NCBI GenBank assembly: GCA_902774335.1
Contig: CACYHW010000001.1
Location: 86,040-150,039, forward strand
DNA from: an uncultured Bacteroidales bacterium
Lineage (GTDB): Bacteria; Bacteroidota; Bacteroidia; Bacteroidales; Bacteroidaceae
Reading direction: 5' to 3'
DNA: 64,000 bases
Both the position numbers and the translations under genes were made by a program. The notes under the pieces are model-generated. The model was given only the letters and a program-made list of their open reading frames with translations. It made no database searches and was not told the origin of the DNA. The first letter of the stretch is position 1. Each line of letters opens with the position of its first letter. This document shows positions 1 through 64,000 of this stretch, piece by piece.

Positions 1-318
1 CTCGAGCTTAGCCTCGATGTCTTTCTTGTCAACCATGGGCTTCTCACCAACCTCGTAGTGATAGAGCTCGTGGATAATCTCGGCGCGGCGCTTCTCCCAA
101 TCCTTGAACTTCTTGACCTGCTTCTTGCCGTTTGAGAACTCGAACGGGTTAGGCAGGGTCTCCAGAGTCTTGGCCTCATCCACTGACGGATAAGCGGGTT
201 CGGGATAACTTGCTCCTGTAAACTCCTGATCGTAAACAAGAGGAATTGACTTTTGTGCTGTTACAGCTGTCGCAGTCATAACTGCCGCTGCGATAAGGAA
301 GGATTTGATTCTCTTCAT
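1..318 (-). CDS. CE15-like glucuronoyl/acyl esterase, N-terminal part only
   Basis: Only the first 106 codons are in the window; the gene runs off the left edge. The product starts MKRIKSFLIAAAVMTATAVTA, a typical signal peptide, so it is exported. The mature part has a segment around residues 58-90 (LETLPNPFEFSNGKK, then W-EKRRAEI) that resembles the entry region of carbohydrate esterase family 15, where a Pro-rich stretch is followed by W-x-x-RR-x-E-I. The same arrangement is seen in the full-length gene at 32113-33474. The catalytic Ser, acid and His lie outside the window, so activity is inferred from family resemblance only. A -7 box lies upstream. Confidence 0.6.
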   Translation of the reverse strand, partial: MKRIKSFLIAAAVMTATAVTAQKSIPLVYDQEFTGASYPEPAYPSVDEAKTLETLPNPFEFSNGKKQVKKFKDWEKRRAEIIHELYHYEVGEKPMVDKKDIEAKLE

Positions 319-359
319 TTCTTATGGAATAATAGGTTAATGAATCAAGTTAACGAGCC

Positions 360-367
360 CAAATATA
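360..367 (-). promoter_or_regulatory. -7 promoter box for the CE15-like gene
   Basis: On the minus strand this reads TATATTTG, matching the Bacteroidota TAnnTTTG box. It is 41 nt before the start codon at 318. No clear TTTG -33 element is seen. Confidence 0.5.
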
Positions 368-429
368 GGCTTTATATATAATATAACACACCAGACTGTC
401 AGTTAAAGCGTCTAAAAAACGCAAAAAAA

Positions 430-1437
430 TCAAAAGCCGATGCGCATTTTGACTGGAAGGTGGTCCGAATAGCCGCCTTGGTACCGGCGTCCGTTGTAGG
501 TGCGAAAAGGCTTCACACCACCGTACGTATCATCATCCGTCAAAAGGAATGGAGCGTTCAGGACCGATGCCTCAACGAACTCCGTACATCCCAGTCCGTT
601 CAACAGCGAGGCCGATACCACAAACTGGTCATAGGTATCCCACTCGCCCTGATACTTGTAACTGCCCTGCTCCACCGCATCCATCACGGTAACCAGGTTG
701 CGGTCTCCCAGCCCGCTGCCGTTCGCGAACGGGAATGCACCCAGCCCCTGACGCAGAGCGGGAGCGTCGGGCCCGTCGTTAAGGTCGCCCATTATTATCA
801 CGTAGGGCTTGCGGCGCACGCTGAATATGCTGTCCACCGAATGCCGGACCACGCCTGCCGCACACATCCTGAGTTTACTGGTTTCATCGGTACCGCCGTA
901 GCGGCTGGGCCAGTGACAGACATAGACGTCCAGCGTGTCATAACTCTCCAGCAGGCCTGTCACATGCAGTATATCGCGGGTGGCACCGCCTCCCACTTTA
1001 CTCAGGTCCACTCGCAGGCTCTCGCTGTCAATCAGCCGGAAAAAGTTTTTCCTGTAGAGCAGTGCCACATCTATGCCTCGACGGTCGGGCGAATGGGTTA
1101 TGACAAACCTGTATCCGGCCTCACGAAGCGCCGAGCGTGCCGTAAGGTCGGTCAGCACCACATCATTCTCAACCTCGGCCATGCCCACCAGTGCGGGCGC
1201 CGTCTCCTCATCGGCCGCCACAATCACCTTGGATACGGCGTCCAGTTTATCCCAGTAACGCGAGCGCGTCCACCGGTAGTCACCTTGAGGGGTATATGCG
1301 TCATCGTCCTTGAGGGGATCATCCTCAGGATCAAACAGGTTCTCCACATTGCAGAACATCACAGTCATGCCCTGCTGCGACTTTAAAACCAACGGAGTGA
1401 AAACGCAAACAAAAAGAAAGAACAAACGCTTGAACAT
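430..1437 (-). CDS. Secreted endonuclease/exonuclease/phosphatase family protein
   Basis: Predicted member of the DNase I-like (EEP) fold, which hydrolyses phosphodiester or phosphomonoester bonds with a divalent metal; the substrate is unknown. Family landmarks are visible: N-terminal FCNVENLFD (Asn and Glu metal ligands), MAEVEN, IIMGDLND in the middle, and YSDHLPVKM at the C-terminus (catalytic Asp-His). The start chosen is the Met before FKRLFFLFVCVFTPLV, which gives a signal peptide and lies 11 nt after the stop of the upstream lipoprotein gene; an in-frame Met further upstream would overlap that gene by 75 nt and spoil the signal peptide. Likely co-transcribed with the upstream gene. 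Such proteins are common in Bacteroides as extracytoplasmic nucleases. Confidence 0.85.
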   Translation of the reverse strand: MFKRLFFLFVCVFTPLVLKSQQGMTVMFCNVENLFDPEDDPLKDDDAYTPQGDYRWTRSRYWDKLDAVSKVIVAADEETAPALVGMAEVENDVVLTDLTARSALREAGYRFVITHSPDRRGIDVALLYRKNFFRLIDSESLRVDLSKVGGGATRDILHVTGLLESYDTLDVYVCHWPSRYGGTDETSKLRMCAAGVVRHSVDSIFSVRRKPYVIIMGDLNDGPDAPALRQGLGAFPFANGSGLGDRNLVTVMDAVEQGSYKYQGEWDTYDQFVVSASLLNGLGCTEFVEASVLNAPFLLTDDDTYGGVKPFRTYNGRRYQGGYSDHLPVKMRIGF

Positions 1438-1448
1438 ATATAGGCTTT

Positions 1449-2867
1449 TTATGGTACGCACTGATAGCATCCCGCATCGGCCCCGGCGGGAGGTCGGGGT
1501 ACGCCGGCCAGATCCACCGTCCACACGGCCGACAGGTCATCGGCTATGCCGCGTGCCCTTGAAAGGGAATCCAGCGTGAACACCGATGCATATCCCCTTT
1601 CCGTACGGTCGGTAAAGTTCGATGAACCGTATATCCTGGCGTCACGGCGGTCAAACACCACGTTACTGAAACGCGCATCGGTAGTGTCCTGAACCATGAG
1701 CAATGAGTTGCTTACACTATAGGGAACCCTGTCACGGATGGAGTCCTCAACCTGAACAGTGAACGCCGTCTGGTAACGGCCGGTTATTATACAGTTGCGG
1801 AACGTTGCGCCCTCAATGGGAGTAAGTCTGCCGTCGCGGCTGCCGTGCAAAGCCACCGCCTCCCGGCCTGCTTTCCACATGGAGAATCCGGCAATTGTGC
1901 AGAAGGTGAACTCCGCCTTTCCGCCGGCAATATCCACGCACGACAGACCGGCATTGGTAATCTGCGAGTTAGCCACCTTCAGACTGCATGACACAGCCTC
2001 TATTCCGTTGCCGCTCACATTATGTATGACCGATGAAACCACGCTCATCTTGAGCGCCTCCACACCCGAGCTGTCGGCCTTGATGCCCCATGAGCCGCTG
2101 TGAATGTCGCAATACTCAAACCGGTTGTCCACGCTGCTGCTGCGCAGTCTTATGCCACCCCACTGACCGTCCAAAAGGTCATACGGAAGTTTAGGCAGCA
2201 TCAGGTCCAGACGGTCGCCGCGCATCACTATCACGCTGTCGGCGCTGCCACGGGCGACAATCCTGCCGGCCATGTCCAGTACCGCATCCTTATGGAAAAA
2301 GAGCCGCACGCCCGGATCAAGGGTAAGCACCGCGCCCTGAGCAACACATAAACTGTCATAGATGATATACGGCATACGCGCCGTCAGCACAGTATCGCGC
2401 TCCAGCGTCAGACCACGCAGCCTGACCGCATTCTGTCCGCTGGCAGCCAGCCTGACAAACTGAACGTTGCCGCTCTCCAGGATAAAACGTATCGAGTCAA
2501 ACGCCTCAACAAGCCCCGCATTGTCCGAAAACGGTATGTTAGCCGACACAAAGCAGAAGAGGCTGTCGTTTGCCGGAATCTCCAGGCCGGTCAGTACCGA
2601 GCCGCCCTCCCCGTCCATATTCATACGGAAAGAGCTGCCGTCGCCTCCGCCCATCACGGCATCGAACCTGAGGCCCACACTGTTTGGGTTGTAGATCATG
2701 AATCCCTTGGTAGCCGATGCTACGCCCGTAAAGACAGTATCCAGCCGGATGGTATCGGACTCAAAAGAGAGGTTGTACCGGCTGTCGGCGCTGAATGACC
2801 AGTTGTCCGTACATGACCAGAGCGTCATTACGGCAAGCATGATATTCAGTATCCGTACTCTCTTCAT
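1449..2867 (-). CDS. Beta-helix repeat lipoprotein
   Basis: The product (472 aa) begins with a lipoprotein signal ending LWSC, so it should be lipid-anchored outside the cytoplasmic membrane. The central half has irregular short repeats of the right-handed parallel beta-helix type (for example EYCDIHSGSWGIKAD, SSVIHNVSGNGIEAV and NSQITNAGLSCVDIAG), and it ends with a D-LAGVPRP-x-G-x-DAGCYQ motif found at the end of similar Bacteroidales surface proteins. No catalytic residues can be assigned; a polysaccharide-binding or lyase-like role is possible but unproven. It is the first gene of a two-gene unit with the downstream EEP-family gene. Confidence 0.7.
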   Translation of the reverse strand: MKRVRILNIMLAVMTLWSCTDNWSFSADSRYNLSFESDTIRLDTVFTGVASATKGFMIYNPNSVGLRFDAVMGGGDGSSFRMNMDGEGGSVLTGLEIPANDSLFCFVSANIPFSDNAGLVEAFDSIRFILESGNVQFVRLAASGQNAVRLRGLTLERDTVLTARMPYIIYDSLCVAQGAVLTLDPGVRLFFHKDAVLDMAGRIVARGSADSVIVMRGDRLDLMLPKLPYDLLDGQWGGIRLRSSSVDNRFEYCDIHSGSWGIKADSSGVEALKMSVVSSVIHNVSGNGIEAVSCSLKVANSQITNAGLSCVDIAGGKAEFTFCTIAGFSMWKAGREAVALHGSRDGRLTPIEGATFRNCIITGRYQTAFTVQVEDSIRDRVPYSVSNSLLMVQDTTDARFSNVVFDRRDARIYGSSNFTDRTERGYASVFTLDSLSRARGIADDLSAVWTVDLAGVPRPPAGADAGCYQCVP

Positions 2868-2956
2868 ATAGGGTTCATGGAGTTTTGAATCGCTAAGTTA
2901 AAACGTAAATCGCAAATAAAAAGTATCTTCGCACCCGAAAAACCAAAAACGGCACG

Positions 2957-3934
2957 ATGAAAGGCAAGTTACTCAAATTTCTCAAGGACTGGATGCTCGT
3001 AATAGGAATGATCTCCGGAGCCGGAGCCTACCTTATCTACATGCAGATCCCGGCCATACACACCGCAGGCCCCGTTCTTGAGACCATCTGCCGCAAGACA
3101 CAGCCCATACTGCTTTTCCTTATGCTGTTCATCAGCTTCAGCCGCATAGAGCCGCGCCAGCTGCGTCCTCACCGCTGGCATCTGAGCGACCTGCTCATAC
3201 AACTTTCGGCCTTCATCCTTCTGTCCGGAGCGGTCATCTGGGCCATGCACTCCTCAAGTGCCGCCGCAGCGTGGATACTGCGCCACAGGGTGCTGTTTGA
3301 ATCGGCCATGCTCTGTATGATATGTCCCACCGCCACAGCATGCGCCGTCGTGACCGGCAAGCTGGGAGGCGACATGTCGCAGGTGGTCATGTACACCATA
3401 ATCATCAACCTGGCCGTATCGGTGGTTGTCCCGCTGACGGTGCCCATGCTTTACCCGCAGGCCGATATAACCTTCATTGCAGCCTTCAGCCGCATCCTGG
3501 CCAAGGTATTCCCTCTGCTCATACTACCCTGCCTTACGGCTTGGGCAGTCCGATATCTGATGCCGCGTTTCCATAAATGGATAGCCTCAAAGATCAACAT
3601 GAGCTTCTACCTGTGGAGCGTTGCCCTGACCCTGGCCATCCTGATGAGCACCCGCGCCATCATACACAGCAACTGCAGCATCTGGACCCTGACCGGCATA
3701 GCCCTGGTATCCCTGATATGTTGCGCATTCCAGTTCCGGATAGGACGGCGCATAGGCAGCAAAAGTGGCAGCCGCATCGAAGCCAGCCAGGCCTTCGGTC
3801 AGAAGAACACCGTATTCGGCATCTGGATGGGTTACACCTTCTGGAACCCTCTTGTATCGGTTGCAGGCGGCTTTTACACAATCTGGCACAATATCCACAA
3901 CACACGCCAGTTGTACAAACACAACAAACAATAA
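2957..3934 (+). CDS. Bile acid:sodium symporter (BASS) family transporter
   Basis: A 325-aa integral membrane protein with about nine or ten hydrophobic segments and almost no soluble domain. The pattern, including the MICPTATACAVVTGKLGGD stretch in the middle and the polar-hydrophobic alternation FGQKNTVFGIWMGYTF near the C-terminus, is that of the SBF/BASS family, which couples Na+ to uptake of organic anions. The true substrate cannot be read from sequence. It is monocistronic: it is divergent from the lipoprotein gene upstream, and a promoter-like TATCTTCG (2924-2931, a one-base variant of TAnnTTTG) precedes it. Its stop codon merges with the start of an AATTGAG repeat tract. Confidence 0.75.
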   Translation: MKGKLLKFLKDWMLVIGMISGAGAYLIYMQIPAIHTAGPVLETICRKTQPILLFLMLFISFSRIEPRQLRPHRWHLSDLLIQLSAFILLSGAVIWAMHSSSAAAAWILRHRVLFESAMLCMICPTATACAVVTGKLGGDMSQVVMYTIIINLAVSVVVPLTVPMLYPQADITFIAAFSRILAKVFPLLILPCLTAWAVRYLMPRFHKWIASKINMSFYLWSVALTLAILMSTRAIIHSNCSIWTLTGIALVSLICCAFQFRIGRRIGSKSGSRIEASQAFGQKNTVFGIWMGYTFWNPLVSVAGGFYTIWHNIHNTRQLYKHNKQ

Positions 3935-4084
3935 TTGAGAATTGAAAATTGAGAATTGAGAATTGTAAAAAAGCGTTCGGTCGAATGCCTTTTTATTGTC
4001 GCGGGTTATTACGCAGGTTCTACGTTTCAATTCTCAATTCTCAATTCCAAATTCTCAATTCTCAATTCTCAATTCTCAATTCTC
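3933..4084. repeat. AATTGAG tandem repeat with inverted copy
   Basis: The left block (3933-3965) is aattgag-type heptamers directly at the stop codon of the upstream gene; the right block (4028-4084) is the inverted form, aattctc repeated about seven times. Together they could fold into a long hairpin around a 62-nt unique centre. Members of the same family occur at 21201, 22503, 34476, 49895, 52361 and 55556. Confidence 0.85.
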
Positions 4085-4089
4085 TTCCA

Positions 4090-4097
4090 TATCTTTG
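4090..4097 (+). promoter_or_regulatory. -7 promoter box directly before tilS
   Basis: TATCTTTG ends five nucleotides before the tilS ATG. A transcript started the usual distance downstream would begin at or next to the start codon, suggesting a leaderless mRNA. Confidence 0.6.
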
Positions 4098-4102
4098 CAA
4101 CT

Positions 4103-5431
4103 ATGGATAGTGGTTTCTTAGACAGAATCAGCGACTTCATCGCCGCCAATAACCTTCTCACCCCGGGAGCCAAAGTTGTGGCCGGCGTAAGCGGAGGTGC
4201 CGACAGCACCGCCCTGCTCGTCATTCTGACCCGTCTGGGTTACCACGTCCATGCCGTTCACTGCAACTTCCACCTGCGCGGTGCCGAGAGCGACCGCGAC
4301 CAGCAGTTCGTTACTGATCTGTGCGCCAAGCTCGGAGTGGAGCTGGAGGTCTGCAATTACGATACGGAGTCATATGCCCGCCAGCACGGCATCTCCATCG
4401 AGATGGCCGCACGAGACCTGCGTTATGCCGATTTCAACCGCATCATGCAGGAGCAGGGAGCAAGCGCAATATGTATTGCCCACCATCGTGACGACTCAGT
4501 CGAAACCGTGCTTCTGAACCTTATCCGCGGCACCGGACTTCGCGGCCTTACCGGCATCAAGCCCGTAAACGGCAATATCATCCGCCCGCTGCTGTGCGTT
4601 TCCAGAGCTCAGATTGAGCAGTGGTTATCGGAAATCGGCCAGCCGTACGTGACCGACAGCACCAACCTGGAGACCGATTACACCCGCAACAAGATCCGTA
4701 ACCAGCTGCTTCCGCTTATGCGCACCGTCAACCCCGATGTCGACAACGCCATAAGCACTACGGCGCAGCATCTGCAGCAGGCATATACCGTCTACAATGA
4801 TGCTCTTGACAAGGCACGTGCACAGGTTCTGAACGGTAGTACCATCAGCATTCCGGAGCTCAAAAGGCTCCCCTCCCCGCAGGCGTTCCTGTTTGAGTTG
4901 CTCTCACCGTTGGGATTCAACAGCGCACAGATAAATGATGTATGGGCTTCAGTTGATTCTCAGCCCGGAACCAGGTTCCTGTCGGCCACGCATCAGATTA
5001 TCAAGGACCGTGACAATTTTACCATATCACCGGTATCGGAGGTTGACTCAACCTATATGACCGTGAGCCTTACCCCCGGAACGGCAGTCACCCTGCCCGA
5101 CGGTCGCCGCCTCAGGGTAAGCAGTGCACCTGCCGGCACCCCCATTTCACATGACCCCTCTATAGCCACTTTTGATGCTGCACAACTGACTGATAGCACC
5201 GTCACCATCCGCCGCTGGCATGAAGGCGACCGGTTCGTTCCTTTCGGCATGAAAGGCAGCAAACTGGTCAGCGACTTGCTGACCGATTGCAAGGTAAGTC
5301 CCGCCTGCCGTGAAAACCAGCTTGTTGCAACTATGGGCAATGACATCATCTGGGTGTTGGGCATTCGCAGCAGCAACCGCCACCGCGTCTCATCACGTAC
5401 CGCCACACAACTTATCCTCACACTTGCCTAA
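4103..5431 (+). CDS. tilS: tRNA(Ile)-lysidine synthase
   Basis: TilS attaches lysine to C34 of tRNA-Ile2 (anticodon CAU) in the cytoplasm using ATP, converting its specificity from AUG to AUA. The N-terminal PP-loop ATP pyrophosphatase signature SGGADS is at residues 30-35, followed by [39 protein letters not shown] and [11 protein letters not shown], all typical of TilS; the C-terminal TilS domain includes [23 protein letters not shown]. The 442-aa length is normal. The start was set at MDSGFLDR because the in-frame codons upstream lie inside the AATTCTC repeat tract. A bidirectional terminator follows. Confidence 0.95.
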   Translation: [442 protein letters not shown]

Positions 5432-5442
5432 GGCATAAAAAA

Positions 5443-5479
5443 GCTTCCGTAACACTGAATCAGTCAGCATTACGGAAGC
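5443..5479. terminator. Bidirectional terminator between tilS and GH3 gene
   Basis: Ten-bp perfect stem gcttccgtaa / ttacggaagc with a 17-nt loop. On the minus strand it is followed directly by a T-run, so it is an intrinsic terminator for the GH3 gene; on the plus strand gttttatt follows after a few bases. Confidence 0.8.
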
Positions 5480-5510
5480 CGGAAGTGTTTTATTAATAAA
5501 GAATCACTTA

Positions 5511-7739
5511 TCAGATTGTGACGGTGGTCTTGAGGCGGATATCATCCGATGCACCGCCCAGCATGAGCTCAATCTCACCCTTCTCCAGTGTCCAGCCGTC
5601 GGTAGTCTTGGACTCGTCCCAGTAACGCAGTTCCTGAACAGGAATCTCCAGTGTCACGGTCTTGGTCTCGCCGGCATTCAGAGTTACGCGCTTGAATGCC
5701 TTGAGCTCCTTGTAGGGACGCTCCACCTTTGAATCCTTGTAGTGAACATAGAGCTGAGCAACCTCATCGGCCTCCATATCGCCCTGGTTCTGGAGCTTGA
5801 ATGTAACCTTGATTACATCCTTGGCACCATACTTGCTCTTGTTGGTCTTGATATCTGAGTAACCGAAGTCAACATATGACAGACCGTGACCGAATGCGTA
5901 CATCACAGGTTTCTCCTTAGTGTCAAACCAGCGATAGCCCACCAGCAGTTTCTCGGTGTAGAGTGCATCGGGAACAGCATTTGAACGGCGTGCATTTGCG
6001 TTTCCGCCAAGATCCTGACGGTACATGTTGGTAAACAGGTCACCCTCGGCCGATGCTCTCTGCGGGAAGTTGCCCATAGCATACGCAGGTGAATCCTCCA
6101 GCTTGATGGGGAATGTGAACGGCAGCTTGCCGGAAGGAGCGATCTTTCCGAACAGAACATCGGCCAGGGCGTTTCCGCCCTCCAGACCGTTCCACCATCC
6201 CTGAATGATAGCGGGGCTGTACTTCTCCAGTTTCTGCAGGTCACAGGGACCGCCGCTTATGATCACGCTTACTATGTTGGGGTTGACAGCAGAAATTGCT
6301 GCTATAAGTTCCTCCTGACCAAGTGTCAACTTGATGTCTGAACGGTCGCTGCCCTCAGACTCGATGCTCTTGCTGGTACCGCCTACAAATATTACAAGGT
6401 CTGCCTCCTTTGCGGCCTTGATAGCCTCAATCAGCAGATCGGTGTTGATAGACGGAGTAGCGGCAGGTCTGCCCCAGCCACCAGCCTGCGGCAGAGCATA
6501 ACCCTCGTTAAAGGTAACCTGAACACCGTTTCCGGCATGGTTCTGAATACCCATGAGCGGGGTAATCTCATAAGGAGCCTTTACACCGGCACCTACACCA
6601 CCGTTTGCAGTGATGGCAACGGCGTTATGACCTATAACGGCAATCTTCTTAACATCCTTCTTTATAGGCAGCAGTCCGCCCTCGTTCTTGAGCAGTACCA
6701 CGGCTTTCTTTGCGACCTCGTAGGCAATCTTCTGCTGCTCAGGCAGACTGGTCTTACCCTGGTTTGCCACATTATCGGGAATGGCCTCAATGGCAAAACG
6801 TACACGCAGCAGCTCGCGAACCTTGGCATCGACCACACTCTCAGGCACCTTACCGGCTCTTACAGAGTCAATCAGCGGCTGACCCAGATAGTTGCTTCCT
6901 GTCATCTGGACATTCAGTCCGTGCAGTGCGGCACCCATAGTTGAGTGTGTACCGCCCCAGTCCGATACGGTAAAGCCCTTGAATCCCCACTCCTTACGCA
7001 GAATCTCGTTGAGCAGGTGCTCGTTCTCAGAGCAATAGTCACCGTTCACCTTATTATATGCGGGCATCACAACCATGGCGCCGCCCTCCTTTACTGCAGC
7101 CTCAAAAGGCTTCAGGTAGAGCTCACGGATGGTACGCTCATCGGCAACGACATTCACGCTACCGCGGTTGGTCTCCTGGTTGTTCAGTGCAAAGTGCTTG
7201 ATGCAGACAGCGGTACCGGCATCCTGAGAGCCCTTGGTGTAACCTACTGCAAGAGCGGCTGCAAGCATGGGATCCTCGGACAGATACTCATAGGTACGGC
7301 CGCCCACAGGCAGACGCTGAATGTTGATGGCGGGGCCCAGGATCACATCCTTGCCGCGAAGTCTGCCCTCAACACCCATTCCGTGACCGTAGTCATAGGC
7401 CAGTTCCGGCGACCATGTGGCTGCCAGAGCCGAACCGGTGGGGAAATATGTAGCGGAGTCATTGGTCCAACCCAGCGGACGGAAACCGTCGCCCAGCTCC
7501 TCACGGATGCCAAAGGGACCATCGGCATACTTAATATCCTGAATACCAAGTCTTGGAACACCCTCTGATGACATGATGGTCTTGCTGTGAAGCATCTCCA
7601 CCTTCTCCTCCAGGGTCATCTGCTTGATAATCTGGTCAATCTTCTTGTCATTCACTGTCAGCTTAGACTGCAACTTGCTCTGAGCTGATACTGATACGGC
7701 AGCTGCCAGTATCATCACGATAGATAATAATCTCTTCAT
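5511..7739 (-). CDS. Glycoside hydrolase family 3 beta-glucosidase-type enzyme
   Basis: Retaining beta-glycosidase (742 aa) removing terminal beta-linked sugars from oligosaccharides. A Sec signal peptide (MKRLLSIVMILAAAVSVSA, then Q) predicts a periplasmic location. Order of domains: GH3 N-terminal TIM barrel with KHFALNNQETNR and the nucleophile motif GFTVSDW (Asp260), GH3 C-terminal sandwich (from about 345, VVLLKNEGGLLPI), and a fibronectin-III-like C-terminal domain (from about 650, ending in RLKTTVTI). Length and domain order match BglX-type enzymes; the exact linkage specificity is not deducible. Single gene with its own promoter and terminator. Confidence 0.9.
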   Translation of the reverse strand: MKRLLSIVMILAAAVSVSAQSKLQSKLTVNDKKIDQIIKQMTLEEKVEMLHSKTIMSSEGVPRLGIQDIKYADGPFGIREELGDGFRPLGWTNDSATYFPTGSALAATWSPELAYDYGHGMGVEGRLRGKDVILGPAINIQRLPVGGRTYEYLSEDPMLAAALAVGYTKGSQDAGTAVCIKHFALNNQETNRGSVNVVADERTIRELYLKPFEAAVKEGGAMVVMPAYNKVNGDYCSENEHLLNEILRKEWGFKGFTVSDWGGTHSTMGAALHGLNVQMTGSNYLGQPLIDSVRAGKVPESVVDAKVRELLRVRFAIEAIPDNVANQGKTSLPEQQKIAYEVAKKAVVLLKNEGGLLPIKKDVKKIAVIGHNAVAITANGGVGAGVKAPYEITPLMGIQNHAGNGVQVTFNEGYALPQAGGWGRPAATPSINTDLLIEAIKAAKEADLVIFVGGTSKSIESEGSDRSDIKLTLGQEELIAAISAVNPNIVSVIISGGPCDLQKLEKYSPAIIQGWWNGLEGGNALADVLFGKIAPSGKLPFTFPIKLEDSPAYAMGNFPQRASAEGDLFTNMYRQDLGGNANARRSNAVPDALYTEKLLVGYRWFDTKEKPVMYAFGHGLSYVDFGYSDIKTNKSKYGAKDVIKVTFKLQNQGDMEADEVAQLYVHYKDSKVERPYKELKAFKRVTLNAGETKTVTLEIPVQELRYWDESKTTDGWTLEKGEIELMLGGASDDIRLKTTVTI

Positions 7740-7794
7740 ATATTTAATTGGTAATAATTTGATTCTAAGCGTTAATAACCTGACTTACGTTCTG

Positions 7795-7802
7795 CAAATG
7801 TA
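7795..7802 (-). promoter_or_regulatory. -7 promoter box for the GH3 gene
   Basis: Minus strand TACATTTG, 55 nt before the GH3 start codon. Confidence 0.55.
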
Positions 7803-7872
7803 AAGGATTTAAAATCCAATCCAATATCTTATCTGTTTAAATAATGTCCTCATTGTTCAAAAATGCGACAAA

Positions 7873-7994
7873 GGTGACAAAGGGGACGGTTCCGTTTGGC
7901 ATGCACAAAAAGAATCCCATCTGAGCAACAGAATGCTACAGATGGGATTTCTATCTTAAGAGGCGTGCCAAACGGAACCGTCCCCTTTGTCACC
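7873..7994. repeat. GGGGACGG palindrome, composite copy with nested hairpin
   Basis: Two 32-bp arms (7873-7904 and 7963-7994, one mismatch) built on ggtgacaaaggggacggtt. The spacer contains a second perfect 11-bp hairpin, aatcccatctg (7913-7923) with cagatgggatt (7939-7949). It lies just 3' of the GGGtGRT gene and upstream of the GH3 promoter. Same family as 11173, 24994, 29541, 42193 and, more distantly, 46594. Confidence 0.9.
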
Positions 7995-8003
7995 TCTGTC
8001 GTG

Positions 8004-9032
8004 TCACTTCTTTGCAGCAAGAGCCTGAGCTACGTCAACGGCGCAAGCTACTGAGCAACCTACCATCGGGTTGTTACCGATGCCAAGGAAGCCCATCATC
8101 TCAACGTGTGCGGGAACTGATGAAGAACCTGCAAACTGAGCATCTGAGTGCATACGACCCATGGTGTCGGTCATACCGTATGAAGCGGGACCTGCGGCCA
8201 TGTTATCGGGATGCAGGGTACGGCCTGTACCACCACCTGATGCTACTGAGAAGTAAGGCTTACCGGCCAGAACACGTTCCTTCTTGTAAGTACCTGCTAC
8301 GGGGTGCTGGAAACGTGTGGGGTTGGTTGAGTTACCTGTGATAGATACGTCAACACCCTCCTTCCACATGATGGCTACGCCCTCACGAACGTCGTCGGCG
8401 CCATAGCACTTAACCTTAGCACGGGGACCGTCGCTGTAAGGAATGGTCTTAACGACCTTGAGCTTACCGGTATAGTAGTCAAACTTAGTCTGAACATATG
8501 TGAAACCGTTGATACGGCTGATGATCTGTGCGGCATCCTTGCCCAGACCGTTCAGGATAACGCGCAGGGGCTGCTTGCGAACCTTATCGGCCTTAGCGGC
8601 AATCTTGATGGCACCCTCGGCGGCAGCGAAACTCTCGTGACCGGCCAGGAATGCAAAGCACTGTGTCTTCTCAGAGAGCAGACGGGCAGCCAGGTTACCG
8701 TGGCCGAGACCTACCTTACGGTCATCAGCAACAGAACCGGGGATGCAGAAGCTCTGCAGACCGATACCGATGTTCTCGGCAGCCTTGACAGCGCTCTTGT
8801 CACCAGTCTTCTCACCCTCCTTGAGAGCAATGGCGCAACCTACAACGTAAGCCCACTTGGCGTTCTCAAAGCAGATAGGCTGAGTCTCCTCACAAGCCTT
8901 GTAAGGATCGATGCCGTAGCTGTCACAAATCTTGTTAGCCTCTTCGATTGAGGAGATTCCATGCTCGTTAAGAGCAGCGAGGATCTGCTTCATGCGGCGA
9001 TCCTGTGATTCGAACTTAACTTCTCTAATCAT
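8004..9032 (-). CDS. GGGtGRT family protein
   Basis: Member of a conserved family of unknown function named after its glycine-rich motif, here SGGGTGRTLHPDN near residue 275 of 342. Other marked features are a Cys-rich C-terminus (MVGCSVACAVDVAQ) and a Gly-His motif region FLAGHESFAAAEGAIKIAA. No signal peptide or membrane segment, so cytoplasmic. It follows the NifU-like scaffold gene with a 12-nt gap, so the two are surely co-transcribed; the pairing suggests a role tied to Fe-S or sulfur metabolism, but this is inference from context. Catalytic activity is not known to me. Confidence 0.85.
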   Translation of the reverse strand: MIREVKFESQDRRMKQILAALNEHGISSIEEANKICDSYGIDPYKACEETQPICFENAKWAYVVGCAIALKEGEKTGDKSAVKAAENIGIGLQSFCIPGSVADDRKVGLGHGNLAARLLSEKTQCFAFLAGHESFAAAEGAIKIAAKADKVRKQPLRVILNGLGKDAAQIISRINGFTYVQTKFDYYTGKLKVVKTIPYSDGPRAKVKCYGADDVREGVAIMWKEGVDVSITGNSTNPTRFQHPVAGTYKKERVLAGKPYFSVASGGGTGRTLHPDNMAAGPASYGMTDTMGRMHSDAQFAGSSSVPAHVEMMGFLGIGNNPMVGCSVACAVDVAQALAAKK

Positions 9033-9044
9033 AGTTGTATCTCC

Positions 9045-9746
9045 TTATTCTTTACGGGGGTCAATAAACTTAACTGCACCGGCCTCCTTGGTGAAGCGTC
9101 CGTAGGTTGAAGTAACCTTCTTGAGAGCCTCATTTGCATCGGTACCCTTCTTAATCTCATCCATGAGCTTACCAAAGTTGATGAACTCATAACCGCAAAC
9201 CTGATCGTCCTTGTCAAGAGCGATACGGTTTACATAACCCTCGGCCATCTCAAGGTAGCGAACGCCCTTGGCCTTGGTGCCGTACATGGTACCAACCTGG
9301 CTGCGCAGACCCTTACCAAGGTCCTCCAGACCGGCGCCTACAATCAGACCACCCTCTGAGAAGGCGCTCTGTGAACGGCCGTATACAATCTGCAGGAACA
9401 GCTCACGCATAGCGGTGTTGATGGCATCGCAAACCAGGTCTGTGTTCAGAGCCTCCAGAAGAGTCTTACCCTGAAGGATCTCAGCAGCCATAGCGGCTGA
9501 GTGAGTCATACCTGAGCAACCGATAGTCTCAACAAGAGCCTCCTCGATGATACCGTTCTTGATGTTCAGAGACAGTTTGCATGCACCCTGCTGAGGAGCG
9601 CACCAACCAATACCGTGGGTATAGCCTGAGATATCCTTGATCTCCTTGGCCTTGATCCACTTACCCTCTTCCGGAATGGGAGCGGGACCGTGCTTGGGTC
9701 CTTTCTGGACTACGCACATGTTTTCAACTTCTTTTGAGTAAATCAT
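9045..9746 (-). CDS. NifU-like iron-sulfur scaffold protein paired with GGGtGRT
   Basis: The 233-aa product carries an IscU/NifU-N-like region with cysteines at the expected places: GWCAPQQGACKLSL, then ETIGCSGMTHSAAMAAEIL, then a later Cys in TDLVCDAINTAMRELFL, consistent with an Fe-S cluster scaffold. It is longer than ordinary IscU, with a C-terminal extension ending VKFIDPRKE. I used the Met of MIYSKEVENM as start. First gene of a two-gene unit with the GGGtGRT gene. Divergent from the lipoprotein gene at 9846; a TAATTTCG sequence on the minus strand (9789-9796) is a weak promoter candidate. Confidence 0.8.
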   Translation of the reverse strand: MIYSKEVENMCVVQKGPKHGPAPIPEEGKWIKAKEIKDISGYTHGIGWCAPQQGACKLSLNIKNGIIEEALVETIGCSGMTHSAAMAAEILQGKTLLEALNTDLVCDAINTAMRELFLQIVYGRSQSAFSEGGLIVGAGLEDLGKGLRSQVGTMYGTKAKGVRYLEMAEGYVNRIALDKDDQVCGYEFINFGKLMDEIKKGTDANEALKKVTSTYGRFTKEAGAVKFIDPRKE

Positions 9747-9816
9747 AAATGGAATATGGTTTTTTTATGATGAATCCTTAATCAGCCGCGAAATTACTAA
9801 ATTCAGACCAATTTAT

Positions 9817-9824
9817 TATCTTTG
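9817..9824 (+). promoter_or_regulatory. -7 promoter box
   Basis: TATCTTTG, 21 nt before the start codon at 9846. It overlaps an in-frame TTG, which excludes that TTG as a start. Confidence 0.6.
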
Positions 9825-9845
9825 CCACACAAAAAAACAAGAGCT

Positions 9846-10685
9846 ATGAAAAGAAACATTATCCGTACACTGTTTGCCCTGTTAGCAGCATCTGCCCTGA
9901 TCACATCATGTGATCCTTTGGAGCCCGATACATACACTGCCACATTTTACCGTATAGCTACCGTTCAGGTCGATGAGGGAAAGGCCAGCCTCCTGATTGA
10001 CTATACCGGCGAAGCCTTCAAATTAAAGAACTTCAGCAACGACGACGATGCAAGGCGTTTCGAGGTTGAGGACGGAGACCGCGTGATTGCCAAGATGACT
10101 TTATCGGCCACCGGATCCATAGACATCAACCAGACCAATCTCGATGAGCTGTACAAAGTTCCTGTCCAGAAGATAGCCGAGACATGCCCGCACGATACAA
10201 TGAACCTGTACTACATGCTGGATCCGTACCGCAGATATTCACTGGGAGGCCAGCAGTACCCCACCATCTGGTCGAACGGACATATTCTCAACATAACCCC
10301 GTTCCTGTATCTGTCGGCCCCCGATGCCAAGATTGATTTCTTCCTCTATCCCACAGGTGTCAAGAGAGATACCCTGGAGATGAAGCTTTATTCCGATATA
10401 TCGGACTGCTACAACCCCTCATCAGGTTCCACACCCTATCAGTCACTGTTCTGCTTTGACATGGCAACGATGAGGAACACCTCCGATACTATTGAGAACC
10501 ACAGACGAGACAGTCTTCTCAGCCTGCTAAGCGGAAGGGACTCCATAATGGTTCACGTATTCATGCCGGATTCCATTCGCGTTCCTACGCTTTTAAGGAA
10601 TTCCAAGACCCTGAAGGATACCATAATGGACATTTACTACTATCCTAAAGTATCTGCGTCCACATCGGTACCGTTCAATTTCTGA
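9846..10685 (+). CDS. Lipoprotein, possibly NigD-like
   Basis: A 279-aa lipoprotein: signal MKRNIIRTLFALLAASALITSC with lipid-modified Cys22. The rest is rich in beta-strand-like stretches; the early part (YRIATVQVDEGKASLLIDYTG, then VEDGDRVIAKMTL) resembles the N-terminal OB-like domain of NigD-type lipoproteins of Bacteroidales, but the match is by eye and the function of that family is unclear. The start was set at the ATG rather than an upstream in-frame TTG inside the promoter box. It lies 7 nt upstream of smpB and may share its transcript. Confidence 0.6.
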   Translation: MKRNIIRTLFALLAASALITSCDPLEPDTYTATFYRIATVQVDEGKASLLIDYTGEAFKLKNFSNDDDARRFEVEDGDRVIAKMTLSATGSIDINQTNLDELYKVPVQKIAETCPHDTMNLYYMLDPYRRYSLGGQQYPTIWSNGHILNITPFLYLSAPDAKIDFFLYPTGVKRDTLEMKLYSDISDCYNPSSGSTPYQSLFCFDMATMRNTSDTIENHRRDSLLSLLSGRDSIMVHVFMPDSIRVPTLLRNSKTLKDTIMDIYYYPKVSASTSVPFNF

Positions 10686-10692
10686 TAATTAA

Positions 10693-11157
10693 ATGGCAAA
10701 ACGCACCGCTTCAAAAAGCGTCAACATAAAGAACAAGAGGGCATCCTTCGATTACGAGCTGCTCGAAACATGGACAGCCGGCATTGTGCTCACCGGAACG
10801 GAGATCAAATCCATCCGTGACTCAAAAGCCAGCCTAGCCGACAGCTACTGCACGTTCATAAACGGGGAGTTGTGGGTAAAGGGCATGCATATAGCCCAGT
10901 ACGCCTTTGGCTCGTACAACAACCACGAAGCCAAGCGCGACCGCAAACTTCTGCTCACCAAAAAGGAGCTCCGCAAACTGGCCGCCGACAGCAAGAACCC
11001 CGGCTTCACCATAGTCCCCACCCGCCTGTTCATCGGCGACAAGGGACTGGCAAAACTGGTTATCGCTCTTGCCAAGGGTAAGCACGAGTATGACAAGCGC
11101 CAGTCAATAAAGGAAAATGAGGATAAGCGTGAAATGGCTCGCGCGATGATGAAGTAA
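10693..11157 (+). CDS. smpB: SsrA-binding protein SmpB
   Basis: SmpB binds tmRNA and brings it to stalled ribosomes for trans-translation. At 154 aa it has the usual size. Diagnostic stretches are [29 protein letters not shown] near the N-terminus, [21 protein letters not shown], and [29 protein letters not shown], followed by a basic tail ([12 protein letters not shown]) that enters the decoding centre. It ends just before a perfect 62-bp palindrome that separates it from the convergent kinase gene. Confidence 0.97.
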
Positions 11158-11172
11158 CCGAGAGGTGACAAG

Positions 11173-11234
11173 AGATGACAAAGGGGACGGTTCCGTTTGG
11201 CTCGAGCCAAACGGAACCGTCCCCTTTGTCATCT
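11173..11234. repeat. GGGGACGG palindrome, perfect 62-bp copy
   Basis: Perfect 31-bp arms meeting at ctcgag with no spacer. Lies between the convergent smpB and glycerol-kinase-like genes, so it probably ends both transcripts. No gene fits inside. Confidence 0.92.
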
Positions 11235-11238
11235 TTTG

Positions 11239-12726
11239 TTACCGCTTTGCGCTGAGCATCACCGCGTGAACGGCCTGCAGCCAGCCCTGGCGGTTCTTTA
11301 TGCGCTCATCCGGCTTCATCTCCGGCATGCAAATCTCACTGATCTTGCGCAGTTCCTTGATCTCCTGGACCGATGTAAACACACCGCATGCACAGCAGTT
11401 AAGTATGGCCGATCCCAGACCCGATGCCTCCTCAAGACCCAGTCGCTTGACCGGGAAGCCCAGAATATCGGCCTGGAACTGCATCAGGAAATCATTCTTG
11501 GCCGACTCGCCGTCAATGCTGAGTTCACGCAGAGGTGTTGTCAGGTCACGCATGGCCAGTTCAACCACATCGGCCACCTGATAGGCGATGGACTCCAGAG
11601 CAGCCCTTACCACATGAGCCTTGGTAGCCTGCATGGTAAGACCCGTTATCATGGCTTTGGCTTCGGGCACCCACCAGGGTGAGCCCAGTCCGTTGAACGC
11701 AGGTACAAAATAGACACCGCAGTTGTTGGGAACGCTCTGTGCCAGAGTCTGAGTCTGCTCCACGGAGCTTACCAGTCCCATATTGTCAGTAATCCAGTCC
11801 AGGACTGCGCCCGATGAGTGCACATGTCCCTCGACCACGTAGTAGTTGCGGTCAAACATGGAGTAGCCTATGGAGCAAACCATGCCGTTGGGTGCCGGAA
11901 CAGGTTTCTCGCCCACATTGAACATGACCGATGAGCCCGTGCCGTAAGTGGTCTTGCCCTCACCCGGCTCAAAGCAGAGCTGGCCTACCAGGGCTCCGTG
12001 GGAGTTGCCCAGCACGCCTGCAATCTGTACCGGTGCAGGCAGGAATCCCTCCACGTCGGTCTCGCCGAACACGCTGTCCGAAGGCTTGGTCTCGGGCAGC
12101 ATCTGTGCCGGTATGGTGAATACGCGCAGGATATCGGGATCCCACTCCAGGGTATTGATGTTGAAGAGCAGGGTTCGTGAAGCGTTGGAGTAATCCGTAA
12201 CGTGGCTCTTTCCGCCGGTTAGTTTCCAGATGAGCCATGTATCGATGGTACCCATCAGGATGTCACCCCTGTCGGCGCGCTCCCTTACGCTCTGTATGTT
12301 GTCCAGGATCCATTTTACTCCACTACCTGAGAAGTATGTATCAGGGATAAGACCTGTACGCTCCTTGATGGTAGCCTCGTAACCCTTGTCAATCAGTTCC
12401 TGACAGAAGGAGGCACCTCGGCGGCACTGCCACATGACAGCGGGATAGACGGGCTTGCCTGTCTTCTTGTCCCACAGCACGACAGTCTCGCGCTGGTTAA
12501 CCATTGATATGGAGTAAGTGGCGTCGTTTTCACGGGGAAGGTTAAGCTGCTTTACGGCAGCAACTGTATTTGCGTAAATCTCCTCGGCATCGGCCTCCAC
12601 CCAGTCTTCCCTGGGATGGTTAACCTTGTGAGGGATTATCCTGCAGTCGATAAGATTAAGTTTGTCGTCAAACAACAGCGCCTTTGATGATGAAGTACGC
12701 TGGTCAATCGTTATGATATATCTCAT
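11239..12726 (-). CDS. FGGY-family kinase, glycerol kinase homologue with altered active site
   Basis: At 495 aa it is collinear with GlpK, which phosphorylates glycerol at the 3-position. Strong GlpK-like segments are present: VNQRETVVLWDKKTGKPVY, TYFSGSGVKWILDN, GTIDTWLIWKLTGG and VTDYSNASRTLLFNI. Three core positions differ: the phosphate loop DQGTTS is DQRTSS (Arg9), WQDRR is WQCRR (Cys101), and the catalytic-base motif GDQ is GNS (Asn241 replaces Asp). Arg79, Glu80 and Tyr131, expected to contact glycerol, remain. It may act on another polyol or be regulatory. Its start codon overlaps the stop of the upstream transglycosylase gene by one base, so the two are translationally coupled. Confidence 0.8.
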   Translation of the reverse strand: MRYIITIDQRTSSSKALLFDDKLNLIDCRIIPHKVNHPREDWVEADAEEIYANTVAAVKQLNLPRENDATYSISMVNQRETVVLWDKKTGKPVYPAVMWQCRRGASFCQELIDKGYEATIKERTGLIPDTYFSGSGVKWILDNIQSVRERADRGDILMGTIDTWLIWKLTGGKSHVTDYSNASRTLLFNINTLEWDPDILRVFTIPAQMLPETKPSDSVFGETDVEGFLPAPVQIAGVLGNSHGALVGQLCFEPGEGKTTYGTGSSVMFNVGEKPVPAPNGMVCSIGYSMFDRNYYVVEGHVHSSGAVLDWITDNMGLVSSVEQTQTLAQSVPNNCGVYFVPAFNGLGSPWWVPEAKAMITGLTMQATKAHVVRAALESIAYQVADVVELAMRDLTTPLRELSIDGESAKNDFLMQFQADILGFPVKRLGLEEASGLGSAILNCCACGVFTSVQEIKELRKISEICMPEMKPDERIKNRQGWLQAVHAVMLSAKR

Positions 12727-13433
12727 TACTTGTTGTTGTCAGCTATTTTTTCCAAAGCCCTGAACATCAGTTCACGGCTGCTGTATTCATTGTATTTTCG
12801 ATTTACCTGTCTTACATAGTTAAGTGTCTCGGTGGCGTCAAACGATCCGTACATGCATACGCTGTCATTATATACCGCCGAGTCCTTGAGTGAAACCAAT
12901 ACCGGGGTCAGACTGTTCCAGTTATACCTGTTTATGCCATTCTTGCGGGCCAGGCGCATGGCATCAAAGATATGGTTTGAACCGCCGTTGTAACTGCCCA
13001 GTATATAGTTCATTCTCTCTTTCTCATTTATAAAGCCGAATAGTCCGCTCAGCTCGTCCAGATAACGGACAGCCACCTTGATGTCAATCTCCACGCTCTG
13101 GGCCATGGTATCGGGCGCACCCATCCTGGCCAGTGTATGACGGTATGTAGCCGGCATGATCTGCATGAGTCCCTGAGCTCCCCTGCCCGATCTGGCTGTG
13201 GTATCGAACTTGGATTCCACATACGCAATGGCTGCCAGCATCTTCCAGTCACAGACGCTGTCGGCATACAGACGGAACAAAGAGTCATAAGGTGAAATGT
13301 AGAGGAACTGTTCCGGTTGCGGAGCCACCGTTTCCTCTACCGACGCGTCACTGCCTGGACGGGTTCTGGTAAGGAACAGGATCAATATCAGAGCTGCTGT
13401 AACGATCAGGATTATCAACTTCCTGGCATTCAT
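12726..13433 (-). CDS. Membrane-anchored lytic transglycosylase (SLT domain)
   Basis: Cleaves the MurNAc-GlcNAc bond of peptidoglycan in the periplasm. After an N-terminal membrane anchor (LIILIVTAALILILFL), the SLT domain shows the catalytic Glu in AYVESKFDTTARSGRGAQGLMQIMP, then a Tyr/Asn-rich half with YILGSYNGGSNHIFDA, as in MltF/Slt proteins. The start at MNARKLII (13433) gives the anchor at once; MEEVKYNG at 13463 is an alternative. A longer in-frame start at 13511 is excluded because it lies in the promoter box. Coupled to the kinase gene. Confidence 0.82.
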   Translation of the reverse strand: MNARKLIILIVTAALILILFLTRTRPGSDASVEETVAPQPEQFLYISPYDSLFRLYADSVCDWKMLAAIAYVESKFDTTARSGRGAQGLMQIMPATYRHTLARMGAPDTMAQSVEIDIKVAVRYLDELSGLFGFINEKERMNYILGSYNGGSNHIFDAMRLARKNGINRYNWNSLTPVLVSLKDSAVYNDSVCMYGSFDATETLNYVRQVNRKYNEYSSRELMFRALEKIADNNK

Positions 13434-13508
13434 TTCAGGCCCGTTGTATTTCACTTCCTCCATTGCAAACGTCGCGGACAAGGCGACTTGAATTGTTGTT
13501 TCCGCCTG

Positions 13509-13516
13509 CAAAGTTA
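13509..13516 (-). promoter_or_regulatory. -7 promoter box for the transglycosylase-kinase operon
   Basis: Minus strand TAACTTTG. Its position shows that translation must begin downstream, at 13463 or 13433. Confidence 0.65.
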
Positions 13517-13612
13517 CCGCATTTTTATCAATCCTCCAAACATACTATGCCAAACCGTTCATTTTCACCTATTTACATTTTTGACTAAAAGAGCAAAAAA
13601 AGTGCCGATTTA

Positions 13613-13643
13613 TTTGCAGAATGAAAGTGAACCATTAACTTTG
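13613..13643 (+). promoter_or_regulatory. trp operon promoter
   Basis: TTTG at 13613-13616, 19-bp spacer, TAACTTTG at 13636-13643: a full match to the Bacteroidota -33/-7 consensus. Predicted transcription start is near 13650. Confidence 0.8.
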
Positions 13644-13677
13644 CACCCGAAAACATACAAACAGTAGACTTTCAGAT

Positions 13678-13734
13678 ATGATTATGACAGCTAACTTTTG
13701 GTGGTGGCGCAACTCGGGATTCAAAAAATCGTGA
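13678..13734 (+). CDS. trpL: trp leader peptide with three tandem Trp codons
   Basis: An 18-codon open frame, MIMTANFWWWRNSGFKKS, with TGG-TGG-TGG at 13699-13707 and stop TGA at 13732. It sits between the trp promoter and a terminator hairpin, 115 nt upstream of trpB. This is the classic layout of ribosome-mediated attenuation: stalling at the Trp codons when Trp-tRNA is scarce would favour an alternative fold and read-through. Initiation could also be at the second ATG (13684). It is too short to be found by ordinary gene callers. Confidence 0.88.
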   Translation: MIMTANFWWWRNSGFKKS

Positions 13735-13811
13735 GAAGACAGCTGTGCACCCCATAAGAAAGCATAGAAATAACAAAGAGGCCTGTCGTTCTTGCGACGG
13801 GCCTCTTTTAT
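13734..13811 (+). terminator. trp attenuator: terminator with candidate antiterminator
   Basis: Terminator stem aaagaggcctgtcg (13775-13788) with cgacgggcctcttt (13795-13808), loop ttcttg, followed by a T-rich run. A competing pairing is possible between gagaa-gacag (13733-13742) and ctgtc-ttctt (13783-13793, one bulged G), which would destroy the terminator. The antiterminator is an inference; the terminator is clear. Confidence 0.82.
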
Positions 13812-13848
13812 TTGACAGTTTAACGGAACAACAAAACCAACACATATC

Positions 13849-15057
13849 ATGCCTAACAGTTATCATGTTGACAAGAACGGTTACTACGGAGAATTCGGAG
13901 GTGCCTATATCCCCGAGATACTCTACTCGACCGTAAAGAACCTGCAGGAGAGTTACCTGCCCATCATCGAATCGGAATCATTCCGCAAGGAGTACCTACA
14001 GTTGCTCAAGGATTATGTAGGCCGTCCCTCACCTCTTTACTATGCAAAACGCATGAGCCGGAAATATGACTGCCAGCTTTACCTGAAGCGTGAGGACCTG
14101 AACCATACCGGAGCACACAAGATCAACAACACCGTAGGCCAGATTCTGCTGGCCAAGCGCATGGGAAAGACACGCATCATTGCCGAGACAGGAGCCGGAC
14201 AGCACGGCGTAGCCACTGCCACAGTATGCGCCCTGATGGACATGCAGTGCGAGATATTCATGGGAGCCACCGATGTTGAGCGCCAGCACACCAACGTGGA
14301 GCGCATGAAGATGCTGGGCGCCACAGTCCATCCCGTCCGCACAGGCAATATGACCCTGTCCGATGCCTGCTCGGCTGCCATCCGAGACTGGTGCTGCCAC
14401 CCATCGGACACCTTCTACATAGTAGGTTCAACCATGGGCCCGCACCCCTATCCCGACCTGGTAGCACGTATGCAGAGCATCATCTCCGAGGAGATCAAGG
14501 CACAGCTCCAGGAAAAGACAGGACGTGACTATCCCGATTACCTGATAGCATGCATAGGCGGCGGAAGCAACGCTGCCGGCACCATATACCACTACGTTGA
14601 CGACGAGCGCGTACGCATAGTACTGGCCGAGGCCGGAGGCCAGGGTTATGAGACCGATCACACCGCAGCCACCTTCCACCGCGGCACCACAGGCATCCTG
14701 CACGGAGCCAAGATACTGGTGATGCAGGACAACGACGGTCAGATTCAGGAGGCCTTTACCATCAGCGCCGGTCTGGACTACCCCGGCGTAGGTCCCATGC
14801 ACTGCAACATGGCCAGGAAGGGACGCACCCAGGTGCTAAGCATCAACGATAACGAGGCCATCCGCGCCGGCTATGAGCTGACCCGCATGGAGGGTATCAT
14901 TCCCGCAATCGAATCGGCCCACGCCATAGCCGCACTTTCCAAGCTCAAGTTCCGCCCCGACGATGTGGTGGTTCTTACCGTGAGCGGCCGCGGCGACAAG
15001 GATGTGGAAACTTATCTCAACAACAAGCAAATGGCAGGAGAATATGGAAACTTTTAA
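13849..15057 (+). CDS. trpB: Tryptophan synthase beta chain
   Basis: Joins indole to L-serine via PLP to give tryptophan; works as the alpha2-beta2 complex with TrpA. The 402-aa product has the PLP lysine in HTGAHKINN (Lys91), the phosphate-binding GGGSNAAG loop and the C-terminal VSGRGDKD. It resembles the standard TrpB1 form (short N-terminus, starts YGEFGGAYIPE). First structural gene after the leader, as usual in Bacteroidota trp operons. Its last 14 bases overlap trpE, so the two are coupled. Confidence 0.97.
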   Translation: MPNSYHVDKNGYYGEFGGAYIPEILYSTVKNLQESYLPIIESESFRKEYLQLLKDYVGRPSPLYYAKRMSRKYDCQLYLKREDLNHTGAHKINNTVGQILLAKRMGKTRIIAETGAGQHGVATATVCALMDMQCEIFMGATDVERQHTNVERMKMLGATVHPVRTGNMTLSDACSAAIRDWCCHPSDTFYIVGSTMGPHPYPDLVARMQSIISEEIKAQLQEKTGRDYPDYLIACIGGGSNAAGTIYHYVDDERVRIVLAEAGGQGYETDHTAATFHRGTTGILHGAKILVMQDNDGQIQEAFTISAGLDYPGVGPMHCNMARKGRTQVLSINDNEAIRAGYELTRMEGIIPAIESAHAIAALSKLKFRPDDVVVLTVSGRGDKDVETYLNNKQMAGEYGNF

Positions 15058-16435
15058 ATATACCACCGTAAGCCGTACAATACTGGCCGACCTCTACACT
15101 CCCGTCGGAGTATACATGCGCCTTCGCGACCTCTATCCGCAGAGTGCCCTCATGGAGAGTTCCGACTACCACGAGCAGAGCAACTCACGCTCGTTCATCG
15201 GCATCAACCCGCTGGCATCGGTAGCCGTAGGTCACGGTGTTGCAACCATCAGTTTCCCCGACGGAAGCACCGTCAAGCATGACATAGAGCCCGGTTTTGA
15301 TGTGGCCGATGCCATTCACACCCTGATAGACCGCATCCATGTGGAGGGCGACAACGCCCAGGTGATGGGACTGTTCGGCTACACATCGTTCAACGCAGTA
15401 CGTTACTTTGAGAACATTGCCGTCAAGGACGAGACCCAGGCCAGGAACGACGCCCCCGATATGCTCTACATAATGTACAAGGTGGTCATTGCCTTTGACC
15501 ATCACAACAACCGTCTTACCATGGTTACCGTGGGCGACGAGAGCGACCTGAACGCCGTATCGCTGGCCATGAACAAGGCCAATATCCCCGCATACGGCTT
15601 CAAACCCGTGGGCGAGACCACATCCACACTGACCGACGACGAGCACAAGGATAACATACGCCGCGGCATACAGCACTGCAAGCGCGGCGACGTATTCCAG
15701 ATAGTTCTTTCACGCCGTTTCGTTCAGCGTTATGAGGGCGACGACTTCAAGCTCTACCGCGCCCTGCGCAGCATCAACCCGAGCCCCTACCTGTTCTACT
15801 TTGACTTTGGCGGCTTCCGCATATTCGGATCATCACCCGAGACCCACTGCCGCATCGAGAACGGCCGTGCATACATCGACCCCATTGCCGGCACCACACG
15901 CCGCACAGGCGACGCCGATGCCGACCGCAAGGGTGCCGAGTTCCTGCGCAACGACCCCAAGGAGAACGCCGAGCACGTGATGCTTGTGGATCTGGCCCGC
16001 AACGACCTGAGCCGCAACTGCCACGGAGTCAAGGTTGACTTCTACAAGGAGTTGCAGTACTACTCACACGTGATTCATCTGGTATCAAGGGTATCGGGCC
16101 AGCTGGACAACGGAGCCGATCCCGTACGCGCATTCATCGACACCTTCCCTGCCGGAACCCTGAGCGGCGCTCCCAAGGTACGTGCCATGCAGCTCATATC
16201 AGAGTACGAGCCCCACAACCGCGGTGCATACGGCGGCTGCATCGGCATCATCGGACTTGACGGATCGCTCAACCAGGCCATCACCATCCGCACCTTCGTG
16301 GCACGCGGCGGCGAGCTGTGGTTCCAGGCCGGCGGCGGTATCGTTGCCAAGAGTGATCCTGAGTATGAGCTCCAGGAGGTTAACAACAAGCTCGGTGCAC
16401 TGCGCCGTGCCATATTCATGGCCCAAAACATGTAA
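15044..16435 (+). CDS. trpE: Anthranilate synthase component I
   Basis: Converts chorismate and ammonia to anthranilate, the first step of the Trp branch. The 463-aa protein has the chorismate-binding core: QIVLSRRF, IFGSSPETHCRIENG, DPIAGTTRR, ENAEHVMLVDLARNDLSR, GTLSGAPKVRAMQLI and FQAGGGIVAKSDPEYE. The start used is METFKYTT, which gives a 14-nt overlap with trpB; an in-frame Met 14 codons upstream would extend further into trpB. An N-terminal MESSDYHEQSNSRSF region matches the usual Trp feedback-site area (LLES-D in most TrpE). Pairs with TrpG encoded next. Confidence 0.96.
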   Translation: METFKYTTVSRTILADLYTPVGVYMRLRDLYPQSALMESSDYHEQSNSRSFIGINPLASVAVGHGVATISFPDGSTVKHDIEPGFDVADAIHTLIDRIHVEGDNAQVMGLFGYTSFNAVRYFENIAVKDETQARNDAPDMLYIMYKVVIAFDHHNNRLTMVTVGDESDLNAVSLAMNKANIPAYGFKPVGETTSTLTDDEHKDNIRRGIQHCKRGDVFQIVLSRRFVQRYEGDDFKLYRALRSINPSPYLFYFDFGGFRIFGSSPETHCRIENGRAYIDPIAGTTRRTGDADADRKGAEFLRNDPKENAEHVMLVDLARNDLSRNCHGVKVDFYKELQYYSHVIHLVSRVSGQLDNGADPVRAFIDTFPAGTLSGAPKVRAMQLISEYEPHNRGAYGGCIGIIGLDGSLNQAITIRTFVARGGELWFQAGGGIVAKSDPEYELQEVNNKLGALRRAIFMAQNM

Positions 16436-16440
16436 GAAAG

Positions 16441-17004
16441 ATGAAGACAGTAATCATAGATAACTACGACTCGTTCACATACAACCTGAGTCATCTGGTC
16501 AAGGAACTCGGTGCCGATGTCACCGTACTGCGCAACGACCGTTTCGAGCTGCCCCAGCTGGCTGAGTTCGACAAGATAATACTGAGCCCCGGTCCCGGCA
16601 TCCCCTCCGAGGCAGGTCTGCTGCTGGATGTGATACTCACCTACGCATCACGCAAGCCCATGCTGGGTGTCTGTCTGGGTCATCAGGCCATCGGCGAGGC
16701 ATTCGGAGCCCAGCTGACCAACCTGGACGACGTGTTCCACGGAGTGGCCACCCCCTGCCGCATTGCCGCATCGGACCCCATTTTCAAAGGACTGCCCAGT
16801 GAGATTACCGTAGGCCGATACCACTCATGGGTGGTATCCAACCAGGGACTCCCCTCCTGCCTTGAGGTGACCGCCCTGAGCGACGAGGGCCAGATCATGG
16901 CCATGCGTCACCGCGACTATCCCATCCACGGCATCCAGTTCCACCCTGAGAGCGTCCTTACCCCCCAGGGCCGTACAATCATCGAAAACTTTTTAAAGCT
17001 ATAA
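16441..17004 (+). CDS. trpG: Anthranilate synthase component II (glutamine amidotransferase)
   Basis: Releases ammonia from glutamine for TrpE. Class I glutamine amidotransferase of 187 aa with the full catalytic triad: Cys78 in GVCLGHQAIGE, His168 and Glu170 in IQFHPES. The N-terminal IDNYDSFTYNL and the oxyanion SPGPGIPSEAG segment are typical of TrpG/PabA. Because only one amidotransferase of this kind is seen here, it could also serve folate synthesis, but its place in the trp operon favours TrpG. Confidence 0.96.
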   Translation: MKTVIIDNYDSFTYNLSHLVKELGADVTVLRNDRFELPQLAEFDKIILSPGPGIPSEAGLLLDVILTYASRKPMLGVCLGHQAIGEAFGAQLTNLDDVFHGVATPCRIAASDPIFKGLPSEITVGRYHSWVVSNQGLPSCLEVTALSDEGQIMAMRHRDYPIHGIQFHPESVLTPQGRTIIENFLKL

Positions 17005-17009
17005 ACCTT

Positions 17010-18008
17010 ATGAAAGAGATTCTGCAAAAGCTCCTCAACCATGAGTACCTGACACGTGAGGAGATGAAGACAATTCTGATTGGAATAACACAGAGTGAAT
17101 ACCCCACCGAGCAGATCACTGCCCTGCTCACCGCCCTCCAGATGCGCGGCGTTACAGTCGACGAGCTGCTGGGATTCCGTGACGGTATTCTGGAGACAGG
17201 CGTTCCCGCCATCCTCAACGCCGACCGTTACATCGACGTGGTGGGTACCGGCGGTGACCGCAAGAACACATTCAACATATCCACAACATCGTGCTTTGTA
17301 ATAGCCGGTGCCGGTTACAAGGTGGCCAAGCACGGCAACTATGCAGCGACATCGGTGAGCGGTGCAAGTAATGTGATTCAGCATCACGGCATCAAGTTCA
17401 CCAGTGATATAGACCGTCTGAACCGCAGTCTGGACGAGGCCGGCATAGTTTATCTGCACGCACAGCTGTTTGCCAGCGCCATGAAGTTCGTAGGTCCCAT
17501 CCGCAAAGCCCTGCAGTTCCCCACCATCTTCAACCTTCTGGGCCCCATCGTCAACCCCAGCCAGCCCAAGTGCCAGCTTCTGGGTGTAGCCAACCTGGAC
17601 CAGATGCGCCTGTACCATCAGGTTTATCAGAAACTGGGTATAGACTACGGAATTGTCAACTCCATTGACGGTTACGACGAGATTTCACTTACCGGCGACT
17701 TCAAGGTTACCACAGCCCATTACGAGCGTGTGTTCAGCCCTGCCGACCTGGGATTCAGCATTGCCAAGCCTGAGGAACTGGTAGGCGGCGCAACCGAGGA
17801 GGAGGCAGCCGAGATATTCGATGCCGTTCTGGAGAACCGTGCACTGCCCGCACAGAAGAACATAGTCCTGGCCAATGCCGCATTCGGCATCCAGGTGCTT
17901 GAAAAGGGTCAGAAGAGCATTGAGGAGTGCATAGAGATTGCCCGCGAGAGCATAGACTCAGGCTCCGCCCTGCGTACCTTCAGGAAGTTTGTGGAACTGA
18001 ACTCATAA
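17010..18008 (+). CDS. trpD: Anthranilate phosphoribosyltransferase
   Basis: Transfers the phosphoribosyl group of PRPP to anthranilate. The 332-aa product has the PRPP-binding VGTGGDRKNTFNIST segment, the KHGNYAATSVSGASN motif (usually KHGNRSVSS) and FNLLGPIVNPSQP, all in the expected order for a nucleoside-phosphorylase-fold TrpD. The gap to trpG is 5 nt, as expected inside an operon. Confidence 0.96.
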   Translation: MKEILQKLLNHEYLTREEMKTILIGITQSEYPTEQITALLTALQMRGVTVDELLGFRDGILETGVPAILNADRYIDVVGTGGDRKNTFNISTTSCFVIAGAGYKVAKHGNYAATSVSGASNVIQHHGIKFTSDIDRLNRSLDEAGIVYLHAQLFASAMKFVGPIRKALQFPTIFNLLGPIVNPSQPKCQLLGVANLDQMRLYHQVYQKLGIDYGIVNSIDGYDEISLTGDFKVTTAHYERVFSPADLGFSIAKPEELVGGATEEEAAEIFDAVLENRALPAQKNIVLANAAFGIQVLEKGQKSIEECIEIARESIDSGSALRTFRKFVELNS

Positions 18009-18014
18009 CAGGTC

Positions 18015-18758
18015 ATGAAGGATATCCTGCAGGAGATAGTTGAAAACAAACAGCGCGAGAATGCCTTACTAAAGGCTGTCAAGCCCTCTATGAGGCAGGC
18101 TCTGCTGGACTCCGACACCGGCATCATAGCCGAGTTCAAGCGCAAGTCACCCTCCAAGGGCTGGATCAAGGAGGATGGCAGCCCCCATGTCATCCCGCTC
18201 TCCTATCAGCAGAACGGAGCTGCGGCCCTGAGCATACTCACCGACCGTGACTACTTTGGCGGAGACGATGAGTTCATACGCGCCGCCCGCAAGAGCGGAG
18301 TCACCCTGCCCATCCTGTACAAGAACTTTGTGATTGACGAGATGCAGCTCTACCAGGCCGCACTGTGCGGTGCATCGGCCGTACTGCTTATAGCAGCCTG
18401 CCTCACCAAGCAGAGATGCCGCGAGCTCATTGACCACGCCCACTCGCTGGGTCTGGAGGTGCTGCTCGAGATGCACTCCGAGCAGGAGCTTGAGTACGCC
18501 GCCCTGGAGCCCGATATGTGCGGCATCAACAACCGCAACCTGGGTTCGTTCGTGACCGATGTGGAGAACTCCTTCCGTCTGGCCTCCAAACTGCCGGCCG
18601 ATGCCGTCAAGGTGAGCGAGAGCGGAATATCCAGTCCTCAGACCATCGCAGCACTGCGCCAAGCCGGATTCCGCGGTTTCCTGATAGGTGAAAGCTTTAT
18701 GAAAACATCTGATCCCGGACAGGCTCTGGCCGGTTTCATCAAAAGCCTCAAGTCATGA
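18015..18758 (+). CDS. trpC: Indole-3-glycerol phosphate synthase
   Basis: Ring-closes CdRP to indole-3-glycerol phosphate. The TIM-barrel signatures are present in the 247-aa product: IIAEFKRKSPSKGWI (catalytic Lys), LTDRDYFGGDDEFI, LPILYKNFVIDEMQ, LLEMHSEQEL, GINNRNLGSF and VKVSESGISS near the C-terminus. A stand-alone enzyme, not fused to TrpF as in enterics. The stop overlaps the trpF start by four bases (ATGA). Confidence 0.96.
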   Translation: MKDILQEIVENKQRENALLKAVKPSMRQALLDSDTGIIAEFKRKSPSKGWIKEDGSPHVIPLSYQQNGAAALSILTDRDYFGGDDEFIRAARKSGVTLPILYKNFVIDEMQLYQAALCGASAVLLIAACLTKQRCRELIDHAHSLGLEVLLEMHSEQELEYAALEPDMCGINNRNLGSFVTDVENSFRLASKLPADAVKVSESGISSPQTIAALRQAGFRGFLIGESFMKTSDPGQALAGFIKSLKS

Positions 18759-19369
18759 TTGTAAAGGTCTGTGGAATGCGCGATGCGGATAACATCCGCC
18801 AGGTGGAGCAGCTGGGAGTGGACTGGATGGGATTCATTTTCTATCCCAAATCGTCACGTAATGTGGAGACACTGCCCTCTTATCTGCCCTCAAAGGCCAA
18901 GCGCGTGGGTGTGTTCGTAAATGAAGACCCTGAAGTGGTGAGCAGCCGCGTCCGTGAATTCGGTCTGAACATAGTGCAGCTGCACGGTACCGAGGATGCC
19001 CGTTACATAGGACGCATCCGTGCACTCTGCCCCGGCATAACCGTAGTCAAGGCGCTGAGCATTGCATCGGCCAAGGATCTGGAGCAGGCACGTCCCTACT
19101 TTGGTATGGCCGATTACCTGCTGTTCGATACCAAGGCGCAGCTGGCTGGAGGCAACGGCGTGCAGTTTGACTGGAACGTGCTCAACTCTTACAACGGCAC
19201 CCTGCCGTTCATACTGAGCGGTGGCATCGGCCCCGACGACGCAGAGCGCATCAACGCATTCAACCATCCCATGATGGCGGGCATAGACCTTAACAGCAGG
19301 TTTGAGAAAGCGCCCGCACTCAAGGATGCAGACAGCCTTAAATCATTCTTATCACAACTTTCAATTTAA
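18755..19369 (+). CDS. trpF: Phosphoribosylanthranilate isomerase
   Basis: Amadori rearrangement of PRA to CdRP. The 204-aa barrel has [11 protein letters not shown] (catalytic Cys), [49 protein letters not shown] (catalytic Asp) and [10 protein letters not shown]. Coupled to trpC by a 4-nt overlap. The C-terminal [22 protein letters not shown] is the phosphate-site end usual for the family. Confidence 0.96.
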
Positions 19370-19374
19370 AGATC

Positions 19375-20154
19375 ATGAACAAGATAAACAACGTATTTGC
19401 CAACAGGGGCGACCGCAAGCTGCTGAGCCTCTACTTCTGCGCCGGCGCGCCCACACTGGAGAGCACCGCAAGCGTAATCATGGCCATGCAGAACCGCGGC
19501 ATCGACTTCATTGAGGTGGGCATACCTTTCAGCGACCCGCTGGCCGACGGTCCCGTAATCCAGACCGCAGCCACCAAGGCCCTGCACAACGGCATGTCGC
19601 TGCGCAAGCTCTTTGACCAGCTCAAGCAGATCAAGGACCAGGTTCAGATTCCCCTTATCCTTATGGGATACCTCAACCCCATCCTCCACTACGGCATCGA
19701 GGAGTTCTGCAAGTCATGTGTAGAGAGCGGTGTAAGCGGCATGATCATCCCCGACCTGCCCTTCAACGACTATCTGGAGAGCGTCAAGCCCATTGCCGAC
19801 AGGTATGACCTGCGCGTGATCATGCTCATCACCCCCGAGACATCCGACGAGCGCATCCGCTTTATCGACAGCAACACCGACGGCTTTATATATATGGTAA
19901 GCAGCGCCGCCATCACCGGTGCCCAGAAGAGCTTTGACGACGTCAAGCAGGAGTACTTCCGCCGCATCGACGCCATGAACCTGCGCAACCCCCGCATGAT
20001 AGGTTTCGGAATCAGCAACGCCCAGACCCTCAAGGCCGCCCAGGACAACGCAGCCGGCGCAATCATCGGCTCCAAGTTCGTCACTCTGCTCGACGAGGCC
20101 GGGGGCAATGCCGACGCCGCACTTGACCGTCTGTTTGACGATCTCTCCAAATAA
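19375..20154 (+). CDS. trpA: Tryptophan synthase alpha chain
   Basis: Cleaves indole-3-glycerol phosphate to indole, which is channelled to TrpB. The 259-aa barrel has the catalytic Glu in [19 protein letters not shown], a catalytic Asp in [11 protein letters not shown] and [13 protein letters not shown]. The phosphate-binding region near the end ([16 protein letters not shown]) is normal. Last gene of the trp operon; the his promoter begins only about a dozen nucleotides after its stop and no terminator is seen between, so some read-through into the his leader is possible. Confidence 0.96.
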
Positions 20155-20166
20155 AGGGTCCAATTG

Positions 20167-20198
20167 TTTGCATATGCAAAATAAAGCGACTATTTTTG
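20167..20198 (+). promoter_or_regulatory. his operon promoter
   Basis: TTTG (20167-20170), 20-bp spacer, TATTTTTG (20191-20198). A full consensus match; predicted start about 20205, only a few nucleotides before the leader peptide ATG. Confidence 0.8.
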
Positions 20199-20206
20199 CA
20201 CCCGAA

Positions 20207-20254
20207 ATGAAGAGAATTTTGTCACATCACCATCATCATACCTGCAGATCCTGA
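20207..20254 (+). CDS. hisL: his leader peptide with five tandem His codons
   Basis: Fifteen codons, MKRILSHHHHHTCRS, with CAT-CAC-CAT-CAT-CAT at 20225-20239 and stop TGA. It lies directly after the his promoter and before a strong terminator, 93 nt upstream of hisG. Its translation would sense charged tRNA-His. Mirrors the trp leader 6.5 kb upstream in design. Confidence 0.92.
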   Translation: MKRILSHHHHHTCRS

Positions 20255-20318
20255 TCGGTAGGCTGTGAGTGATGTATTTTTATACAAAGGCTTGCCGATG
20301 CACGGTGAGCCTTTTTTT
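20225..20318 (+). terminator. his attenuator with mutually exclusive hairpins
   Basis: Terminator: aaaggcttgccg (20286-20297) pairs fully with cggtgagccttt (20303-20314; two G-U pairs), loop atgca, then seven T. Antiterminator: tcggtaggct (20255-20264) pairs over all ten positions with ggcttgccga (20289-20298), using the same strand of the terminator. Pause hairpin: catcac in the His codons (20225-20230) pairs with gtgatg (20269-20274). Ribosome stalling at the His codons would free the antiterminator. Confidence 0.88.
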
Positions 20319-20347
20319 GTTGACTGAAAATATTAAAACTTAACGAT

Positions 20348-21199
20348 ATGCTTAGAATAGCTGTACAATCAAAAGGTCGTTTATACGACGAGACAATGGA
20401 ACTGCTCCAGGAATCAGGAATCAGCCTGGGGGTATCCAAGAGAACACTTCTGGTGCAGGCCGGCAACTTCCCGGTCGAGGTACTGTTCCTGCGTGACGAT
20501 GACATACCCCAGTCGGTTGCCGGCGGTGTGGCCGATGTAGGTATCGTAGGCGAGAACGAGTTCGTGGAGCGTGCCGAGAAGGCCGATGTCATCAAGCGTC
20601 TGGGATTCAGCCGCTGCCGTCTGTCACTTGCCATCCCCAAGGCCATCGACTACAAGGGTCTTGAGTGGTTCAACGGCAAGAAGGTTGCCACCTCCTACCC
20701 CGGTATCCTCAAGTCATTCTTTGACAAGAACGGTATCAAGGCCGAGACCCATGTCATTACCGGTTCCGTTGAGATTGCACCGGGCATTGGTCTGGCCGAT
20801 GCCATCTTTGATATCGTAAGTTCAGGCTCAACCCTGGTAAGCAACAACCTGCGCGAGGTCGAGGTTGTTATGCAGTCCGAGGCCCTGCTCATCGGCAACC
20901 CCAACATGGATGCCGAGAAGAAAGCCATCCTCGAGGAGCTTCTGTTCCGCTTTGACGCCGTCAAGGCTGCCCAGGGTAAGAAGTACATCATGATGAACGT
21001 GCCTGACACATGCCTCAACGAGGTAATCGCCGAGCTGCCGGGAATCAAGAGCCCCACCGTCATGCCTCTGGCAACCAAGGGTTGGAGCTCGGTTCACACC
21101 GTACTTGACGAGAAGCGTTTCTGGGAGATTATCGGCAAGCTTAAGGCTGCCGGTGCCGAGGGCATCCTTGTCCTCCCCATTGAGAAGATGATTCTCTAA
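20348..21199 (+). CDS. hisG: ATP phosphoribosyltransferase, long form
   Basis: First step of histidine synthesis: joins ATP and PRPP. The 283-aa length includes the C-terminal regulatory (ACT-like) domain from about residue 210 (KYIMMNVPDTCLNEVIAELPG, then PTVMPLATKGWSSVHTVL), so it is the long form that is His-inhibited and needs no HisZ. Catalytic core motifs: KGRLYDETM, GVADVGIVGENEF, ATSYPGILKSFF and the PRPP loop ITGSVEIAPGIGLADAIFDIVSSGSTL. First structural gene after the attenuator. Confidence 0.96.
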   Translation: MLRIAVQSKGRLYDETMELLQESGISLGVSKRTLLVQAGNFPVEVLFLRDDDIPQSVAGGVADVGIVGENEFVERAEKADVIKRLGFSRCRLSLAIPKAIDYKGLEWFNGKKVATSYPGILKSFFDKNGIKAETHVITGSVEIAPGIGLADAIFDIVSSGSTLVSNNLREVEVVMQSEALLIGNPNMDAEKKAILEELLFRFDAVKAAQGKKYIMMNVPDTCLNEVIAELPGIKSPTVMPLATKGWSSVHTVLDEKRFWEIIGKLKAAGAEGILVLPIEKMIL

Positions 21200-21200
21200 G

Positions 21201-21228
21201 AATTGAGAATTGAAAATTGAAAATTGAA
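21201..21228 (+). repeat. AATTGAG tandem repeat between hisG and hisD
   Basis: Four heptamer-like units of the aattgag/aattgaa type fill the space between the hisG stop and the hisD ATG. The hisG stop TAA abuts the first unit. Confidence 0.85.
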
Positions 21229-22515
21229 ATGAAAGTAGTAAAATATCCGTCCAAGTCTGATTGGAAGCAACTGTTGAGTCGTCCCGCGCTGAGCGTGGAG
21301 GGACTCTACGATCGCGTTCAGAGCGTGCTTGACAAAGTTCGCAACGGAGGCGATGCCGCATTGCGCGAGTTGGAGTTTCAGTTCGACAAGGTCCAGCTGG
21401 ATTCACTTGCAGTAAGCCAGGCCGAGCTTGATGAGGCTGCCGCACTGGTACCTGCCGAGCTTCGCAGCGCCATAGACCGCGCCGCCGTGAACATCCGCAA
21501 GTTCCATGAGTCCCAACTGCCGCAGCTGAGCAAGGTTGAGACCTCTCCCGGTGTAATCTGCTGGCAGAAGGCAGTGCCCATCACAAAGGTTGGCCTCTAC
21601 ATCCCCGGCGGCACGGCACCCCTGTTCTCCACCGTACTGATGCTGGCCATTCCCGCCCGCACCGCAGGCTGCTCAGAGATTGTTCTGTGCACACCTCCGG
21701 GACGTGACGGTAAGGTCAACCCCGCCATACTCTACGCCGCGCAGGTGGCAGGCGTAAACCGCTTCTTCAAACTGGGCGGTTCACAGGCCGTCGCCGCCAT
21801 GGCATACGGCACAGAGAGCATACCCAAGGTATCCAAGATATTCGGCCCCGGCAACCCCTACGTTACCGCCGCCAAGCAGATAGTATCACTTAAGGATGTG
21901 GCAATCGATATGCCCGCAGGCCCGTCGGAGGTCGAGGTCATAGCCGATGCCCAAGCCAACCCCGCATTCGTGGCTGCCGACCTGCTTTCACAGGCCGAGC
22001 ACGGACGCGACAGCCAGGTAATCCTGCTCACCACATCGGCAGAACTCATTGATAAGGTTCAGGCCGAGGTTGACCGTCAGGTACCCCTGCTGCCCCGCAA
22101 CGAGATTGCCCAGGCTTCACTGCAGAACAGCCGCATGATACTGCTCAGCAACGACGATGAGATAATCGAGATGACCAACGAGTATGCTCCCGAGCATCTG
22201 ATCATCCAGACTCAGAATGCATCGGAACTTGCAGAGCGCGTTGTAAACGCAGGTTCAGTGTTCATCGGCCCCTGGTCACCCGAGAGTGCGGGCGACTATG
22301 CATCGGGCACCAACCACACCCTGCCCACCAGCGGCTATGCCAAGGCTTACTCCGGTGTCAACCTGGACAGCTTTATGCGCAAGATCACCTTCCAGCAGCT
22401 TACTCAGGAGGGACTCAACTCACTTGGTCCCGTTATTGAGACCATGGCTGCCGGAGAGTATCTGGATGCGCACAAGAACGCAGTAACCATCCGCATTGCG
22501 GAAATTGAGAATTGA
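21229..22515 (+). CDS. hisD: Histidinol dehydrogenase
   Basis: Oxidises L-histidinol to L-histidine with two NAD+ and a Zn ion. The 428-aa product has YIPGGTAPLFSTVLMLAIPA, FGPGNPYVTAAKQ, DMPAGPSEVEVIAD, LLSQAEHGRDSQ (Zn ligands Gln and His) and the C-terminal EHLIIQT-NHTLPTSGYAKAYSG region with the catalytic Glu/His. An in-frame TTG 12 nt upstream lies in the repeat, so the ATG was used. The final codons and stop (GAA ATT GAG AAT TGA) belong to an AATTGAG repeat unit. Confidence 0.95.
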   Translation: MKVVKYPSKSDWKQLLSRPALSVEGLYDRVQSVLDKVRNGGDAALRELEFQFDKVQLDSLAVSQAELDEAAALVPAELRSAIDRAAVNIRKFHESQLPQLSKVETSPGVICWQKAVPITKVGLYIPGGTAPLFSTVLMLAIPARTAGCSEIVLCTPPGRDGKVNPAILYAAQVAGVNRFFKLGGSQAVAAMAYGTESIPKVSKIFGPGNPYVTAAKQIVSLKDVAIDMPAGPSEVEVIADAQANPAFVAADLLSQAEHGRDSQVILLTTSAELIDKVQAEVDRQVPLLPRNEIAQASLQNSRMILLSNDDEIIEMTNEYAPEHLIIQTQNASELAERVVNAGSVFIGPWSPESAGDYASGTNHTLPTSGYAKAYSGVNLDSFMRKITFQQLTQEGLNSLGPVIETMAAGEYLDAHKNAVTIRIAEIEN

Positions 22516-22620
22516 GAATGGAGAATGGAGAATTGTATGGGAATGGAGAATTGATGGTTTTTTATTGGGAATAACGCCCCGCATGGCTAATTCTCAATTC
22601 TAAATTCTCAATTCTAAATT
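22503..22620. repeat. AATTGAG repeat with inverted copy, hisD-hisC gap
   Basis: Sense-strand aattgag and aatggag units from the hisD stop onward, a unique centre of about 50 nt, then inverted aattctc/aattcta units up to 11 nt before hisC. Same layout as at 3933 and 52361. Confidence 0.85.
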
Positions 22621-22631
22621 AACACATAAAT

Positions 22632-23765
22632 ATGAAAGAGCTTAAACAATTAGTCCGTCCTAATATCTGGAGCCTGAGCCCGTACACATCGGCCCGCGAC
22701 GAGTACCAGGGCAAGGACGCCAAGGTGTTCCTGGACGCCAACGAGAACCCCTACAACGATCCGGTGAACCGTTATCCGGACCCGCTGCAGCGTGACCTCA
22801 AGGTGCGCATCGCAGCCATCAAGGACGTTCCCGTGCAGGACATATTCCTGGGCAATGGCAGCGACGAGGCCATCGACCTGATGTACCGCATATTCTGCAC
22901 CCCGGGAGTTGACAACGCCGTGGCCATCGAGCCCACCTACGGCATGTACGGTGTTTGCGCCGATATCAACGGCGTGGAGTACCGCCGCGTGCTCATGAAC
23001 GACGACTTCCAGCCCAGCTACGACAAGATAATGGCCGCAGTTGACGCCAACACCAAGCTGGTGTTCTTCTGCTCGCCCAACAACCCCAGCGCCAATAACA
23101 TTGACCGCACAGTCATTGACAGGGTGCTCGACAACTTTGACGGAATAGTGATTGTGGACGAGGCCTACATTGACTTTGCAGGTGTCCCCTCCTATCTGCG
23201 TCAGTTGGAGAGCCGTCCCAACCTGATTGTGCTCCAGACATTCTCCAAGGCGTGGGGAATGGCCGGAATCCGTCTGGGAATGGCATTTGCGCAGCCCGAG
23301 ATCATAGGCATCATGAACAAGGTCAAGTATCCCTACAACATCAACCTGCTCACACAGCAGCGCGCCATGGAGGAGGTGATGCAGTACAACCGCGTTCAGG
23401 GCTGGGTTGACTCCATCCTCAAGGAGCGTACACGCTTGATGGAAGAGTTCGCCAAGCTGGATTGCTGTATCAAGGTCTACCCCTCCGATGCCAATTTCTT
23501 CCTGGCACGCGTCAAGGATGCCGCCGCCACCTACAACTACCTGGTGGATCAGGGCATCATTGTCCGTAACCGCAGCAAGATTGCCCTTTGCGGCAACTCC
23601 CTGCGCGTAACAATTGGTACAGCACCAGAAAATAATGCGCTCATTGACTCACTGAAGAAGTTCTCCAGTTGCACCAAGAAAAACCAAAACGTAGTGGTGG
23701 TTTTTTCCGGCCCGGAGGGACGGCAGAGCGAAGTGAAACGAAGCGAGTTTTCAGCAGAAAACTAA
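22632..23765 (+). CDS. hisC: Histidinol-phosphate aminotransferase with unusual C-terminal tail
   Basis: PLP enzyme converting imidazole-acetol phosphate to histidinol phosphate. Family motifs: DANENPYND at the N-terminus, [41 protein letters not shown], and the PLP lysine in [16 protein letters not shown]. Normal HisC homology ends near ALIDSLKKF at about residue 343; the last 34 residues (from SSCTKKNQ to SEFSAEN) look unlike protein and arise from low-complexity intergenic-like DNA. The true stop may once have been earlier. Confidence 0.93.
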
Positions 23766-23875
23766 AAAAAGGTTGTCTCTGATACGCAGATAAATATACA
23801 TCCCGAGGCTTTAAGCCGAAGGTGATTAAAGCCCAAAAATAACGAACCGCGAAGCGGTGAGAAAAAGAGAGTAAT

Positions 23876-24991
23876 ATGAAAAAGAGGGTATTATTCATTG
23901 ACCGTGACGGAACAATAGTAGTTGAGCCGTCCGACGAGCAGCTTGACAGCTTTGACAAGCTGGAGTTTGTACCGGGAGTGTTCAAGAGCCTTTCGTTCCT
24001 GCGCGACCACACCGACTTTGAGTTCGTGATGGCCAGCAATCAGGACGGACTGGGTACCGACTCGTATCCCGAGAAGGATTTCTATCCCACTCACAACCTG
24101 ATTATGAATACCCTTAAAGGCGAGGGCGTGGAGTTTGACGACATCCTGATAGACCGTCACTTTCCCCAGGACAACGCCCCCACACGCAAGCCCGGCACAG
24201 GCATGTTCGGCAAGTATATGACCGATGAGTACGACCTCAGCGCCAGCTACGTGATTGGCGACCGCGCCACCGACGTAGAGCTGGCCCGCAACCTGGGCTG
24301 CCGCGCCATCCTGCTTCAGGAGAGCGCCGACACTCTGCCCGCCGACCTCAAAGCCGTATGCGCCCTTGCCACCCGCGACTGGTGGAAGGTTGCCGAGTTC
24401 GTCTTTGCAGGCGAGCGTCGCGCATCGGCCCACCGCGCCACCAAGGAGACCGACATTCTGGTCGAGCTCAACGTGGACGGCACAGGCAAGTGCGACATCA
24501 GCACCGGACTTGGATTCTTTGACCACATGCTTGAACAGATAGGCCGTCACGGAGGTATGGACCTGACCATCAAGGTCAAGGGAGACCTCTACGTAGACGA
24601 GCACCACACAATCGAGGATACCGGCATCGTGCTGGGCGAATGTATCCGCAAGGCACTGGGCGACAAGCGCGGCATTGAGCGCTACGGCTATGCCCTGCCC
24701 ATGGACGATTGCATGGCTCAGGTGGTTCTGGACTTTGGAGGCCGCAGCTGGCTGGTATGGAACGCCGAGTTCCGCCGCGAGAAGATTGGCGAAATGCCTA
24801 CCGAGATGTTCCTGCACTTCTTCAAGTCCCTCAGCGACGCCGCCGCCATGAACCTCAACGTCCAGGCCCAGGGCGACAACGAGCACCACAAGATCGAGGC
24901 CATCTTCAAGGCCTTCGCCCGCGCCCTAAAACAGGCCGTCCGCCGCGACATCTGGAACTACACCCTCCCCTCATCCAAGGGAGTTCTTTGA
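23876..24991 (+). CDS. hisB: Bifunctional histidinol-phosphatase / imidazoleglycerol-phosphate dehydratase
   Basis: The N-terminal HAD phosphatase domain (about 1-165) has the nucleophile motif FIDRDGT (Asp9, Asp11) and SNQDGLG; the C-terminal IGPD domain (about 180-371) has the paired metal motifs [14 protein letters not shown] and [11 protein letters not shown] and [12 protein letters not shown]. The fusion carries out steps 6 and 8 of the pathway. In the phosphatase domain, the zinc-loop cysteines of the E. coli enzyme are missing (here [16 protein letters not shown]). It is the last his gene here; hisH, hisA, hisF and hisIE are not in the window. Confidence 0.95.
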
Positions 24992-24993
24992 GA

Positions 24994-25049
24994 TGACAAA
25001 GGGGACGGTTCCGTTTGGCTCGAGCCAAACGGAACCGTCCCCTTTGTCA
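24994..25049. repeat. GGGGACGG palindrome, perfect 56-bp copy
   Basis: Perfect 28-bp arms meeting at ctcgag. Sits between the convergent hisB and fbp genes, 3 nt after the hisB stop and 6 nt from the fbp stop. Core identical to the copy at 11173. Confidence 0.92.
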
Positions 25050-25055
25050 CCTCTG

Positions 25056-27017
25056 TCAGTTGCGGATCAAGCCGGTCCGATAAGCTTGGAGCAGCGCCTT
25101 GAGGTCCTCTACGCGGGCCATGAGGCGCTTTCCTTTGTCGGTGTCGCGTACCAGGATCTGCTGGTCGGAGTATTCCACTATCTGTGTGGAAGCGATTACA
25201 TCCATACCCTCGGCTACTGACTTTTGGATTGACTCGAACGGATGGTGGCGCACCAGGCGCAGGCCGTGCGAGTTGTATATCAGGGTGTAGCCCGCTATTC
25301 CGGTCTGTTGATGATAAACCTTTGAGAATCCGCCGTCAATAACAAGCAGTCGTCCGTCGGCCTTGATTGGGCTCTCGCCGCTGGCTGCCTTTACGGGAAT
25401 GTGTCCGTTGATAATATGGGCGTGCTCCATATCTGTAATGCCGAACTCGCGCAGAATCATCTCGCAGATGTCGCGGCGGTTCTTAAGGCGGTAGTAGTTG
25501 CCCTTTTCCTCATTGTGCGTGCTTTTATCGGCTATGAAATAACGCTCGAACGTAGCCATGCTCTTCTTGTCGAAGGGAGGCGATACGGGACCGCACCAGA
25601 GGTACCAGAACAGGTCCTTGCCGTACTCCTTGAGCGGATCGTCGGCGGTGGAGAAGTAAGCGGTACGCACCAGTTTCTCCAGCGTGTCAAAGAGCTCTCG
25701 GCCCTTGTATTCAACGCCCTGAATCTGCATGGACGCAAAGGTTCCGTCCTCGTTCAGAGGCACACTGCCGTGGTAAAGCAGGTTGTTGTTATGCACCAGA
25801 TAGAGCGATCCATGCGCGAACAGGCACTCCATATGACGAGCCAGGGCCTTGCTGTTGGTAAAGCTGTGTACCAGGCGGTCTATCACGTTCTTCTCGGCCG
25901 GCGTAAGCTTGAAGGGGGCCGATGGGTCCACGGTGGGGAAGTTGGTGTCGCGCAGCGCGTACTCCTGACCGTTGCAGATAACAGTACCCTTTTTGAAATC
26001 TATCTTGTCCAGCAGGTTGCGGTGCTCCATATGGAACTCCGGATGACGCGCAATGACATCGGCCTCAATCTTGAACTGTATGATGGCGATGGCCTTGTGC
26101 ATCTGGGAGAGCAGGCGTATTTGCGGTACGTCGTCCACCGGTGTCTTGTCGGTCTTGACGGGGGTAAACAGCGTGCAGGGATCGTCGGCGTAGGTCTCCA
26201 TGGCGAATGTGGCCAGCGGCAGCAGGTTTATGCCGTAACCGTCCTCAAGCGTGCTCATATCGGCATATTTGATGCTGTTGCGTATCACGTTGGCTACGCA
26301 GGCGGCGCTGCCCGATGCGGCTCCCATCCATACCACGTCGTGGTTGCCCCACTGTATGTCAAAGTCGCGGTAGCTGCACAGCATATCCATGATACGGTGT
26401 GCGCCGGGACCGCGGTCGTAGATGTCACCGATAATGTGGAGCTGGTCAATCACCAGGTCACGTGTGACATCGGCGATGGCTATTATGAAGTGGCTGGCAC
26501 GGCCGGTGGATACGATGGTGTCCACAATGGCCTTGAGGTAGTTGTGCTTGGCCTCGAACGTGCCGCGGGTCTCGTGCATGAGCTCCTCGATGATGTAGGC
26601 GTAGTCCTTGGGCAGGGCCTTGCGCACCTTGGAGCGGGTGTAGCGGGACGATACGCGTGTGAGCACGGCAATCATGCGCATCAGCGTAACCTTGTACCAC
26701 TCGTCCAGGTTCTCGTTTTCGGCCTTGAGGACGCGCAGTTTGGCCTCGGGGTAACTGATCAGGGCGCTCAGGCTGCGCTTATCGTCCACGCTCAGCTCAT
26801 CGCCGAACACAGCCTCGATCTTTTGCTGGATAACGCCCGATGCCGAACGCAGCACATAGTCGAACGCGTCGTACTCGCCGTGGATATCGGTCACAAAATG
26901 CTCGGTACCCTTGGGAAGGTTCAGAATAGCCTCAAGGTTAATTATTTCGGTCGATGCAGCCGCGATGGAGGGGAAGCTCTTGGCCAGCAGCTGCAGATAT
27001 TCTATGCTACGTTCCAT
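25056..27017 (-). CDS. fbp: Class III fructose-1,6-bisphosphatase
   Basis: Gluconeogenic hydrolysis of fructose-1,6-bisphosphate in the cytoplasm. The 653-aa size and calcineurin-like motifs show the class III (Firmicutes/Bacteroidetes) enzyme rather than class I: FVTDIHGEYDAFDYVL (Asp44, His46), HIIGDIYDRGPGAHRI, IQWGNHDVVWMGAASGS and late INGHIPVKAASGESPIKADGRLLVIDGG. The latter half includes a long insertion between metal motifs that is usual for the class. Monocistronic, with a -7 box upstream. Confidence 0.95.
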   Translation of the reverse strand: MERSIEYLQLLAKSFPSIAAASTEIINLEAILNLPKGTEHFVTDIHGEYDAFDYVLRSASGVIQQKIEAVFGDELSVDDKRSLSALISYPEAKLRVLKAENENLDEWYKVTLMRMIAVLTRVSSRYTRSKVRKALPKDYAYIIEELMHETRGTFEAKHNYLKAIVDTIVSTGRASHFIIAIADVTRDLVIDQLHIIGDIYDRGPGAHRIMDMLCSYRDFDIQWGNHDVVWMGAASGSAACVANVIRNSIKYADMSTLEDGYGINLLPLATFAMETYADDPCTLFTPVKTDKTPVDDVPQIRLLSQMHKAIAIIQFKIEADVIARHPEFHMEHRNLLDKIDFKKGTVICNGQEYALRDTNFPTVDPSAPFKLTPAEKNVIDRLVHSFTNSKALARHMECLFAHGSLYLVHNNNLLYHGSVPLNEDGTFASMQIQGVEYKGRELFDTLEKLVRTAYFSTADDPLKEYGKDLFWYLWCGPVSPPFDKKSMATFERYFIADKSTHNEEKGNYYRLKNRRDICEMILREFGITDMEHAHIINGHIPVKAASGESPIKADGRLLVIDGGFSKVYHQQTGIAGYTLIYNSHGLRLVRHHPFESIQKSVAEGMDVIASTQIVEYSDQQILVRDTDKGKRLMARVEDLKALLQAYRTGLIRN

Positions 27018-27031
27018 AGTTCAGTTTTCGG

Positions 27032-27039
27032 CAAATTTA
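27032..27039 (-). promoter_or_regulatory. -7 promoter box for fbp
   Basis: Minus strand TAAATTTG, 14 nt before the fbp start codon. Confidence 0.55.
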
Positions 27040-27073
27040 ACGAAAAAAAGGCTTCATGTGATACTCCTTGCCC

Positions 27074-27081
27074 TATCTTTG
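27074..27081 (+). promoter_or_regulatory. -7 promoter box for the small Cys/His-rich gene and TonB receptor
   Basis: TATCTTTG, 28 nt before the first ATG of the small gene. Confidence 0.6.
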
Positions 27082-27109
27082 CGCGCTGAAAGCATCTAGG
27101 CACTACGGG

Positions 27110-27457
27110 ATGATGAAAAACAGATGGAAACATCTATCGGCATACGTCATGCTGGTATTCTACATGCAGGCACTGCTGCTTGCATCGTTCCACGTACATC
27201 CCCAGCTGCCGCAGAACGAGTCGGCCCGCACTTATACGGAGTACGCCCTGCCCGGCACAGCCCACAGCGTTGACGCTTGCATGGACTGCCCGGTCTGCCA
27301 GTTCCTTGCCGGACTGCAGATGGACGTTCATCATGCTGCGGAGTCTCTGCCCGTATGCACACCGGCCCGTCCGTTCCTTTCATTTACACAAATCACTCTT
27401 ACAGGACAGTTCTCCTGCGTCTCGTGGAGGGCCCCTCCCGTTGAATTCTGCCTTTAA
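27110..27457 (+). CDS. Small secreted Cys/His-rich protein upstream of a TonB receptor
   Basis: About 115 aa; ATG at 27110 or 27113. After a hydrophobic N-terminus (LSAYVMLVFYMQALLLASF) there is HVHP, then CMDCPVCQFLAGLQMDVHHAAE, a compact set of Cys and His residues that could bind a metal ion. I do not recognise a named family with certainty. It lies 71 nt upstream of a TonB receptor, and small proteins of this kind occur beside metal-type TonB receptors in Bacteroidota, so a role in metal uptake or sensing is likely but inferred. A short imperfect hairpin (27470-27492) lies in the gap to the receptor gene. Confidence 0.65.
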   Translation: MMKNRWKHLSAYVMLVFYMQALLLASFHVHPQLPQNESARTYTEYALPGTAHSVDACMDCPVCQFLAGLQMDVHHAAESLPVCTPARPFLSFTQITLTGQFSCVSWRAPPVEFCL

Positions 27458-27528
27458 CAAGTGATCAAAGGGCTGTCCCAAGGTACAGTCCCCTACTATC
27501 GTTATTATCAGAATTCAATAATCCTTTT

Positions 27529-29538
27529 ATGAAAAAGAACATCATAATTGCAGCTGTGCTGTGCCTGTCACTGCACACTGCCGCCTATTCACAAGACAGT
27601 ACAGACATATTCTACAAACATCTTAAACTGGACGAGGTAACAGTTACCGGACTTACCGGAACCAGCCTGCTCAGCCAGACCCCGTCGGCCATAAGCGTGG
27701 CCGATGCATCCACGCTCAGGAACAGGGCATCGTCCAACATCATTGACGCCATAGCTACCGTGCCCGGCGTGAGCCAGGTGACCACCGGCAGCGGTATCTC
27801 CAAGCCCGTTATTCGCGGTCTGGGATACAACCGAGTTATCCTGATGGCCGACGGAATCCGTCAGGAGGGCCAGCAGTGGGGCGACGAGCACGGAATCGAG
27901 GTCGATGCACAGACCATCGGCAGCGCCGAGATCCTGAAGGGACCGGCCAGCCTGATGTACGGTTCGGACGCACTGGCCGGCGTGATCATTCTCAACCCCA
28001 ATCCGTTCCCCGAGCCGGGCACTCTGACAGCCGGAGTGAGCAGCGAATACCAAAGCAACAACGGTCTGGCCGCATACTCCCTGTACCAGGGCGGCAACAG
28101 GAACGGAACCGTCTGGGACGTGCGTTTTACCGATAAGTACGCACATGCGTTCCGCAATGCAGCCGACGGTCTGGTGCCCGGAACCCAGTTCCGTGAGCGT
28201 GCCGCCAGCGGCAAGATAGGCCTTGACCGCGACTGGGGATTCTCACGACTTACCCTGGGCTACTACCACCTTACTCCCGGCATGACCGAGGGCTACGAGG
28301 AGGGTGAGCTGGAGGGCCCCACAGGCTACGCCACCGAACTCCCGTTCCAGCAGGTGCACCACTACAAAGCCGTTCTGGACAACTCATTCATGGTTGGCCC
28401 CGGAAGCCTCAAGGTGCTTGTAGGTTTCCAGCAGAACCGCCGTCAGGAGTTTGAGGAGGAGGCCGATGAGGCCGAGCTGGATTTCAAGCTCTCCACAGTG
28501 AACTATGACCTGCGTTACACCACCGACGAGTGCGGCAGCGGATGGAAGTTCGCAACCGGTGTGGGCGGCATGTACCAGCAGAGCGACAACCTGGGCGAGG
28601 AGGTGCTCATTCCAGCCTACAGACTCTTTGATGCAGGACTCTTTGCAACTACCACCAAGAACTGGGACAGACTGACCATGTCGGGCGGACTCAGATTTGA
28701 CGTGCGTCATCTGGAGAGCCTGTTCCTGGAGGAGAAGTTCGATGCATTCAACCGTGATTACACAGGTGTGACAGGAAGCATCGGCGTAGTATATTCACCC
28801 ACTGACCGCCTTAACCTTAGAGCAAACGTGGCACGCGGATTCCGCGCTCCCAACCTGAGTGAGCTTGCATCGAACGGCGTTCACGAGGGTACCATCCGCT
28901 ACGAGAAGGGTAACAACGCACTCAACCCCGAGTTCAGCCTGCAGGGTGACCTGGGCGCCGACCTGCAGCTGACACGCCTGTCGCTGACCGCCGCCCTATT
29001 CTGCAACCGCATAGACAACTACATCTACGCCCTGCGCACCGGAACCGTAATTGACGGATACGACGAGTTCCGCTACGACGCCACCGACGCACTGCTGTAC
29101 GGAGCGGAGGTATCGGCCGACTATCATCCCGTCCACGCCCTGCATCTGGGAACCGATTTCTCATACGTGCGCGGCACATTCAAGTCCGATGACATGCCGC
29201 TCATCCCCGCTCCCAAGGTTGGTGCCGAGATAAAATGGGAAATCACACACTCCGGAAAGACTCTCAACAACTGCTACCTGTCGCTGCGCGGCGACCATCA
29301 CTTCAAACAGGATCACTTCCTGCCCGGCACCGAGACCGCGACAACTGCTTACACGCTTGTGGGTGCATCGGCCCACACCGATATCCTGGCACGCGGAAAG
29401 AAGGTGGCAGCCCTGACCCTGATTGCGGACAACATTACCGACCAGGTGTACTTTGATCACCTGAGCCGTCTCAAGTACGTTGGCATCCGCAACCCCGGCC
29501 GCAACATCACTCTCAAACTCGAGCTCCCGCTGAGGTAA
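27529..29538 (+). CDS. TonB-dependent outer membrane receptor, probably for a metal (ZnuD-like)
   Basis: A 669-aa receptor: signal peptide ending TAAYSQ, TonB-box-like LDEVTVTG, plug domain (SAISVADASTLRNRAS, VPGVSQVTTGSGISKPVIRGLGYNRVILMADGIRQEGQQWG, AEILKGPASLMYGSDALAG) and a beta-barrel ending in an aromatic-poor strand NITLKLELPLR. The barrel motif FRAPNLSELASNGVHEGTIRYEKG resembles the one in zinc receptor ZnuD, and the receptor is not of the SusC type (no carboxypeptidase-like N-terminal domain). Substrate is inferred. Likely in one transcript with the small Cys/His-rich gene. Confidence 0.85.
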   Translation: MKKNIIIAAVLCLSLHTAAYSQDSTDIFYKHLKLDEVTVTGLTGTSLLSQTPSAISVADASTLRNRASSNIIDAIATVPGVSQVTTGSGISKPVIRGLGYNRVILMADGIRQEGQQWGDEHGIEVDAQTIGSAEILKGPASLMYGSDALAGVIILNPNPFPEPGTLTAGVSSEYQSNNGLAAYSLYQGGNRNGTVWDVRFTDKYAHAFRNAADGLVPGTQFRERAASGKIGLDRDWGFSRLTLGYYHLTPGMTEGYEEGELEGPTGYATELPFQQVHHYKAVLDNSFMVGPGSLKVLVGFQQNRRQEFEEEADEAELDFKLSTVNYDLRYTTDECGSGWKFATGVGGMYQQSDNLGEEVLIPAYRLFDAGLFATTTKNWDRLTMSGGLRFDVRHLESLFLEEKFDAFNRDYTGVTGSIGVVYSPTDRLNLRANVARGFRAPNLSELASNGVHEGTIRYEKGNNALNPEFSLQGDLGADLQLTRLSLTAALFCNRIDNYIYALRTGTVIDGYDEFRYDATDALLYGAEVSADYHPVHALHLGTDFSYVRGTFKSDDMPLIPAPKVGAEIKWEITHSGKTLNNCYLSLRGDHHFKQDHFLPGTETATTAYTLVGASAHTDILARGKKVAALTLIADNITDQVYFDHLSRLKYVGIRNPGRNITLKLELPLR

Positions 29539-29540
29539 TC

Positions 29541-29664
29541 AGGTGACAAAGGGGACGGTTCCGTTTGGCATGCTCTGAAACAACAAAAGAGCGCCTGGGA
29601 AATACCCAAGCGCTGATTGAATCCTTTTGTGCCGTGCCAAACGGAACCGTCCCCTTTGTCACCT
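29541..29664. repeat. GGGGACGG palindrome, composite copy with nested hairpin
   Basis: Identical 30-bp arms (29541-29570, 29635-29664) around a spacer holding agcgcctggg (29590-29599) with cccaagcgct (29605-29614), a second hairpin with one mismatch. Lies between the convergent TonB receptor and pepD genes. Confidence 0.92.
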
Positions 29665-29667
29665 TTG

Positions 29668-31113
29668 TCACCTGATTTCGCGAAGGATCGCAAGCAGGTG
29701 CTCAAAGACCATGGGAACCGTAGCCAGCTCCAAACGCTCCGAAGGAGAGTGAACGCCGCGAAGTGTCGGGCCGATGGAGATCATATCCAGATCAGGATAC
29801 GATGTCAGGAACAGGCCGCACTCCAGACCGGCATGAATAGCCTTGACCTTGGGATCCTTACCGAACAGTTCCTTATATGTGCGGACTGAAATATCAAGAA
29901 GCTCCGATTTAGGATTGGGAGCCCAGCCGGGATACCCCTCACCCCGCTCCACCTTGGCTCCGGCAAGACGGAAGCAGGCTGCAAGAGTCTCCTGCACGGC
30001 ATATTTGGCCGATTCCACCGAGCTGCGCTGGCTGGCCAGCATGGTCACCCTGCCCTGCTCCGTGCGTATGCGTGCCAGGTTGGACGATGTCTCCACCAGT
30101 CCGGGCACATCCATGCTCATGGCATAGACACCGTTGAACACGGCAAATACGGAGCGTATGATGTTACGTGCCACCGCAGTCTCGATGCACTCAGCAACTG
30201 CATCGGTCGACTCCATGAAGAACTTGGCCTCCTTCTCGGTCACATGATACTCTTCCTGGATATCGGCCGCAAAGATGTTGAAGTCAACGCGTATCTTCTC
30301 GCGGTCGGCAAACGGAACCGCAATCACGGCCGTGGCGTCACGCGGAATGGCGTTGTGCAGATTACCTCCGCTCAAGGAAACCAGTCGCAGGTCATACTTG
30401 TCCAGCGCAGCGTTCAGGAAGCGCGCCAGTATCTTGTTGGCATTGGCAAAACCCTTGTCAATATCATCGCCCGAATGGCCGCCGTGGAACTTGTCCACGC
30501 CCACACGCAGGAAGAAATACCCCGCAGGAACAGCCTCAGGCTTATAGTCAAACTCAACAGTTGTATTGATACCGCCGGCGCAGCCTATGAATATCTCGCC
30601 CTCATCCTCCGAGTCCAGGTTGATGAGCATCTTACCGTTCATCATACCCGGCTTAAGGTTCTCGGCACCGGTCAGACCGGTCTCCTCAGACACGGTAAAG
30701 AGGCACTCCACAGGTCCGTGCTCGATATCGGGACTGTCCAGCACGGCAAGAGCCATGGCAATTCCCATGCCGTCATCGGCCCCCAGTGTGGTACCGCGGG
30801 CCTTGAGCCAGCCCTCCTCCACGTAGGTCTCTATGGGCTGCGTCATAAAGTCATGCTCCAGCGTGGCGTCCTTCTCGCACACCATATCCTGATGAGCCTG
30901 CAGGATCACCGTCTGACGGTTCTCGAATCCCAGGCTCGCCGGTTTGGAAATAAGCACGTTACCAACCTCGTCCCTACGGCATGCCAGACCGCGTGCGGCG
31001 GCAAAGTCCATAAGGTATTCTATCATCTTCTCCTCGTGTCCGGACGGACGCGGAATGCGGCATATCTCAAGGAATATGTCCATCACTCTTTTTGACCAGT
31101 CTCTCTTTTCCAT
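29668..31113 (-). CDS. pepD: Cytosolic aminoacyl-histidine dipeptidase (beta-Ala-His dipeptidase)
   Basis: Zn-dependent M20-family peptidase that cleaves Xaa-His dipeptides. Metal-site motifs in order: VILQAHQDMVCEKD, GTTLGADDGMGIAMALA, FTVSEETGLTGAENL (general base and ligand Glu pair), INLDSEDEG and FHGGHSGDDID. No signal peptide. The start MEKRDWSKRVMD (481 aa) was preferred over an in-frame Met eight codons upstream because homologues begin near the -KR-VMDIFLEICRIPRPS segment; this is a judgement. It is convergent with the receptor gene. Confidence 0.93.
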   Translation of the reverse strand: MEKRDWSKRVMDIFLEICRIPRPSGHEEKMIEYLMDFAAARGLACRRDEVGNVLISKPASLGFENRQTVILQAHQDMVCEKDATLEHDFMTQPIETYVEEGWLKARGTTLGADDGMGIAMALAVLDSPDIEHGPVECLFTVSEETGLTGAENLKPGMMNGKMLINLDSEDEGEIFIGCAGGINTTVEFDYKPEAVPAGYFFLRVGVDKFHGGHSGDDIDKGFANANKILARFLNAALDKYDLRLVSLSGGNLHNAIPRDATAVIAVPFADREKIRVDFNIFAADIQEEYHVTEKEAKFFMESTDAVAECIETAVARNIIRSVFAVFNGVYAMSMDVPGLVETSSNLARIRTEQGRVTMLASQRSSVESAKYAVQETLAACFRLAGAKVERGEGYPGWAPNPKSELLDISVRTYKELFGKDPKVKAIHAGLECGLFLTSYPDLDMISIGPTLRGVHSPSERLELATVPMVFEHLLAILREIR

Positions 31114-31191
31114 ATGGTGAATTCTTAACAACTCCAAAAATACAGCATTCTTGCAAATATTTCAACTTAAATCCCTAACTTCGCGGACTGT

Positions 31192-31404
31192 ATGTGGAAA
31201 ACGTTTCTGACAGTTGTACTTCTCATTCTCGCGGCAGTAGTCCTATTATCAGCTAATATACTGCTCAAAAAGAACGGCAGGTTTCCAAACATCCACGTAG
31301 GAAAGAACCCGGCTATGAGAAAGCGCCGTATCGGATGCGTTGAATCACAGGACGCACAGGCCCAGAAGAGCAATCCCATGGCCGTGTCAGAAAAGAGCAA
31401 ATAA
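31192..31404 (+). CDS. Small conserved-looking membrane protein
   Basis: Seventy residues: a single N-terminal membrane segment (FLTVVLLILAAVVLLSANILL), then a short basic tail with FPNIHVGKNPAMRKRRIGCVESQD. No known function. It precedes the OmpH-like gene by 17 nt, so they are probably co-transcribed. A weak -7 box, TAACTTCG (31176-31183), lies upstream. Similar short proteins (membrane helix, then HVG-N-AMR-R-I-C) are, from memory, common in Bacteroidales. Confidence 0.65.
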   Translation: MWKTFLTVVLLILAAVVLLSANILLKKNGRFPNIHVGKNPAMRKRRIGCVESQDAQAQKSNPMAVSEKSK

Positions 31405-31421
31405 TAAAAATACTGAACTAT

Positions 31422-32000
31422 ATGAACTTCAAATCCGCTTCATCACTTGTTTTGTCAGCAGTAGCTGTGCTTGGCTTCAGCCAGTGCAAACAGCAGACTT
31501 CAGCCCCCGTTCAGGAGCAGGCACCCGTTGCAGTATCGGGTCTCAAGATTGCCTACATCGACGTAGACTCTCTCCTGGCCAACTACGCATTCTATCAGGA
31601 TCTCTCCGAGGAGATGCTCCGCAAGGAGGAGAACTACCGTCTTGTCCTGGCCGAGGATGCCAACAAGTTCCAGAAGGACGTGACCGACTTCAACAAGAAG
31701 ATTGAGAACGGAGTATATTCATCAAGAGAGCGCGCCGAGGCCGAGCAGAACCGTCTGGCCAAGAGACAGCAGGCCCTGCAGGAAAAGAGCGACAAGTACA
31801 GCAAGGAGTTGGCCGATGAGGGCAACGCCAATGCCCAGAAGGTCAGCGAGACCATCGACAACTTCATCAAGGAGTACAACAAGTCACACGGTTATGACCT
31901 GATCATCTCCAAGTCAAGCCTGATGTTCGCCAACGAGAGCCTGAACATCACCGCCGAGATTCTGGAAGGTCTGAACGCCGCCTACAAACCCGGCAAGTAA
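31422..32000 (+). CDS. OmpH/Skp-family periplasmic chaperone, lipoprotein form
   Basis: Skp-like chaperones hold unfolded outer membrane proteins in the periplasm. The 192-aa product starts with a lipoprotein-like signal (VLGFSQC), so it may be membrane-tethered. Then comes KIAYIDVDSLLANYAFYQDLSEEML, the typical OmpH entry strand and helix, a long charged coiled coil (KEENYRLVLAEDANKFQKDV to AEQNRLAKRQQALQEKSDKY), and the closing strand YDLIISKSSLMFANESLNIT. Followed by an intrinsic terminator. Confidence 0.88.
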   Translation: MNFKSASSLVLSAVAVLGFSQCKQQTSAPVQEQAPVAVSGLKIAYIDVDSLLANYAFYQDLSEEMLRKEENYRLVLAEDANKFQKDVTDFNKKIENGVYSSRERAEAEQNRLAKRQQALQEKSDKYSKELADEGNANAQKVSETIDNFIKEYNKSHGYDLIISKSSLMFANESLNITAEILEGLNAAYKPGK

Positions 32001-32020
32001 TCCGAACGACACATATATAG

Positions 32021-32053
32021 AAAGGTCATCCGCACGGGTGACCTTTTCTTTTT
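32021..32053 (+). terminator. Intrinsic terminator after the OmpH-like gene
   Basis: Stem aaaggtcatcc / gggtgaccttt (11 bp, one G-U), loop gcac, then ttttcttttt. Confidence 0.88.
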
Positions 32054-32086
32054 GTACCCCGACGGAGCGCAAACACAAAAAAAAAC

Positions 32087-32094
32087 TATCTTTG
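32087..32094 (+). promoter_or_regulatory. -7 promoter box for the CE15-like gene
   Basis: TATCTTTG, 18 nt before the start codon. Confidence 0.6.
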
Positions 32095-32112
32095 TAAGAA
32101 AATATACTACTT

Positions 32113-33474
32113 ATGAGAATTATCAGAAATATCCTTGCAGGCGCACTCCTGGCCTGCTTTCCGTTTACTGCAAACGCCCAGTTCATGATGTTTGGCGGCG
32201 GCAACCGCGCCAGTCAGGACAGCTTGCGTAAGATTGCGGCTGCCGATTATGCCGATATGCTGGCAAAGGTGGGTGTGGACCAGCCCCGCGAGGGACGTCA
32301 GCCCAACAGTCAGGACGAGAGCAAACATCCCAACTACGATGAGCTCACAGCCAACCCCTACCCCTTCTACCCCGACCCCTTGGTAACTGAGAGCGGCAAG
32401 AAGGTCACCAGCGCCAAGATGTGGAACAAGGTGCGCCGTCCCGAGATAGTCAAGCTCTTTGAGGACAATGTCTACGGCCGCATCCCCGACAACGTTCCCG
32501 GCGTTAAATGGGAGGTCACCAGCGAGGAGAAGAAGGAGTTTGCCGGCAAGCCAGTAGTGGTACGCATGCTCAAAGGTGTGGTCGATAACTCCAGCTACCC
32601 CGCAATAACCGTCGAGATACAGGCCAACGTAGTCTACCCTGAAGGCCAGCAGAACCTGCCCGTAATCATAGAGTTCGGATTCGGAGGCGGTGATCCCACC
32701 CGCGTCCGCGCCGGCAGCACCTCATGGCAGCAGATGGTCATTGAGCGGGGCTGGGCAGCAGCCACCATCAACCCCTCCTCCATCCAGGCCGATGCAGGCT
32801 CGGGCCTTACCAACGGCATCATAGGACTGTGCAACAAGGGTGAGTTCCGCCAGCCCACCGACTGGGGTTCGCTCCGCGCATGGGGCTGGGGCCTTTCAAG
32901 ACTGATTGACTATTTTGAGACCGATAAGACCTTCGACGCCACCAAGTGCGCCATTGAGGGTGTATCACGCTACGGCAAGGCATCGCTCGTGGCTATGGCG
33001 TTCGAGGAGCGCATAGCCGCCGGATTCATAGCATCATCCGGTAAGGCCGGCGCAGCAGGCTGGCGTCGTGACTGCGGCGAGAGCATCGGCAACATAGTAT
33101 CCAACGAGGAGTACCACTGGGTATGCGGTAACCTTATCAAATACGGTACCGATCCCATGACCGAGAATGACCTGCCCGTGGATCAGCATGAACTCATAGC
33201 ACTGTGCGCACCGCGTGCATGCTTTATCTCCACCGGCAGCTGGAACGGCGACAAGTGGCAGGATGTGGTAGGTTCGTTCATATCGGCCTCAAAGGCATCG
33301 CCCGTGTATGAGCTGTTCGGCTACAAGGGCGTGGGCACCGACCTGTTCCCGGGTATGGACAACGGTCTTATGGAGGGACGACTCACTTACCGTCAGCACC
33401 ATGGCGGGCATGAGGCTGGACCTAACTGGCCGTATTTCCTTGACTTTTTTGAAAGAGAAGTGGTGAAGAAATAG
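32113..33474 (+). CDS. CE15-like glucuronoyl esterase
   Basis: Predicted alpha/beta-hydrolase of the CE15 type, which cuts ester bonds between glucuronic acid on xylan and lignin alcohols or related esters. Signal peptide to TANAQ, so exported. Family landmarks: PDPLVTESGKKVTS, W-NKVRRPEIVKLFEDNVYG, FGFGGGDPTR, W-W-LSRLIDYFE, nucleophile motif EGVSRYGK (Ser285; CE15 more often has Cys before Ser), AGWRRD-GE and the His motif YRQHHGGHEAGPNW. The partial gene at the left edge is a relative. Its stop codon lies at the outer edge of a 91-bp inverted repeat. Confidence 0.82.
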   Translation: MRIIRNILAGALLACFPFTANAQFMMFGGGNRASQDSLRKIAAADYADMLAKVGVDQPREGRQPNSQDESKHPNYDELTANPYPFYPDPLVTESGKKVTSAKMWNKVRRPEIVKLFEDNVYGRIPDNVPGVKWEVTSEEKKEFAGKPVVVRMLKGVVDNSSYPAITVEIQANVVYPEGQQNLPVIIEFGFGGGDPTRVRAGSTSWQQMVIERGWAAATINPSSIQADAGSGLTNGIIGLCNKGEFRQPTDWGSLRAWGWGLSRLIDYFETDKTFDATKCAIEGVSRYGKASLVAMAFEERIAAGFIASSGKAGAAGWRRDCGESIGNIVSNEEYHWVCGNLIKYGTDPMTENDLPVDQHELIALCAPRACFISTGSWNGDKWQDVVGSFISASKASPVYELFGYKGVGTDLFPGMDNGLMEGRLTYRQHHGGHEAGPNWPYFLDFFEREVVKK

Positions 33475-33563
33475 AATTGAAAATTTTTGGAGCAGTGAGA
33501 GGAGAGAAAGTTTACTTTCTATCCCAAGTCGCGACAAAAATCATGGAACGAAGTTACATAATT
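33473..33563. repeat. Left 91-bp inverted repeat of the DUF4476 cassette
   Basis: Matches the reverse complement of 34490-34580 with about two mismatches plus ragged inner ends. Contains gtcgcgacaaaaatcatgg and an inner near-palindrome gaaagtttactttc. Its outer end overlaps the stop codon of the CE15-like gene. Confidence 0.93.
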
Positions 33564-33618
33564 AACAATAGAGTGTTTAGATCGTCTTTATAGTAGAAAA
33601 CACTTAAAGACTATTGTG

Positions 33619-34422
33619 ATGAAACGTAATTTGATGATGATTGGCATAGCAGTTGCAGCGCTTCTGCTTTGCACGGAGAATATTCAGGCACAGTCCAGAG
33701 TTGCACGAAGAACACGCACTGAGCGCCGCGAGGTCCGCCGCGACGAGAAACTTGTCCGCCAGCCCGATCCCCGCCGCACACAGGGAGCACCCGTAATAGT
33801 TGAACAGAGAAGGCCAGTCCTCAAGGTGGTTGACAACGAGGTGATACGCGCATTTGACCGTGAGCGCTTTGATTCAGACCGTCTTAAGATGGCCGATATG
33901 ATATTCAGCACAGGCGGTCTGATGACCGTGGGTCAGATAACCAGGATATCGGATATCTTTGACTACGACAGCAACCGTATCAAGTTCCTCAAGAATGCAT
34001 ATCAGAACTGCGTAGACCGTCATAACTACTATCTGGTTCTGGCTACTCTCGACTACAGCTCAAGCCGCGAAAAGATCATAAAGTTCGTAATGGAAGAGCA
34101 AGACAGGCCTTACTACGATGCCGAGGTTGTAAGAAAGGTTTCATCTTCGGATATGACCGCCATCCTCAAGGCTCTCAAGAACGAGACATTTGACTCTACA
34201 CGTGAAAAGCTTGCCAGGATGATTACCAGCGGCAGCCTGTTCACATCACGTCAGATAGCCGATATGGCCAAGACATTCAAGTTCGACAGCAACCGCTACG
34301 ACTTCCTGCTCGACGCTTACCGCAGCTGCTCAGACCCGCAGAACTACGCTATTGCGGCCAACACACTTGAATTCAACTCAAACCGCAATGACCTTATGCG
34401 TAAGATCACCCGCCGTCCGTAG
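33619..34422 (+). CDS. Secreted protein with two DUF4476 repeats
   Basis: A 267-aa protein with an N-terminal signal (IGIAVAALLLCTENIQAQ) and a basic, Arg-rich linker (TRTERREVRRDEKL). Two copies of a helical repeat follow: one from about residue 74 (EVIRAFDRERFDSDRLKMAD) and one from about 177 (AILKALKNETFDSTREKLAR), each with F-D-S-D-R/N-R-F-L-Y and a terminal YSSS/FNSN-R pattern, which fits the DUF4476 family. Function unknown; some relatives are predicted surface or periplasmic proteins. The ATG used lies one codon after an in-frame GTG. The gene is alone inside a 91-bp inverted repeat, between convergent neighbours. Confidence 0.8.
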   Translation: MKRNLMMIGIAVAALLLCTENIQAQSRVARRTRTERREVRRDEKLVRQPDPRRTQGAPVIVEQRRPVLKVVDNEVIRAFDRERFDSDRLKMADMIFSTGGLMTVGQITRISDIFDYDSNRIKFLKNAYQNCVDRHNYYLVLATLDYSSSREKIIKFVMEEQDRPYYDAEVVRKVSSSDMTAILKALKNETFDSTREKLARMITSGSLFTSRQIADMAKTFKFDSNRYDFLLDAYRSCSDPQNYAIAANTLEFNSNRNDLMRKITRRP

Positions 34423-34441
34423 TAACAGCAACACCCCCAAC

Positions 34442-34475
34442 AAAAAAGGCTTGCAACAACTTGCAAGCCTTTTTT
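34442..34475 (+). terminator. Intrinsic terminator of the DUF4476 gene
   Basis: Perfect 15-bp stem aaaaaaggcttgcaa / ttgcaagcctttttt, loop caac. Confidence 0.93.
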
Positions 34476-34489
34476 AATTCTCAATTCTC

Positions 34490-34580
34490 AATTATGTAAC
34501 TTCGTTCCATGATTTTTGTCGCGACTCGGGATAGAAAGTAAACTTTCTCTCCTCTCACTGCTCCAAAAATTCTCAATTCT
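34490..34580. repeat. Right 91-bp inverted repeat of the DUF4476 cassette
   Basis: Inverted partner of 33473-33563. Its outer end supplies the last codon and stop (AAT TGA on the minus strand) of the TlpA-like gene. Confidence 0.93.
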
Positions 34581-35694
34581 TCTTAAAGTAGTCCTCCAAC
34601 GCCTCCTCCAACTCGCTATCCCTAAGGTTACGACCAATAATCGTACCCTCAGCATCAATCAGATAAGTGCAGGGAATAGCCGAAACAGAGTACTTTACTG
34701 CAGCCGAGTTAACAGCATCCTCCTCGGAGCCGTTCCACAGCTGAACCCAGTTCATACCGTTGTCCTTTACAGCCTTGATCCAATCCTCGGTGCTGTCATC
34801 GACCGATACGCTTACAATCTCAAAGCCTTTTGACTTGAACTTCTTGTAGGCAGCCTTAAGGTTGGGAACCTCGTTCATGCAGGGACCGCACCAGCTTGCC
34901 CAGAAATCCAGAAGCACAATCTTATTCTTCTGAACATACTGTGACAGGCTTGCCTTACCCTCGAATCCGTATTTCTTGTCCAGAATAGGAGCCTCAAAAT
35001 CAATGTAGGTGTGACCCAGGCTGGTGCTCAGCTGAGCGTTCACAATTGATGTGAGCTGACCGAACATCAGGTCGCTGCCATACTTGGGAGCAAGCTTTTC
35101 GAGCATGGGAAGAATTTCCTCCGGCTCAAACAGGGTGTAGTTCTCCATGAGCTCCTCGTAGGCGTAAAGCAGTCCTGCATTGTCCATGATGCTCTGTGCG
35201 AGCAGATCCTTGAAACGCTCCTGCAGATCGCCCATCTGCCTGTAAAGGTCGGTGCAGTCGCCCTGTGAAGCCAGGGTGATGCGGATCTTGTCCTCAATCT
35301 CATCGGCCTCATCGCTAAGAGCCTCGGTATCATCGTAGAATCTCTGGCAGACATCGTTGTTGGGTGTTCCGCCGATTTGCTGATAGCCGTCAATTACATT
35401 GAGGTTTATATCAATCTTTCCTCTCTCCAGATAGAACTTGCAACCGCCCACGCTGCCATCCATATCGAATGTTACGACAGCTACATTGGCTGTGTCTATC
35501 CTACCCTTGAAGGTAAACTTGCCGCCCTTGAGAGCAACTGAGTCAACAGAGTTCAGATTGCCGTATTCCAGAACACTCAGGGTTACCACTGTGCCCTCGT
35601 CGACACCCTCGATTGAACCCTTGACTGTGTACGCATCCTTACCGCCGCATGCTACCAGCAGCACCGATGCTATGAGGAAAAGCAGTCTCTTCAT
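34573..35694 (-). CDS. TlpA-like thioredoxin-fold lipoprotein (DUF4369 type)
   Basis: A 373-aa lipoprotein (signal ends LLVAC, Cys16) with an N-terminal beta-rich domain of the DUF4369 kind (VKGSIEGVDEGTVVTLSVLE), a helical middle, and a C-terminal AhpC/TSA-thioredoxin domain with the redox motif WCGPC (Cys269, Cys272), cis-Pro in SAIPCTYLID, and VLLDFWASWC. Predicted periplasmic disulfide reductase. Its start is one nucleotide from the prs stop, so the two genes likely share a transcript. The final Asn and stop come from an AATTGA repeat. Confidence 0.88.
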   Translation of the reverse strand: MKRLLFLIASVLLVACGGKDAYTVKGSIEGVDEGTVVTLSVLEYGNLNSVDSVALKGGKFTFKGRIDTANVAVVTFDMDGSVGGCKFYLERGKIDINLNVIDGYQQIGGTPNNDVCQRFYDDTEALSDEADEIEDKIRITLASQGDCTDLYRQMGDLQERFKDLLAQSIMDNAGLLYAYEELMENYTLFEPEEILPMLEKLAPKYGSDLMFGQLTSIVNAQLSTSLGHTYIDFEAPILDKKYGFEGKASLSQYVQKNKIVLLDFWASWCGPCMNEVPNLKAAYKKFKSKGFEIVSVSVDDSTEDWIKAVKDNGMNWVQLWNGSEEDAVNSAAVKYSVSAIPCTYLIDAEGTIIGRNLRDSELEEALEDYFKKN

Positions 35695-35695
35695 A

Positions 35696-36643
35696 TTATT
35701 TGATTAAGTATTGTGAGCTGATTGACTCGTTCGATGTTACTCGACGGATGGTCTCCGCAAACATCTGTGCAATTGAAACCTGCTTGAGCTTCTTGCAGGG
35801 GATGGGATTGCGGTAAGGAATGCTGTTGGTGAATACAATCTCCTCCAACTGTGAGTTGTCAACGCGTACGGGAGCATCGCCCGACATCACGCAGTGTGAA
35901 GCGAATGCGCGAACGGACTTGGCACCGGCCTCCATCATAACGTCAGCGGCCTTGCAGATGGTACCAGCAGTATCTACAATGTCATCAACAATAACCACGT
36001 TCTTGCCCTGAACATCACCGATAATGCGGATATCGTCAACCACATTGGCGCGGGTGCGGGTCTTCTGGCAGAGTACCAGAGGCACATCCAGGAACTTGGC
36101 ATATGCGCTGGCACGCTTACTGCCGCCTACATCAGGAGCAGCCATTACCAGTTCCTCAAGTTTGAGGCTCTGGATATAAGGCAGGAAAGCCATGGATGCG
36201 TACAGATGATCGACAGGGACATCAAAGAATCCCTGAATCTGATCGGCATGCAGGTCCATGGTAATCAGTCGGTCAATACCGGCGGTGCTCAGCATATCGG
36301 CCACCAGCTTGGCGCCTATTGAAACACGCGGCTTGTCCTTACGGTCCTGACGAGCCCATCCAAAATAAGGTACAACGGCGTTCACTGACTTGGCCGATGC
36401 GCGCTTGGCGGCATCCACCATGAGCAGAAGCTCCATCAGGTTATCCGATGAGGGGAATGTGGACTGTACCAGGAAGACATCCTTACCGCGGATAGACTCC
36501 TCGTACGATACTGCAAACTCACCGTCTGCGAAATGAGACACATTCATGTTGCCCAAGGGGCAGTTAAGGTAATCGCATATCTCTTTGGCCAGGTACATGG
36601 TGTTGGTACCGCAAAAGACCAGGAAAGAATTGCTTTGATCCAT
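35696..36643 (-). CDS. prs: Ribose-phosphate pyrophosphokinase
   Basis: Makes PRPP from ribose-5-phosphate and ATP; PRPP feeds the purine, pyrimidine, Trp and His pathways, the latter two encoded in this window. The 315-aa product shows DGE (in SHFADGEFAVSYEES), FGWARQDRKDKPR, MDLHADQIQGFFDVPVDHLYA, DVGG-KRA and the PRPP-binding loop VVIVDDIVDTAGTICKAAD. A -7 box lies about 40 nt upstream of the start codon. Confidence 0.96.
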   Translation of the reverse strand: MDQSNSFLVFCGTNTMYLAKEICDYLNCPLGNMNVSHFADGEFAVSYEESIRGKDVFLVQSTFPSSDNLMELLLMVDAAKRASAKSVNAVVPYFGWARQDRKDKPRVSIGAKLVADMLSTAGIDRLITMDLHADQIQGFFDVPVDHLYASMAFLPYIQSLKLEELVMAAPDVGGSKRASAYAKFLDVPLVLCQKTRTRANVVDDIRIIGDVQGKNVVIVDDIVDTAGTICKAADVMMEAGAKSVRAFASHCVMSGDAPVRVDNSQLEEIVFTNSIPYRNPIPCKKLKQVSIAQMFAETIRRVTSNESISSQYLIK

Positions 36644-36682
36644 AAGGAAATGACTGTAAGTGATTTTTTAGTTTTAGCGATG

Positions 36683-36690
36683 CAAAGTTA
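36683..36690 (-). promoter_or_regulatory. -7 promoter box for prs
   Basis: Minus strand TAACTTTG. Confidence 0.6.
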
Positions 36691-36735
36691 CACAAAAATA
36701 GGATGCACCGCGGGAGCATTCTCCCTATTTTAAAA

Positions 36736-37332
36736 TTATTTATCAACAGAACCCGTCTTTCTTTTTGAGACCTTGCCGGGGTTGCTGGAAACGAACTCTT
36801 TCCAGCTCTTGGGCCCCTTCTTGCCTGTATCGGGCTTACCCATCTGCAGATAGTGACAGTAAGCGGCGGCCAGGGCATCGGTCGCATCAAAGAACTTGGG
36901 CATATCGTTCTGGTCCAGATGGAGCATACGCTGCAGCATTCCAGCCACCTGCTCCTTGCTGGCTGTACCGGTTCCGGTAATGGCCATCTTGATTTTCATG
37001 GGGGCGTATTCGGTGATGGGTACGCTGTGGTTTATGGCAGCGGCTATGGCTACGCCCTGAGCGCGGCCCAGTTTGAGCATGGACTGCACGTTTTTACCGA
37101 AGAACGGGGCCTCAATGGCCATCTCGTCGGGCAGATATGACTCTATTATGCCGTTCACGCGCTGGAATATGTGACCCAGCTTAAGATACATATCGTCCTC
37201 CTTACGCATATCTATTACGCCCATTGTGATGATGGAGGCTTTCCTATCTTCCACTTTGATAACGCCGTAGCCCATCACGTTGGTTCCGGGGTCTATTCCC
37301 AGGATTATTTTTTCAGCCAGCTGCCCTGCCAT
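36736..37332 (-). CDS. ruvC: Holliday junction endonuclease RuvC
   Basis: Resolves Holliday junctions with RuvAB. The 198-aa product (start MAGQLAEKIILGIDPGT) has the first catalytic Asp in GIDPGTNVMGYG, Glu in MAIEAPFFGKNVQS, and the acidic pair in KFFDATDALAAAYCH near the C-terminus. It carries a longer basic tail than E. coli RuvC (GKKGPKSWKEFVSSNPGKVSKRK). An in-frame Met 13 codons upstream is less likely as a start. Confidence 0.95.
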   Translation of the reverse strand: MAGQLAEKIILGIDPGTNVMGYGVIKVEDRKASIITMGVIDMRKEDDMYLKLGHIFQRVNGIIESYLPDEMAIEAPFFGKNVQSMLKLGRAQGVAIAAAINHSVPITEYAPMKIKMAITGTGTASKEQVAGMLQRMLHLDQNDMPKFFDATDALAAAYCHYLQMGKPDTGKKGPKSWKEFVSSNPGKVSKRKTGSVDK

Positions 37333-37381
37333 TTTTGCATTTTTTCTATTGCGAAGATAGCAATTATTCAATCCTAATCAT

Positions 37382-37389
37382 TACCTTTG
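37382..37389 (+). promoter_or_regulatory. -7 promoter box for tRNA-Ala
   Basis: TACCTTTG, 20 nt before the mature 5' end. Confidence 0.6.
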
Positions 37390-37409
37390 CAGCCGAAATC
37401 ATCAACAAC

Positions 37410-37483
37410 GGGGCATTAGCTCATCTGGCTAGAGCGTTTGACTGGCAGTCAAGAGGTGACGAGTTCGAGTCTCGTATGCTCCA
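37410..37483 (+). tRNA. tRNA-Ala (anticodon GGC)
   Basis: The 74-nt gene folds into a full cloverleaf: acceptor ggggcat / atgctcc (one G-U), D-arm gctc / gagc, anticodon stem tttga / tcaag region with loop ctggcag (anticodon GGC), T-arm cgagt-tcgagtc-tcg. The CCA end is not encoded. Followed by a strong terminator. Confidence 0.95.
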
Positions 37484-37546
37484 CAAAGAAAGGGTCGCAA
37501 AAGCGGCCCTTTCTTTGTGGAGCACACGAGACGTGTTCCTTTTTTT
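37482..37546 (+). terminator. Terminator(s) after tRNA-Ala
   Basis: Long stem cacaaagaaagggtcgc / gcggccctttctttgtg (37482-37519, with one non-pairing position). A second hairpin, ggagcac / gtgttcc (37519 onward), is followed by ttttttt and is the more typical intrinsic terminator. Confidence 0.8.
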
Positions 37547-37812
37547 AGTTTCCTAACGGAAACGGGCGGCCCTCCGGGCCGTGACGCAAAGGGGTCGTTT
37601 CGTTTTGCGTCATTTCCACTCACCTTAGGGAGAGAAAAGCCCGCACCTGTGTTCTGCGTCCCCAAGGTCATGGGGTAACGCAGGTTCGAACGTATTTCCA
37701 GCTCACCTTAGGGATGAAAATGGCTCTACGTGCGTTACAGCTCCCTAAGGTATGGCGGTGATGGAAAGAATCCTTATCTTTGTTCTAATGATGGGGAAAA
37801 ATGGATAATCAT
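37547..37812. other. Structured non-coding stretch without a gene
   Basis: About 265 nt with no convincing coding frame. It contains a hairpin gacgcaaa / tttgcgtc (37583-37611), a direct repeat atttcca-(g)ctcaccttaggga at 37612-37631 and 37694-37714, an inverted version (ctccctaaggt, 37741-37751), and a hairpin with cccc / gggg flanked by tgcgt and acgca near 37656-37682. A TATCTTTG at 37775-37782 may be one promoter of the next gene. Could hold a small RNA or a decayed repeat element. Confidence 0.45.
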
Positions 37813-37820
37813 TACATTTG
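37813..37820 (+). promoter_or_regulatory. -7 promoter box for the aldolase-like gene
   Basis: TACATTTG, 18 nt before the chosen ATG. Confidence 0.5.
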
Positions 37821-37838
37821 CATTCACAATTCATGAAT

Positions 37839-38861
37839 ATGCTTCACTTTGATTCCGATTATATGGAGGGTGCGCATCCCACAGTGATGCAGCGTCTTGT
37901 TGAGACCAACCTTGAACAGACAGTAGGTTACGGTGAGGATGAGTATTCCAAGCGTGCGGCCGACCTGATTCGTGAGGCTTGCGGCCAGCCCGATGCCCTG
38001 GTACGTTTCCTGGTGGGCGGTACCCAGACCAACGCCACCGTCATTGACGGACTGCTGCATCAGTATGAAGGTGTGATGGCGGCCGATACAGGTCACATCA
38101 ACAACTTTGAGGCTGGTGCCGTGGAGTCATCGGGCCACAAGATACTCATTGTCCCTTCACATGAGGGCAAGGTTGCTGCATATGACATTGACCGCTATCT
38201 GACCGAGTTCTATGAAAATGAGAACCATCAGCATATGGTATCGCCCGGAGCATTGTATCTGTCTTTCCCTACAGAATGGGGAACCCTGTATTCACTGGGT
38301 GAACTGGAGGCTCTGAGCCGCGTCTGCCATAAGTACAATATTCCCCTTTATATGGACGGAGCCCGTCTGGGTTACGGCCTGGCTGCATCAAAGGACGTTA
38401 CGCTTAAGGATATTGCCCGCCTGTGCGATGTGTTCTACATTGGCGGAACCAAGGTTGGCGCCATGTTCGGTGAAGCCGTTGTTACAGCTCATCCGGATCT
38501 TCTGCCCCGTTTCTTTACCTTTGTAAAGCAGCACGGCGCAATGCTGGCCAAGGGTCGTCTGCTGGGTGTTCAGTTCAGCACTCTGTTTACCGATAACCTT
38601 TACCTGGAGATATCTCAGAACGCTGTCAATCAGGCTCTGCGTCTTAAGAAGGCCATGATCAAGAAGGGCTTCTCGCCATATGTGGATTCACCCACCAACC
38701 AGCAGTTCTTCTGCCTGCCCAAGTCCGAGATTGAGCGCATCGGCAAGTTCGCATCATTTGAGATCTGGGCTCCCTGCGGTCCGCAGCAGAGCGTAGTCCG
38801 ATTCGTGACCAGCTGGAACACATCGGACCAGATGATTGACGAGTTCATCAGCAAACTTTAA
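37839..38861 (+). CDS. Low-specificity L-threonine aldolase / beta-eliminating lyase family
   Basis: PLP enzyme of fold type I, most like L-threonine aldolase, which cleaves threonine to glycine and acetaldehyde. The 340-aa product begins MLHFDSDYMEGAHPTVMQRLVE, then has FLVGGTQTNATVIDGLL, DTGHINNFEAGAVESSGHKI, LYMDGARLGYGLA (PLP Asp) and the Schiff-base lysine in YIGGTKVGAMFGEAVV. The motifs fit this family of Bacteroidales enzymes, but other PLP-lyase activities are possible. Two ATGs lie upstream (37833, 37839); the second matches the family N-terminus. Confidence 0.82.
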   Translation: MLHFDSDYMEGAHPTVMQRLVETNLEQTVGYGEDEYSKRAADLIREACGQPDALVRFLVGGTQTNATVIDGLLHQYEGVMAADTGHINNFEAGAVESSGHKILIVPSHEGKVAAYDIDRYLTEFYENENHQHMVSPGALYLSFPTEWGTLYSLGELEALSRVCHKYNIPLYMDGARLGYGLAASKDVTLKDIARLCDVFYIGGTKVGAMFGEAVVTAHPDLLPRFFTFVKQHGAMLAKGRLLGVQFSTLFTDNLYLEISQNAVNQALRLKKAMIKKGFSPYVDSPTNQQFFCLPKSEIERIGKFASFEIWAPCGPQQSVVRFVTSWNTSDQMIDEFISKL

Positions 38862-38865
38862 TGTG

Positions 38866-38888
38866 CAATTGGGGTCAGGCCCCAATTG
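38866..38888. terminator. Hairpin between convergent genes
   Basis: Perfect 9-bp stem caattgggg / ccccaattg, five-nt loop. No T-run on either side, so its strength is uncertain. Confidence 0.6.
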
Positions 38889-38890
38889 TA

Positions 38891-39751
38891 CTATAGATAG
38901 AAATACTTTATAAGACGTCTAATATATACGCCAAAGAACATCTTCTCAGGGAGACTGCATTTCTGGAATTCATATCTCAGTATCATGTCCAGACAGGCAA
39001 ACCTGCCGGCTTGACTGTCAAACTCAGAATGGTCATCCTGGCCGGTGTATGCTTTTGCAAAAGCATCCCAGAACAGATGTAGCTGCTGCTCTGTCATATG
39101 GAAAATATCCTGGACCTGTTTCATGGGCGCATACACATTGCAGATCTGGTATAGATGGCCCATGTCAAACATCGGGTCTCCATAGCCGAATCGGTCCAGG
39201 TCTATCCATATGGGCCGGTCACCGGACAGTACAAGATTTCCCATATTGAAATCACCGTGACTGCAGGTCTTAATGTCCTGTATGGTCCGGGCAAAGTCTT
39301 TGAGTATGCGGCGGTTCTTGCGGCTTACGAACTGTACCTTGTCCAGGGCTCTCATGAGTTGCTCCTTGCGGCTGGGAAAGAAATCCGTGTCACACTGGGT
39401 GCTGAAAAGTATCTTGCCGTTGCTGTACATGATCTGTGCCATCTCTTCTATGCGTTGCGGCTCATCGTGACAGATACGTGAAAGGGATCTCTTGTCCTTT
39501 ATGCGGTCCGATATGGTTGCGTACAGATTACCCACCCGTACCATCTCATGCATCTTGGAAGTGGGTAACCCCAACCTCTCCACAGCCCTGGAAACTTCGA
39601 ACTCATGCTTGACAAACTCCAGAGTGTTTATCTGCTTTTTATCTACTTTCAGAATCAAATCCGGTTGAGACGGATTCTCATACGTGAATCCGTTACCCCC
39701 TTGTCCTACTAGGGTCCAAGCGCTCAAATCAATGTCCTTATACTCACTCAT
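38891..39751 (-). CDS. Aminoglycoside-phosphotransferase-fold kinase (APH family)
   Basis: A 286-aa cytoplasmic protein with kinase-like motifs: a Gly-rich start GQGGNGFTYE, Lys in LILKVDKKQ, the catalytic loop CSHGDFNMGNLVL (Asp-x4-Asn) and metal site PIWIDLDRFGYGDPMFDMG. It fits the APH/choline-kinase superfamily and most resembles the TIGR02172-type phosphotransferases. The substrate is unknown and antibiotic resistance should not be assumed. A -7 box precedes it on the minus strand. Confidence 0.8.
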   Translation of the reverse strand: MSEYKDIDLSAWTLVGQGGNGFTYENPSQPDLILKVDKKQINTLEFVKHEFEVSRAVERLGLPTSKMHEMVRVGNLYATISDRIKDKRSLSRICHDEPQRIEEMAQIMYSNGKILFSTQCDTDFFPSRKEQLMRALDKVQFVSRKNRRILKDFARTIQDIKTCSHGDFNMGNLVLSGDRPIWIDLDRFGYGDPMFDMGHLYQICNVYAPMKQVQDIFHMTEQQLHLFWDAFAKAYTGQDDHSEFDSQAGRFACLDMILRYEFQKCSLPEKMFFGVYIRRLIKYFYL

Positions 39752-39818
39752 AAGCTTTGACAGTCCGTTTTACAATAATGAGATTTTTACTGTCGGTAAC
39801 AATATACTTTGTTTCGGC

Positions 39819-39826
39819 CAAAGATA
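39819..39826 (-). promoter_or_regulatory. -7 promoter box for the APH-fold kinase
   Basis: Minus strand TATCTTTG. Confidence 0.55.
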
Positions 39827-39911
39827 GCAAAGTTGTTCAATCCGGATGAGCTATTATGGCATTTTATTAGTATGTTTACGGCCGATAACATATAACCGAA
39901 TATTTATGCTT

Positions 39912-40763
39912 ATGAAAACTACCTGTATTAAATCCCTTTTTGCAGTTGTATCGATGCTGGCCCTTATTTGCGTATCGTGCGATAAGGACTCTCCGGAAGT
40001 TGCACAACCGGGAAACAACGCCGATGATCAGTCAGCCGTGACCGGAGCATTCTTTCCCGACTCCTGTGTTGATAAGACTGTAGCCGCCTGGTATTCGGCT
40101 TATACAGAAGAGGATTACAAGAAAAAGGTGGAAGCTGTATTCCTGTTCAGTGACAGCACCCTGGCAGTAACCAAGAGTAAGGTTTACAGCGAGGAGGATG
40201 GACGTGATTCCTCACGTGTAGTGATGTATGCAGGCACCTGGCAGATAGTGCAAGGCGATTATGATAACGGAATCCTGGCTTTCCACATAACTCCAGGTTC
40301 GACAATCCAGGTGAATATTGTAGACGGAAAGCTGTCATTCATGGAACAGACATATGCCAGACGGGATAATTACAAGGTTCCCGATGCCTCCAAATCCACC
40401 GAGAACGAGTTCATCGGCACAGTACAGCCCTATCTGCCATCGCTCAACCTGGAGATCGAATATGCGGCATGGTATACATCTACCGTGCAGGAAACCAACA
40501 GGATAAAGATCGATGCCATGCTGCTGAGCACCGACAGTCTTTTGGTTTATACCCGTAGTAAGTTCTACACTCAGAAAGACGGTCGCAAGCCTTCAAATGA
40601 GTTGCTGTACATAGGCACATATAAAATCACGGAGGGTGATTACACAAACGGCAAGGCCTTTATCCAACTCACCAAGTTGCAGTCTTATGACGCAGTCATT
40701 ACCGATGGCCGGATGGAGGTGATGGATATGGTATTCACAAAACAGGATAACGCCGCATTGTGA
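39912..40763 (+). CDS. Lipoprotein with two copies of an AWY-type repeat domain
   Basis: A 283-aa lipoprotein (signal ending ICVSC, Cys23) made of two copies of a domain of about 112 residues (46-157 and 172-283). Each has the order F/Y-x-P, AAWY, then EAVFLFSDSTLAVTKSKVY-type strands, DGR, a GDY-NG turn and a closing strand ending near RRDN/KQDN. The same domain occurs five times in the protein at 46675-48879. I do not recognise the family; the alternating pattern suggests an all-beta fold. Start MKTTCIKS; MLMKTT two codons earlier is an alternative. Confidence 0.75.
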   Translation: MKTTCIKSLFAVVSMLALICVSCDKDSPEVAQPGNNADDQSAVTGAFFPDSCVDKTVAAWYSAYTEEDYKKKVEAVFLFSDSTLAVTKSKVYSEEDGRDSSRVVMYAGTWQIVQGDYDNGILAFHITPGSTIQVNIVDGKLSFMEQTYARRDNYKVPDASKSTENEFIGTVQPYLPSLNLEIEYAAWYTSTVQETNRIKIDAMLLSTDSLLVYTRSKFYTQKDGRKPSNELLYIGTYKITEGDYTNGKAFIQLTKLQSYDAVITDGRMEVMDMVFTKQDNAAL

Positions 40764-40799
40764 AACGACCCCTTTGCGGCGCCAATGAAATTATAATTG

Positions 40800-40807
40800 T
40801 ATCTTTG
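40800..40807 (+). promoter_or_regulatory. -7 promoter box directly before mnmA
   Basis: TATCTTTG ends four nucleotides before the ATG. A TTTG (40773-40776) lies 23 nt upstream, slightly too far. Suggests a leaderless transcript. Confidence 0.55.
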
Positions 40808-40811
40808 CGCC

Positions 40812-42194
40812 ATGAAAATCTGCGTAGGACTTTCAGGTGGCGTAGACTCCAGCGTAGCGGCTCTGTTGCTCAAGCAGCAGGGCTACGATGTCTTTGCCAT
40901 GTTCATGCAGAACTGGCACGATACCGAGGGCACGCTGCATGGTGACTGCGAGTGGGAGGAGGACCGCCTGGTAGCCGAGATGGTGGCCAAGAAGATAGGC
41001 ATACCCTTCCATTTTGTAGACCTGAGCGACGAGTACCGCAAGCGTGTGGTCGACTACATGTTCAGCGAGTATGAGCAGGGCCGCACCCCCAACCCCGATG
41101 TCCTGTGCAACCGCGAGATCAAGTTCGACGCATTCCTGGATGCGGCATTGAAACTGGGGGCCGATATGGTGGCAACCGGTCACTACTGCCGCAAGGATCA
41201 GGTTGACGGTCCCGACGGCAAACCCATGTACCGTATATTCGAAGGCGTTGACCCAGGCAAGGACCAGAGCTATTTCCTGTGCCAGTTAAGTCAGGAACAG
41301 TTGTCACGCGCACTGTTCCCCATCGGACATCTGCTCAAGTCACAGGTACGGCAGATTGCTGCCGATGCCGGGTTACCATCGGCCACCAAGAAAGACTCGC
41401 AGGGCATATGTTTTGTGGGTAAGGTGGACCTGCCGGAGTTCCTCAAGCAGAAACTCAAGAGCGTAGAGGGCGACATTGTGGAGGTCTATCCCGAGTTCTA
41501 CGCCGGCAATCCGCATTTCAAGTTCCAGCAGCAGACGCTGTCCGGCATCACCGCCGACGGCTCCGCCGCCAACATGGTGACCGGCTACATCAGCGAGGAC
41601 AAGTGCACCGACACTCTTAGTTCCAACAACTACAATCCCGACAAGATAGCACAGTTGTCCGATGAGGTTCTGGAGCGTCTTGCCACCCCCTACCGCTACG
41701 ACTCCATCAAATTCATAACCGAGACATACCGCTCGGGCCGCAAGCACGTCAAGAAGACACGCTACAAGGCCAATCCCTGGGGCAAGATAATAGGCACGCA
41801 CGACGGCGCGCAATTCTTTACTATCGGCCAGCGTCACGGCCTTAACGTGGGCGGACACGATGATTCGCTCTTTGTGATTGCCACCGACATTGACAGCAAC
41901 ACCGTCTATGCCGGCGAAGGCCACACCCACCCCGGCCTTTCACGCAGCTGCCTCAAGATATCAGACAACCAAATCCACTGGATACGTCCCGACCTCAAAA
42001 TGGAGGACGGCGAGATTCGCCGTTACCGCGTGCGCATACGCTACCGCCAGCCCCTGCAGGATGCCTGGCTCATCAAGCGCTCATCGGGCCTCTACATCAT
42101 CTTTGACGAGCCCCAGCGCGGCATCACTCCCGGGCAGTTTGCGGTCTGGTACGATCCCGAAGATGAGATGCTTGGCTCGGGTGTGATCAGTTGA
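40812..42194 (+). CDS. mnmA: tRNA-specific 2-thiouridylase MnmA with a large internal insertion
   Basis: Adds sulfur to U34 of Lys, Glu and Gln tRNAs. PP-loop SGGVDSS (residues 8-14), catalytic Cys99 in PDVLCNREIKF and Cys200 in DSQGICFVGKV are present. At 460 aa it is about 100 residues longer than usual: residues about 225-322, between GDIVE and GKIIGTHDGAQFFTIGQRHGL, form an extra segment of unknown role that includes SSNNYNPDKIAQLSDEVLERL. The ATG must be correct because the PP-loop follows at once; an in-frame TTG upstream is in the promoter box. Confidence 0.93.
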   Translation: MKICVGLSGGVDSSVAALLLKQQGYDVFAMFMQNWHDTEGTLHGDCEWEEDRLVAEMVAKKIGIPFHFVDLSDEYRKRVVDYMFSEYEQGRTPNPDVLCNREIKFDAFLDAALKLGADMVATGHYCRKDQVDGPDGKPMYRIFEGVDPGKDQSYFLCQLSQEQLSRALFPIGHLLKSQVRQIAADAGLPSATKKDSQGICFVGKVDLPEFLKQKLKSVEGDIVEVYPEFYAGNPHFKFQQQTLSGITADGSAANMVTGYISEDKCTDTLSSNNYNPDKIAQLSDEVLERLATPYRYDSIKFITETYRSGRKHVKKTRYKANPWGKIIGTHDGAQFFTIGQRHGLNVGGHDDSLFVIATDIDSNTVYAGEGHTHPGLSRSCLKISDNQIHWIRPDLKMEDGEIRRYRVRIRYRQPLQDAWLIKRSSGLYIIFDEPQRGITPGQFAVWYDPEDEMLGSGVIS

Positions 42195-42270
42195 AGAGGT
42201 GACAAAGGGGACGGTTCTGTTTGGCTCGACTGAGCGAGCCAAACAGAACCGTCCCCTTTGTCACCTCTTC
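42193..42270. repeat. GGGGACGG palindrome, copy with compensatory changes
   Basis: Perfect 36-bp arms (42193-42228, 42235-42270) with a 6-nt loop. Relative to the other copies the core reads ggttctgtttggc, and the opposite arm changes in step (gccaaacagaacc). Lies between the convergent mnmA and glycogen phosphorylase genes; the mnmA stop is inside its left edge. Confidence 0.93.
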
Positions 42271-42278
42271 AGCTCAGC

Positions 42279-44843
42279 TCAATAGAACCACTTAACGTAG
42301 CAGAAGTCCTGACGGTGAGGAAGGTCTGAGTTCTTGGGGAACATACGGTAAGCAATCTTGAACGATCCGGCATACTCATTCTTGATACAGCCGCGGAATG
42401 TGTACAGATTGCCGTCGCGCTTAACCAGCTCCAGAGGAATAACCTTCTGCAGCTTCTCGTCGCCGTCGGCATCATAGCCTGTAACAACCATCTCCACGCC
42501 GATAGCATCCTCCAGGCCCTTCTCATCAATCACATACTCCATCTCATATGCCTTTCCGGTCTCAAACAGACCCTGCTGAACGGTCTCGGTCTTGTTGGAG
42601 CTTACCACCTCAATCTGATCCCAGCGCTGAGCCACAGTCTCTTTCCATGCGGCAATCTCCTTAGCCTTGGCAAAGTCATTAGCCTGCAGCATATGTGAGC
42701 GCTCAGCCATCTTGCAGTAGAACTTGCTGAAGTAATCGTCAAGCTGACGCTTCATAGTATAGTGAGGAGCAATCTGGGCGATTGAGTTCTTCATTGTCGA
42801 TACCCAACCCTCGGATACGCCCTCGGCGTTCTTGTTGTAGTACAGAGGCAGGATCTCGTTCTCCAGAATGCTGTAGATGGTAGCGGCATCCAGCTGATCC
42901 TGATAATTCTGGTTCTGATAGGTACGCTTGTCGGTCAGAGCCCAGCCGGCACCCTCGCGATAGCCCTCGTACCACCATCCGTCAAGCACCGAGAAGTTCA
43001 CCACACCGTTCATCAGAGCCTTCTCGCCCGATGTGCCCGATGCTTCCAGAGGACGTGTGGGAGTGTTGAGCCAGATATCAACGCCCGATACAAGACGGCG
43101 GGCCAGATGCATGTCGTAGTTCTCCAGGAAGATGATCTTGCCCAGGAACTCCGGACGGCGGCTGATGTCGATGATCTGCTTGATCAGACCCTGACCGGCA
43201 CCGTCGTGCGGGTGAGCCTTACCGGTAAAGAAGAACTGTACCGGATAGTCGGGGTTGTTCACGATCTTGGCCAGACGGTCCAGATCGGTAAAGAGCAGAT
43301 GTGCGCGCTTGTAAGTGGCAAAGCGGCGACCGAATCCGATTGTCAGGGCACCCGGGTTGATCTTCTGCATCAGTGACATGATACGTGAGGGATCACCCTG
43401 GTTCTTGAGCCAGCTGTCCTTGAACTGCTGACGGATAAAGTCAATGAGCTGCTTCTTGAGATCCTGGTGCAGATCCCAAACCACCTTGTCAGGCACTTTA
43501 TAGATATCCTCCCACATCTTCTCATTAGACTGGTCGGACAGGAACTTCTTGTCAAAATACTTGGCATAGAGAGCCTGCCACTCCTTTGATGCCCATGTAG
43601 GCATGTGGACGCCGTTGGTCACATAGCCCACGTGGCTCTCCTCGGGGTAGTAACCCTTCCAGATGCCGGAGAACATCTTCTTGGACACCTCGCCGTGCAG
43701 CCAGCTTACGCCGTTAACCTCCTGGCAGGTGTTGCATGCAAATGTGGACATGCAGAAACGCTCGCCCGGATCGCCCGGATTGGTACGACCCATATCCATA
43801 AGTTCGCCCCAGCTTATACCCAACTGCTGAGCGTAACCGCCCATATACTTGCCGAACAGGCCCTCGTCAAAGTAGTCATGACCTGCGGGAACCGGAGTAT
43901 GAACGGTATAGAGTGACGATGCACGAACCACCTCCATAGCCTGGTTGAAGGTCAGACCCTGCTTCACATACTGGGTCAGACGGTACAGGTTGCAAAGGGC
44001 TGCATGACCCTCGTTGCAGTGATATATATCCTTCTTTATACCAAGAGCCTCAAGTGTAAGCATACCGCCGATACCCAGCAGGATCTCCTGCTTCAGACGG
44101 TTCTCCCAGTCACCGCCGTAAAGCTGTGATGTGATGGGACGGTCATAATCGCTGTTCATGTCGATGTCGGTATCCATCAGGTACAGAGGCACACGGCCTA
44201 CGTTAACCTTCCAGATGGCGGCATAAACAGTGTAGTTGATATAGGGAACCGATACAATGAGCGGCTGTCCGTTCTTGTCATAGACGCGCTCCAGAGGCAG
44301 GGTGTTGAAATCCTGCGGCTCGTAGTTGGCAATCTGCTGACCGTCCATGGACAGGGTCTGTGTAAAGTATCCGTGACGGTACAGGAAACCTACACCGCAC
44401 ATATCAACGTTACTGTCGCTAGCCTCCTTCATGTAGTCACCGGCCAGAACACCCAGACCGCCCGAGTAAATCTTGAGCACATGGGTCAGACCATACTCCA
44501 TGCAGAAGTAAGCCACAGACGGACGCTTTGCATCGGGTTTGACATCTATGTATTTGCGGTATTTGTCGTATACGGTATTCATCTTGTCCAGGAAAAGCTG
44601 ATCCTTGGACAGTTCCTCCAGCTTGTCATAGCCCAAGCTCTGGAGCATCATGATAGGGTTGTGACGGACTGTACTCCACATCTCGGGGTTGATCTCCTTG
44701 AACAGGGCCTTGGCGTCCTCGTTCCATACCCACCAGATATTGTGAGCCAGTTCATCAAGTTTCTGCAGTGCTTCAGGTACACTTGATTTTACATAAATCT
44801 CGCGCCATGAGGGCTGATTGGAATAACTTGCTTTGATCTTCAT
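42279..44843 (-). CDS. glgP: Alpha-glucan (glycogen) phosphorylase, short GT35 type
   Basis: Releases glucose-1-phosphate from alpha-1,4-glucans. The 854-aa product belongs to the shorter phosphorylase group: N-terminal [20 protein letters not shown], then [101 protein letters not shown] with the PLP lysine, and LDGWWYEGY. It follows the glycogen synthase gene by 12 nt, forming a glgA-glgP operon for glycogen turnover. The C-terminal approximately 100 residues (after [16 protein letters not shown]) are an extra domain of unknown role. Confidence 0.92.
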
Positions 44844-44855
44844 AATATTGTCGTG

Positions 44856-46529
44856 TTATCTGTTTTCGTAAATCTTGTTCCATGTTTTCTCTACCGCAAA
44901 GGAGTAGGCCTCAAGGTAATACTTGACAAAGTTTTTCCAGAGTGCCTTACGGGCCAGCTTTCCGGCTTCCTGGCGGGCATTCTCACGCTGTCGGAAATCC
45001 ATCTGTACCCACTTGAGTACCTGGTTGCATATATCCTGAGCAGCCTCGTTCCAGTTGCTGTCGGTCCTGTGAACCACCTTTACTCCGTCCTCAAGTCCGG
45101 CGCTGTGTCCCACTTCCGAGTTCACCCAAAGTCCGAATCCGGCCAGGTCCGATGTCATCGTAGGAACCTTGAAGGCGGCACTCTCGAGCGGAGTGTAACC
45201 CCACGGCTCGTAGTATGACGGGAACACAGCCAGATCCTGTCCGATAAGCAGGTCGTAGTATGACTTGTTGAAGATACCGTCGTTACCGTCCAGATAGCAC
45301 GGAACGAACAGCACCTTGATATTATCCTCGGGGGCATTACGGAATCCCATAGACTGCAGTGTGGTAATCACACGGTCCTCGTTCATGTTATGCAGCCAGT
45401 GTGTGGTGAGCGGCATCTCGAGCGGTCTGGTATCCATATCATGCATGAGCACGCGCTCCTGCAGGTCGTGACGCGGCTCCTTTACCCATGCCGGCACGTT
45501 AATGAGCGCCAGGATATGGGCATCGCCCGTCTTGCGGCTGTCGCGCAGGGCACGCATGGACTCCAGGAACAGGTCAATACCCTTGTTGCGGAACTCATAT
45601 CGGCCGCCGGTAGCCACAATCACGGTCTCATTGCCCCAGTTGGTGCCGAACAGTTTGTTGGCAACCGACAGGATGCAGCCGCGGGCCTGTGCACGGACAG
45701 CCTCAAACTTGCCCGGAGCAGGCAGAAAGCCGTCCTCGAAACCGTTTACCGTAACCACATCGGGGGTGCGTTCCAGCAGTTGTGTGCACTCACGGGCAGT
45801 AATGTCACTCACCGTGGTAAAGCAATCCACACGGTTTGCGGTCTGTTTCTCCACAGAATGCTTGGCCTCCATATTGAGTTCACGCGCCATCTGATCACCG
45901 TTGTAGCCGTCAAAGAACTCATAGAGAGCCTTGCCGTTGCCGCATATGGAGCGGCCTATCGATGTGGCGTGAGTGGTGAATACGGTCGAAATCTGCGGAA
46001 TATAGTATTTCAGGAACATGGCACCCAGACCGGTCATCCACTCATGTGCATGGTACACCACTGTGTCATTGGGGCCGATGTTGAAATTGTAGAAACTCTT
46101 GACGGCCATGGCTGCGGTATACGAGAACATCGAAGCCTCGTCGTAATCGCCGTAAGCATGCATGGAATCAACCCCGAAGAGTTCCCATGCGCGACCGTAA
46201 ATCTGATTCTTGAGCGAGTAGTTGGACATGAAGTCTACCAGTATCACGACAGGACGTCCGGGGATGTTCCAGTACCCCACCCTGACCGGAATGCCGTCAG
46301 TATCACGGGCATAATCCTTCCAGAGTGAATAGAGCGACTTGTCTTCAATAAACAACGGATTGTTCTTTCCTTCCCACAAATCGGGTCCCACGTAAATGAG
46401 CGTAGCTCCGCTCTCCTCCTTGAGTGTCTTGGCCTGAGTGGAGAGCACTGTGTATATGCCTCCTATCTTGTTGCAGACCTCCCAACTCACGGAAAAGATA
46501 AAACTTGGTTTCCTCTTGGTACTACTCAT
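44856..46529 (-). CDS. glgA: Glycogen synthase, GT3 (eukaryote-like) type
   Basis: Transfers glucose from a nucleotide sugar to growing glycogen. The 557-aa product starts FSVSWEVCNKIGGIYTVLSTQA and has YHAHEWMTGLGAMFLKY, TTHATSIGRSI, TVSDITARE, TVNGFEDGF and the catalytic-site PSYYEPWGYTPLESAAFKVPT, typical of the GT3 family found in animals, fungi and Bacteroidota rather than the GT5 GlgA of most bacteria. The nucleotide donor (UDP- or ADP-glucose) is not evident from sequence. First gene of the operon. Confidence 0.92.
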   Translation of the reverse strand: MSSTKRKPSFIFSVSWEVCNKIGGIYTVLSTQAKTLKEESGATLIYVGPDLWEGKNNPLFIEDKSLYSLWKDYARDTDGIPVRVGYWNIPGRPVVILVDFMSNYSLKNQIYGRAWELFGVDSMHAYGDYDEASMFSYTAAMAVKSFYNFNIGPNDTVVYHAHEWMTGLGAMFLKYYIPQISTVFTTHATSIGRSICGNGKALYEFFDGYNGDQMARELNMEAKHSVEKQTANRVDCFTTVSDITARECTQLLERTPDVVTVNGFEDGFLPAPGKFEAVRAQARGCILSVANKLFGTNWGNETVIVATGGRYEFRNKGIDLFLESMRALRDSRKTGDAHILALINVPAWVKEPRHDLQERVLMHDMDTRPLEMPLTTHWLHNMNEDRVITTLQSMGFRNAPEDNIKVLFVPCYLDGNDGIFNKSYYDLLIGQDLAVFPSYYEPWGYTPLESAAFKVPTMTSDLAGFGLWVNSEVGHSAGLEDGVKVVHRTDSNWNEAAQDICNQVLKWVQMDFRQRENARQEAGKLARKALWKNFVKYYLEAYSFAVEKTWNKIYENR

Positions 46530-46576
46530 ATCAAACTCTAAAATAAATAATCCCTTTTATCAAATTTTACAGGCTG

Positions 46577-46584
46577 CAAAGTTA
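46577..46584 (-). promoter_or_regulatory. -7 promoter box of the glgA-glgP operon
   Basis: Minus strand TAACTTTG, 47 nt before the glgA start. Confidence 0.6.
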
Positions 46585-46593
46585 CGCATTTAT

Positions 46594-46660
46594 CAAAAGG
46601 GACGGTTCCTTATGCGGACGTTTTTTTTCAAAATGTCCGCATAAGGAACCATCCCTTTTG
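46594..46660. repeat. Divergent GGGACGG palindrome
   Basis: Arms caaaagggacggttccttatg (46594 onward) and its complement to 46660, 26 bp with a single C/A mismatch, loop of 15 nt rich in T. Shares aaaagggacggttcc with the main family but differs beyond it. Lies 3' of the repeat lipoprotein gene and upstream of the glg promoter. Confidence 0.85.
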
Positions 46661-46674
46661 TATTGTTCTATCTG

Positions 46675-48879
46675 TTACTTGCCGTTAGTAGTCAAAGATG
46701 AAAGCAAATCATTGGGTATCAAAGTAAAATCTGTCTCCATTGCTGTCATAATACCCTCTTCTATTACCACCTCCATAGTCGCACCGTCGGCTGTTACGAC
46801 CGATGCAGTGCCGTTTTCGTAATCACCACCCTCGGCAAGACGGTATTGTCCCTTAGCCGTGACCTTATATTCCGGGGCTCTTCCATCGGCCTTGGAATAA
46901 AGTTTGGTCTTTGTTACAATCAGAGTGTTATCGTTAAACAGGAATACGGATTCTATGCGACAACTGTTGTTATCTTCGCCATAATACATATACCATGCGG
47001 CAATAGCTTCAGAGGAGAAATCTGACGGCAGATATGCTTTCAGCAATGACTGATCAAACTCAACACTATCACCATCACCGTCACCATCACCGTCGCCGTC
47101 ATCGTCGCCGTCATCGTCGCCGTCATCGTCGCCATCACCGTCGCCGCCCTGCTGGCCCTGATCGGTGGGATCAAGCGGCTTAGGAACATCGGCATTGTCA
47201 CGCTTGGTGTAATCGCCGTACAGGCCTTCGACTCTCAGAATTCCATTAGTAATTGTCACACGCTTCTCGCCCAGTCTTTCAAGAATTACTGTTGCAGAAC
47301 CGTTTTCGTAGTCACTGCCTTCTGTCAGTTGATATTTACCATAGTCAAGGATATAACGCTCGGGGTTCATACCCATACTCTCGCCAAAGACCTTGTTTTG
47401 TGTAATAACCGCCAGGTTACCATCCAACAGGAATACTGCCATAACCCTTGTCTCAGCAGGTTCTCCCTCTTTAAATGAGTACCATGCAATAACAGTCGAA
47501 TTGGCAAACTGGTTGGGGAAGAATGCCAGAACTTCATCGCCCTGGCCTTCGCCGCCTTGCTGGCCGTTATTGGTAGGATCAGAAGGCTCGGGAAGTTCAG
47601 TTGCATACTGCATGGCGAGATTTTCATCCTTTGCCTTCATTATACCGTTCTCGATTGTAATATCCATGGTTTCACCATTTGCGAGTATAGCCCTCAAAAC
47701 ACCATCCTGGTAATCACCACTGATCAAACTATATGCACCCTCGGCAATGATTTCACGCTTGGGACTGCGGCCATCCTCCTTTGAGTAAACCTTATGCTTG
47801 GTGGTAACGAATGTTCCGTCTGCGAACAGGAACACGGCCTCTACCCTTGTGCTGTTTTCCTCAACCTCAACATACTTGTACCATACCAACAAAAGCTTGC
47901 CTGCGTATGATGACGGGAAGAATGCCGGAACATCACTACCATAACCGCCCTGCTGGCCATTATTGTCCGGTTCTGACGGCTGGGGAACCTTTGAGTTGTC
48001 CTGCTTTACATAGATTGTATATTTTCCATCCACCTCTACGTACGTCAGTTTGCCTTCCTTGAGTTCAACAGTCACTTCCTTTCCATCGGAACCCTTCAGC
48101 TTAATAGTTCCATTGGTGAAGTCTCCTTTCAGGATTGTGTACTCACCTGATATTGAGATTACCTTGTTCGTAACGGGGCCCTGAGGTCCATCTATCACGG
48201 TGTGAGCAGTAGCCACAAAGATTCCATCAGTGAAGAAATAGATCGATGCATTGTACTTCATATCAAATCCCTGTTCCTGCATTTCTCCGGCTTCTGAGTA
48301 CCATGCAGAAACGGTCTTGGCGGAAAAATCGGTCGGGAAGAATGCTTCAATGTGGCCACCGTCGCCCTGGCCTCCCTGGCCACCGCCGCCTTCACCACCT
48401 TCACCGCCTTCAGACTCCTCAGATGCTTTGGGAACCTTCTTGTTGTTCTGTTTGGTGAAAGTCTCTCCCATTGCCAACATCTTTCCGTTTTCAATCGTAA
48501 CGGTCATGGGATCAGGTGCACCATTGATACTGACTTCGGCTGTACCGTTTTCATAGTCGCCTCTAAGTGTATAATCACCTTCGGCCAGGATCTTACGCTC
48601 CTGACTGCGGCCGTCGGTATAAGTCTTACTCTTGGTAGTTACAAAAGAGTTGTCATCAAAGAGGAATACTGCTTCAATCCTGGTTCCACTTTCTTCTTTC
48701 TCAGTTAAAGAGTACCATGCTGCTACAGTCCTTTGACTATAAGCGTTGGGGAAGAAGGCTTGATTGTCAGTTGATCCTTTTTCATCATCAAGCAGACCTT
48801 CCAATTCTTCACAAGATGTGAATGAGAGGCTCAGCAGAAGCGCTGAGGCAATAATTGATAGAAAACTAATCCTTCTCAT
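46675..48879 (-). CDS. Lipoprotein with five AWY-type repeat domains and Gly/Asp-rich linkers
   Basis: A 734-aa lipoprotein (signal ending LSFTSC, Cys23) with five copies of the domain also found twice in the protein at 39912: residues 41-150, 179-299, 319-430, 452-567 and 615-734. The common core is AFFP-x(3-6)-A-x-W-Y, then a beta run EAVFLF-D-x-F-V-T-T-K-K-Y, D-G-R, and GDY-NG. Linkers are Pro/Ser then NNGQQGG, one Glu/Gly-rich (156-175) and one long Gly-Asp run (580-604). Domain 2 is the most diverged. No known family or ligand; predicted surface-exposed. Confidence 0.75.
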   Translation of the reverse strand: MRRISFLSIIASALLLSLSFTSCEELEGLLDDEKGSTDNQAFFPNAYSQRTVAAWYSLTEKEESGTRIEAVFLFDDNSFVTTKSKTYTDGRSQERKILAEGDYTLRGDYENGTAEVSINGAPDPMTVTIENGKMLAMGETFTKQNNKKVPKASEESEGGEGGEGGGGQGGQGDGGHIEAFFPTDFSAKTVSAWYSEAGEMQEQGFDMKYNASIYFFTDGIFVATAHTVIDGPQGPVTNKVISISGEYTILKGDFTNGTIKLKGSDGKEVTVELKEGKLTYVEVDGKYTIYVKQDNSKVPQPSEPDNNGQQGGYGSDVPAFFPSSYAGKLLLVWYKYVEVEENSTRVEAVFLFADGTFVTTKHKVYSKEDGRSPKREIIAEGAYSLISGDYQDGVLRAILANGETMDITIENGIMKAKDENLAMQYATELPEPSDPTNNGQQGGEGQGDEVLAFFPNQFANSTVIAWYSFKEGEPAETRVMAVFLLDGNLAVITQNKVFGESMGMNPERYILDYGKYQLTEGSDYENGSATVILERLGEKRVTITNGILRVEGLYGDYTKRDNADVPKPLDPTDQGQQGGDGDGDDDGDDDGDDDGDGDGDGDGDSVEFDQSLLKAYLPSDFSSEAIAAWYMYYGEDNNSCRIESVFLFNDNTLIVTKTKLYSKADGRAPEYKVTAKGQYRLAEGGDYENGTASVVTADGATMEVVIEEGIMTAMETDFTLIPNDLLSSLTTNGK
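47069..47148 (-). repeat. Simple-sequence tract encoding a Gly-Asp linker
   Basis: Six-base units (caccgt, gccgtc and relatives) repeated about 13 times; encodes (GD)n and (DDDG)n between domains 4 and 5. Likely to vary in length by slippage; in-frame because units are multiples of three. Confidence 0.85.
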
Positions 48880-49068
48880 ATAAGCATATTTAATTGTTAG
48901 AAAAGACGATATATGCCGTAAACATACATATTATTTTTAATAAAGATGTAAGGAACCGCCTAAAGTTTTCATGTGGACCGATTTTCCGCTTGGAAACTTT
49001 ATCGGGATTGATGCCCACGACCAATCCCGGCAAAGTCTCAAAACGAAAGAACGGAATGGAAAACAAAC
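48880..49068. other. Upstream region of the five-repeat lipoprotein gene, no gene seen
   Basis: No convincing frame. AT-rich near 48900-48950 with a near-match promoter TATGTTTA on the minus strand; otherwise nothing recognised. Confidence 0.4.
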
Positions 49069-49098
49069 AATAAAGGGCCGCAAACGCGACCCTTTATT
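49069..49098 (-). terminator. Hairpin downstream of the sorting-domain remnant
   Basis: Stem aataaagggccgc / cgcgaccctttatt with one mismatch, three-nt loop. Confidence 0.65.
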
Positions 49099-49118
49099 CT
49101 TCAACATCCGTTGGCTTA

Positions 49119-49376
49119 TCACTTTACAAGCACCTTTATGGTCTTGCCGTTTGCGTTGATCAGGTAAATACCCGAAACAACCGATGTCGATACCGTTCCG
49201 CGACCGGCTGCGATGTTTGCACCCGATGCACTGAGCACTCTGATCAGGCTGTCATCGGCTGCCGATACAATTATGCTGCCGTCAATTACACTGATATTCA
49301 CATCTAAAGCAGCATCTGACTCAATCTCAATGCAAACATATGTAAACAAATTTAAATAAACAACAAAGGCGACCAT
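49119..49376 (-). pseudogene. Remnant: C-terminal secretion-type domain without a gene body
   Basis: The translated end, from about ALDVNISVIDGSIIVSAADD to GIYLINANGKTIKVLVK, looks like the C-terminal beta-sandwich domain that ends many secreted Bacteroidales proteins (of the type ending Y-L-x-x-G-K-x-x-K-V-x-V-K). The open frame starts with MVAFVVYLN, which lies in the loop and stem of the terminator of the next operon, and no signal peptide or catalytic domain precedes it. It is best read as the tail of a deleted gene. Confidence 0.6.
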
Positions 49377-49395
49377 TTTTTTGGTCGCCCTTGTT
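49362..49395 (-). terminator. Terminator of the V-type ATPase operon
   Basis: Fourteen-bp stem aacaaaggcgacca / tggtcgcccttgtt with one wobble or mismatch and a T-rich loop, 21 nt after the atpK stop. Confidence 0.8.
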
Positions 49396-49415
49396 ATAGC
49401 ATAAGTTCAATAAAA

Positions 49416-49892
<477 letters not shown>

Positions 49893-49894
49893 TT

Positions 49895-49934
49895 AATTCT
49901 CAATTCTCAATTCTCAATTCTCAATTCTCAATTT
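49895..49934 (-). repeat. AATTGAG tandem repeat at the end of atpI
   Basis: About five perfect heptamers. On the minus strand the first units encode the last residues of AtpI (LRIEN) and its stop. Confidence 0.88.
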
Positions 49935-51731
49935 AAACGGCTTATACTCCGTGCCACCGCCAGTGTATCCCGCATTCTTAAAGAACTCCACGAAAGTAAG
50001 TCGCATGGGATGCACAATAGCGCCCAGAATATTCATAAAGATATTCAGTGCATGGCCGATGACAAATATCAGCGCCATTACAATGAATCCAGCCACAGGA
50101 TTATCGGGTTTCATGCCGATAGCCATGCTGTTGAACACATTTGCCAAAATGCCGCCGCTAAGTCCAAGGGCGAACAGACGTACATACGAGAGCACGTCGC
50201 CCAGCAGGCCGGTTGCCATGTTATAGGTATCCCACAGGCCTAAACCTATGTTGAGCAGAGGGTTCTTGCCGGGGCTGTTGAGCAGGAAAATGAGCACTGA
50301 TGCAATAATAATCAGCGTCATTACCACCGGATTACCCATATCGATGCCCGCCAGTACCGATACGCCCACGGTGATAAGCAGCATGAGCCATCCTATTGTA
50401 CTGAGTGAGTATTTGAATCCGCACTGTATGGTCAGGTTTACCGCCTTGATGGCCATACCGAACAGTATCTGTACCACACCTATTGCGAGCGAAACCGTAA
50501 ACATGGTTGAACTGTCCACATAGAGCAGCCCCTTCATAGTCTGCACGAACGGTATATCCAGATTATACAGGTTGAACCCGAAGAACGATCCCGACAGCAG
50601 TCCGCACAGCATCGTACTTGCGCCGAACAGCACTACCAGCCACTTTGAGAAGTTGGGGTTGATAAGCTGGAACAGTTTGGTGAATATAGGCAGAGCCACT
50701 ATCATGAGCAGTCCGTAACCCATGTCACCCAGGCAGAGTCCGAAAAAGAGCATAAAGAACGGCGCAAAGAAGAGCGTCAGGTCAAGCTCCTGGTAAGTAG
50801 GCAGCATATAAAGTCGTGTGAGCGGCTCAAACAGCTTAGCGAACTTATTGTTGCTGAGTTGGATGGGGATGTCATCATCGGGCTGCGGATCCTCAACGTC
50901 GTAGAACACGCCCTTGATGTCCAGAGCCTTGCTTATTCCGTCAATCTGAGCGGCGGGTGCCCAGCCCTCGAGCAGTACCAGGGTATCGGCCGCTAGCGAC
51001 TCGCCGGTAAGGCGTACACGACCAAAGTCAACCTTGTTCTCAAGTTCGGCCACGGCCTTCTCGAGCAGAGGCACACCTACTGTTGCCAGATGCATCATCT
51101 TGACCGGCATGGCGTCGATGGCAGCCTGAGTCTTGGCAATCTCCTCCTCCACCTTACTGAGTGACATGGAGGGCAGATGAACCTGCTCGGCGTCGATATC
51201 GGGCTCTACATCGGCATGAGTCAGGGTTATAAAGTTTACCTTCTGCTTGTCACGCAGAATCTCTATCACACCGTATTTATCGGTCCACTCGGGGTTGAAC
51301 GCGCGCAGCGGGCAGGTGTAGAAACGTATTACGTAACCGGCCTCCTTAAGGCGCTCCAGGCTGTGCGGATCAAAATCTCCCCACGGCAACAACTGAGCGC
51401 GGTCACGGTTAAGAGCCTGCAACGTCTGCTCCTGAACAAGCTTTTCGGCCACCTGCAGGTCATACTTCTCGACCGCCTTGGCAGCTGTAGTAACTCCGGT
51501 CTTGCGGTTGGGATCAAACTTCTCGGTCTCCGACAGATGGGGCGTGAGCTCGCGCAGAACGGTCTTGTAGCGGTTGAGTTCGGCTACCAGGTTCTGAAGG
51601 TCGGCATCCTGAAGGGCTCCCTGCTGTTTCTGTGACACATGTACCACTCCCAAGGAACGCAGATGCTCCAGGAACATGTCATATTCCTTGCTGTGTACAA
51701 GGAACACCAGTTTCTTCATCTTGGTAATCAT
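49914..51731 (-). CDS. atpI: V-type ATP synthase subunit I
   Basis: The stator membrane subunit, equivalent to eukaryotic a. The 605-aa product has a long cytosolic N-terminal half with coiled-coil stretches (MKKLVFLVHSKEYDMFLEHL) and a C-terminal membrane half of about seven helices (FFAPFFMLFFGLCLGDMGYGLLM; SYVRLFALGLSGGILANVFN), with the essential Arg in YVRLFALGLSG. Its start overlaps the atpD stop by four bases. The final five residues derive from the AATTGAG repeat. Confidence 0.93.
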   Translation of the reverse strand: MITKMKKLVFLVHSKEYDMFLEHLRSLGVVHVSQKQQGALQDADLQNLVAELNRYKTVLRELTPHLSETEKFDPNRKTGVTTAAKAVEKYDLQVAEKLVQEQTLQALNRDRAQLLPWGDFDPHSLERLKEAGYVIRFYTCPLRAFNPEWTDKYGVIEILRDKQKVNFITLTHADVEPDIDAEQVHLPSMSLSKVEEEIAKTQAAIDAMPVKMMHLATVGVPLLEKAVAELENKVDFGRVRLTGESLAADTLVLLEGWAPAAQIDGISKALDIKGVFYDVEDPQPDDDIPIQLSNNKFAKLFEPLTRLYMLPTYQELDLTLFFAPFFMLFFGLCLGDMGYGLLMIVALPIFTKLFQLINPNFSKWLVVLFGASTMLCGLLSGSFFGFNLYNLDIPFVQTMKGLLYVDSSTMFTVSLAIGVVQILFGMAIKAVNLTIQCGFKYSLSTIGWLMLLITVGVSVLAGIDMGNPVVMTLIIIASVLIFLLNSPGKNPLLNIGLGLWDTYNMATGLLGDVLSYVRLFALGLSGGILANVFNSMAIGMKPDNPVAGFIVMALIFVIGHALNIFMNILGAIVHPMRLTFVEFFKNAGYTGGGTEYKPFKLRIEN

Positions 51732-52348
51732 GACTCTGCCTCCTCTTGTTTTGCGGTTTCACGCTTCTCCAGAAGCGATTTCAATATCTTCTGGCTGGAC
51801 TTGGACAGGTTCTCCTCGTCCTCCATGAAGCGCTTAATCTTGCGTATGGCATCCTCGTATCCCGGAATCTGCACCTTCTCAAACAGATTCACCTTCTGGG
51901 TGGTCTTTTTGCGGGCTTTCTCCAGGAGCTGCAGCTTGGCTGTGGTAAACTCCACCAGGATGGCGGCGTGTGCCAGACCCTGCAGTATGTTTATGCCATC
52001 GTAGTACCATTTGGGCTGACTGAACAGACTGAACGGTGCAATCTCAAAATCCACCTTGTCAAGTATGGGAATGCGCGTGCCGGCAATCTTACGTACCGAC
52101 AGATGCACGTCCTTGATTTTGACAAGCTCCGGATTGAACTCGTTCCACAGCGCGAACATGGATTCGTAGTGGTTGATGCCCTCCTCCAGTTCGGCCGCAA
52201 GTCTGACCAGGTCGTCCTTGCATTTCTTGACTTCCATGCGCAGGGCGCTCTCCTTACTCTTGATGATAGGGAGAGTACGCGTACGCACCTTCAGCTGCTT
52301 TTCAAGCATCTGGAGTGAAGTCTTGTTATATTGGAACTTTATCGCCAT
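51728..52348 (-). CDS. atpD: V-type ATP synthase subunit D
   Basis: Central rotor stalk subunit. The 206-aa protein is mostly alpha-helical with a basic N-terminal helix (FQYNKTSLQMLEKQLKVRTRTLPIIKSKESALRMEV) and a matching C-terminal helix (RKKTTQKVNLFEKVQIPGYEDAIRKIKRFMEDEENLS), the antiparallel pair typical of subunit D. The C-terminal QIPG-x-A-I-R-K-I-x-FLEDE motif is diagnostic. Coupled to atpI by a 4-nt overlap. Confidence 0.92.
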   Translation of the reverse strand: MAIKFQYNKTSLQMLEKQLKVRTRTLPIIKSKESALRMEVKKCKDDLVRLAAELEEGINHYESMFALWNEFNPELVKIKDVHLSVRKIAGTRIPILDKVDFEIAPFSLFSQPKWYYDGINILQGLAHAAILVEFTTAKLQLLEKARKKTTQKVNLFEKVQIPGYEDAIRKIKRFMEDEENLSKSSQKILKSLLEKRETAKQEEAES

Positions 52349-52360
52349 ATCTCTCGTTTT

Positions 52361-52462
52361 AATTGAGAATTGAGAATTGAAAATTGAAAATTAAATGTTA
52401 GGACCTGCGTAAGATACGCACCGGATGGTAATTCTCAATTCTAAATTCTAAATTCTCAATTC
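52361..52462. repeat. AATTGAG repeat with inverted copy, atpB-atpD gap
   Basis: Tandem units at both ends flank a unique centre; the atpB stop (AAT TGA) is part of the right block. The inner centre contains gcgtaagatacgc, an imperfect hairpin. Confidence 0.85.
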
Positions 52463-53781
52463 GTTTTTGGCCAGTATTGTTCAACAAGAGCAGCCTTGAT
52501 ATTAACCTCATCCGGCTTGAAGTACTTGGCAAACAGGCCCCATGTAACATCCAGCATCTCGGTAGTATCCAGGTTAACGTCGATGGCCAGCAGTTTCTCG
52601 CTGTAATCGTGTGCAAAGGCCAGTGTACGCTCATCGTAGTCAGTCAGGTCAAAACCGTTCTCAACCTTGGTCTTGGCGTTCGATGCATCGGCATACAGAC
52701 GTACGGCGGCGTTCATCACCTGCGGATGGTCGGCACGTGTCTTCTTACCGTTAACCAGCTGTTTCAAACGTGAAAGCGAACGGAACGGGTCAACGATAAC
52801 CTTACCTATATCACTGTCGCGGCGCAGGAACAGCTGACCCTCAGTAATGTAACCGGTGTTATCAGGCACAGCGTGAGTGATATCGCCACCCGACAGTGTT
52901 GTCACTGCTATAATGGTAATGGAACCGCCGCTGGGGAACTGCACGGCCTTCTCGTAGATCTTGGCCAGGTCCGAATAGAGCGAACCGGGCATGGAGTCCT
53001 TTGAGGGAATCTGGTCCATACGGTTACTTACAATAGCCAGGGCATCGGCATACGATGTCATATCAGAGAGCAGCACCAGCACCTTCTCGTTCTTCTGGAC
53101 GGCAAAGTACTCGGCTGCGGTAAGAGCCATATCAGGCACAAGCAGACGCTCTACGGCAGGGTCCTCGGTTGTATTCATGAAGCCGATGATACGGTCCATG
53201 GCACCTGCATTGGAGAACACATTCTTAAAGTACAGATAGTCATCGTTGGTCATACCCATACCGCCCAGGATAATCTTATCGGCCTTGGCACGCATGGCCA
53301 CGGTTGCCATAACCTGGTTGAACGGCTGGTCAGGATCGGCAAAGAAAGGAATCTTCTGTCCCGATACCAGTGTATTGTTAAGGTCGATACCGGCAATACC
53401 GGTAGCAATCAGCTCGGACGGCTGTTTACGGCGAACGGGGTTCACGCTTGGACCGCCAATCTCAACCTCCTGGCCCTCAACGGCAGGACCGCCGTCAATA
53501 GGATCACCGTAAGCGTTGAAGAATCGGCCGCTCAGGCTCTCGCTCACCTTAAGTGTAGGAGCCTTGCCCATGAACACCACCTCGGCGTTGGTGGGGATAC
53601 CGCCGGTACCCTCAAACACCTGCAGCGTCACGTCATCGCCGGCAATCTTAACCACCTGAGCCAAACGGCCGTCAATCACGGCCAGCTCGTCATAACCCAC
53701 ACCCTGCGCCTTGAGCGAGCAGGTAGCCTTGGTAATCTGGCTTATCTTGGTGTAAATCTTCTGAAATGCCTTTGTTGTCAT
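52456..53781 (-). CDS. atpB: V-type ATP synthase subunit B
   Basis: Non-catalytic nucleotide-binding subunit of the head. The 441-aa product has AFQKIYTKISQITKATCSLKAQGVGYDELA at the start, SGRFFNAYGDPIDGGP, PSVNPVRRKQPSELIATGIAGIDLNNTLVSGQKIPFF, VLLSDMTSYADALAIVSNRMDQIPSKDSMPGSLYSDLAKIYEKA and TLSGGDITHAVPDNTGYITEGQLFL, without a P-loop, as expected. Its last residue and stop come from an AATTGA repeat unit. Confidence 0.95.
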   Translation of the reverse strand: MTTKAFQKIYTKISQITKATCSLKAQGVGYDELAVIDGRLAQVVKIAGDDVTLQVFEGTGGIPTNAEVVFMGKAPTLKVSESLSGRFFNAYGDPIDGGPAVEGQEVEIGGPSVNPVRRKQPSELIATGIAGIDLNNTLVSGQKIPFFADPDQPFNQVMATVAMRAKADKIILGGMGMTNDDYLYFKNVFSNAGAMDRIIGFMNTTEDPAVERLLVPDMALTAAEYFAVQKNEKVLVLLSDMTSYADALAIVSNRMDQIPSKDSMPGSLYSDLAKIYEKAVQFPSGGSITIIAVTTLSGGDITHAVPDNTGYITEGQLFLRRDSDIGKVIVDPFRSLSRLKQLVNGKKTRADHPQVMNAAVRLYADASNAKTKVENGFDLTDYDERTLAFAHDYSEKLLAIDVNLDTTEMLDVTWGLFAKYFKPDEVNIKAALVEQYWPKTN

Positions 53782-53792
53782 AGCTATCGGGA

Positions 53793-55550
53793 TTATGCGA
53801 TTTTACGTTCAGCGATCAGGGCGTTGAGCTCTTTCTCGTATTCAAAATACTTTTCCGACTCAAACGGCTGGTAGTTCATCTGCTTGCACAGGTTGATAAC
53901 CTTCTTGAAGTAGTCAATAACCTCCAGGAAAGTATCGAACTTGAACTCGGTGTGGCAGATGTCGATCACGCGGTTCACGATTGTCTCCTGACGCTCCATG
54001 GGAGTCACGGCGTCAATCTCATCGAAGGCATCCTGCTGGAGCACGATAAAGTCAATCAGTTCCGACTTCCAGAATGTAACGTGATAGTCCACAGGCACGC
54101 CGTCATCACCCAGGATGTTTATCTGTTCCGATATCTCCTTACCACGGAGCAGACGTGTCTTGAGTTCGTTCACCTTGCTCAGCCACTGGTCGTTGATACG
54201 GTCGGTGATATACTTGTCAAACTCCGGATAATCCAGATATTTGGAGTATGAATCAATGGGGTTAATAGCCGGATAACGCTTGCGGTCGGCACGCTCCTGC
54301 TCCAGGGCGTAGAAGCATCGGGCCACCTTCTTGGTGTTCTCCGTAACAGGCTCCTTAAGGTTACCGCCGGCAGGCGATACGGTTCCGATGAACGTGATTG
54401 AGCCCGGCTGGCCGTTGTTCAGGTATACATAACCTGCGCGGCCGTAGAAGTTTGCAATGATGGACGATATATCCATAGGGAACGCATCCGGTCCGGGCAG
54501 CTCCTCCATACGGTTTGACATCTCACGCAGAGCCTGTGCCCAACGTGAAGTGGAGTCGGCCATCAAGAGGACTCTCAGGCCCATTGAACGGTAGTATTCC
54601 GATATTGCCATAGCCGTGTAGACCGATGCCTCACGGGCAGCTACAGGCATGTTTGATGTATTTGCAATGATGATGGTACGCTCCATGAGCTTACGGCCTG
54701 TATGCGGGTCAACCAGCTCGGGGAACTCGGTAAATATCTCCACAACCTCGTTGGCACGCTCACCGCACGCTGCAATCACAACGATATCGGCCTCGGCCTG
54801 CTTGGATATGGCGTGCTGAAGCACAGTCTTACCTGTACCGAACGGGCCGGGGATAAAGCCTGTACCACCCTCCACGATGGGGTTCAGAGTATCTATTGAG
54901 CGTACGCCTGTCTCCAGGAGCTTGAAAGGACGCGGTTTCTCGCGGTAGTTGGTCATAGCCACCTTAACCGGCCATTTCTGTATCATGTTCACCTCCACCT
55001 TGTCGCCCTTGGCATTCTCCAGAACGGCAATGGTATCAATGATGCGGTACTCACCGGCAGCGGCAATGGACTTGACCGTGTACTCGCCTTCCAACTGGAA
55101 AGGAGCCATTATCTTGAGCGGTTGGAAGTTTTCCTCAACCTGACCCAGCCAGTCCGATGAGCGCACCTTGTCACCCACCTTTGCTATAGGCTCGAATTTC
55201 CACAGACGGTCATTATCCAGCGGATAGGTATACTCACCGCGCTTCAGGAAAACGCCCGTCATCTTGTCCAGGTCATTCTGCAGACCGTCAAAGTTGTGCG
55301 ACAGCATTCCCGGACCCAGAGTTACCTCCAGCATGTGACCGGTAAACTCGGCAGGCGATCCCACCTTGAGGCCGCGGGTGCTCTCAAACACCTGTACGTA
55401 GACGTTCTCGCCTACCACCTTGATGACCTCCGACATGAGCTTGTCGCCTCCTGTCTCGATATAGCAGATCTCATTCTGTGCAACAGGTCCGTCTACCTTG
55501 AGTGTGACCATGTTGGCAATGACACCGCTAACAATTCCTTTTGTAGCCAT
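53793..55550 (-). CDS. atpA: V-type ATP synthase subunit A (catalytic)
   Basis: Catalytic subunit that hydrolyses or makes ATP. The 585-aa protein has the Walker A motif GPFGTGKT (residues 235-242), GERANEVVEIFTEFPEL, VLLMADSTSRWAQALREMSNRMEELPGPDAFP and the long VSPAGGNLKEPVTENT stretch of the A subunit's extra domain region. Gene order E-DUF2764-A-B-D-I-K is that of Bacteroidota and chlamydial-type V-ATPases. Confidence 0.96.
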   Translation of the reverse strand: MATKGIVSGVIANMVTLKVDGPVAQNEICYIETGGDKLMSEVIKVVGENVYVQVFESTRGLKVGSPAEFTGHMLEVTLGPGMLSHNFDGLQNDLDKMTGVFLKRGEYTYPLDNDRLWKFEPIAKVGDKVRSSDWLGQVEENFQPLKIMAPFQLEGEYTVKSIAAAGEYRIIDTIAVLENAKGDKVEVNMIQKWPVKVAMTNYREKPRPFKLLETGVRSIDTLNPIVEGGTGFIPGPFGTGKTVLQHAISKQAEADIVVIAACGERANEVVEIFTEFPELVDPHTGRKLMERTIIIANTSNMPVAAREASVYTAMAISEYYRSMGLRVLLMADSTSRWAQALREMSNRMEELPGPDAFPMDISSIIANFYGRAGYVYLNNGQPGSITFIGTVSPAGGNLKEPVTENTKKVARCFYALEQERADRKRYPAINPIDSYSKYLDYPEFDKYITDRINDQWLSKVNELKTRLLRGKEISEQINILGDDGVPVDYHVTFWKSELIDFIVLQQDAFDEIDAVTPMERQETIVNRVIDICHTEFKFDTFLEVIDYFKKVINLCKQMNYQPFESEKYFEYEKELNALIAERKIA

Positions 55551-55555
55551 ATCTT

Positions 55556-55580
55556 AATTCTCAATTTTCAATTCACAATT
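55556..55580 (-). repeat. AATTGAG-type repeat between the DUF2764 gene and atpA
   Basis: Three imperfect units on the minus strand (aattgtg, aattgaa, aattgag), beginning at the DUF2764 stop codon. Confidence 0.75.
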
Positions 55581-56424
55581 ACTTAAACTCCGCCGGAACC
55601 TCCGTCTGCGCCTTCAGGTCACCGATCATTTTGCGCAACAGTTTCTGTCCCTCCTCCTTGTCAAGACTGCACCAGCGCTCCACCATACCCAGCTGAACCA
55701 TATAGGTAAACAGCCTCTCCACGGTAAAGTAATGGAAGAAACAGTTCTCCTCCAGCCACTGCCAGCGCAGCAAATCGGTCTTACGCTCACGGTCGTTCAG
55801 ATCCTGGGCCTCCTGCAGACGCATGATATCATCCCAGAACGGAACCTCCTGACTCAAACCCCAGTCACGGGCGCCGCTTGTGCGCAGAGCCTGTGCCACC
55901 TCATTGTCACCCACCAGCATACGGCGAACGTCCAGTTCGTACTTACGGGCGGTGATGGCGGTCTGGATATTGTTCAGGTCAAGATTAAAGCGATACCAGT
56001 CACTTACAAACTCATTGCCCTGACGTGATGCGTAGTCAAAGAAGAGTCCCCACAGACGGTCCTCGGCAAACTGGGTATACTCACGCCAACTCTCATCCTG
56101 ATATTCCTGTACAAAACCGTACATGAAAGCGGGTATTCCGTCGGGGCACTGCTCCTGAGCCTTGACGCAGGCAATCAGCTCCTCTAACTGCTCCGTGCTG
56201 AACATGCCGCCTTGCGCGCCTGCAGTATGAGCCTGTGCGTCCGTGAGCGCTGCCATAAGGTTACGGCAGTCGTCCTCCAGTCTGAGCAGGTCCATAAGCT
56301 TACGGTCAGAACCGCTCAAGGCCTCGTAGACCTCCTCACGGAACTGTTCCACAGCCACGGGAACCTTGCTGTCATCCAGCTGCAATTCCTCAAGGCCTGC
56401 AATAAGATAATAGTATTTACCCAT
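55579..56424 (-). CDS. DUF2764 protein, presumed V-ATPase subunit C equivalent
   Basis: A 281-aa, mostly helical, soluble protein starting GKYYYLIAGLEELQLDD, a signature of the DUF2764 family that always lies between the E and A genes of this kind of operon. No obvious catalytic site; length and helical content fit the C (d) subunit that links rotor and ring, and no other gene in the operon can supply that part. The start overlaps the atpE stop by one base. Confidence 0.78.
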   Translation of the reverse strand: MGKYYYLIAGLEELQLDDSKVPVAVEQFREEVYEALSGSDRKLMDLLRLEDDCRNLMAALTDAQAHTAGAQGGMFSTEQLEELIACVKAQEQCPDGIPAFMYGFVQEYQDESWREYTQFAEDRLWGLFFDYASRQGNEFVSDWYRFNLDLNNIQTAITARKYELDVRRMLVGDNEVAQALRTSGARDWGLSQEVPFWDDIMRLQEAQDLNDRERKTDLLRWQWLEENCFFHYFTVERLFTYMVQLGMVERWCSLDKEEGQKLLRKMIGDLKAQTEVPAEFK

Positions 56425-57014
56425 CAGAATAAGGTTTCAACCAGCTGCGGGCGCAGGATTGACTTGAACCAGTTCTCAAACTCCTCGGTACCGAAGTTCA
56501 CCTTATATGAACCGTCGGCGGGCAGGATGCTGAACTCAGCCTGACGGCCGTTCACCTGTGTAATCTTTACACCCTTGTCCAGCAGTTCCTTGGCATTGGC
56601 CATGAAGAACTTCTTGAGATTCTCGGCATCGGCTGCCTGGATCTCAATATTCTGACTGCGTCCCCACTCCTGGGCCAGTTTGAGAATGAACTCGTTGAAA
56701 ACCTTTTGGTCGGCGGTAAAGCCCTTGACCGAATCAGTCACAATCTTGTCTGTGACTACAGTGGCAATCTCGCTTTTAAGAGCCTCAACAGCCTGTGATG
56801 CGTAAAGCTTAAGCTCCTTGCGCATATTCTCAGCATTGTCGGCGCTCTCCTTACGTGCGGCAGCCAGCATTGAATCGGCCTCCTTGCGGGCATCGGAAAT
56901 GATTTTTTGGGCTTGTTCGTTGGCCTGAGCCAGAATCTGGTCGGCCTGGGCCTGACCTTTAGCTACACCTTCATTATATATAATGTCGGTCAGTTCCTGG
57001 ATTTTGGTATTCAT
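56424..57014 (-). CDS. atpE: V-type ATP synthase subunit E
   Basis: Peripheral stalk subunit. The 196-aa product has a long N-terminal coiled coil (EGVAKGQAQADQILAQANEQAQKII, then ARKEADSMLAAARKESADNAENMRKELKL) and a C-terminal globular region ending LRPQLVETLF, the form seen for V-type E subunits. First gene of the operon; a TATATTTG -7 box lies upstream on the minus strand. Confidence 0.88.
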   Translation of the reverse strand: MNTKIQELTDIIYNEGVAKGQAQADQILAQANEQAQKIISDARKEADSMLAAARKESADNAENMRKELKLYASQAVEALKSEIATVVTDKIVTDSVKGFTADQKVFNEFILKLAQEWGRSQNIEIQAADAENLKKFFMANAKELLDKGVKITQVNGRQAEFSILPADGSYKVNFGTEEFENWFKSILRPQLVETLF

Positions 57015-57048
57015 AGGTTAATAATAGTATATTCACAATAGAGTTTGG

Positions 57049-57056
57049 CAAATATA
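57049..57056 (-). promoter_or_regulatory. -7 promoter box of the V-type ATPase operon
   Basis: Minus strand TATATTTG, 34 nt before the atpE start. Confidence 0.6.
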
Positions 57057-57099
57057 GTCAAATCCGCCAAACTCCCTAACAGATTAACAAAAATTGTAC

Positions 57100-58311
57100 C
57101 TACTTCTTACGCTGAAGAGTACGCCAGACAGTAGGAGTCACACCCTCCGTCTCACGGAACTTACGGATGAATTGTGTAGAGCTCTGGAAACCGCTCTTAG
57201 CGGCCACGTAATCTATCACAGCATCAGGCTCATCCATCAGAAGGCGCTTTGCGTAATCAAGACGAAGATTGTTCAGATAATCACGGAAAGGAACGCCATA
57301 ATAAATATTCACCAACTTGGATACATAGGTACGATTGGTATTCAGAGTCTTTGATATCTCGTCTATTGTCATGGAAGGATTCAGGAAACCCTGCTCCACT
57401 ATCATAACCTGACGGAATGATTCCATGATCTTATCGTAACCTGATGCGGGAACATCGGCCACAGGACCGGAGTTAATACCCTGGAGGAACTCCTGACGCG
57501 ACTGACGCATAGCGCTGAAAGGATGACGCATACGCTCAATATTGATATATCCGCCAGGCAGAGGAGGTATTGCAGCCACATAACCTACAAAGAAAAGCAG
57601 CAGTGCTACAAAGAAAGACCATAAGGATGACCAAATTGACAATGTATTCATGAAGGGGTCCATAAACACAATGCACAAAGCCCAAAGGAAAAAGTAAATG
57701 ATGAAAAACGAACAAAGGATATTCGCCACAAAAGAGGACTTCTCGCCTCTCAAAAAAGCAGAGATATGTGCAAATTTAAACTTACCGACAAAAAGTCTGG
57801 AGGAAAGGAACACCATTGAGGCTACCAATTCCACAAAAAAGATCACATTGAACGATTTGTATGACAGGTTGAGATATGCAGTCTCAAGAACATCAAGTCT
57901 GTCCACAACAATTACACCGGAATAGATAGTCTCTATAACCTTAGCGCAAGCCTGGACACCCAAAAGCGACGTCACGACTATTGTACAAACTGTTTGCAGC
58001 ATGGAAGGCAGAAACAGCAGATACATAATTGAACGCTCGTGAGATTCCTCGAACAGCGACCTTATATATAAACAGATCAGCGGGAAAACACTCAGGACAG
58101 TAAACTGCATCACAATATCCATAACTACGAGTTTTGGGTAGTTGGGATACGGCGACATATGGTTTGATCCGCAATAAAAGCATACGGTCAGAAAGGCCAT
58201 AATTGTGGCCAAAAGACGGTCTGAGTGAGTTTTATGGCCCTTAAACAAAGTCAAAAGGAACCATACAGCGCACACGGAAAATGGCAATTGAACAGCAAAA
58301 ATACTCAGCAT
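57100..58311 (-). CDS. Membrane-anchored AraC-family transcription regulator
   Basis: The 403-aa protein has six or seven N-terminal membrane helices (for example VCAVWFLLTLF, FPLICLYIRSLF, ILCSFFIIYFFLWALCIVF) and a C-terminal AraC DNA-binding domain from about residue 300 (MTIDEISKTLNTNRTYVSKLVNIYYGVPFRDYLNNLRLDYAKRLL, then AAKSGFQSSTQFIRKFRETEGVTPTVWR). It could sense a membrane or extracellular signal. It is divergent from the fimbrillin locus, the likeliest target; this is inference. Confidence 0.88.
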   Translation of the reverse strand: MLSIFAVQLPFSVCAVWFLLTLFKGHKTHSDRLLATIMAFLTVCFYCGSNHMSPYPNYPKLVVMDIVMQFTVLSVFPLICLYIRSLFEESHERSIMYLLFLPSMLQTVCTIVVTSLLGVQACAKVIETIYSGVIVVDRLDVLETAYLNLSYKSFNVIFFVELVASMVFLSSRLFVGKFKFAHISAFLRGEKSSFVANILCSFFIIYFFLWALCIVFMDPFMNTLSIWSSLWSFFVALLLFFVGYVAAIPPLPGGYINIERMRHPFSAMRQSRQEFLQGINSGPVADVPASGYDKIMESFRQVMIVEQGFLNPSMTIDEISKTLNTNRTYVSKLVNIYYGVPFRDYLNNLRLDYAKRLLMDEPDAVIDYVAAKSGFQSSTQFIRKFRETEGVTPTVWRTLQRKK

Positions 58312-58338
58312 AATCAGTCCTTTCAGTTATTTACAATG

Positions 58339-58346
58339 CAAATATA
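58339..58346 (-). promoter_or_regulatory. -7 promoter box for the AraC-family gene
   Basis: Minus strand TATATTTG, 27 nt before the start codon. Confidence 0.55.
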
Positions 58347-58549
58347 GCATTAAAATCGGCTCCACAATACCAAATATCGGTGATTATTGTTCAATATAAT
58401 ACTTTTTGTCAATTCGGCAATTGTTGTTTTGTCTATCAATTGACATGTTGAACACTAGTTGTTGATATTTGAACGATTGTTTGAAATTCGTTTTGTGATT
58501 TTTGGAATCCAATTTGTGATTGTTAGAAAATCATCACTTATATTACGCG

Positions 58550-58572
58550 TACCTTTGTATCGTTGATCAACG
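58550..58572 (+). promoter_or_regulatory. Promoter box and palindrome of the fimbrillin locus
   Basis: TACCTTTG (58550-58557) is followed at once by the perfect 12-bp palindrome cgttgatcaacg (58561-58572), which covers the expected transcription start and could be an operator. Just upstream, tttgtgatt occurs twice (about 58493 and 58512) in the divergent gap, possible regulator sites. Confidence 0.55.
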
Positions 58573-58588
58573 AAAAGAACAAATTCAA

Positions 58589-59824
58589 ATGTCAAACGGA
58601 AGAAATTCAAACAAAAGGATTATCGCAAAGATACAGCTTTTGCTGAGCTTTGCAATAATTCTGCTTTCCAATTCCGCTTGCGAGAGAAAGGATTTGTTCC
58701 TCCGTGTTGACCAGACACAGATCTCAGTCGAAATTTACGATATTCACCTTGACCTCCTCTGGGGTATCGACTGGGAGACCGAGTGGCAGTACAGCTGGAA
58801 TGAAACTTCCACAAACTTCGGTACAATAGGCTACACCAAGCCTGAGCTCATCAAGAGCACCATCTACAGCGTAGATCCCAACACAGGCAAGCGTTTCAAC
58901 CCATTAGTTAAGATCTTCGGATCAAACGGAGGCCGCGTATCACTCACCGCCGGTTCAGTGTACGACATGATGTTCTACAATTTCGGAACTGAGTACACAT
59001 CATTCTACCAGTCTGAGGATTTTGAGACATACACAGCTTCTACACGCGCGAGCTCACAGACCTCTTGGATCCGCACCCGCGGTGAGAGCGAGAGCAGCGA
59101 GATGCCTGATTCACTCCAGAATTACGTAGATTACAATCAGCCCGACGAGCTGTTCGGATCACTCGTCAGCGACCTGGTTATCGACGAAGATCCTTCAGCT
59201 TACGAGAAGGAATACGACGAAAACGGCAATATTACTTATATATATAAGGTTGACGCCGCTCTTCGCCCCTACTCTTTCATCTACCTCTATCAGATTGTAA
59301 TTCTGAACAATGCCGACGAGAAGGGCAACCGCATCACAGGCGCCAAGGGTCTCACAGTTACCGGTCTTTCACAGGGCGTTGAGCTGTTCACCCGCCAGAC
59401 ATTCAACAACACAATCTCAATTTCTACTGACGAGGTTAAGCCTCTGCAGAATCACGACAACGTACGTCTGATTGACGGTACAGTAATTGAGAACGCCGAC
59501 ATCCTGGCAGCACGTATCCTGACATGGGGTCTTCCCGGAATAAATCCTCTGGAGAGAACAAAGGCAGGTACAAGAGCCGATGAGAACGACGAGAACTTTA
59601 TAGGAATAGGTTTCACACTGCGTAACGGCTACACCTGGACCAAGACCTGCAAGATCACCCAGGAGATGAACGACAAGCCCGCCGGCGGTGTTATTACCAT
59701 ATACATTGACGCCAACGAGATTCCTGCCGAGGATCTGGATCGCAGACCTCAGAGCCAGGGTGGCGGTTTCAATGCAAGCGTAGAGGATTGGGCCAACGAG
59801 GTTAACGCCGAGGTAACCATTTGA
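58589..59824 (+). CDS. DUF5119 lipoprotein of a fimbrial locus
   Basis: A 411-aa lipoprotein: signal ending LLSNSAC, then ERKDLFLRVDQTQISVEIYDIHLDLLWGIDWETEW. This matches DUF5119 proteins that accompany Mfa/FimA-type pilus genes in Bacteroidales, where they are thought to be accessory or anchor/tip components. Mature protein is beta-rich, with an unusually Ser/Thr/Arg-rich stretch around residues 150-175 (STRASSQTSWIRTRGESESSE). Start MSNGRNSN, chosen because the longer frame upstream crosses the promoter. First gene of the pilus operon. Confidence 0.78.
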   Translation: MSNGRNSNKRIIAKIQLLLSFAIILLSNSACERKDLFLRVDQTQISVEIYDIHLDLLWGIDWETEWQYSWNETSTNFGTIGYTKPELIKSTIYSVDPNTGKRFNPLVKIFGSNGGRVSLTAGSVYDMMFYNFGTEYTSFYQSEDFETYTASTRASSQTSWIRTRGESESSEMPDSLQNYVDYNQPDELFGSLVSDLVIDEDPSAYEKEYDENGNITYIYKVDAALRPYSFIYLYQIVILNNADEKGNRITGAKGLTVTGLSQGVELFTRQTFNNTISISTDEVKPLQNHDNVRLIDGTVIENADILAARILTWGLPGINPLERTKAGTRADENDENFIGIGFTLRNGYTWTKTCKITQEMNDKPAGGVITIYIDANEIPAEDLDRRPQSQGGGFNASVEDWANEVNAEVTI

Positions 59825-59868
59825 TGAGGTAAAGATGTTTTTATACAAAATGTGAATAAAATTAAATA

Positions 59869-60090
59869 ATGATAAAAATAAAAAGAAGTATGTTTACAGG
59901 ATCTTTAAAAAGGCACGATTGGAACTATATGTTCATTGCAGCAGCTGCCTCGTTGGCTGTAGCCGCCCTGGCCACCCTGTTCTCTACCCGCGAAACAGGA
60001 AGTCCTAACGGAAGAGCCAGCCACGAGTATGAGCAACCCGCTACAAGCGGATACATGCATAATGGAACTATGACACGTTTCATTAACTAA
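59869..60090 (+). CDS. Small single-pass membrane protein in the pilus locus
   Basis: Seventy-three residues (or 66 if translation starts at MFTGSLKRHDW). One membrane segment (YMFIAAAASLAVAALATLF) and a short polar tail (TRETGSPNGRASHEYEQPATSG). No recognised family. It sits between the DUF5119 gene and the first fimbrillin gene in the same direction, so it is likely co-transcribed; whether it assists pilus assembly is unknown. Confidence 0.55.
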   Translation: MIKIKRSMFTGSLKRHDWNYMFIAAAASLAVAALATLFSTRETGSPNGRASHEYEQPATSGYMHNGTMTRFIN

Positions 60091-60132
60091 GAACAAAAAG
60101 AAAAGAAATAAAAAACAAAAAACGAAAGACTT

Positions 60133-61320
60133 ATGAGAAAGAGTTATTTATTCGTTGCAGTTGCCGGAACAATTCTGGCATCATGCGCACAGACAGAGAA
60201 GCTCAACATTGACCTTCAGGACAACGAGCAGGCCGCTATCGGTTTTGCATCCTACTCACAGAACGCAACACGTGGTGACGCCACAGTAAAGACAAACCTT
60301 GAGTACTATCATAGTACCTTTGCTGTTTACGGTACAAAAGAGTCCAAGAACGACGGTTCTATCCAGTACCTGTTTGGAGGCAAAGCAGAAGCAGCCGGCA
60401 CACAGGCTGGTGTTACCTGTTCATATATGGATCCCGCACTGCCCACAGTCCTGGGTGATTGGAGATATGAGGATCCCCGCTTCTGGGACAAGCAGGCTAA
60501 ATTTGATTTCATAGCTTACGCTCCCGTATTGTCATCCAACCCCATCCTCTACTACTATAGCGCAGGTAATGCTGAGGTAGGTGCTAATGGTAACGAGTTC
60601 AAGTCAACTTCAACCTATACACTTGAGGGAACAAACATTCAGGCCACCCCGACTGAAAACGAGAAGGTTAAAGGTTTCAACGATAACAGCCACGATCTGG
60701 ATCTGATGGTTTCAGCTTACACAGGCGAAATTGACGGAGCTTCACACAATGAGTATGTAAACCTCATTTTCCGTCACATTCTGTCAAAGTTCAACGTAAA
60801 GGTTGCAAAGGGCGAAGGTCTGAACAATTCTATTGTTACTGTAAAAGAGGTTACTATCAACGGTTTCAAGGACAGCGGTGATTACACCAGCAGCACTTAC
60901 GAGGCCGGAACTGCAACAGGTTGGACAGCTTCAAGCGTTGACAACAATTACGCTTTGACTTACAGCGATGCAACAGGCGTCGTTCTTAACAGCGGTTTAT
61001 ACGCCGGCAATCCCGCCGTATTCACTCCTGGAGCACCCTATTACTTCATCGAGTCACTGCTTATTCCTCAGGCAATAGCAGACGACGACGTTCAGGTTAC
61101 AGTAAAGTATTCAATTGAATCAACCATTAGTAGTTTTGTACAGGATTTCACTAACGTATTTGACCTCTATGACATTGTAGATATGCGCGATTTCAAGGAG
61201 GGTTACAACTACACTCTTACCTGTACAATCCAGCCCGATATAATCAAATTCGACGCAACTGCATCACCTTGGGAGGTTGTATCTGCTGACAAAGATATTA
61301 TCTCAGAAGAAGGATATTGA
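60133..61320 (+). CDS. Fimbrillin family lipoprotein (Mfa/FimA-like), copy 1
   Basis: A 395-aa precursor: lipoprotein signal ending ILASC (Cys18), a short propeptide, then SQNATRG with Arg47 at the place where the P. gingivalis FimA precursor is cut by an Arg-specific protease before polymerisation. The mature part has the paired beta-domain layout with DFIAYAP, LIFRHILSKFNVKV and the C-terminal YNYTLTCTIQPDIIKFDA-x-PWE motif typical of fimbrillins. Structural pilus subunit by family. Confidence 0.82.
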   Translation: MRKSYLFVAVAGTILASCAQTEKLNIDLQDNEQAAIGFASYSQNATRGDATVKTNLEYYHSTFAVYGTKESKNDGSIQYLFGGKAEAAGTQAGVTCSYMDPALPTVLGDWRYEDPRFWDKQAKFDFIAYAPVLSSNPILYYYSAGNAEVGANGNEFKSTSTYTLEGTNIQATPTENEKVKGFNDNSHDLDLMVSAYTGEIDGASHNEYVNLIFRHILSKFNVKVAKGEGLNNSIVTVKEVTINGFKDSGDYTSSTYEAGTATGWTASSVDNNYALTYSDATGVVLNSGLYAGNPAVFTPGAPYYFIESLLIPQAIADDDVQVTVKYSIESTISSFVQDFTNVFDLYDIVDMRDFKEGYNYTLTCTIQPDIIKFDATASPWEVVSADKDIISEEGY

Positions 61321-61375
61321 TGTATAAAGCATAAAGAATAAAACGAAACATAACCATTTTAAAGAAAAGAGAATT

Positions 61376-62740
61376 ATGAAAAAGAGTTATTTGATGATCG
61401 CAGCCGCTGCCGCACTGTTCGCAGCCTGCTCAGACACCGACACCTTCAAGGAGGCAGTTAACAGCAATCAGAAGGCCTTCACCTTCTCTGCTTATGCCGA
61501 CAAGACTACAAAAGCTCCAAACACAAACTCAACCAATTTACAGGATTTCTACACCGTATTTGGCGTTTATGGATTCAAGAACGTAACAAGAAACGGATCA
61601 GCAACTAGTGAGACCGTATTCAGCAACGTTCCTAACGAGTATTTCGCAGCTGATGATATTTCCAGCAATAAGACTTACACCTATTCTGATTACGATCCCA
61701 AAAGAAAGCCTGCAGACGAATGGAATGCTCCTACCGCAGGATGGTATTATGAAGATATTCGCTATTGGGATAAGACGGCTAACAGCTATGAATTCTTTGC
61801 TATAGCTCCGTATGAGGCTTCACCCACATACACTGTTGCAGCTGGAGCAGGTAATATTTCCATAGCAACATCCGCCGCAAAGTATGACATCTCAACTGAG
61901 TACAACCTGGCTCGTACAGATTTGACTGATCCTGCCAATCCTGCAACAGTTGCCCCGAAGGCCGCATTAACCTACAGCGGCTTCAAGAAGGACTACATGT
62001 TAGCTGAAAAGAGTGCCGCAAGAACCAGTGATGTTATGCTGAATTTCCATCATATCCTGACAAAGCTCAATGTAAAAATAGTAAAGGCAGATTCATACAA
62101 AGGCAAGCAGGAGCTTATAATTAAGCAGTTGAAGATTGATGGTCTGGCAAAGGAGGGTTATTATACATACCAAACAAGTCTCACAACAAACGGATGGACA
62201 ACCGGCAGTACTACTTATCCGCTCGACATTGAAGCAGATTATTCTCTCACTGCAGCAACAAATTACAGTGGCAAGTACTGGATTGAGACCCTTATTTTCC
62301 CGCAGACTGCAACATGTATGAAGGGTGGTGCTCAGTCAACTGCAACTGCTTTAACCGACAAGTATCTCTATGTTAAGTACAGTATCGGTACAGAGGTATT
62401 TGAGGCATACTATGATTTAGCCTATGTATTTGATAAGACATTAACTTACACTGCCGCAGAAGCCGCTGAATACAACGCAGATCTTGCTGATGCCGTTAGC
62501 ACTACTGATGTAAATCCAGCAACCAATACAAATTATACCGCAGAAGAAGCAGCTGCTCACAATGCAGCTCTTACTGGTGCTGTTGCAGAAAATGATGTTA
62601 AGGCTGCAAATACCGGATATACATTCAATCCGGGTAGTCAGTACAACCTGACACTGACAGTTGGTCCAGAGCCCATCCACTTTGATGCTACTGTAACTAC
62701 TTGGACTGACGTAGCTGAAGTAAATCATACTAACAACTAA
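61376..62740 (+). CDS. Fimbrillin family lipoprotein, copy 2, with internal repeat
   Basis: 454 aa. Signal ending LFAAC (Cys18), maturation-type site DKTTKA (Lys46), MLNFHHILTKLNVKI in the middle and the family end YNLTLTVGPEPIHFDATVTTWTDV. Between about residues 358 and 414, just before that end, there are two copies of a 28-29-residue unit (YTAAEAAEYNADLADAV and YTAEEAAAHNAALTGAV) that interrupts the last beta-sheet. It is AT-richer than the genes to the left. Confidence 0.82.
   Translation: MKKSYLMIAAAAALFAACSDTDTFKEAVNSNQKAFTFSAYADKTTKAPNTNSTNLQDFYTVFGVYGFKNVTRNGSATSETVFSNVPNEYFAADDISSNKTYTYSDYDPKRKPADEWNAPTAGWYYEDIRYWDKTANSYEFFAIAPYEASPTYTVAAGAGNISIATSAAKYDISTEYNLARTDLTDPANPATVAPKAALTYSGFKKDYMLAEKSAARTSDVMLNFHHILTKLNVKIVKADSYKGKQELIIKQLKIDGLAKEGYYTYQTSLTTNGWTTGSTTYPLDIEADYSLTAATNYSGKYWIETLIFPQTATCMKGGAQSTATALTDKYLYVKYSIGTEVFEAYYDLAYVFDKTLTYTAAEAAEYNADLADAVSTTDVNPATNTNYTAEEAAAHNAALTGAVAENDVKAANTGYTFNPGSQYNLTLTVGPEPIHFDATVTTWTDVAEVNHTNN
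62447..62617 (+). repeat. Internal 29-residue duplication in fimbrillin copy 2
   Basis: Two adjacent units encoding YTA-(A/E)-EAA-x-x-NA-x-L-x-x-AV-x-x-x-DV-(N/K)-x-A. DNA of the two units differs at many third positions, so the duplication is old. Confidence 0.8.
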
Positions 62741-62783
62741 TTGATTTTGATAAAGAACAATAACAAATAAACATATTAACATT

Positions 62784-63899
62784 ATGAAAAAGTCATTATT
62801 TATCATCGCAGCAGCTGCTTTAATAATCAGTTGTGCAAGTAACGACATCAAGAATGACATCGCTCCCACTCCCATTGGTTTTACCAAGGTCTACATTGAG
62901 AATGGCACTAAAGCTTTTCAGACAGGTGCTTACACTACTGCCAACTTTGAAACTGAGGGCAATACATTTGCTGTATATGGTTTCAAGACTACTGCAACTC
63001 AGACAAACGCTCGCGTATTTAACAACAAGATTGTTACTTACACAAGCGGTCTGACCGTTTCAGAAAACGGTTATCAGGGAACCACAGACTGGGCATATTC
63101 ACCATTAGTGTATTGGGATAAAACAGCCACAGCATACAATTTCTATGCTTATGCTCCGGATGATTCAAAATTTACAGGAACAGCTGCTTTCACAACAGCC
63201 AACGATCCTACATCATTCAGCATCTCCGGTTTCAAACAAGCTAATACTCAGTCTTTAATGATTGACCTCATGACAGATTTGACTAGCAAGGGTGGAACAA
63301 ACTCGGTAACGAGCAATATAGGCACAAACGATGTTGCCTTCACTTTCGGTCACATTCTTTCTAACATCAATGTAGAGATGGCTGTTAGCCAAGCATTAAA
63401 GGATGACTCTAACAATAACCCTGTTACTGTTGTAAGTGTTTCACTTGAAAGCATTAAGATGGATGGAAGTTATGCATATAATACAACTGCTCATGCATGG
63501 ACATTAGCTGAAAATTCAACTACAGCCAAATTTGAAGGAACCAAAACTGGAACCAGTCCTGACCTCTACGTATTTGCTTCTAACGCACTGAAAGCAGTTA
63601 ATCCCAGTGCTGAAAATGGTGGTTTTACCGCAGTTCCAGCTATGACTAACCTATTGTTTGTTCCACAGGCTGTTGACGCAGCTTATGCAATAAAAGTTCA
63701 GTACAAGATCGCTAGCGAAGTATTTGACAAGACTATTCTTCTTTCTGAGTTTAAGAATAGTAATGCGTCTCTTGCCACTTGGGCACCAGGTTATAAGTAT
63801 ACTTACAGACTTGTAATAGGACCGACACCCATTCTCTTCGACGTATCAAGCGTGAGCGACTGGGCTGACGGAGGTATATATACCTACACCATAGAATAA
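62784..63899 (+). CDS. Fimbrillin family lipoprotein, copy 3
   Basis: 371 aa. Signal ending LIISC (Cys17), maturation-type site ENGTKA (Lys43), VAFTFGHILSNINVEM in the middle and the end YKYTYRLVIGPTPILFDVSSVSDW. Last seen gene of the locus, followed by a hairpin. Like copy 2 it uses T- and A-ending codons more than the genes to the left, which may reflect rapid evolution or recent acquisition. Confidence 0.82.
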   Translation: MKKSLFIIAAAALIISCASNDIKNDIAPTPIGFTKVYIENGTKAFQTGAYTTANFETEGNTFAVYGFKTTATQTNARVFNNKIVTYTSGLTVSENGYQGTTDWAYSPLVYWDKTATAYNFYAYAPDDSKFTGTAAFTTANDPTSFSISGFKQANTQSLMIDLMTDLTSKGGTNSVTSNIGTNDVAFTFGHILSNINVEMAVSQALKDDSNNNPVTVVSVSLESIKMDGSYAYNTTAHAWTLAENSTTAKFEGTKTGTSPDLYVFASNALKAVNPSAENGGFTAVPAMTNLLFVPQAVDAAYAIKVQYKIASEVFDKTILLSEFKNSNASLATWAPGYKYTYRLVIGPTPILFDVSSVSDWADGGIYTYTIE

Positions 63900-63930
63900 G
63901 TTCATCAGCTAACTCTTTTCTTTAAATAGG

Positions 63931-63956
63931 CCGGCAGGGGGTGATACCCCTACCGG
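63931..63956 (+). terminator. Hairpin after the fimbrillin genes
   Basis: Stem ccggcagggg / cccctaccgg with one mismatch and a six-nt loop. No T-run follows, so termination efficiency is uncertain. Confidence 0.55.
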
Positions 63957-64000
63957 TCACCAAGAAAGCGTGAGCGCAGATGACCAATGATATTTATAAA

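Follow-up and report, generated by a model that had tools for sequence, protein, structure and literature searches.

A probable histidine attenuator before hisG in Bacteroidota, with a predicted near-leaderless start in one genus

The region between trpA and hisG

The 64,000-nucleotide stretch of uncultured Bacteroidales DNA analysed here (referred to below as the window) carries a histidine operon, hisGDC[NB], directly downstream of a tryptophan operon. According to the ORF list, trpA ends at 20154, 52 nt upstream of the ATG of a short leader ORF that precedes hisG (Table 1). Two kinds of repeat accompany the his genes. Low-complexity repeats of the GAATTGAGAATGGAGAAT type occupy the gap between hisD and hisC (22500-22631), and a palindromic hairpin repeat lies at 24995-25048, between hisNB and a convergent gene. 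The latter belongs to a REP-like repeat family, the half-site of which (24 bases, up to two mismatches) is found 46 times in forward and 48 times in reverse orientation in the genome, while the reversed-pattern control gives none.

Table 1. Positions of the his leader, the his genes and the trp leader in the window
Feature	Position	Strand	Basis
-33 promoter element, TTTG	20167..20170	+	exact distance of 20 bp from the end of its TTG to the -7 box
-7 promoter box TATTTTTG, Bacteroidota TAnnTTTG type	20191..20198	+	sequence; spacing conserved in the genus
Predicted 5' UTR of about 4 nt, start about 20203	20203..20206	+	predicted from box placement in PMC9723704
Leader ORF MKRILSHHHHHTCRS with stop	20207..20254	+	sequence
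Sensor, five tandem His codons	20225..20239	+	sequence; CAT and CAC alternate among 24 aligned leaders
1:2 hairpin (anti-antiterminator, possible pause hairpin)	20224..20275	+	fold; best conserved at about 20241-20262
Segment 2, 5' arm of the antiterminator	20255..20264	+	pairing, conservation
Segment 3, 3' arm of the antiterminator, overlapping the left arm of the terminator	20289..20298	+	pairing, conservation
Intrinsic terminator (3:4) with T7 tract (20312-20318)	20286..20318	+	predicted structure, conservation
hisG, first structural gene	20348..21199	+	NCBIfam TIGR00070, 192.1 bits, over cut-off; 47% identity to E. coli HisG
hisD, hisC, hisNB (bifunctional HisB)	21220..24991	+	NCBIfam TIGR00069, TIGR01141 and NF003937, over cut-off
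trp leader ORF MIMTANFWWWRNSGFKKS before trpB	13678..13734	+	strong terminator; WWW leaders in relatives

A preliminary description of this stretch had proposed a five-His leader peptide before hisG, a strong terminator behind it and an upstream segment that pairs with the left arm of the terminator at all ten positions, and all three features are present. The five His codons stand in tandem within the leader ORF, and the terminator hairpin (20286-20314, 12 bp) runs into a T7 tract about 30 nt upstream of the hisG start, which it leaves uncovered. Segments 2 and 3 pair at 10 of 10 positions, three of them G-U, and as segment 3 overlaps the left arm of the terminator, the antiterminator (2:3) and the terminator (3:4) are mutually exclusive. 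In a third hairpin (1:2) the RNA of the ORF (segment 1) pairs with the antiterminator arm; it is composite, with an inner helix formed by the codons 3' of the His run and the antiterminator arm, and an outer helix that takes in the His codons. None of 200 shuffles was as stable as the leader strand (z = -3.96). The fold of the full strand, combining 1:2 and 3:4, amounts to -37.1 kcal/mol, the 2:3 pairing to -16.4 kcal/mol, and 3:4 together with the small hairpin before it to -18.9 kcal/mol.

As a chance control, the window was Markov-resampled 30 times and searched for ORFs of 8-40 aa that contain any residue three times in a row, together with a terminator. They occur 0.63 times per resampled window (maximum 2) and twice in the real one, as the trp and the his leader. 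Because 0.63 are expected per resampled window, a run followed by a terminator is not strong evidence by itself; the case for a predicted his leader rests on the match between the repeated residue and the operon, and on conservation.

Conservation, spacing and distribution of the leader

Both the His run and the antiterminator, the conservation of which the preliminary description had proposed to check, are kept by most members of the genus and across much of the wider phylum. In the genus alignment (31 rows), 99.4% of cells retain the terminator pairs, two of which show changes on both sides, and 83.0% retain those of the 1:2 hairpin, where both partners have changed at nine pairs, a number that 1 of 500 shuffles reached. 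Within the latter, the inner helix is paired in 86.5% of cells versus 76.4% for the outer one, so that the previously proposed hairpin involving the His codons, which may act as a pause hairpin, does exist, but as part of a composite structure in which the His-codon helix is the less conserved portion. The antiterminator pairs are retained in 97.7% of cells, versus 16-56% for slid pairings. Covariation gives no support to the antiterminator within the genus (329 of 500 shuffles reach its percentage of pairing and 463 of 500 its covariation score), because its columns barely vary. Swapping terminator arms between loci was uninformative (mean -14.3 kcal/mol for a locus's own arm, -13.1 kcal/mol after the swap), because the arm GGCTTGCCG is so conserved. 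The His run is conserved with exchange of CAT and CAC, both of which are used at each of the last three His positions of the 24 aligned leaders; as these leaders were aligned by the end of the cluster, a His at the last position is built in.

The antiterminator was also compared with dinucleotide shuffles locus by locus. The test initially began at the stop codon, where 48 of 66 loci reached p<=0.05, and missed segment 2 wherever it lies inside the ORF; restarted after the last His codon, a change made after the first result was seen, it was passed by 52 of 63 loci and later by 79 of the 92 loci with leader and terminator (26/29 within the genus and 53/63 beyond it). The 13 leaders that miss p<=0.05 include L006, L025 and L030 of the genus (p 0.060-0.066). 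E. coli hisL, as positive control, passes with p 0.007.

The position of segment 2 is tied to the His codons. In the window leader it starts about 14 nt past the last of them, and in 66 of the 79 significant loci the distance is 11-18 nt (range 4-21), with 26/26 in the genus and 40/53 outside. Outside the genus its start varies with a standard deviation of 3.8 nt when measured from the last His codon versus 8.2 nt from the stop codon, and often lies at or before the stop codon (38/53). Downstream of the codon that it translates, a ribosome covers about 12 nt (PMC4833913), so that a stall on the His codons would just leave segment 2 free, while a ribosome moving on would cover it. This accounts for the conservation of the residues that follow the His run, TCRS within the genus and endings of SQA type in a portion of the class sample, since they are antiterminator RNA.

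To describe the distribution of the leader, hisG upstream regions were gathered regardless of whether a leader was present. One source were 50 loci, drawn from 48 of the 51 relatives in which hisG had a match; another were 80 named loci, the best 80 of at least 586 confirmed. The third, a phylum sample of 148 genomes including the window's, gave a hisG match in 128 and added 66 upstream regions besides the window's own, comprising 29 loci and 37 stretches. Of the 196 loci in total, L026, L051 and L097 were dropped as identical to retained loci over the last 120 nt and L009 as very similar to L002, leaving 192.

A His-cluster ORF followed by a terminator precedes hisG in 92 of these 192 regions. 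Another 13 have a His-rich ORF and no terminator by the criterion used, two of which (L005, L034) are counted there only through the anchoring of the region, and 87 have no leader by this criterion, among them L035 and L036, which are closely related to the window's genome. In the phylum sample, each of the 32 genomes from the same class that have a hisG match carries a short His-rich ORF, which is followed by a terminator in 24; one of the eight without terminator, L151, is a doubtful GTG-start ORF. No such ORF was found in the 19 fetched loci with a distant HisG (<=34% identity). Among the named loci the leader is present in Bacteroides (13/13), Phocaeicola (4/4) and Paraprevotella (3/3), in 4 of 14 others (two of the four being duplicates, L051 of L017 and L097 of L092) and in 1 of 46 labelled Prevotella, two of which have less than 150 nt of upstream sequence. 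The leader predicted from these sequences is thus widespread but patchy across the phylum, and where it is lacking, within the genus (L035, L036) as well as in Prevotella, we take this as loss. Searched with a covariance model of the leader, the genome of the window gives one strong match, located before hisG (E 8e-26; next best 8e-4).

Several loci depart from this picture in their details. The Mediterranea locus L103, scored as lacking the leader, retains a degenerate one with two His codons, and 7 of 8 upstream regions inspected among the Prevotella-labelled loci (within L052-L130) show a TAnnTTTG box shortly before hisG. In the phylum sample, L132, L135, L168-L172 and L176-L178 have short His-rich ORFs before hisG without a terminator by the criterion used. 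Some of the terminator-less ORFs are long and very His-rich, such as MRKNSLHIIYHHGVHHAHHGHHHISVQ with its GTG start. ORFs of this type may act on translation or through Rho.

The probable attenuation mechanism, its alternatives and known systems

We consider it very probable that the element is a ribosome-mediated transcription attenuator, which places hisGDC[NB] under the control of histidyl-tRNA charging. Its sequence, alternative pairings, conservation and geometry are directly established. From them we infer how transcription would start, terminate or read through, and respond to histidine. Transcription would begin with a 5' UTR of about 4 nt. Under shortage of charged tRNA-His, the ribosome would stall on the His codons and segment 2 would remain free to pair with the emerging segment 3; formation of 2:3 would then block the 3:4 terminator, and the his operon would be transcribed. 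With plentiful histidine, the ribosome would pass the His codons to the stop codon and cover segment 2, and 3:4 would terminate transcription. Without translation the most stable fold, 1:2 with 3:4, would likewise be expected to terminate. As the fold of the single strand favours the terminator, antitermination would therefore rest on the order of transcription.

The proximity of trpA, only 52 nt from the leader ATG, and the 0.63 chance occurrences of a run with terminator per resampled window would also fit a hairpin that merely terminates the upstream trp operon, with the His ORF being incidental. Against this, among L001-L031, as far as their fetched flanks reach (at most 1.5 kb, in some loci far less), trpA lies 5' of hisG in L001 only, whereas the leader and terminator persist in the relatives, and a TAnnTTTG promoter stands directly before the leader in 29 of 35 genus loci. 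We rejected this reading on the lack of trpA in the relatives' fetched flanks and regard it as highly improbable; judging from these flanks, the adjoining trp and his operons look peculiar to this genome. Somewhat less improbable, though still very unlikely, is that the leader acts on the translation of hisG, or via Rho, rather than through an intrinsic terminator. The terminator-less His-rich ORFs of some lineages, e.g. L132, speak for it and such variants may exist elsewhere; the hairpin of the window, however, has its T7 tract and ends too far upstream to cover the hisG start.

A structured pair of terminator and antiterminator, taken alone, would equally fit a T-box, a riboswitch or a protein-binding leader with an untranslated ORF. 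Yet no Rfam family matches at cut-off, the weak matches to cyano_het_sRNA (20.2 bits) and Thr_leader (18.8 bits) staying below theirs, and His clusters recur in otherwise dissimilar leader ORFs, with exchange of CAT and CAC in the genus. A T-box or riboswitch was rejected, as the cut-off of the T-box model was not reached either, and we give a leader of this general type barely more than a one-in-a-hundred chance. The conserved His cluster might also point to a functional His-rich micropeptide, for instance a metal-binding one. The residues N-terminal to the cluster vary freely, however, and those after it match pairing RNA; the micropeptide was rejected on both grounds and its probability is negligible.

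The classical translation-coupled attenuator is best known from proteobacteria. As a ribosome-mediated attenuator, the window leader resembles E. coli hisL (RF00514) in its tandem His codons before hisG, its intrinsic terminator and its competing antiterminator, and the HisG proteins are 47% identical. It has what characterises a classical his attenuator, namely a tandem-His ORF directly upstream of the his genes, a predicted terminator and, judged by energies and geometry, an antiterminator that excludes it and would be free during a stall on the His codons but covered once the ribosome is at the stop. RF00514 (cut-off 49 bits) nevertheless matches neither the window nor 12 other Bacteroidota loci, while the E. 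coli control scores 131.6 bits. The leaders also differ in the promoter and in the near-leaderless start predicted here, and by the same method the competing segment begins 41 nt past the last His codon in E. coli versus 14 nt here. In E. coli it belongs to a relay of several hairpins. Bacteroid-trp (RF01692), from the same phylum, likewise combines a leader peptide with an amino-acid operon, but it concerns another amino acid and another sequence, and it has no match at the his leader.

These data indicate that a classical attenuator of simple, direct layout and clear spacing would be widespread before hisG in Bacteroidota, common gut genera included. To our knowledge, transcription-translation coupling has been little studied in this phylum, for which the his leader provides a testable claim.

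Upstream of hisG in Flavobacterium psychrophilum, a structured element was reported that is conserved among other Flavobacteriaceae and has no match in Rfam, along with clues to leader-peptide attenuation before amino-acid biosynthesis operons (PMC9723704). As that study already names a structured element before hisG, the his leader is mainly a known kind of switch; the text of PMC9723704 available to us does not give the anatomy of the element, whereas anatomy, spacing and distribution are described here. Statements of that paper aside, our search of the open-access literature, as far as texts were accessible, returned no Bacteroidota his leader of such anatomy. His leaders with three to five consecutive His codons, terminator and antiterminator were described by comparative genomics in Firmicutes, that is, in another phylum (PMC9413887, in the accessible main text of which "Bacteroid*" has no occurrence). 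Short ORFs reminiscent of attenuation leaders in general are mentioned in PMC7366714. The bifunctional hisNB is present in all Bacteroidetes considered in PMC8305728, where transfer from gammaproteobacteria is discussed.

Predicted near-leaderless start and other leader ORFs of the genome

The feature that sets the genus variant apart is the position of its promoter, which in the window is a strong call. In 29 of the 35 genus loci examined, the leader ATG stands exactly 8 nt past the TAnnTTTG box, and in 28 of these 29 a TTG lies exactly 20 bp before the box. As this box sits at -12 to -5 in Flavobacterium (PMC9723704), the +1 position is expected near 20203 and the 5' UTR would be about 4 nt long. 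The earlier suggestion of a start only a few nucleotides before the ATG thus holds as a prediction from the promoter. Spacings of 20-30 nt between box and ATG occur in L027, L029 and L033 of the genus (in L029 and L033, 26 and 30 nt to the chosen ATG), and in L030 the distance is 27 nt to the innermost ATG and 9 nt to an earlier in-frame one. Among the 63 leaders from outside the genus, a box could be located for 49, at 16-35 nt in 41, at 5-10 nt in five and beyond 40 nt in three. For comparison, 5' UTRs of less than 10 nt make up about 3.7% in B. thetaiotaomicron (PMC7366714), and leaderless mRNAs 5.5% in F. psychrophilum; flavobacteria are described as having no Shine-Dalgarno sequences (PMC9723704). 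The near-leaderless start predicted for the genus is therefore unusual.

We used the covariance model of the his leader to look at further sites in the same genome, where it gave weak matches at the trp leader (23.6 bits) and at a Gln/Asn-rich leader (30.5 bits). Of nine weak sites inspected, L234, L237 and L242 are leader ORFs; the remaining six, L235, L236 and L238-L241, look like plain gene-end terminators or show no clear leader, so that weak matches of this model mostly reflect terminators. The Gln/Asn-rich ORF, MFIGFKNITAVQLNNNQQQNNQNQNNNQVPMVIPFDRSGM, lies outside the window (L234:158-280, G000:C7) and is followed by a terminator and by genes for a PII (glnK-like) protein and an ammonium transporter, names that stem from NCBIfam matches below the curated cut-off, with the transporter incomplete in the stretch examined. 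Relatives carry it in L244-L262 and L267, giving 21 of 30 PII-relative loci (21/22 in the genus, 0/7 outside, L272 unread); the genus loci with the leader all have at least 90% PII identity, and the one genus locus that lacks it, L263, has 69%. In the 20 leaders measured, Gln is always encoded by CAG (147 CAG versus 0 CAA). Segment 2 and the terminator arm are complementary there in two matched sequence variants, 17 of 20 reaching p<=0.05 (range 0.003-0.1). This ORF is possibly an attenuator of nitrogen uptake responding to Gln/Asn-tRNA, and as such a candidate it is more unusual than the Trp and Val/Ile leaders of the same genome. Among the matches listed in our literature search there was nothing similar before glnK-amtB.

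Combining these observations, we find it slightly better than an even chance that the genus has a near-leaderless his attenuator (TTG-20-TAnnTTTG-8-ATG, UTR of about 4 nt) with instant ribosome loading, within an attenuation network that reaches nitrogen uptake. Since only about 4 nt would precede the start codon, a ribosome could load once the ATG leaves RNA polymerase. If this is true, the near-leaderless start may give a lineage described, for flavobacteria, as having no Shine-Dalgarno sequences the tight transcription-translation coupling that attenuation needs, and the network would extend past biosynthetic operons to glnK-amtB through the Gln/Asn leader.

The neighbouring trp operon had been described as sharing the design of the his leader, and attenuation as a general mode in the lineage. 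The former stands as regards the leader ORF and the strong terminator, but the antiterminator, judged by its energy of -7.8 kcal/mol, is only weakly seen. The latter is borne out in part: leader ORFs precede trp, ilvD and glnK-amtB genes in the same genome, whereas no leader candidate was found before its thrA and pheA, and 45 of 46 Prevotella-labelled loci have no his leader by the criterion used. Before ilvD, a Val/Ile-rich leader, MYNLSVITFIVDVVVVGPAR, stands with a strong terminator (L180, G000:C4, minus strand, start 1138). Similar branched-chain-rich leaders were seen in 9 of 30 ilvD loci, own included, with no start located in 4 of the 30; L274 and L276, with 97-98% identical IlvD, have no Val/Ile-rich leader. 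The trp leader of the window scores 42.8 bits (E 0.013) against RF01692, below the cut-off of 49, and a Trp-rich leader is present in 14 of 20 trpB upstream regions examined, own included, always with WWW except for one WRW. In two of these, L205 and L215 (genomes G016 and G019), the first ATG follows the box by 8 nt, the other 12 having 19-34 nt, with 34 nt in the window's own trp leader.
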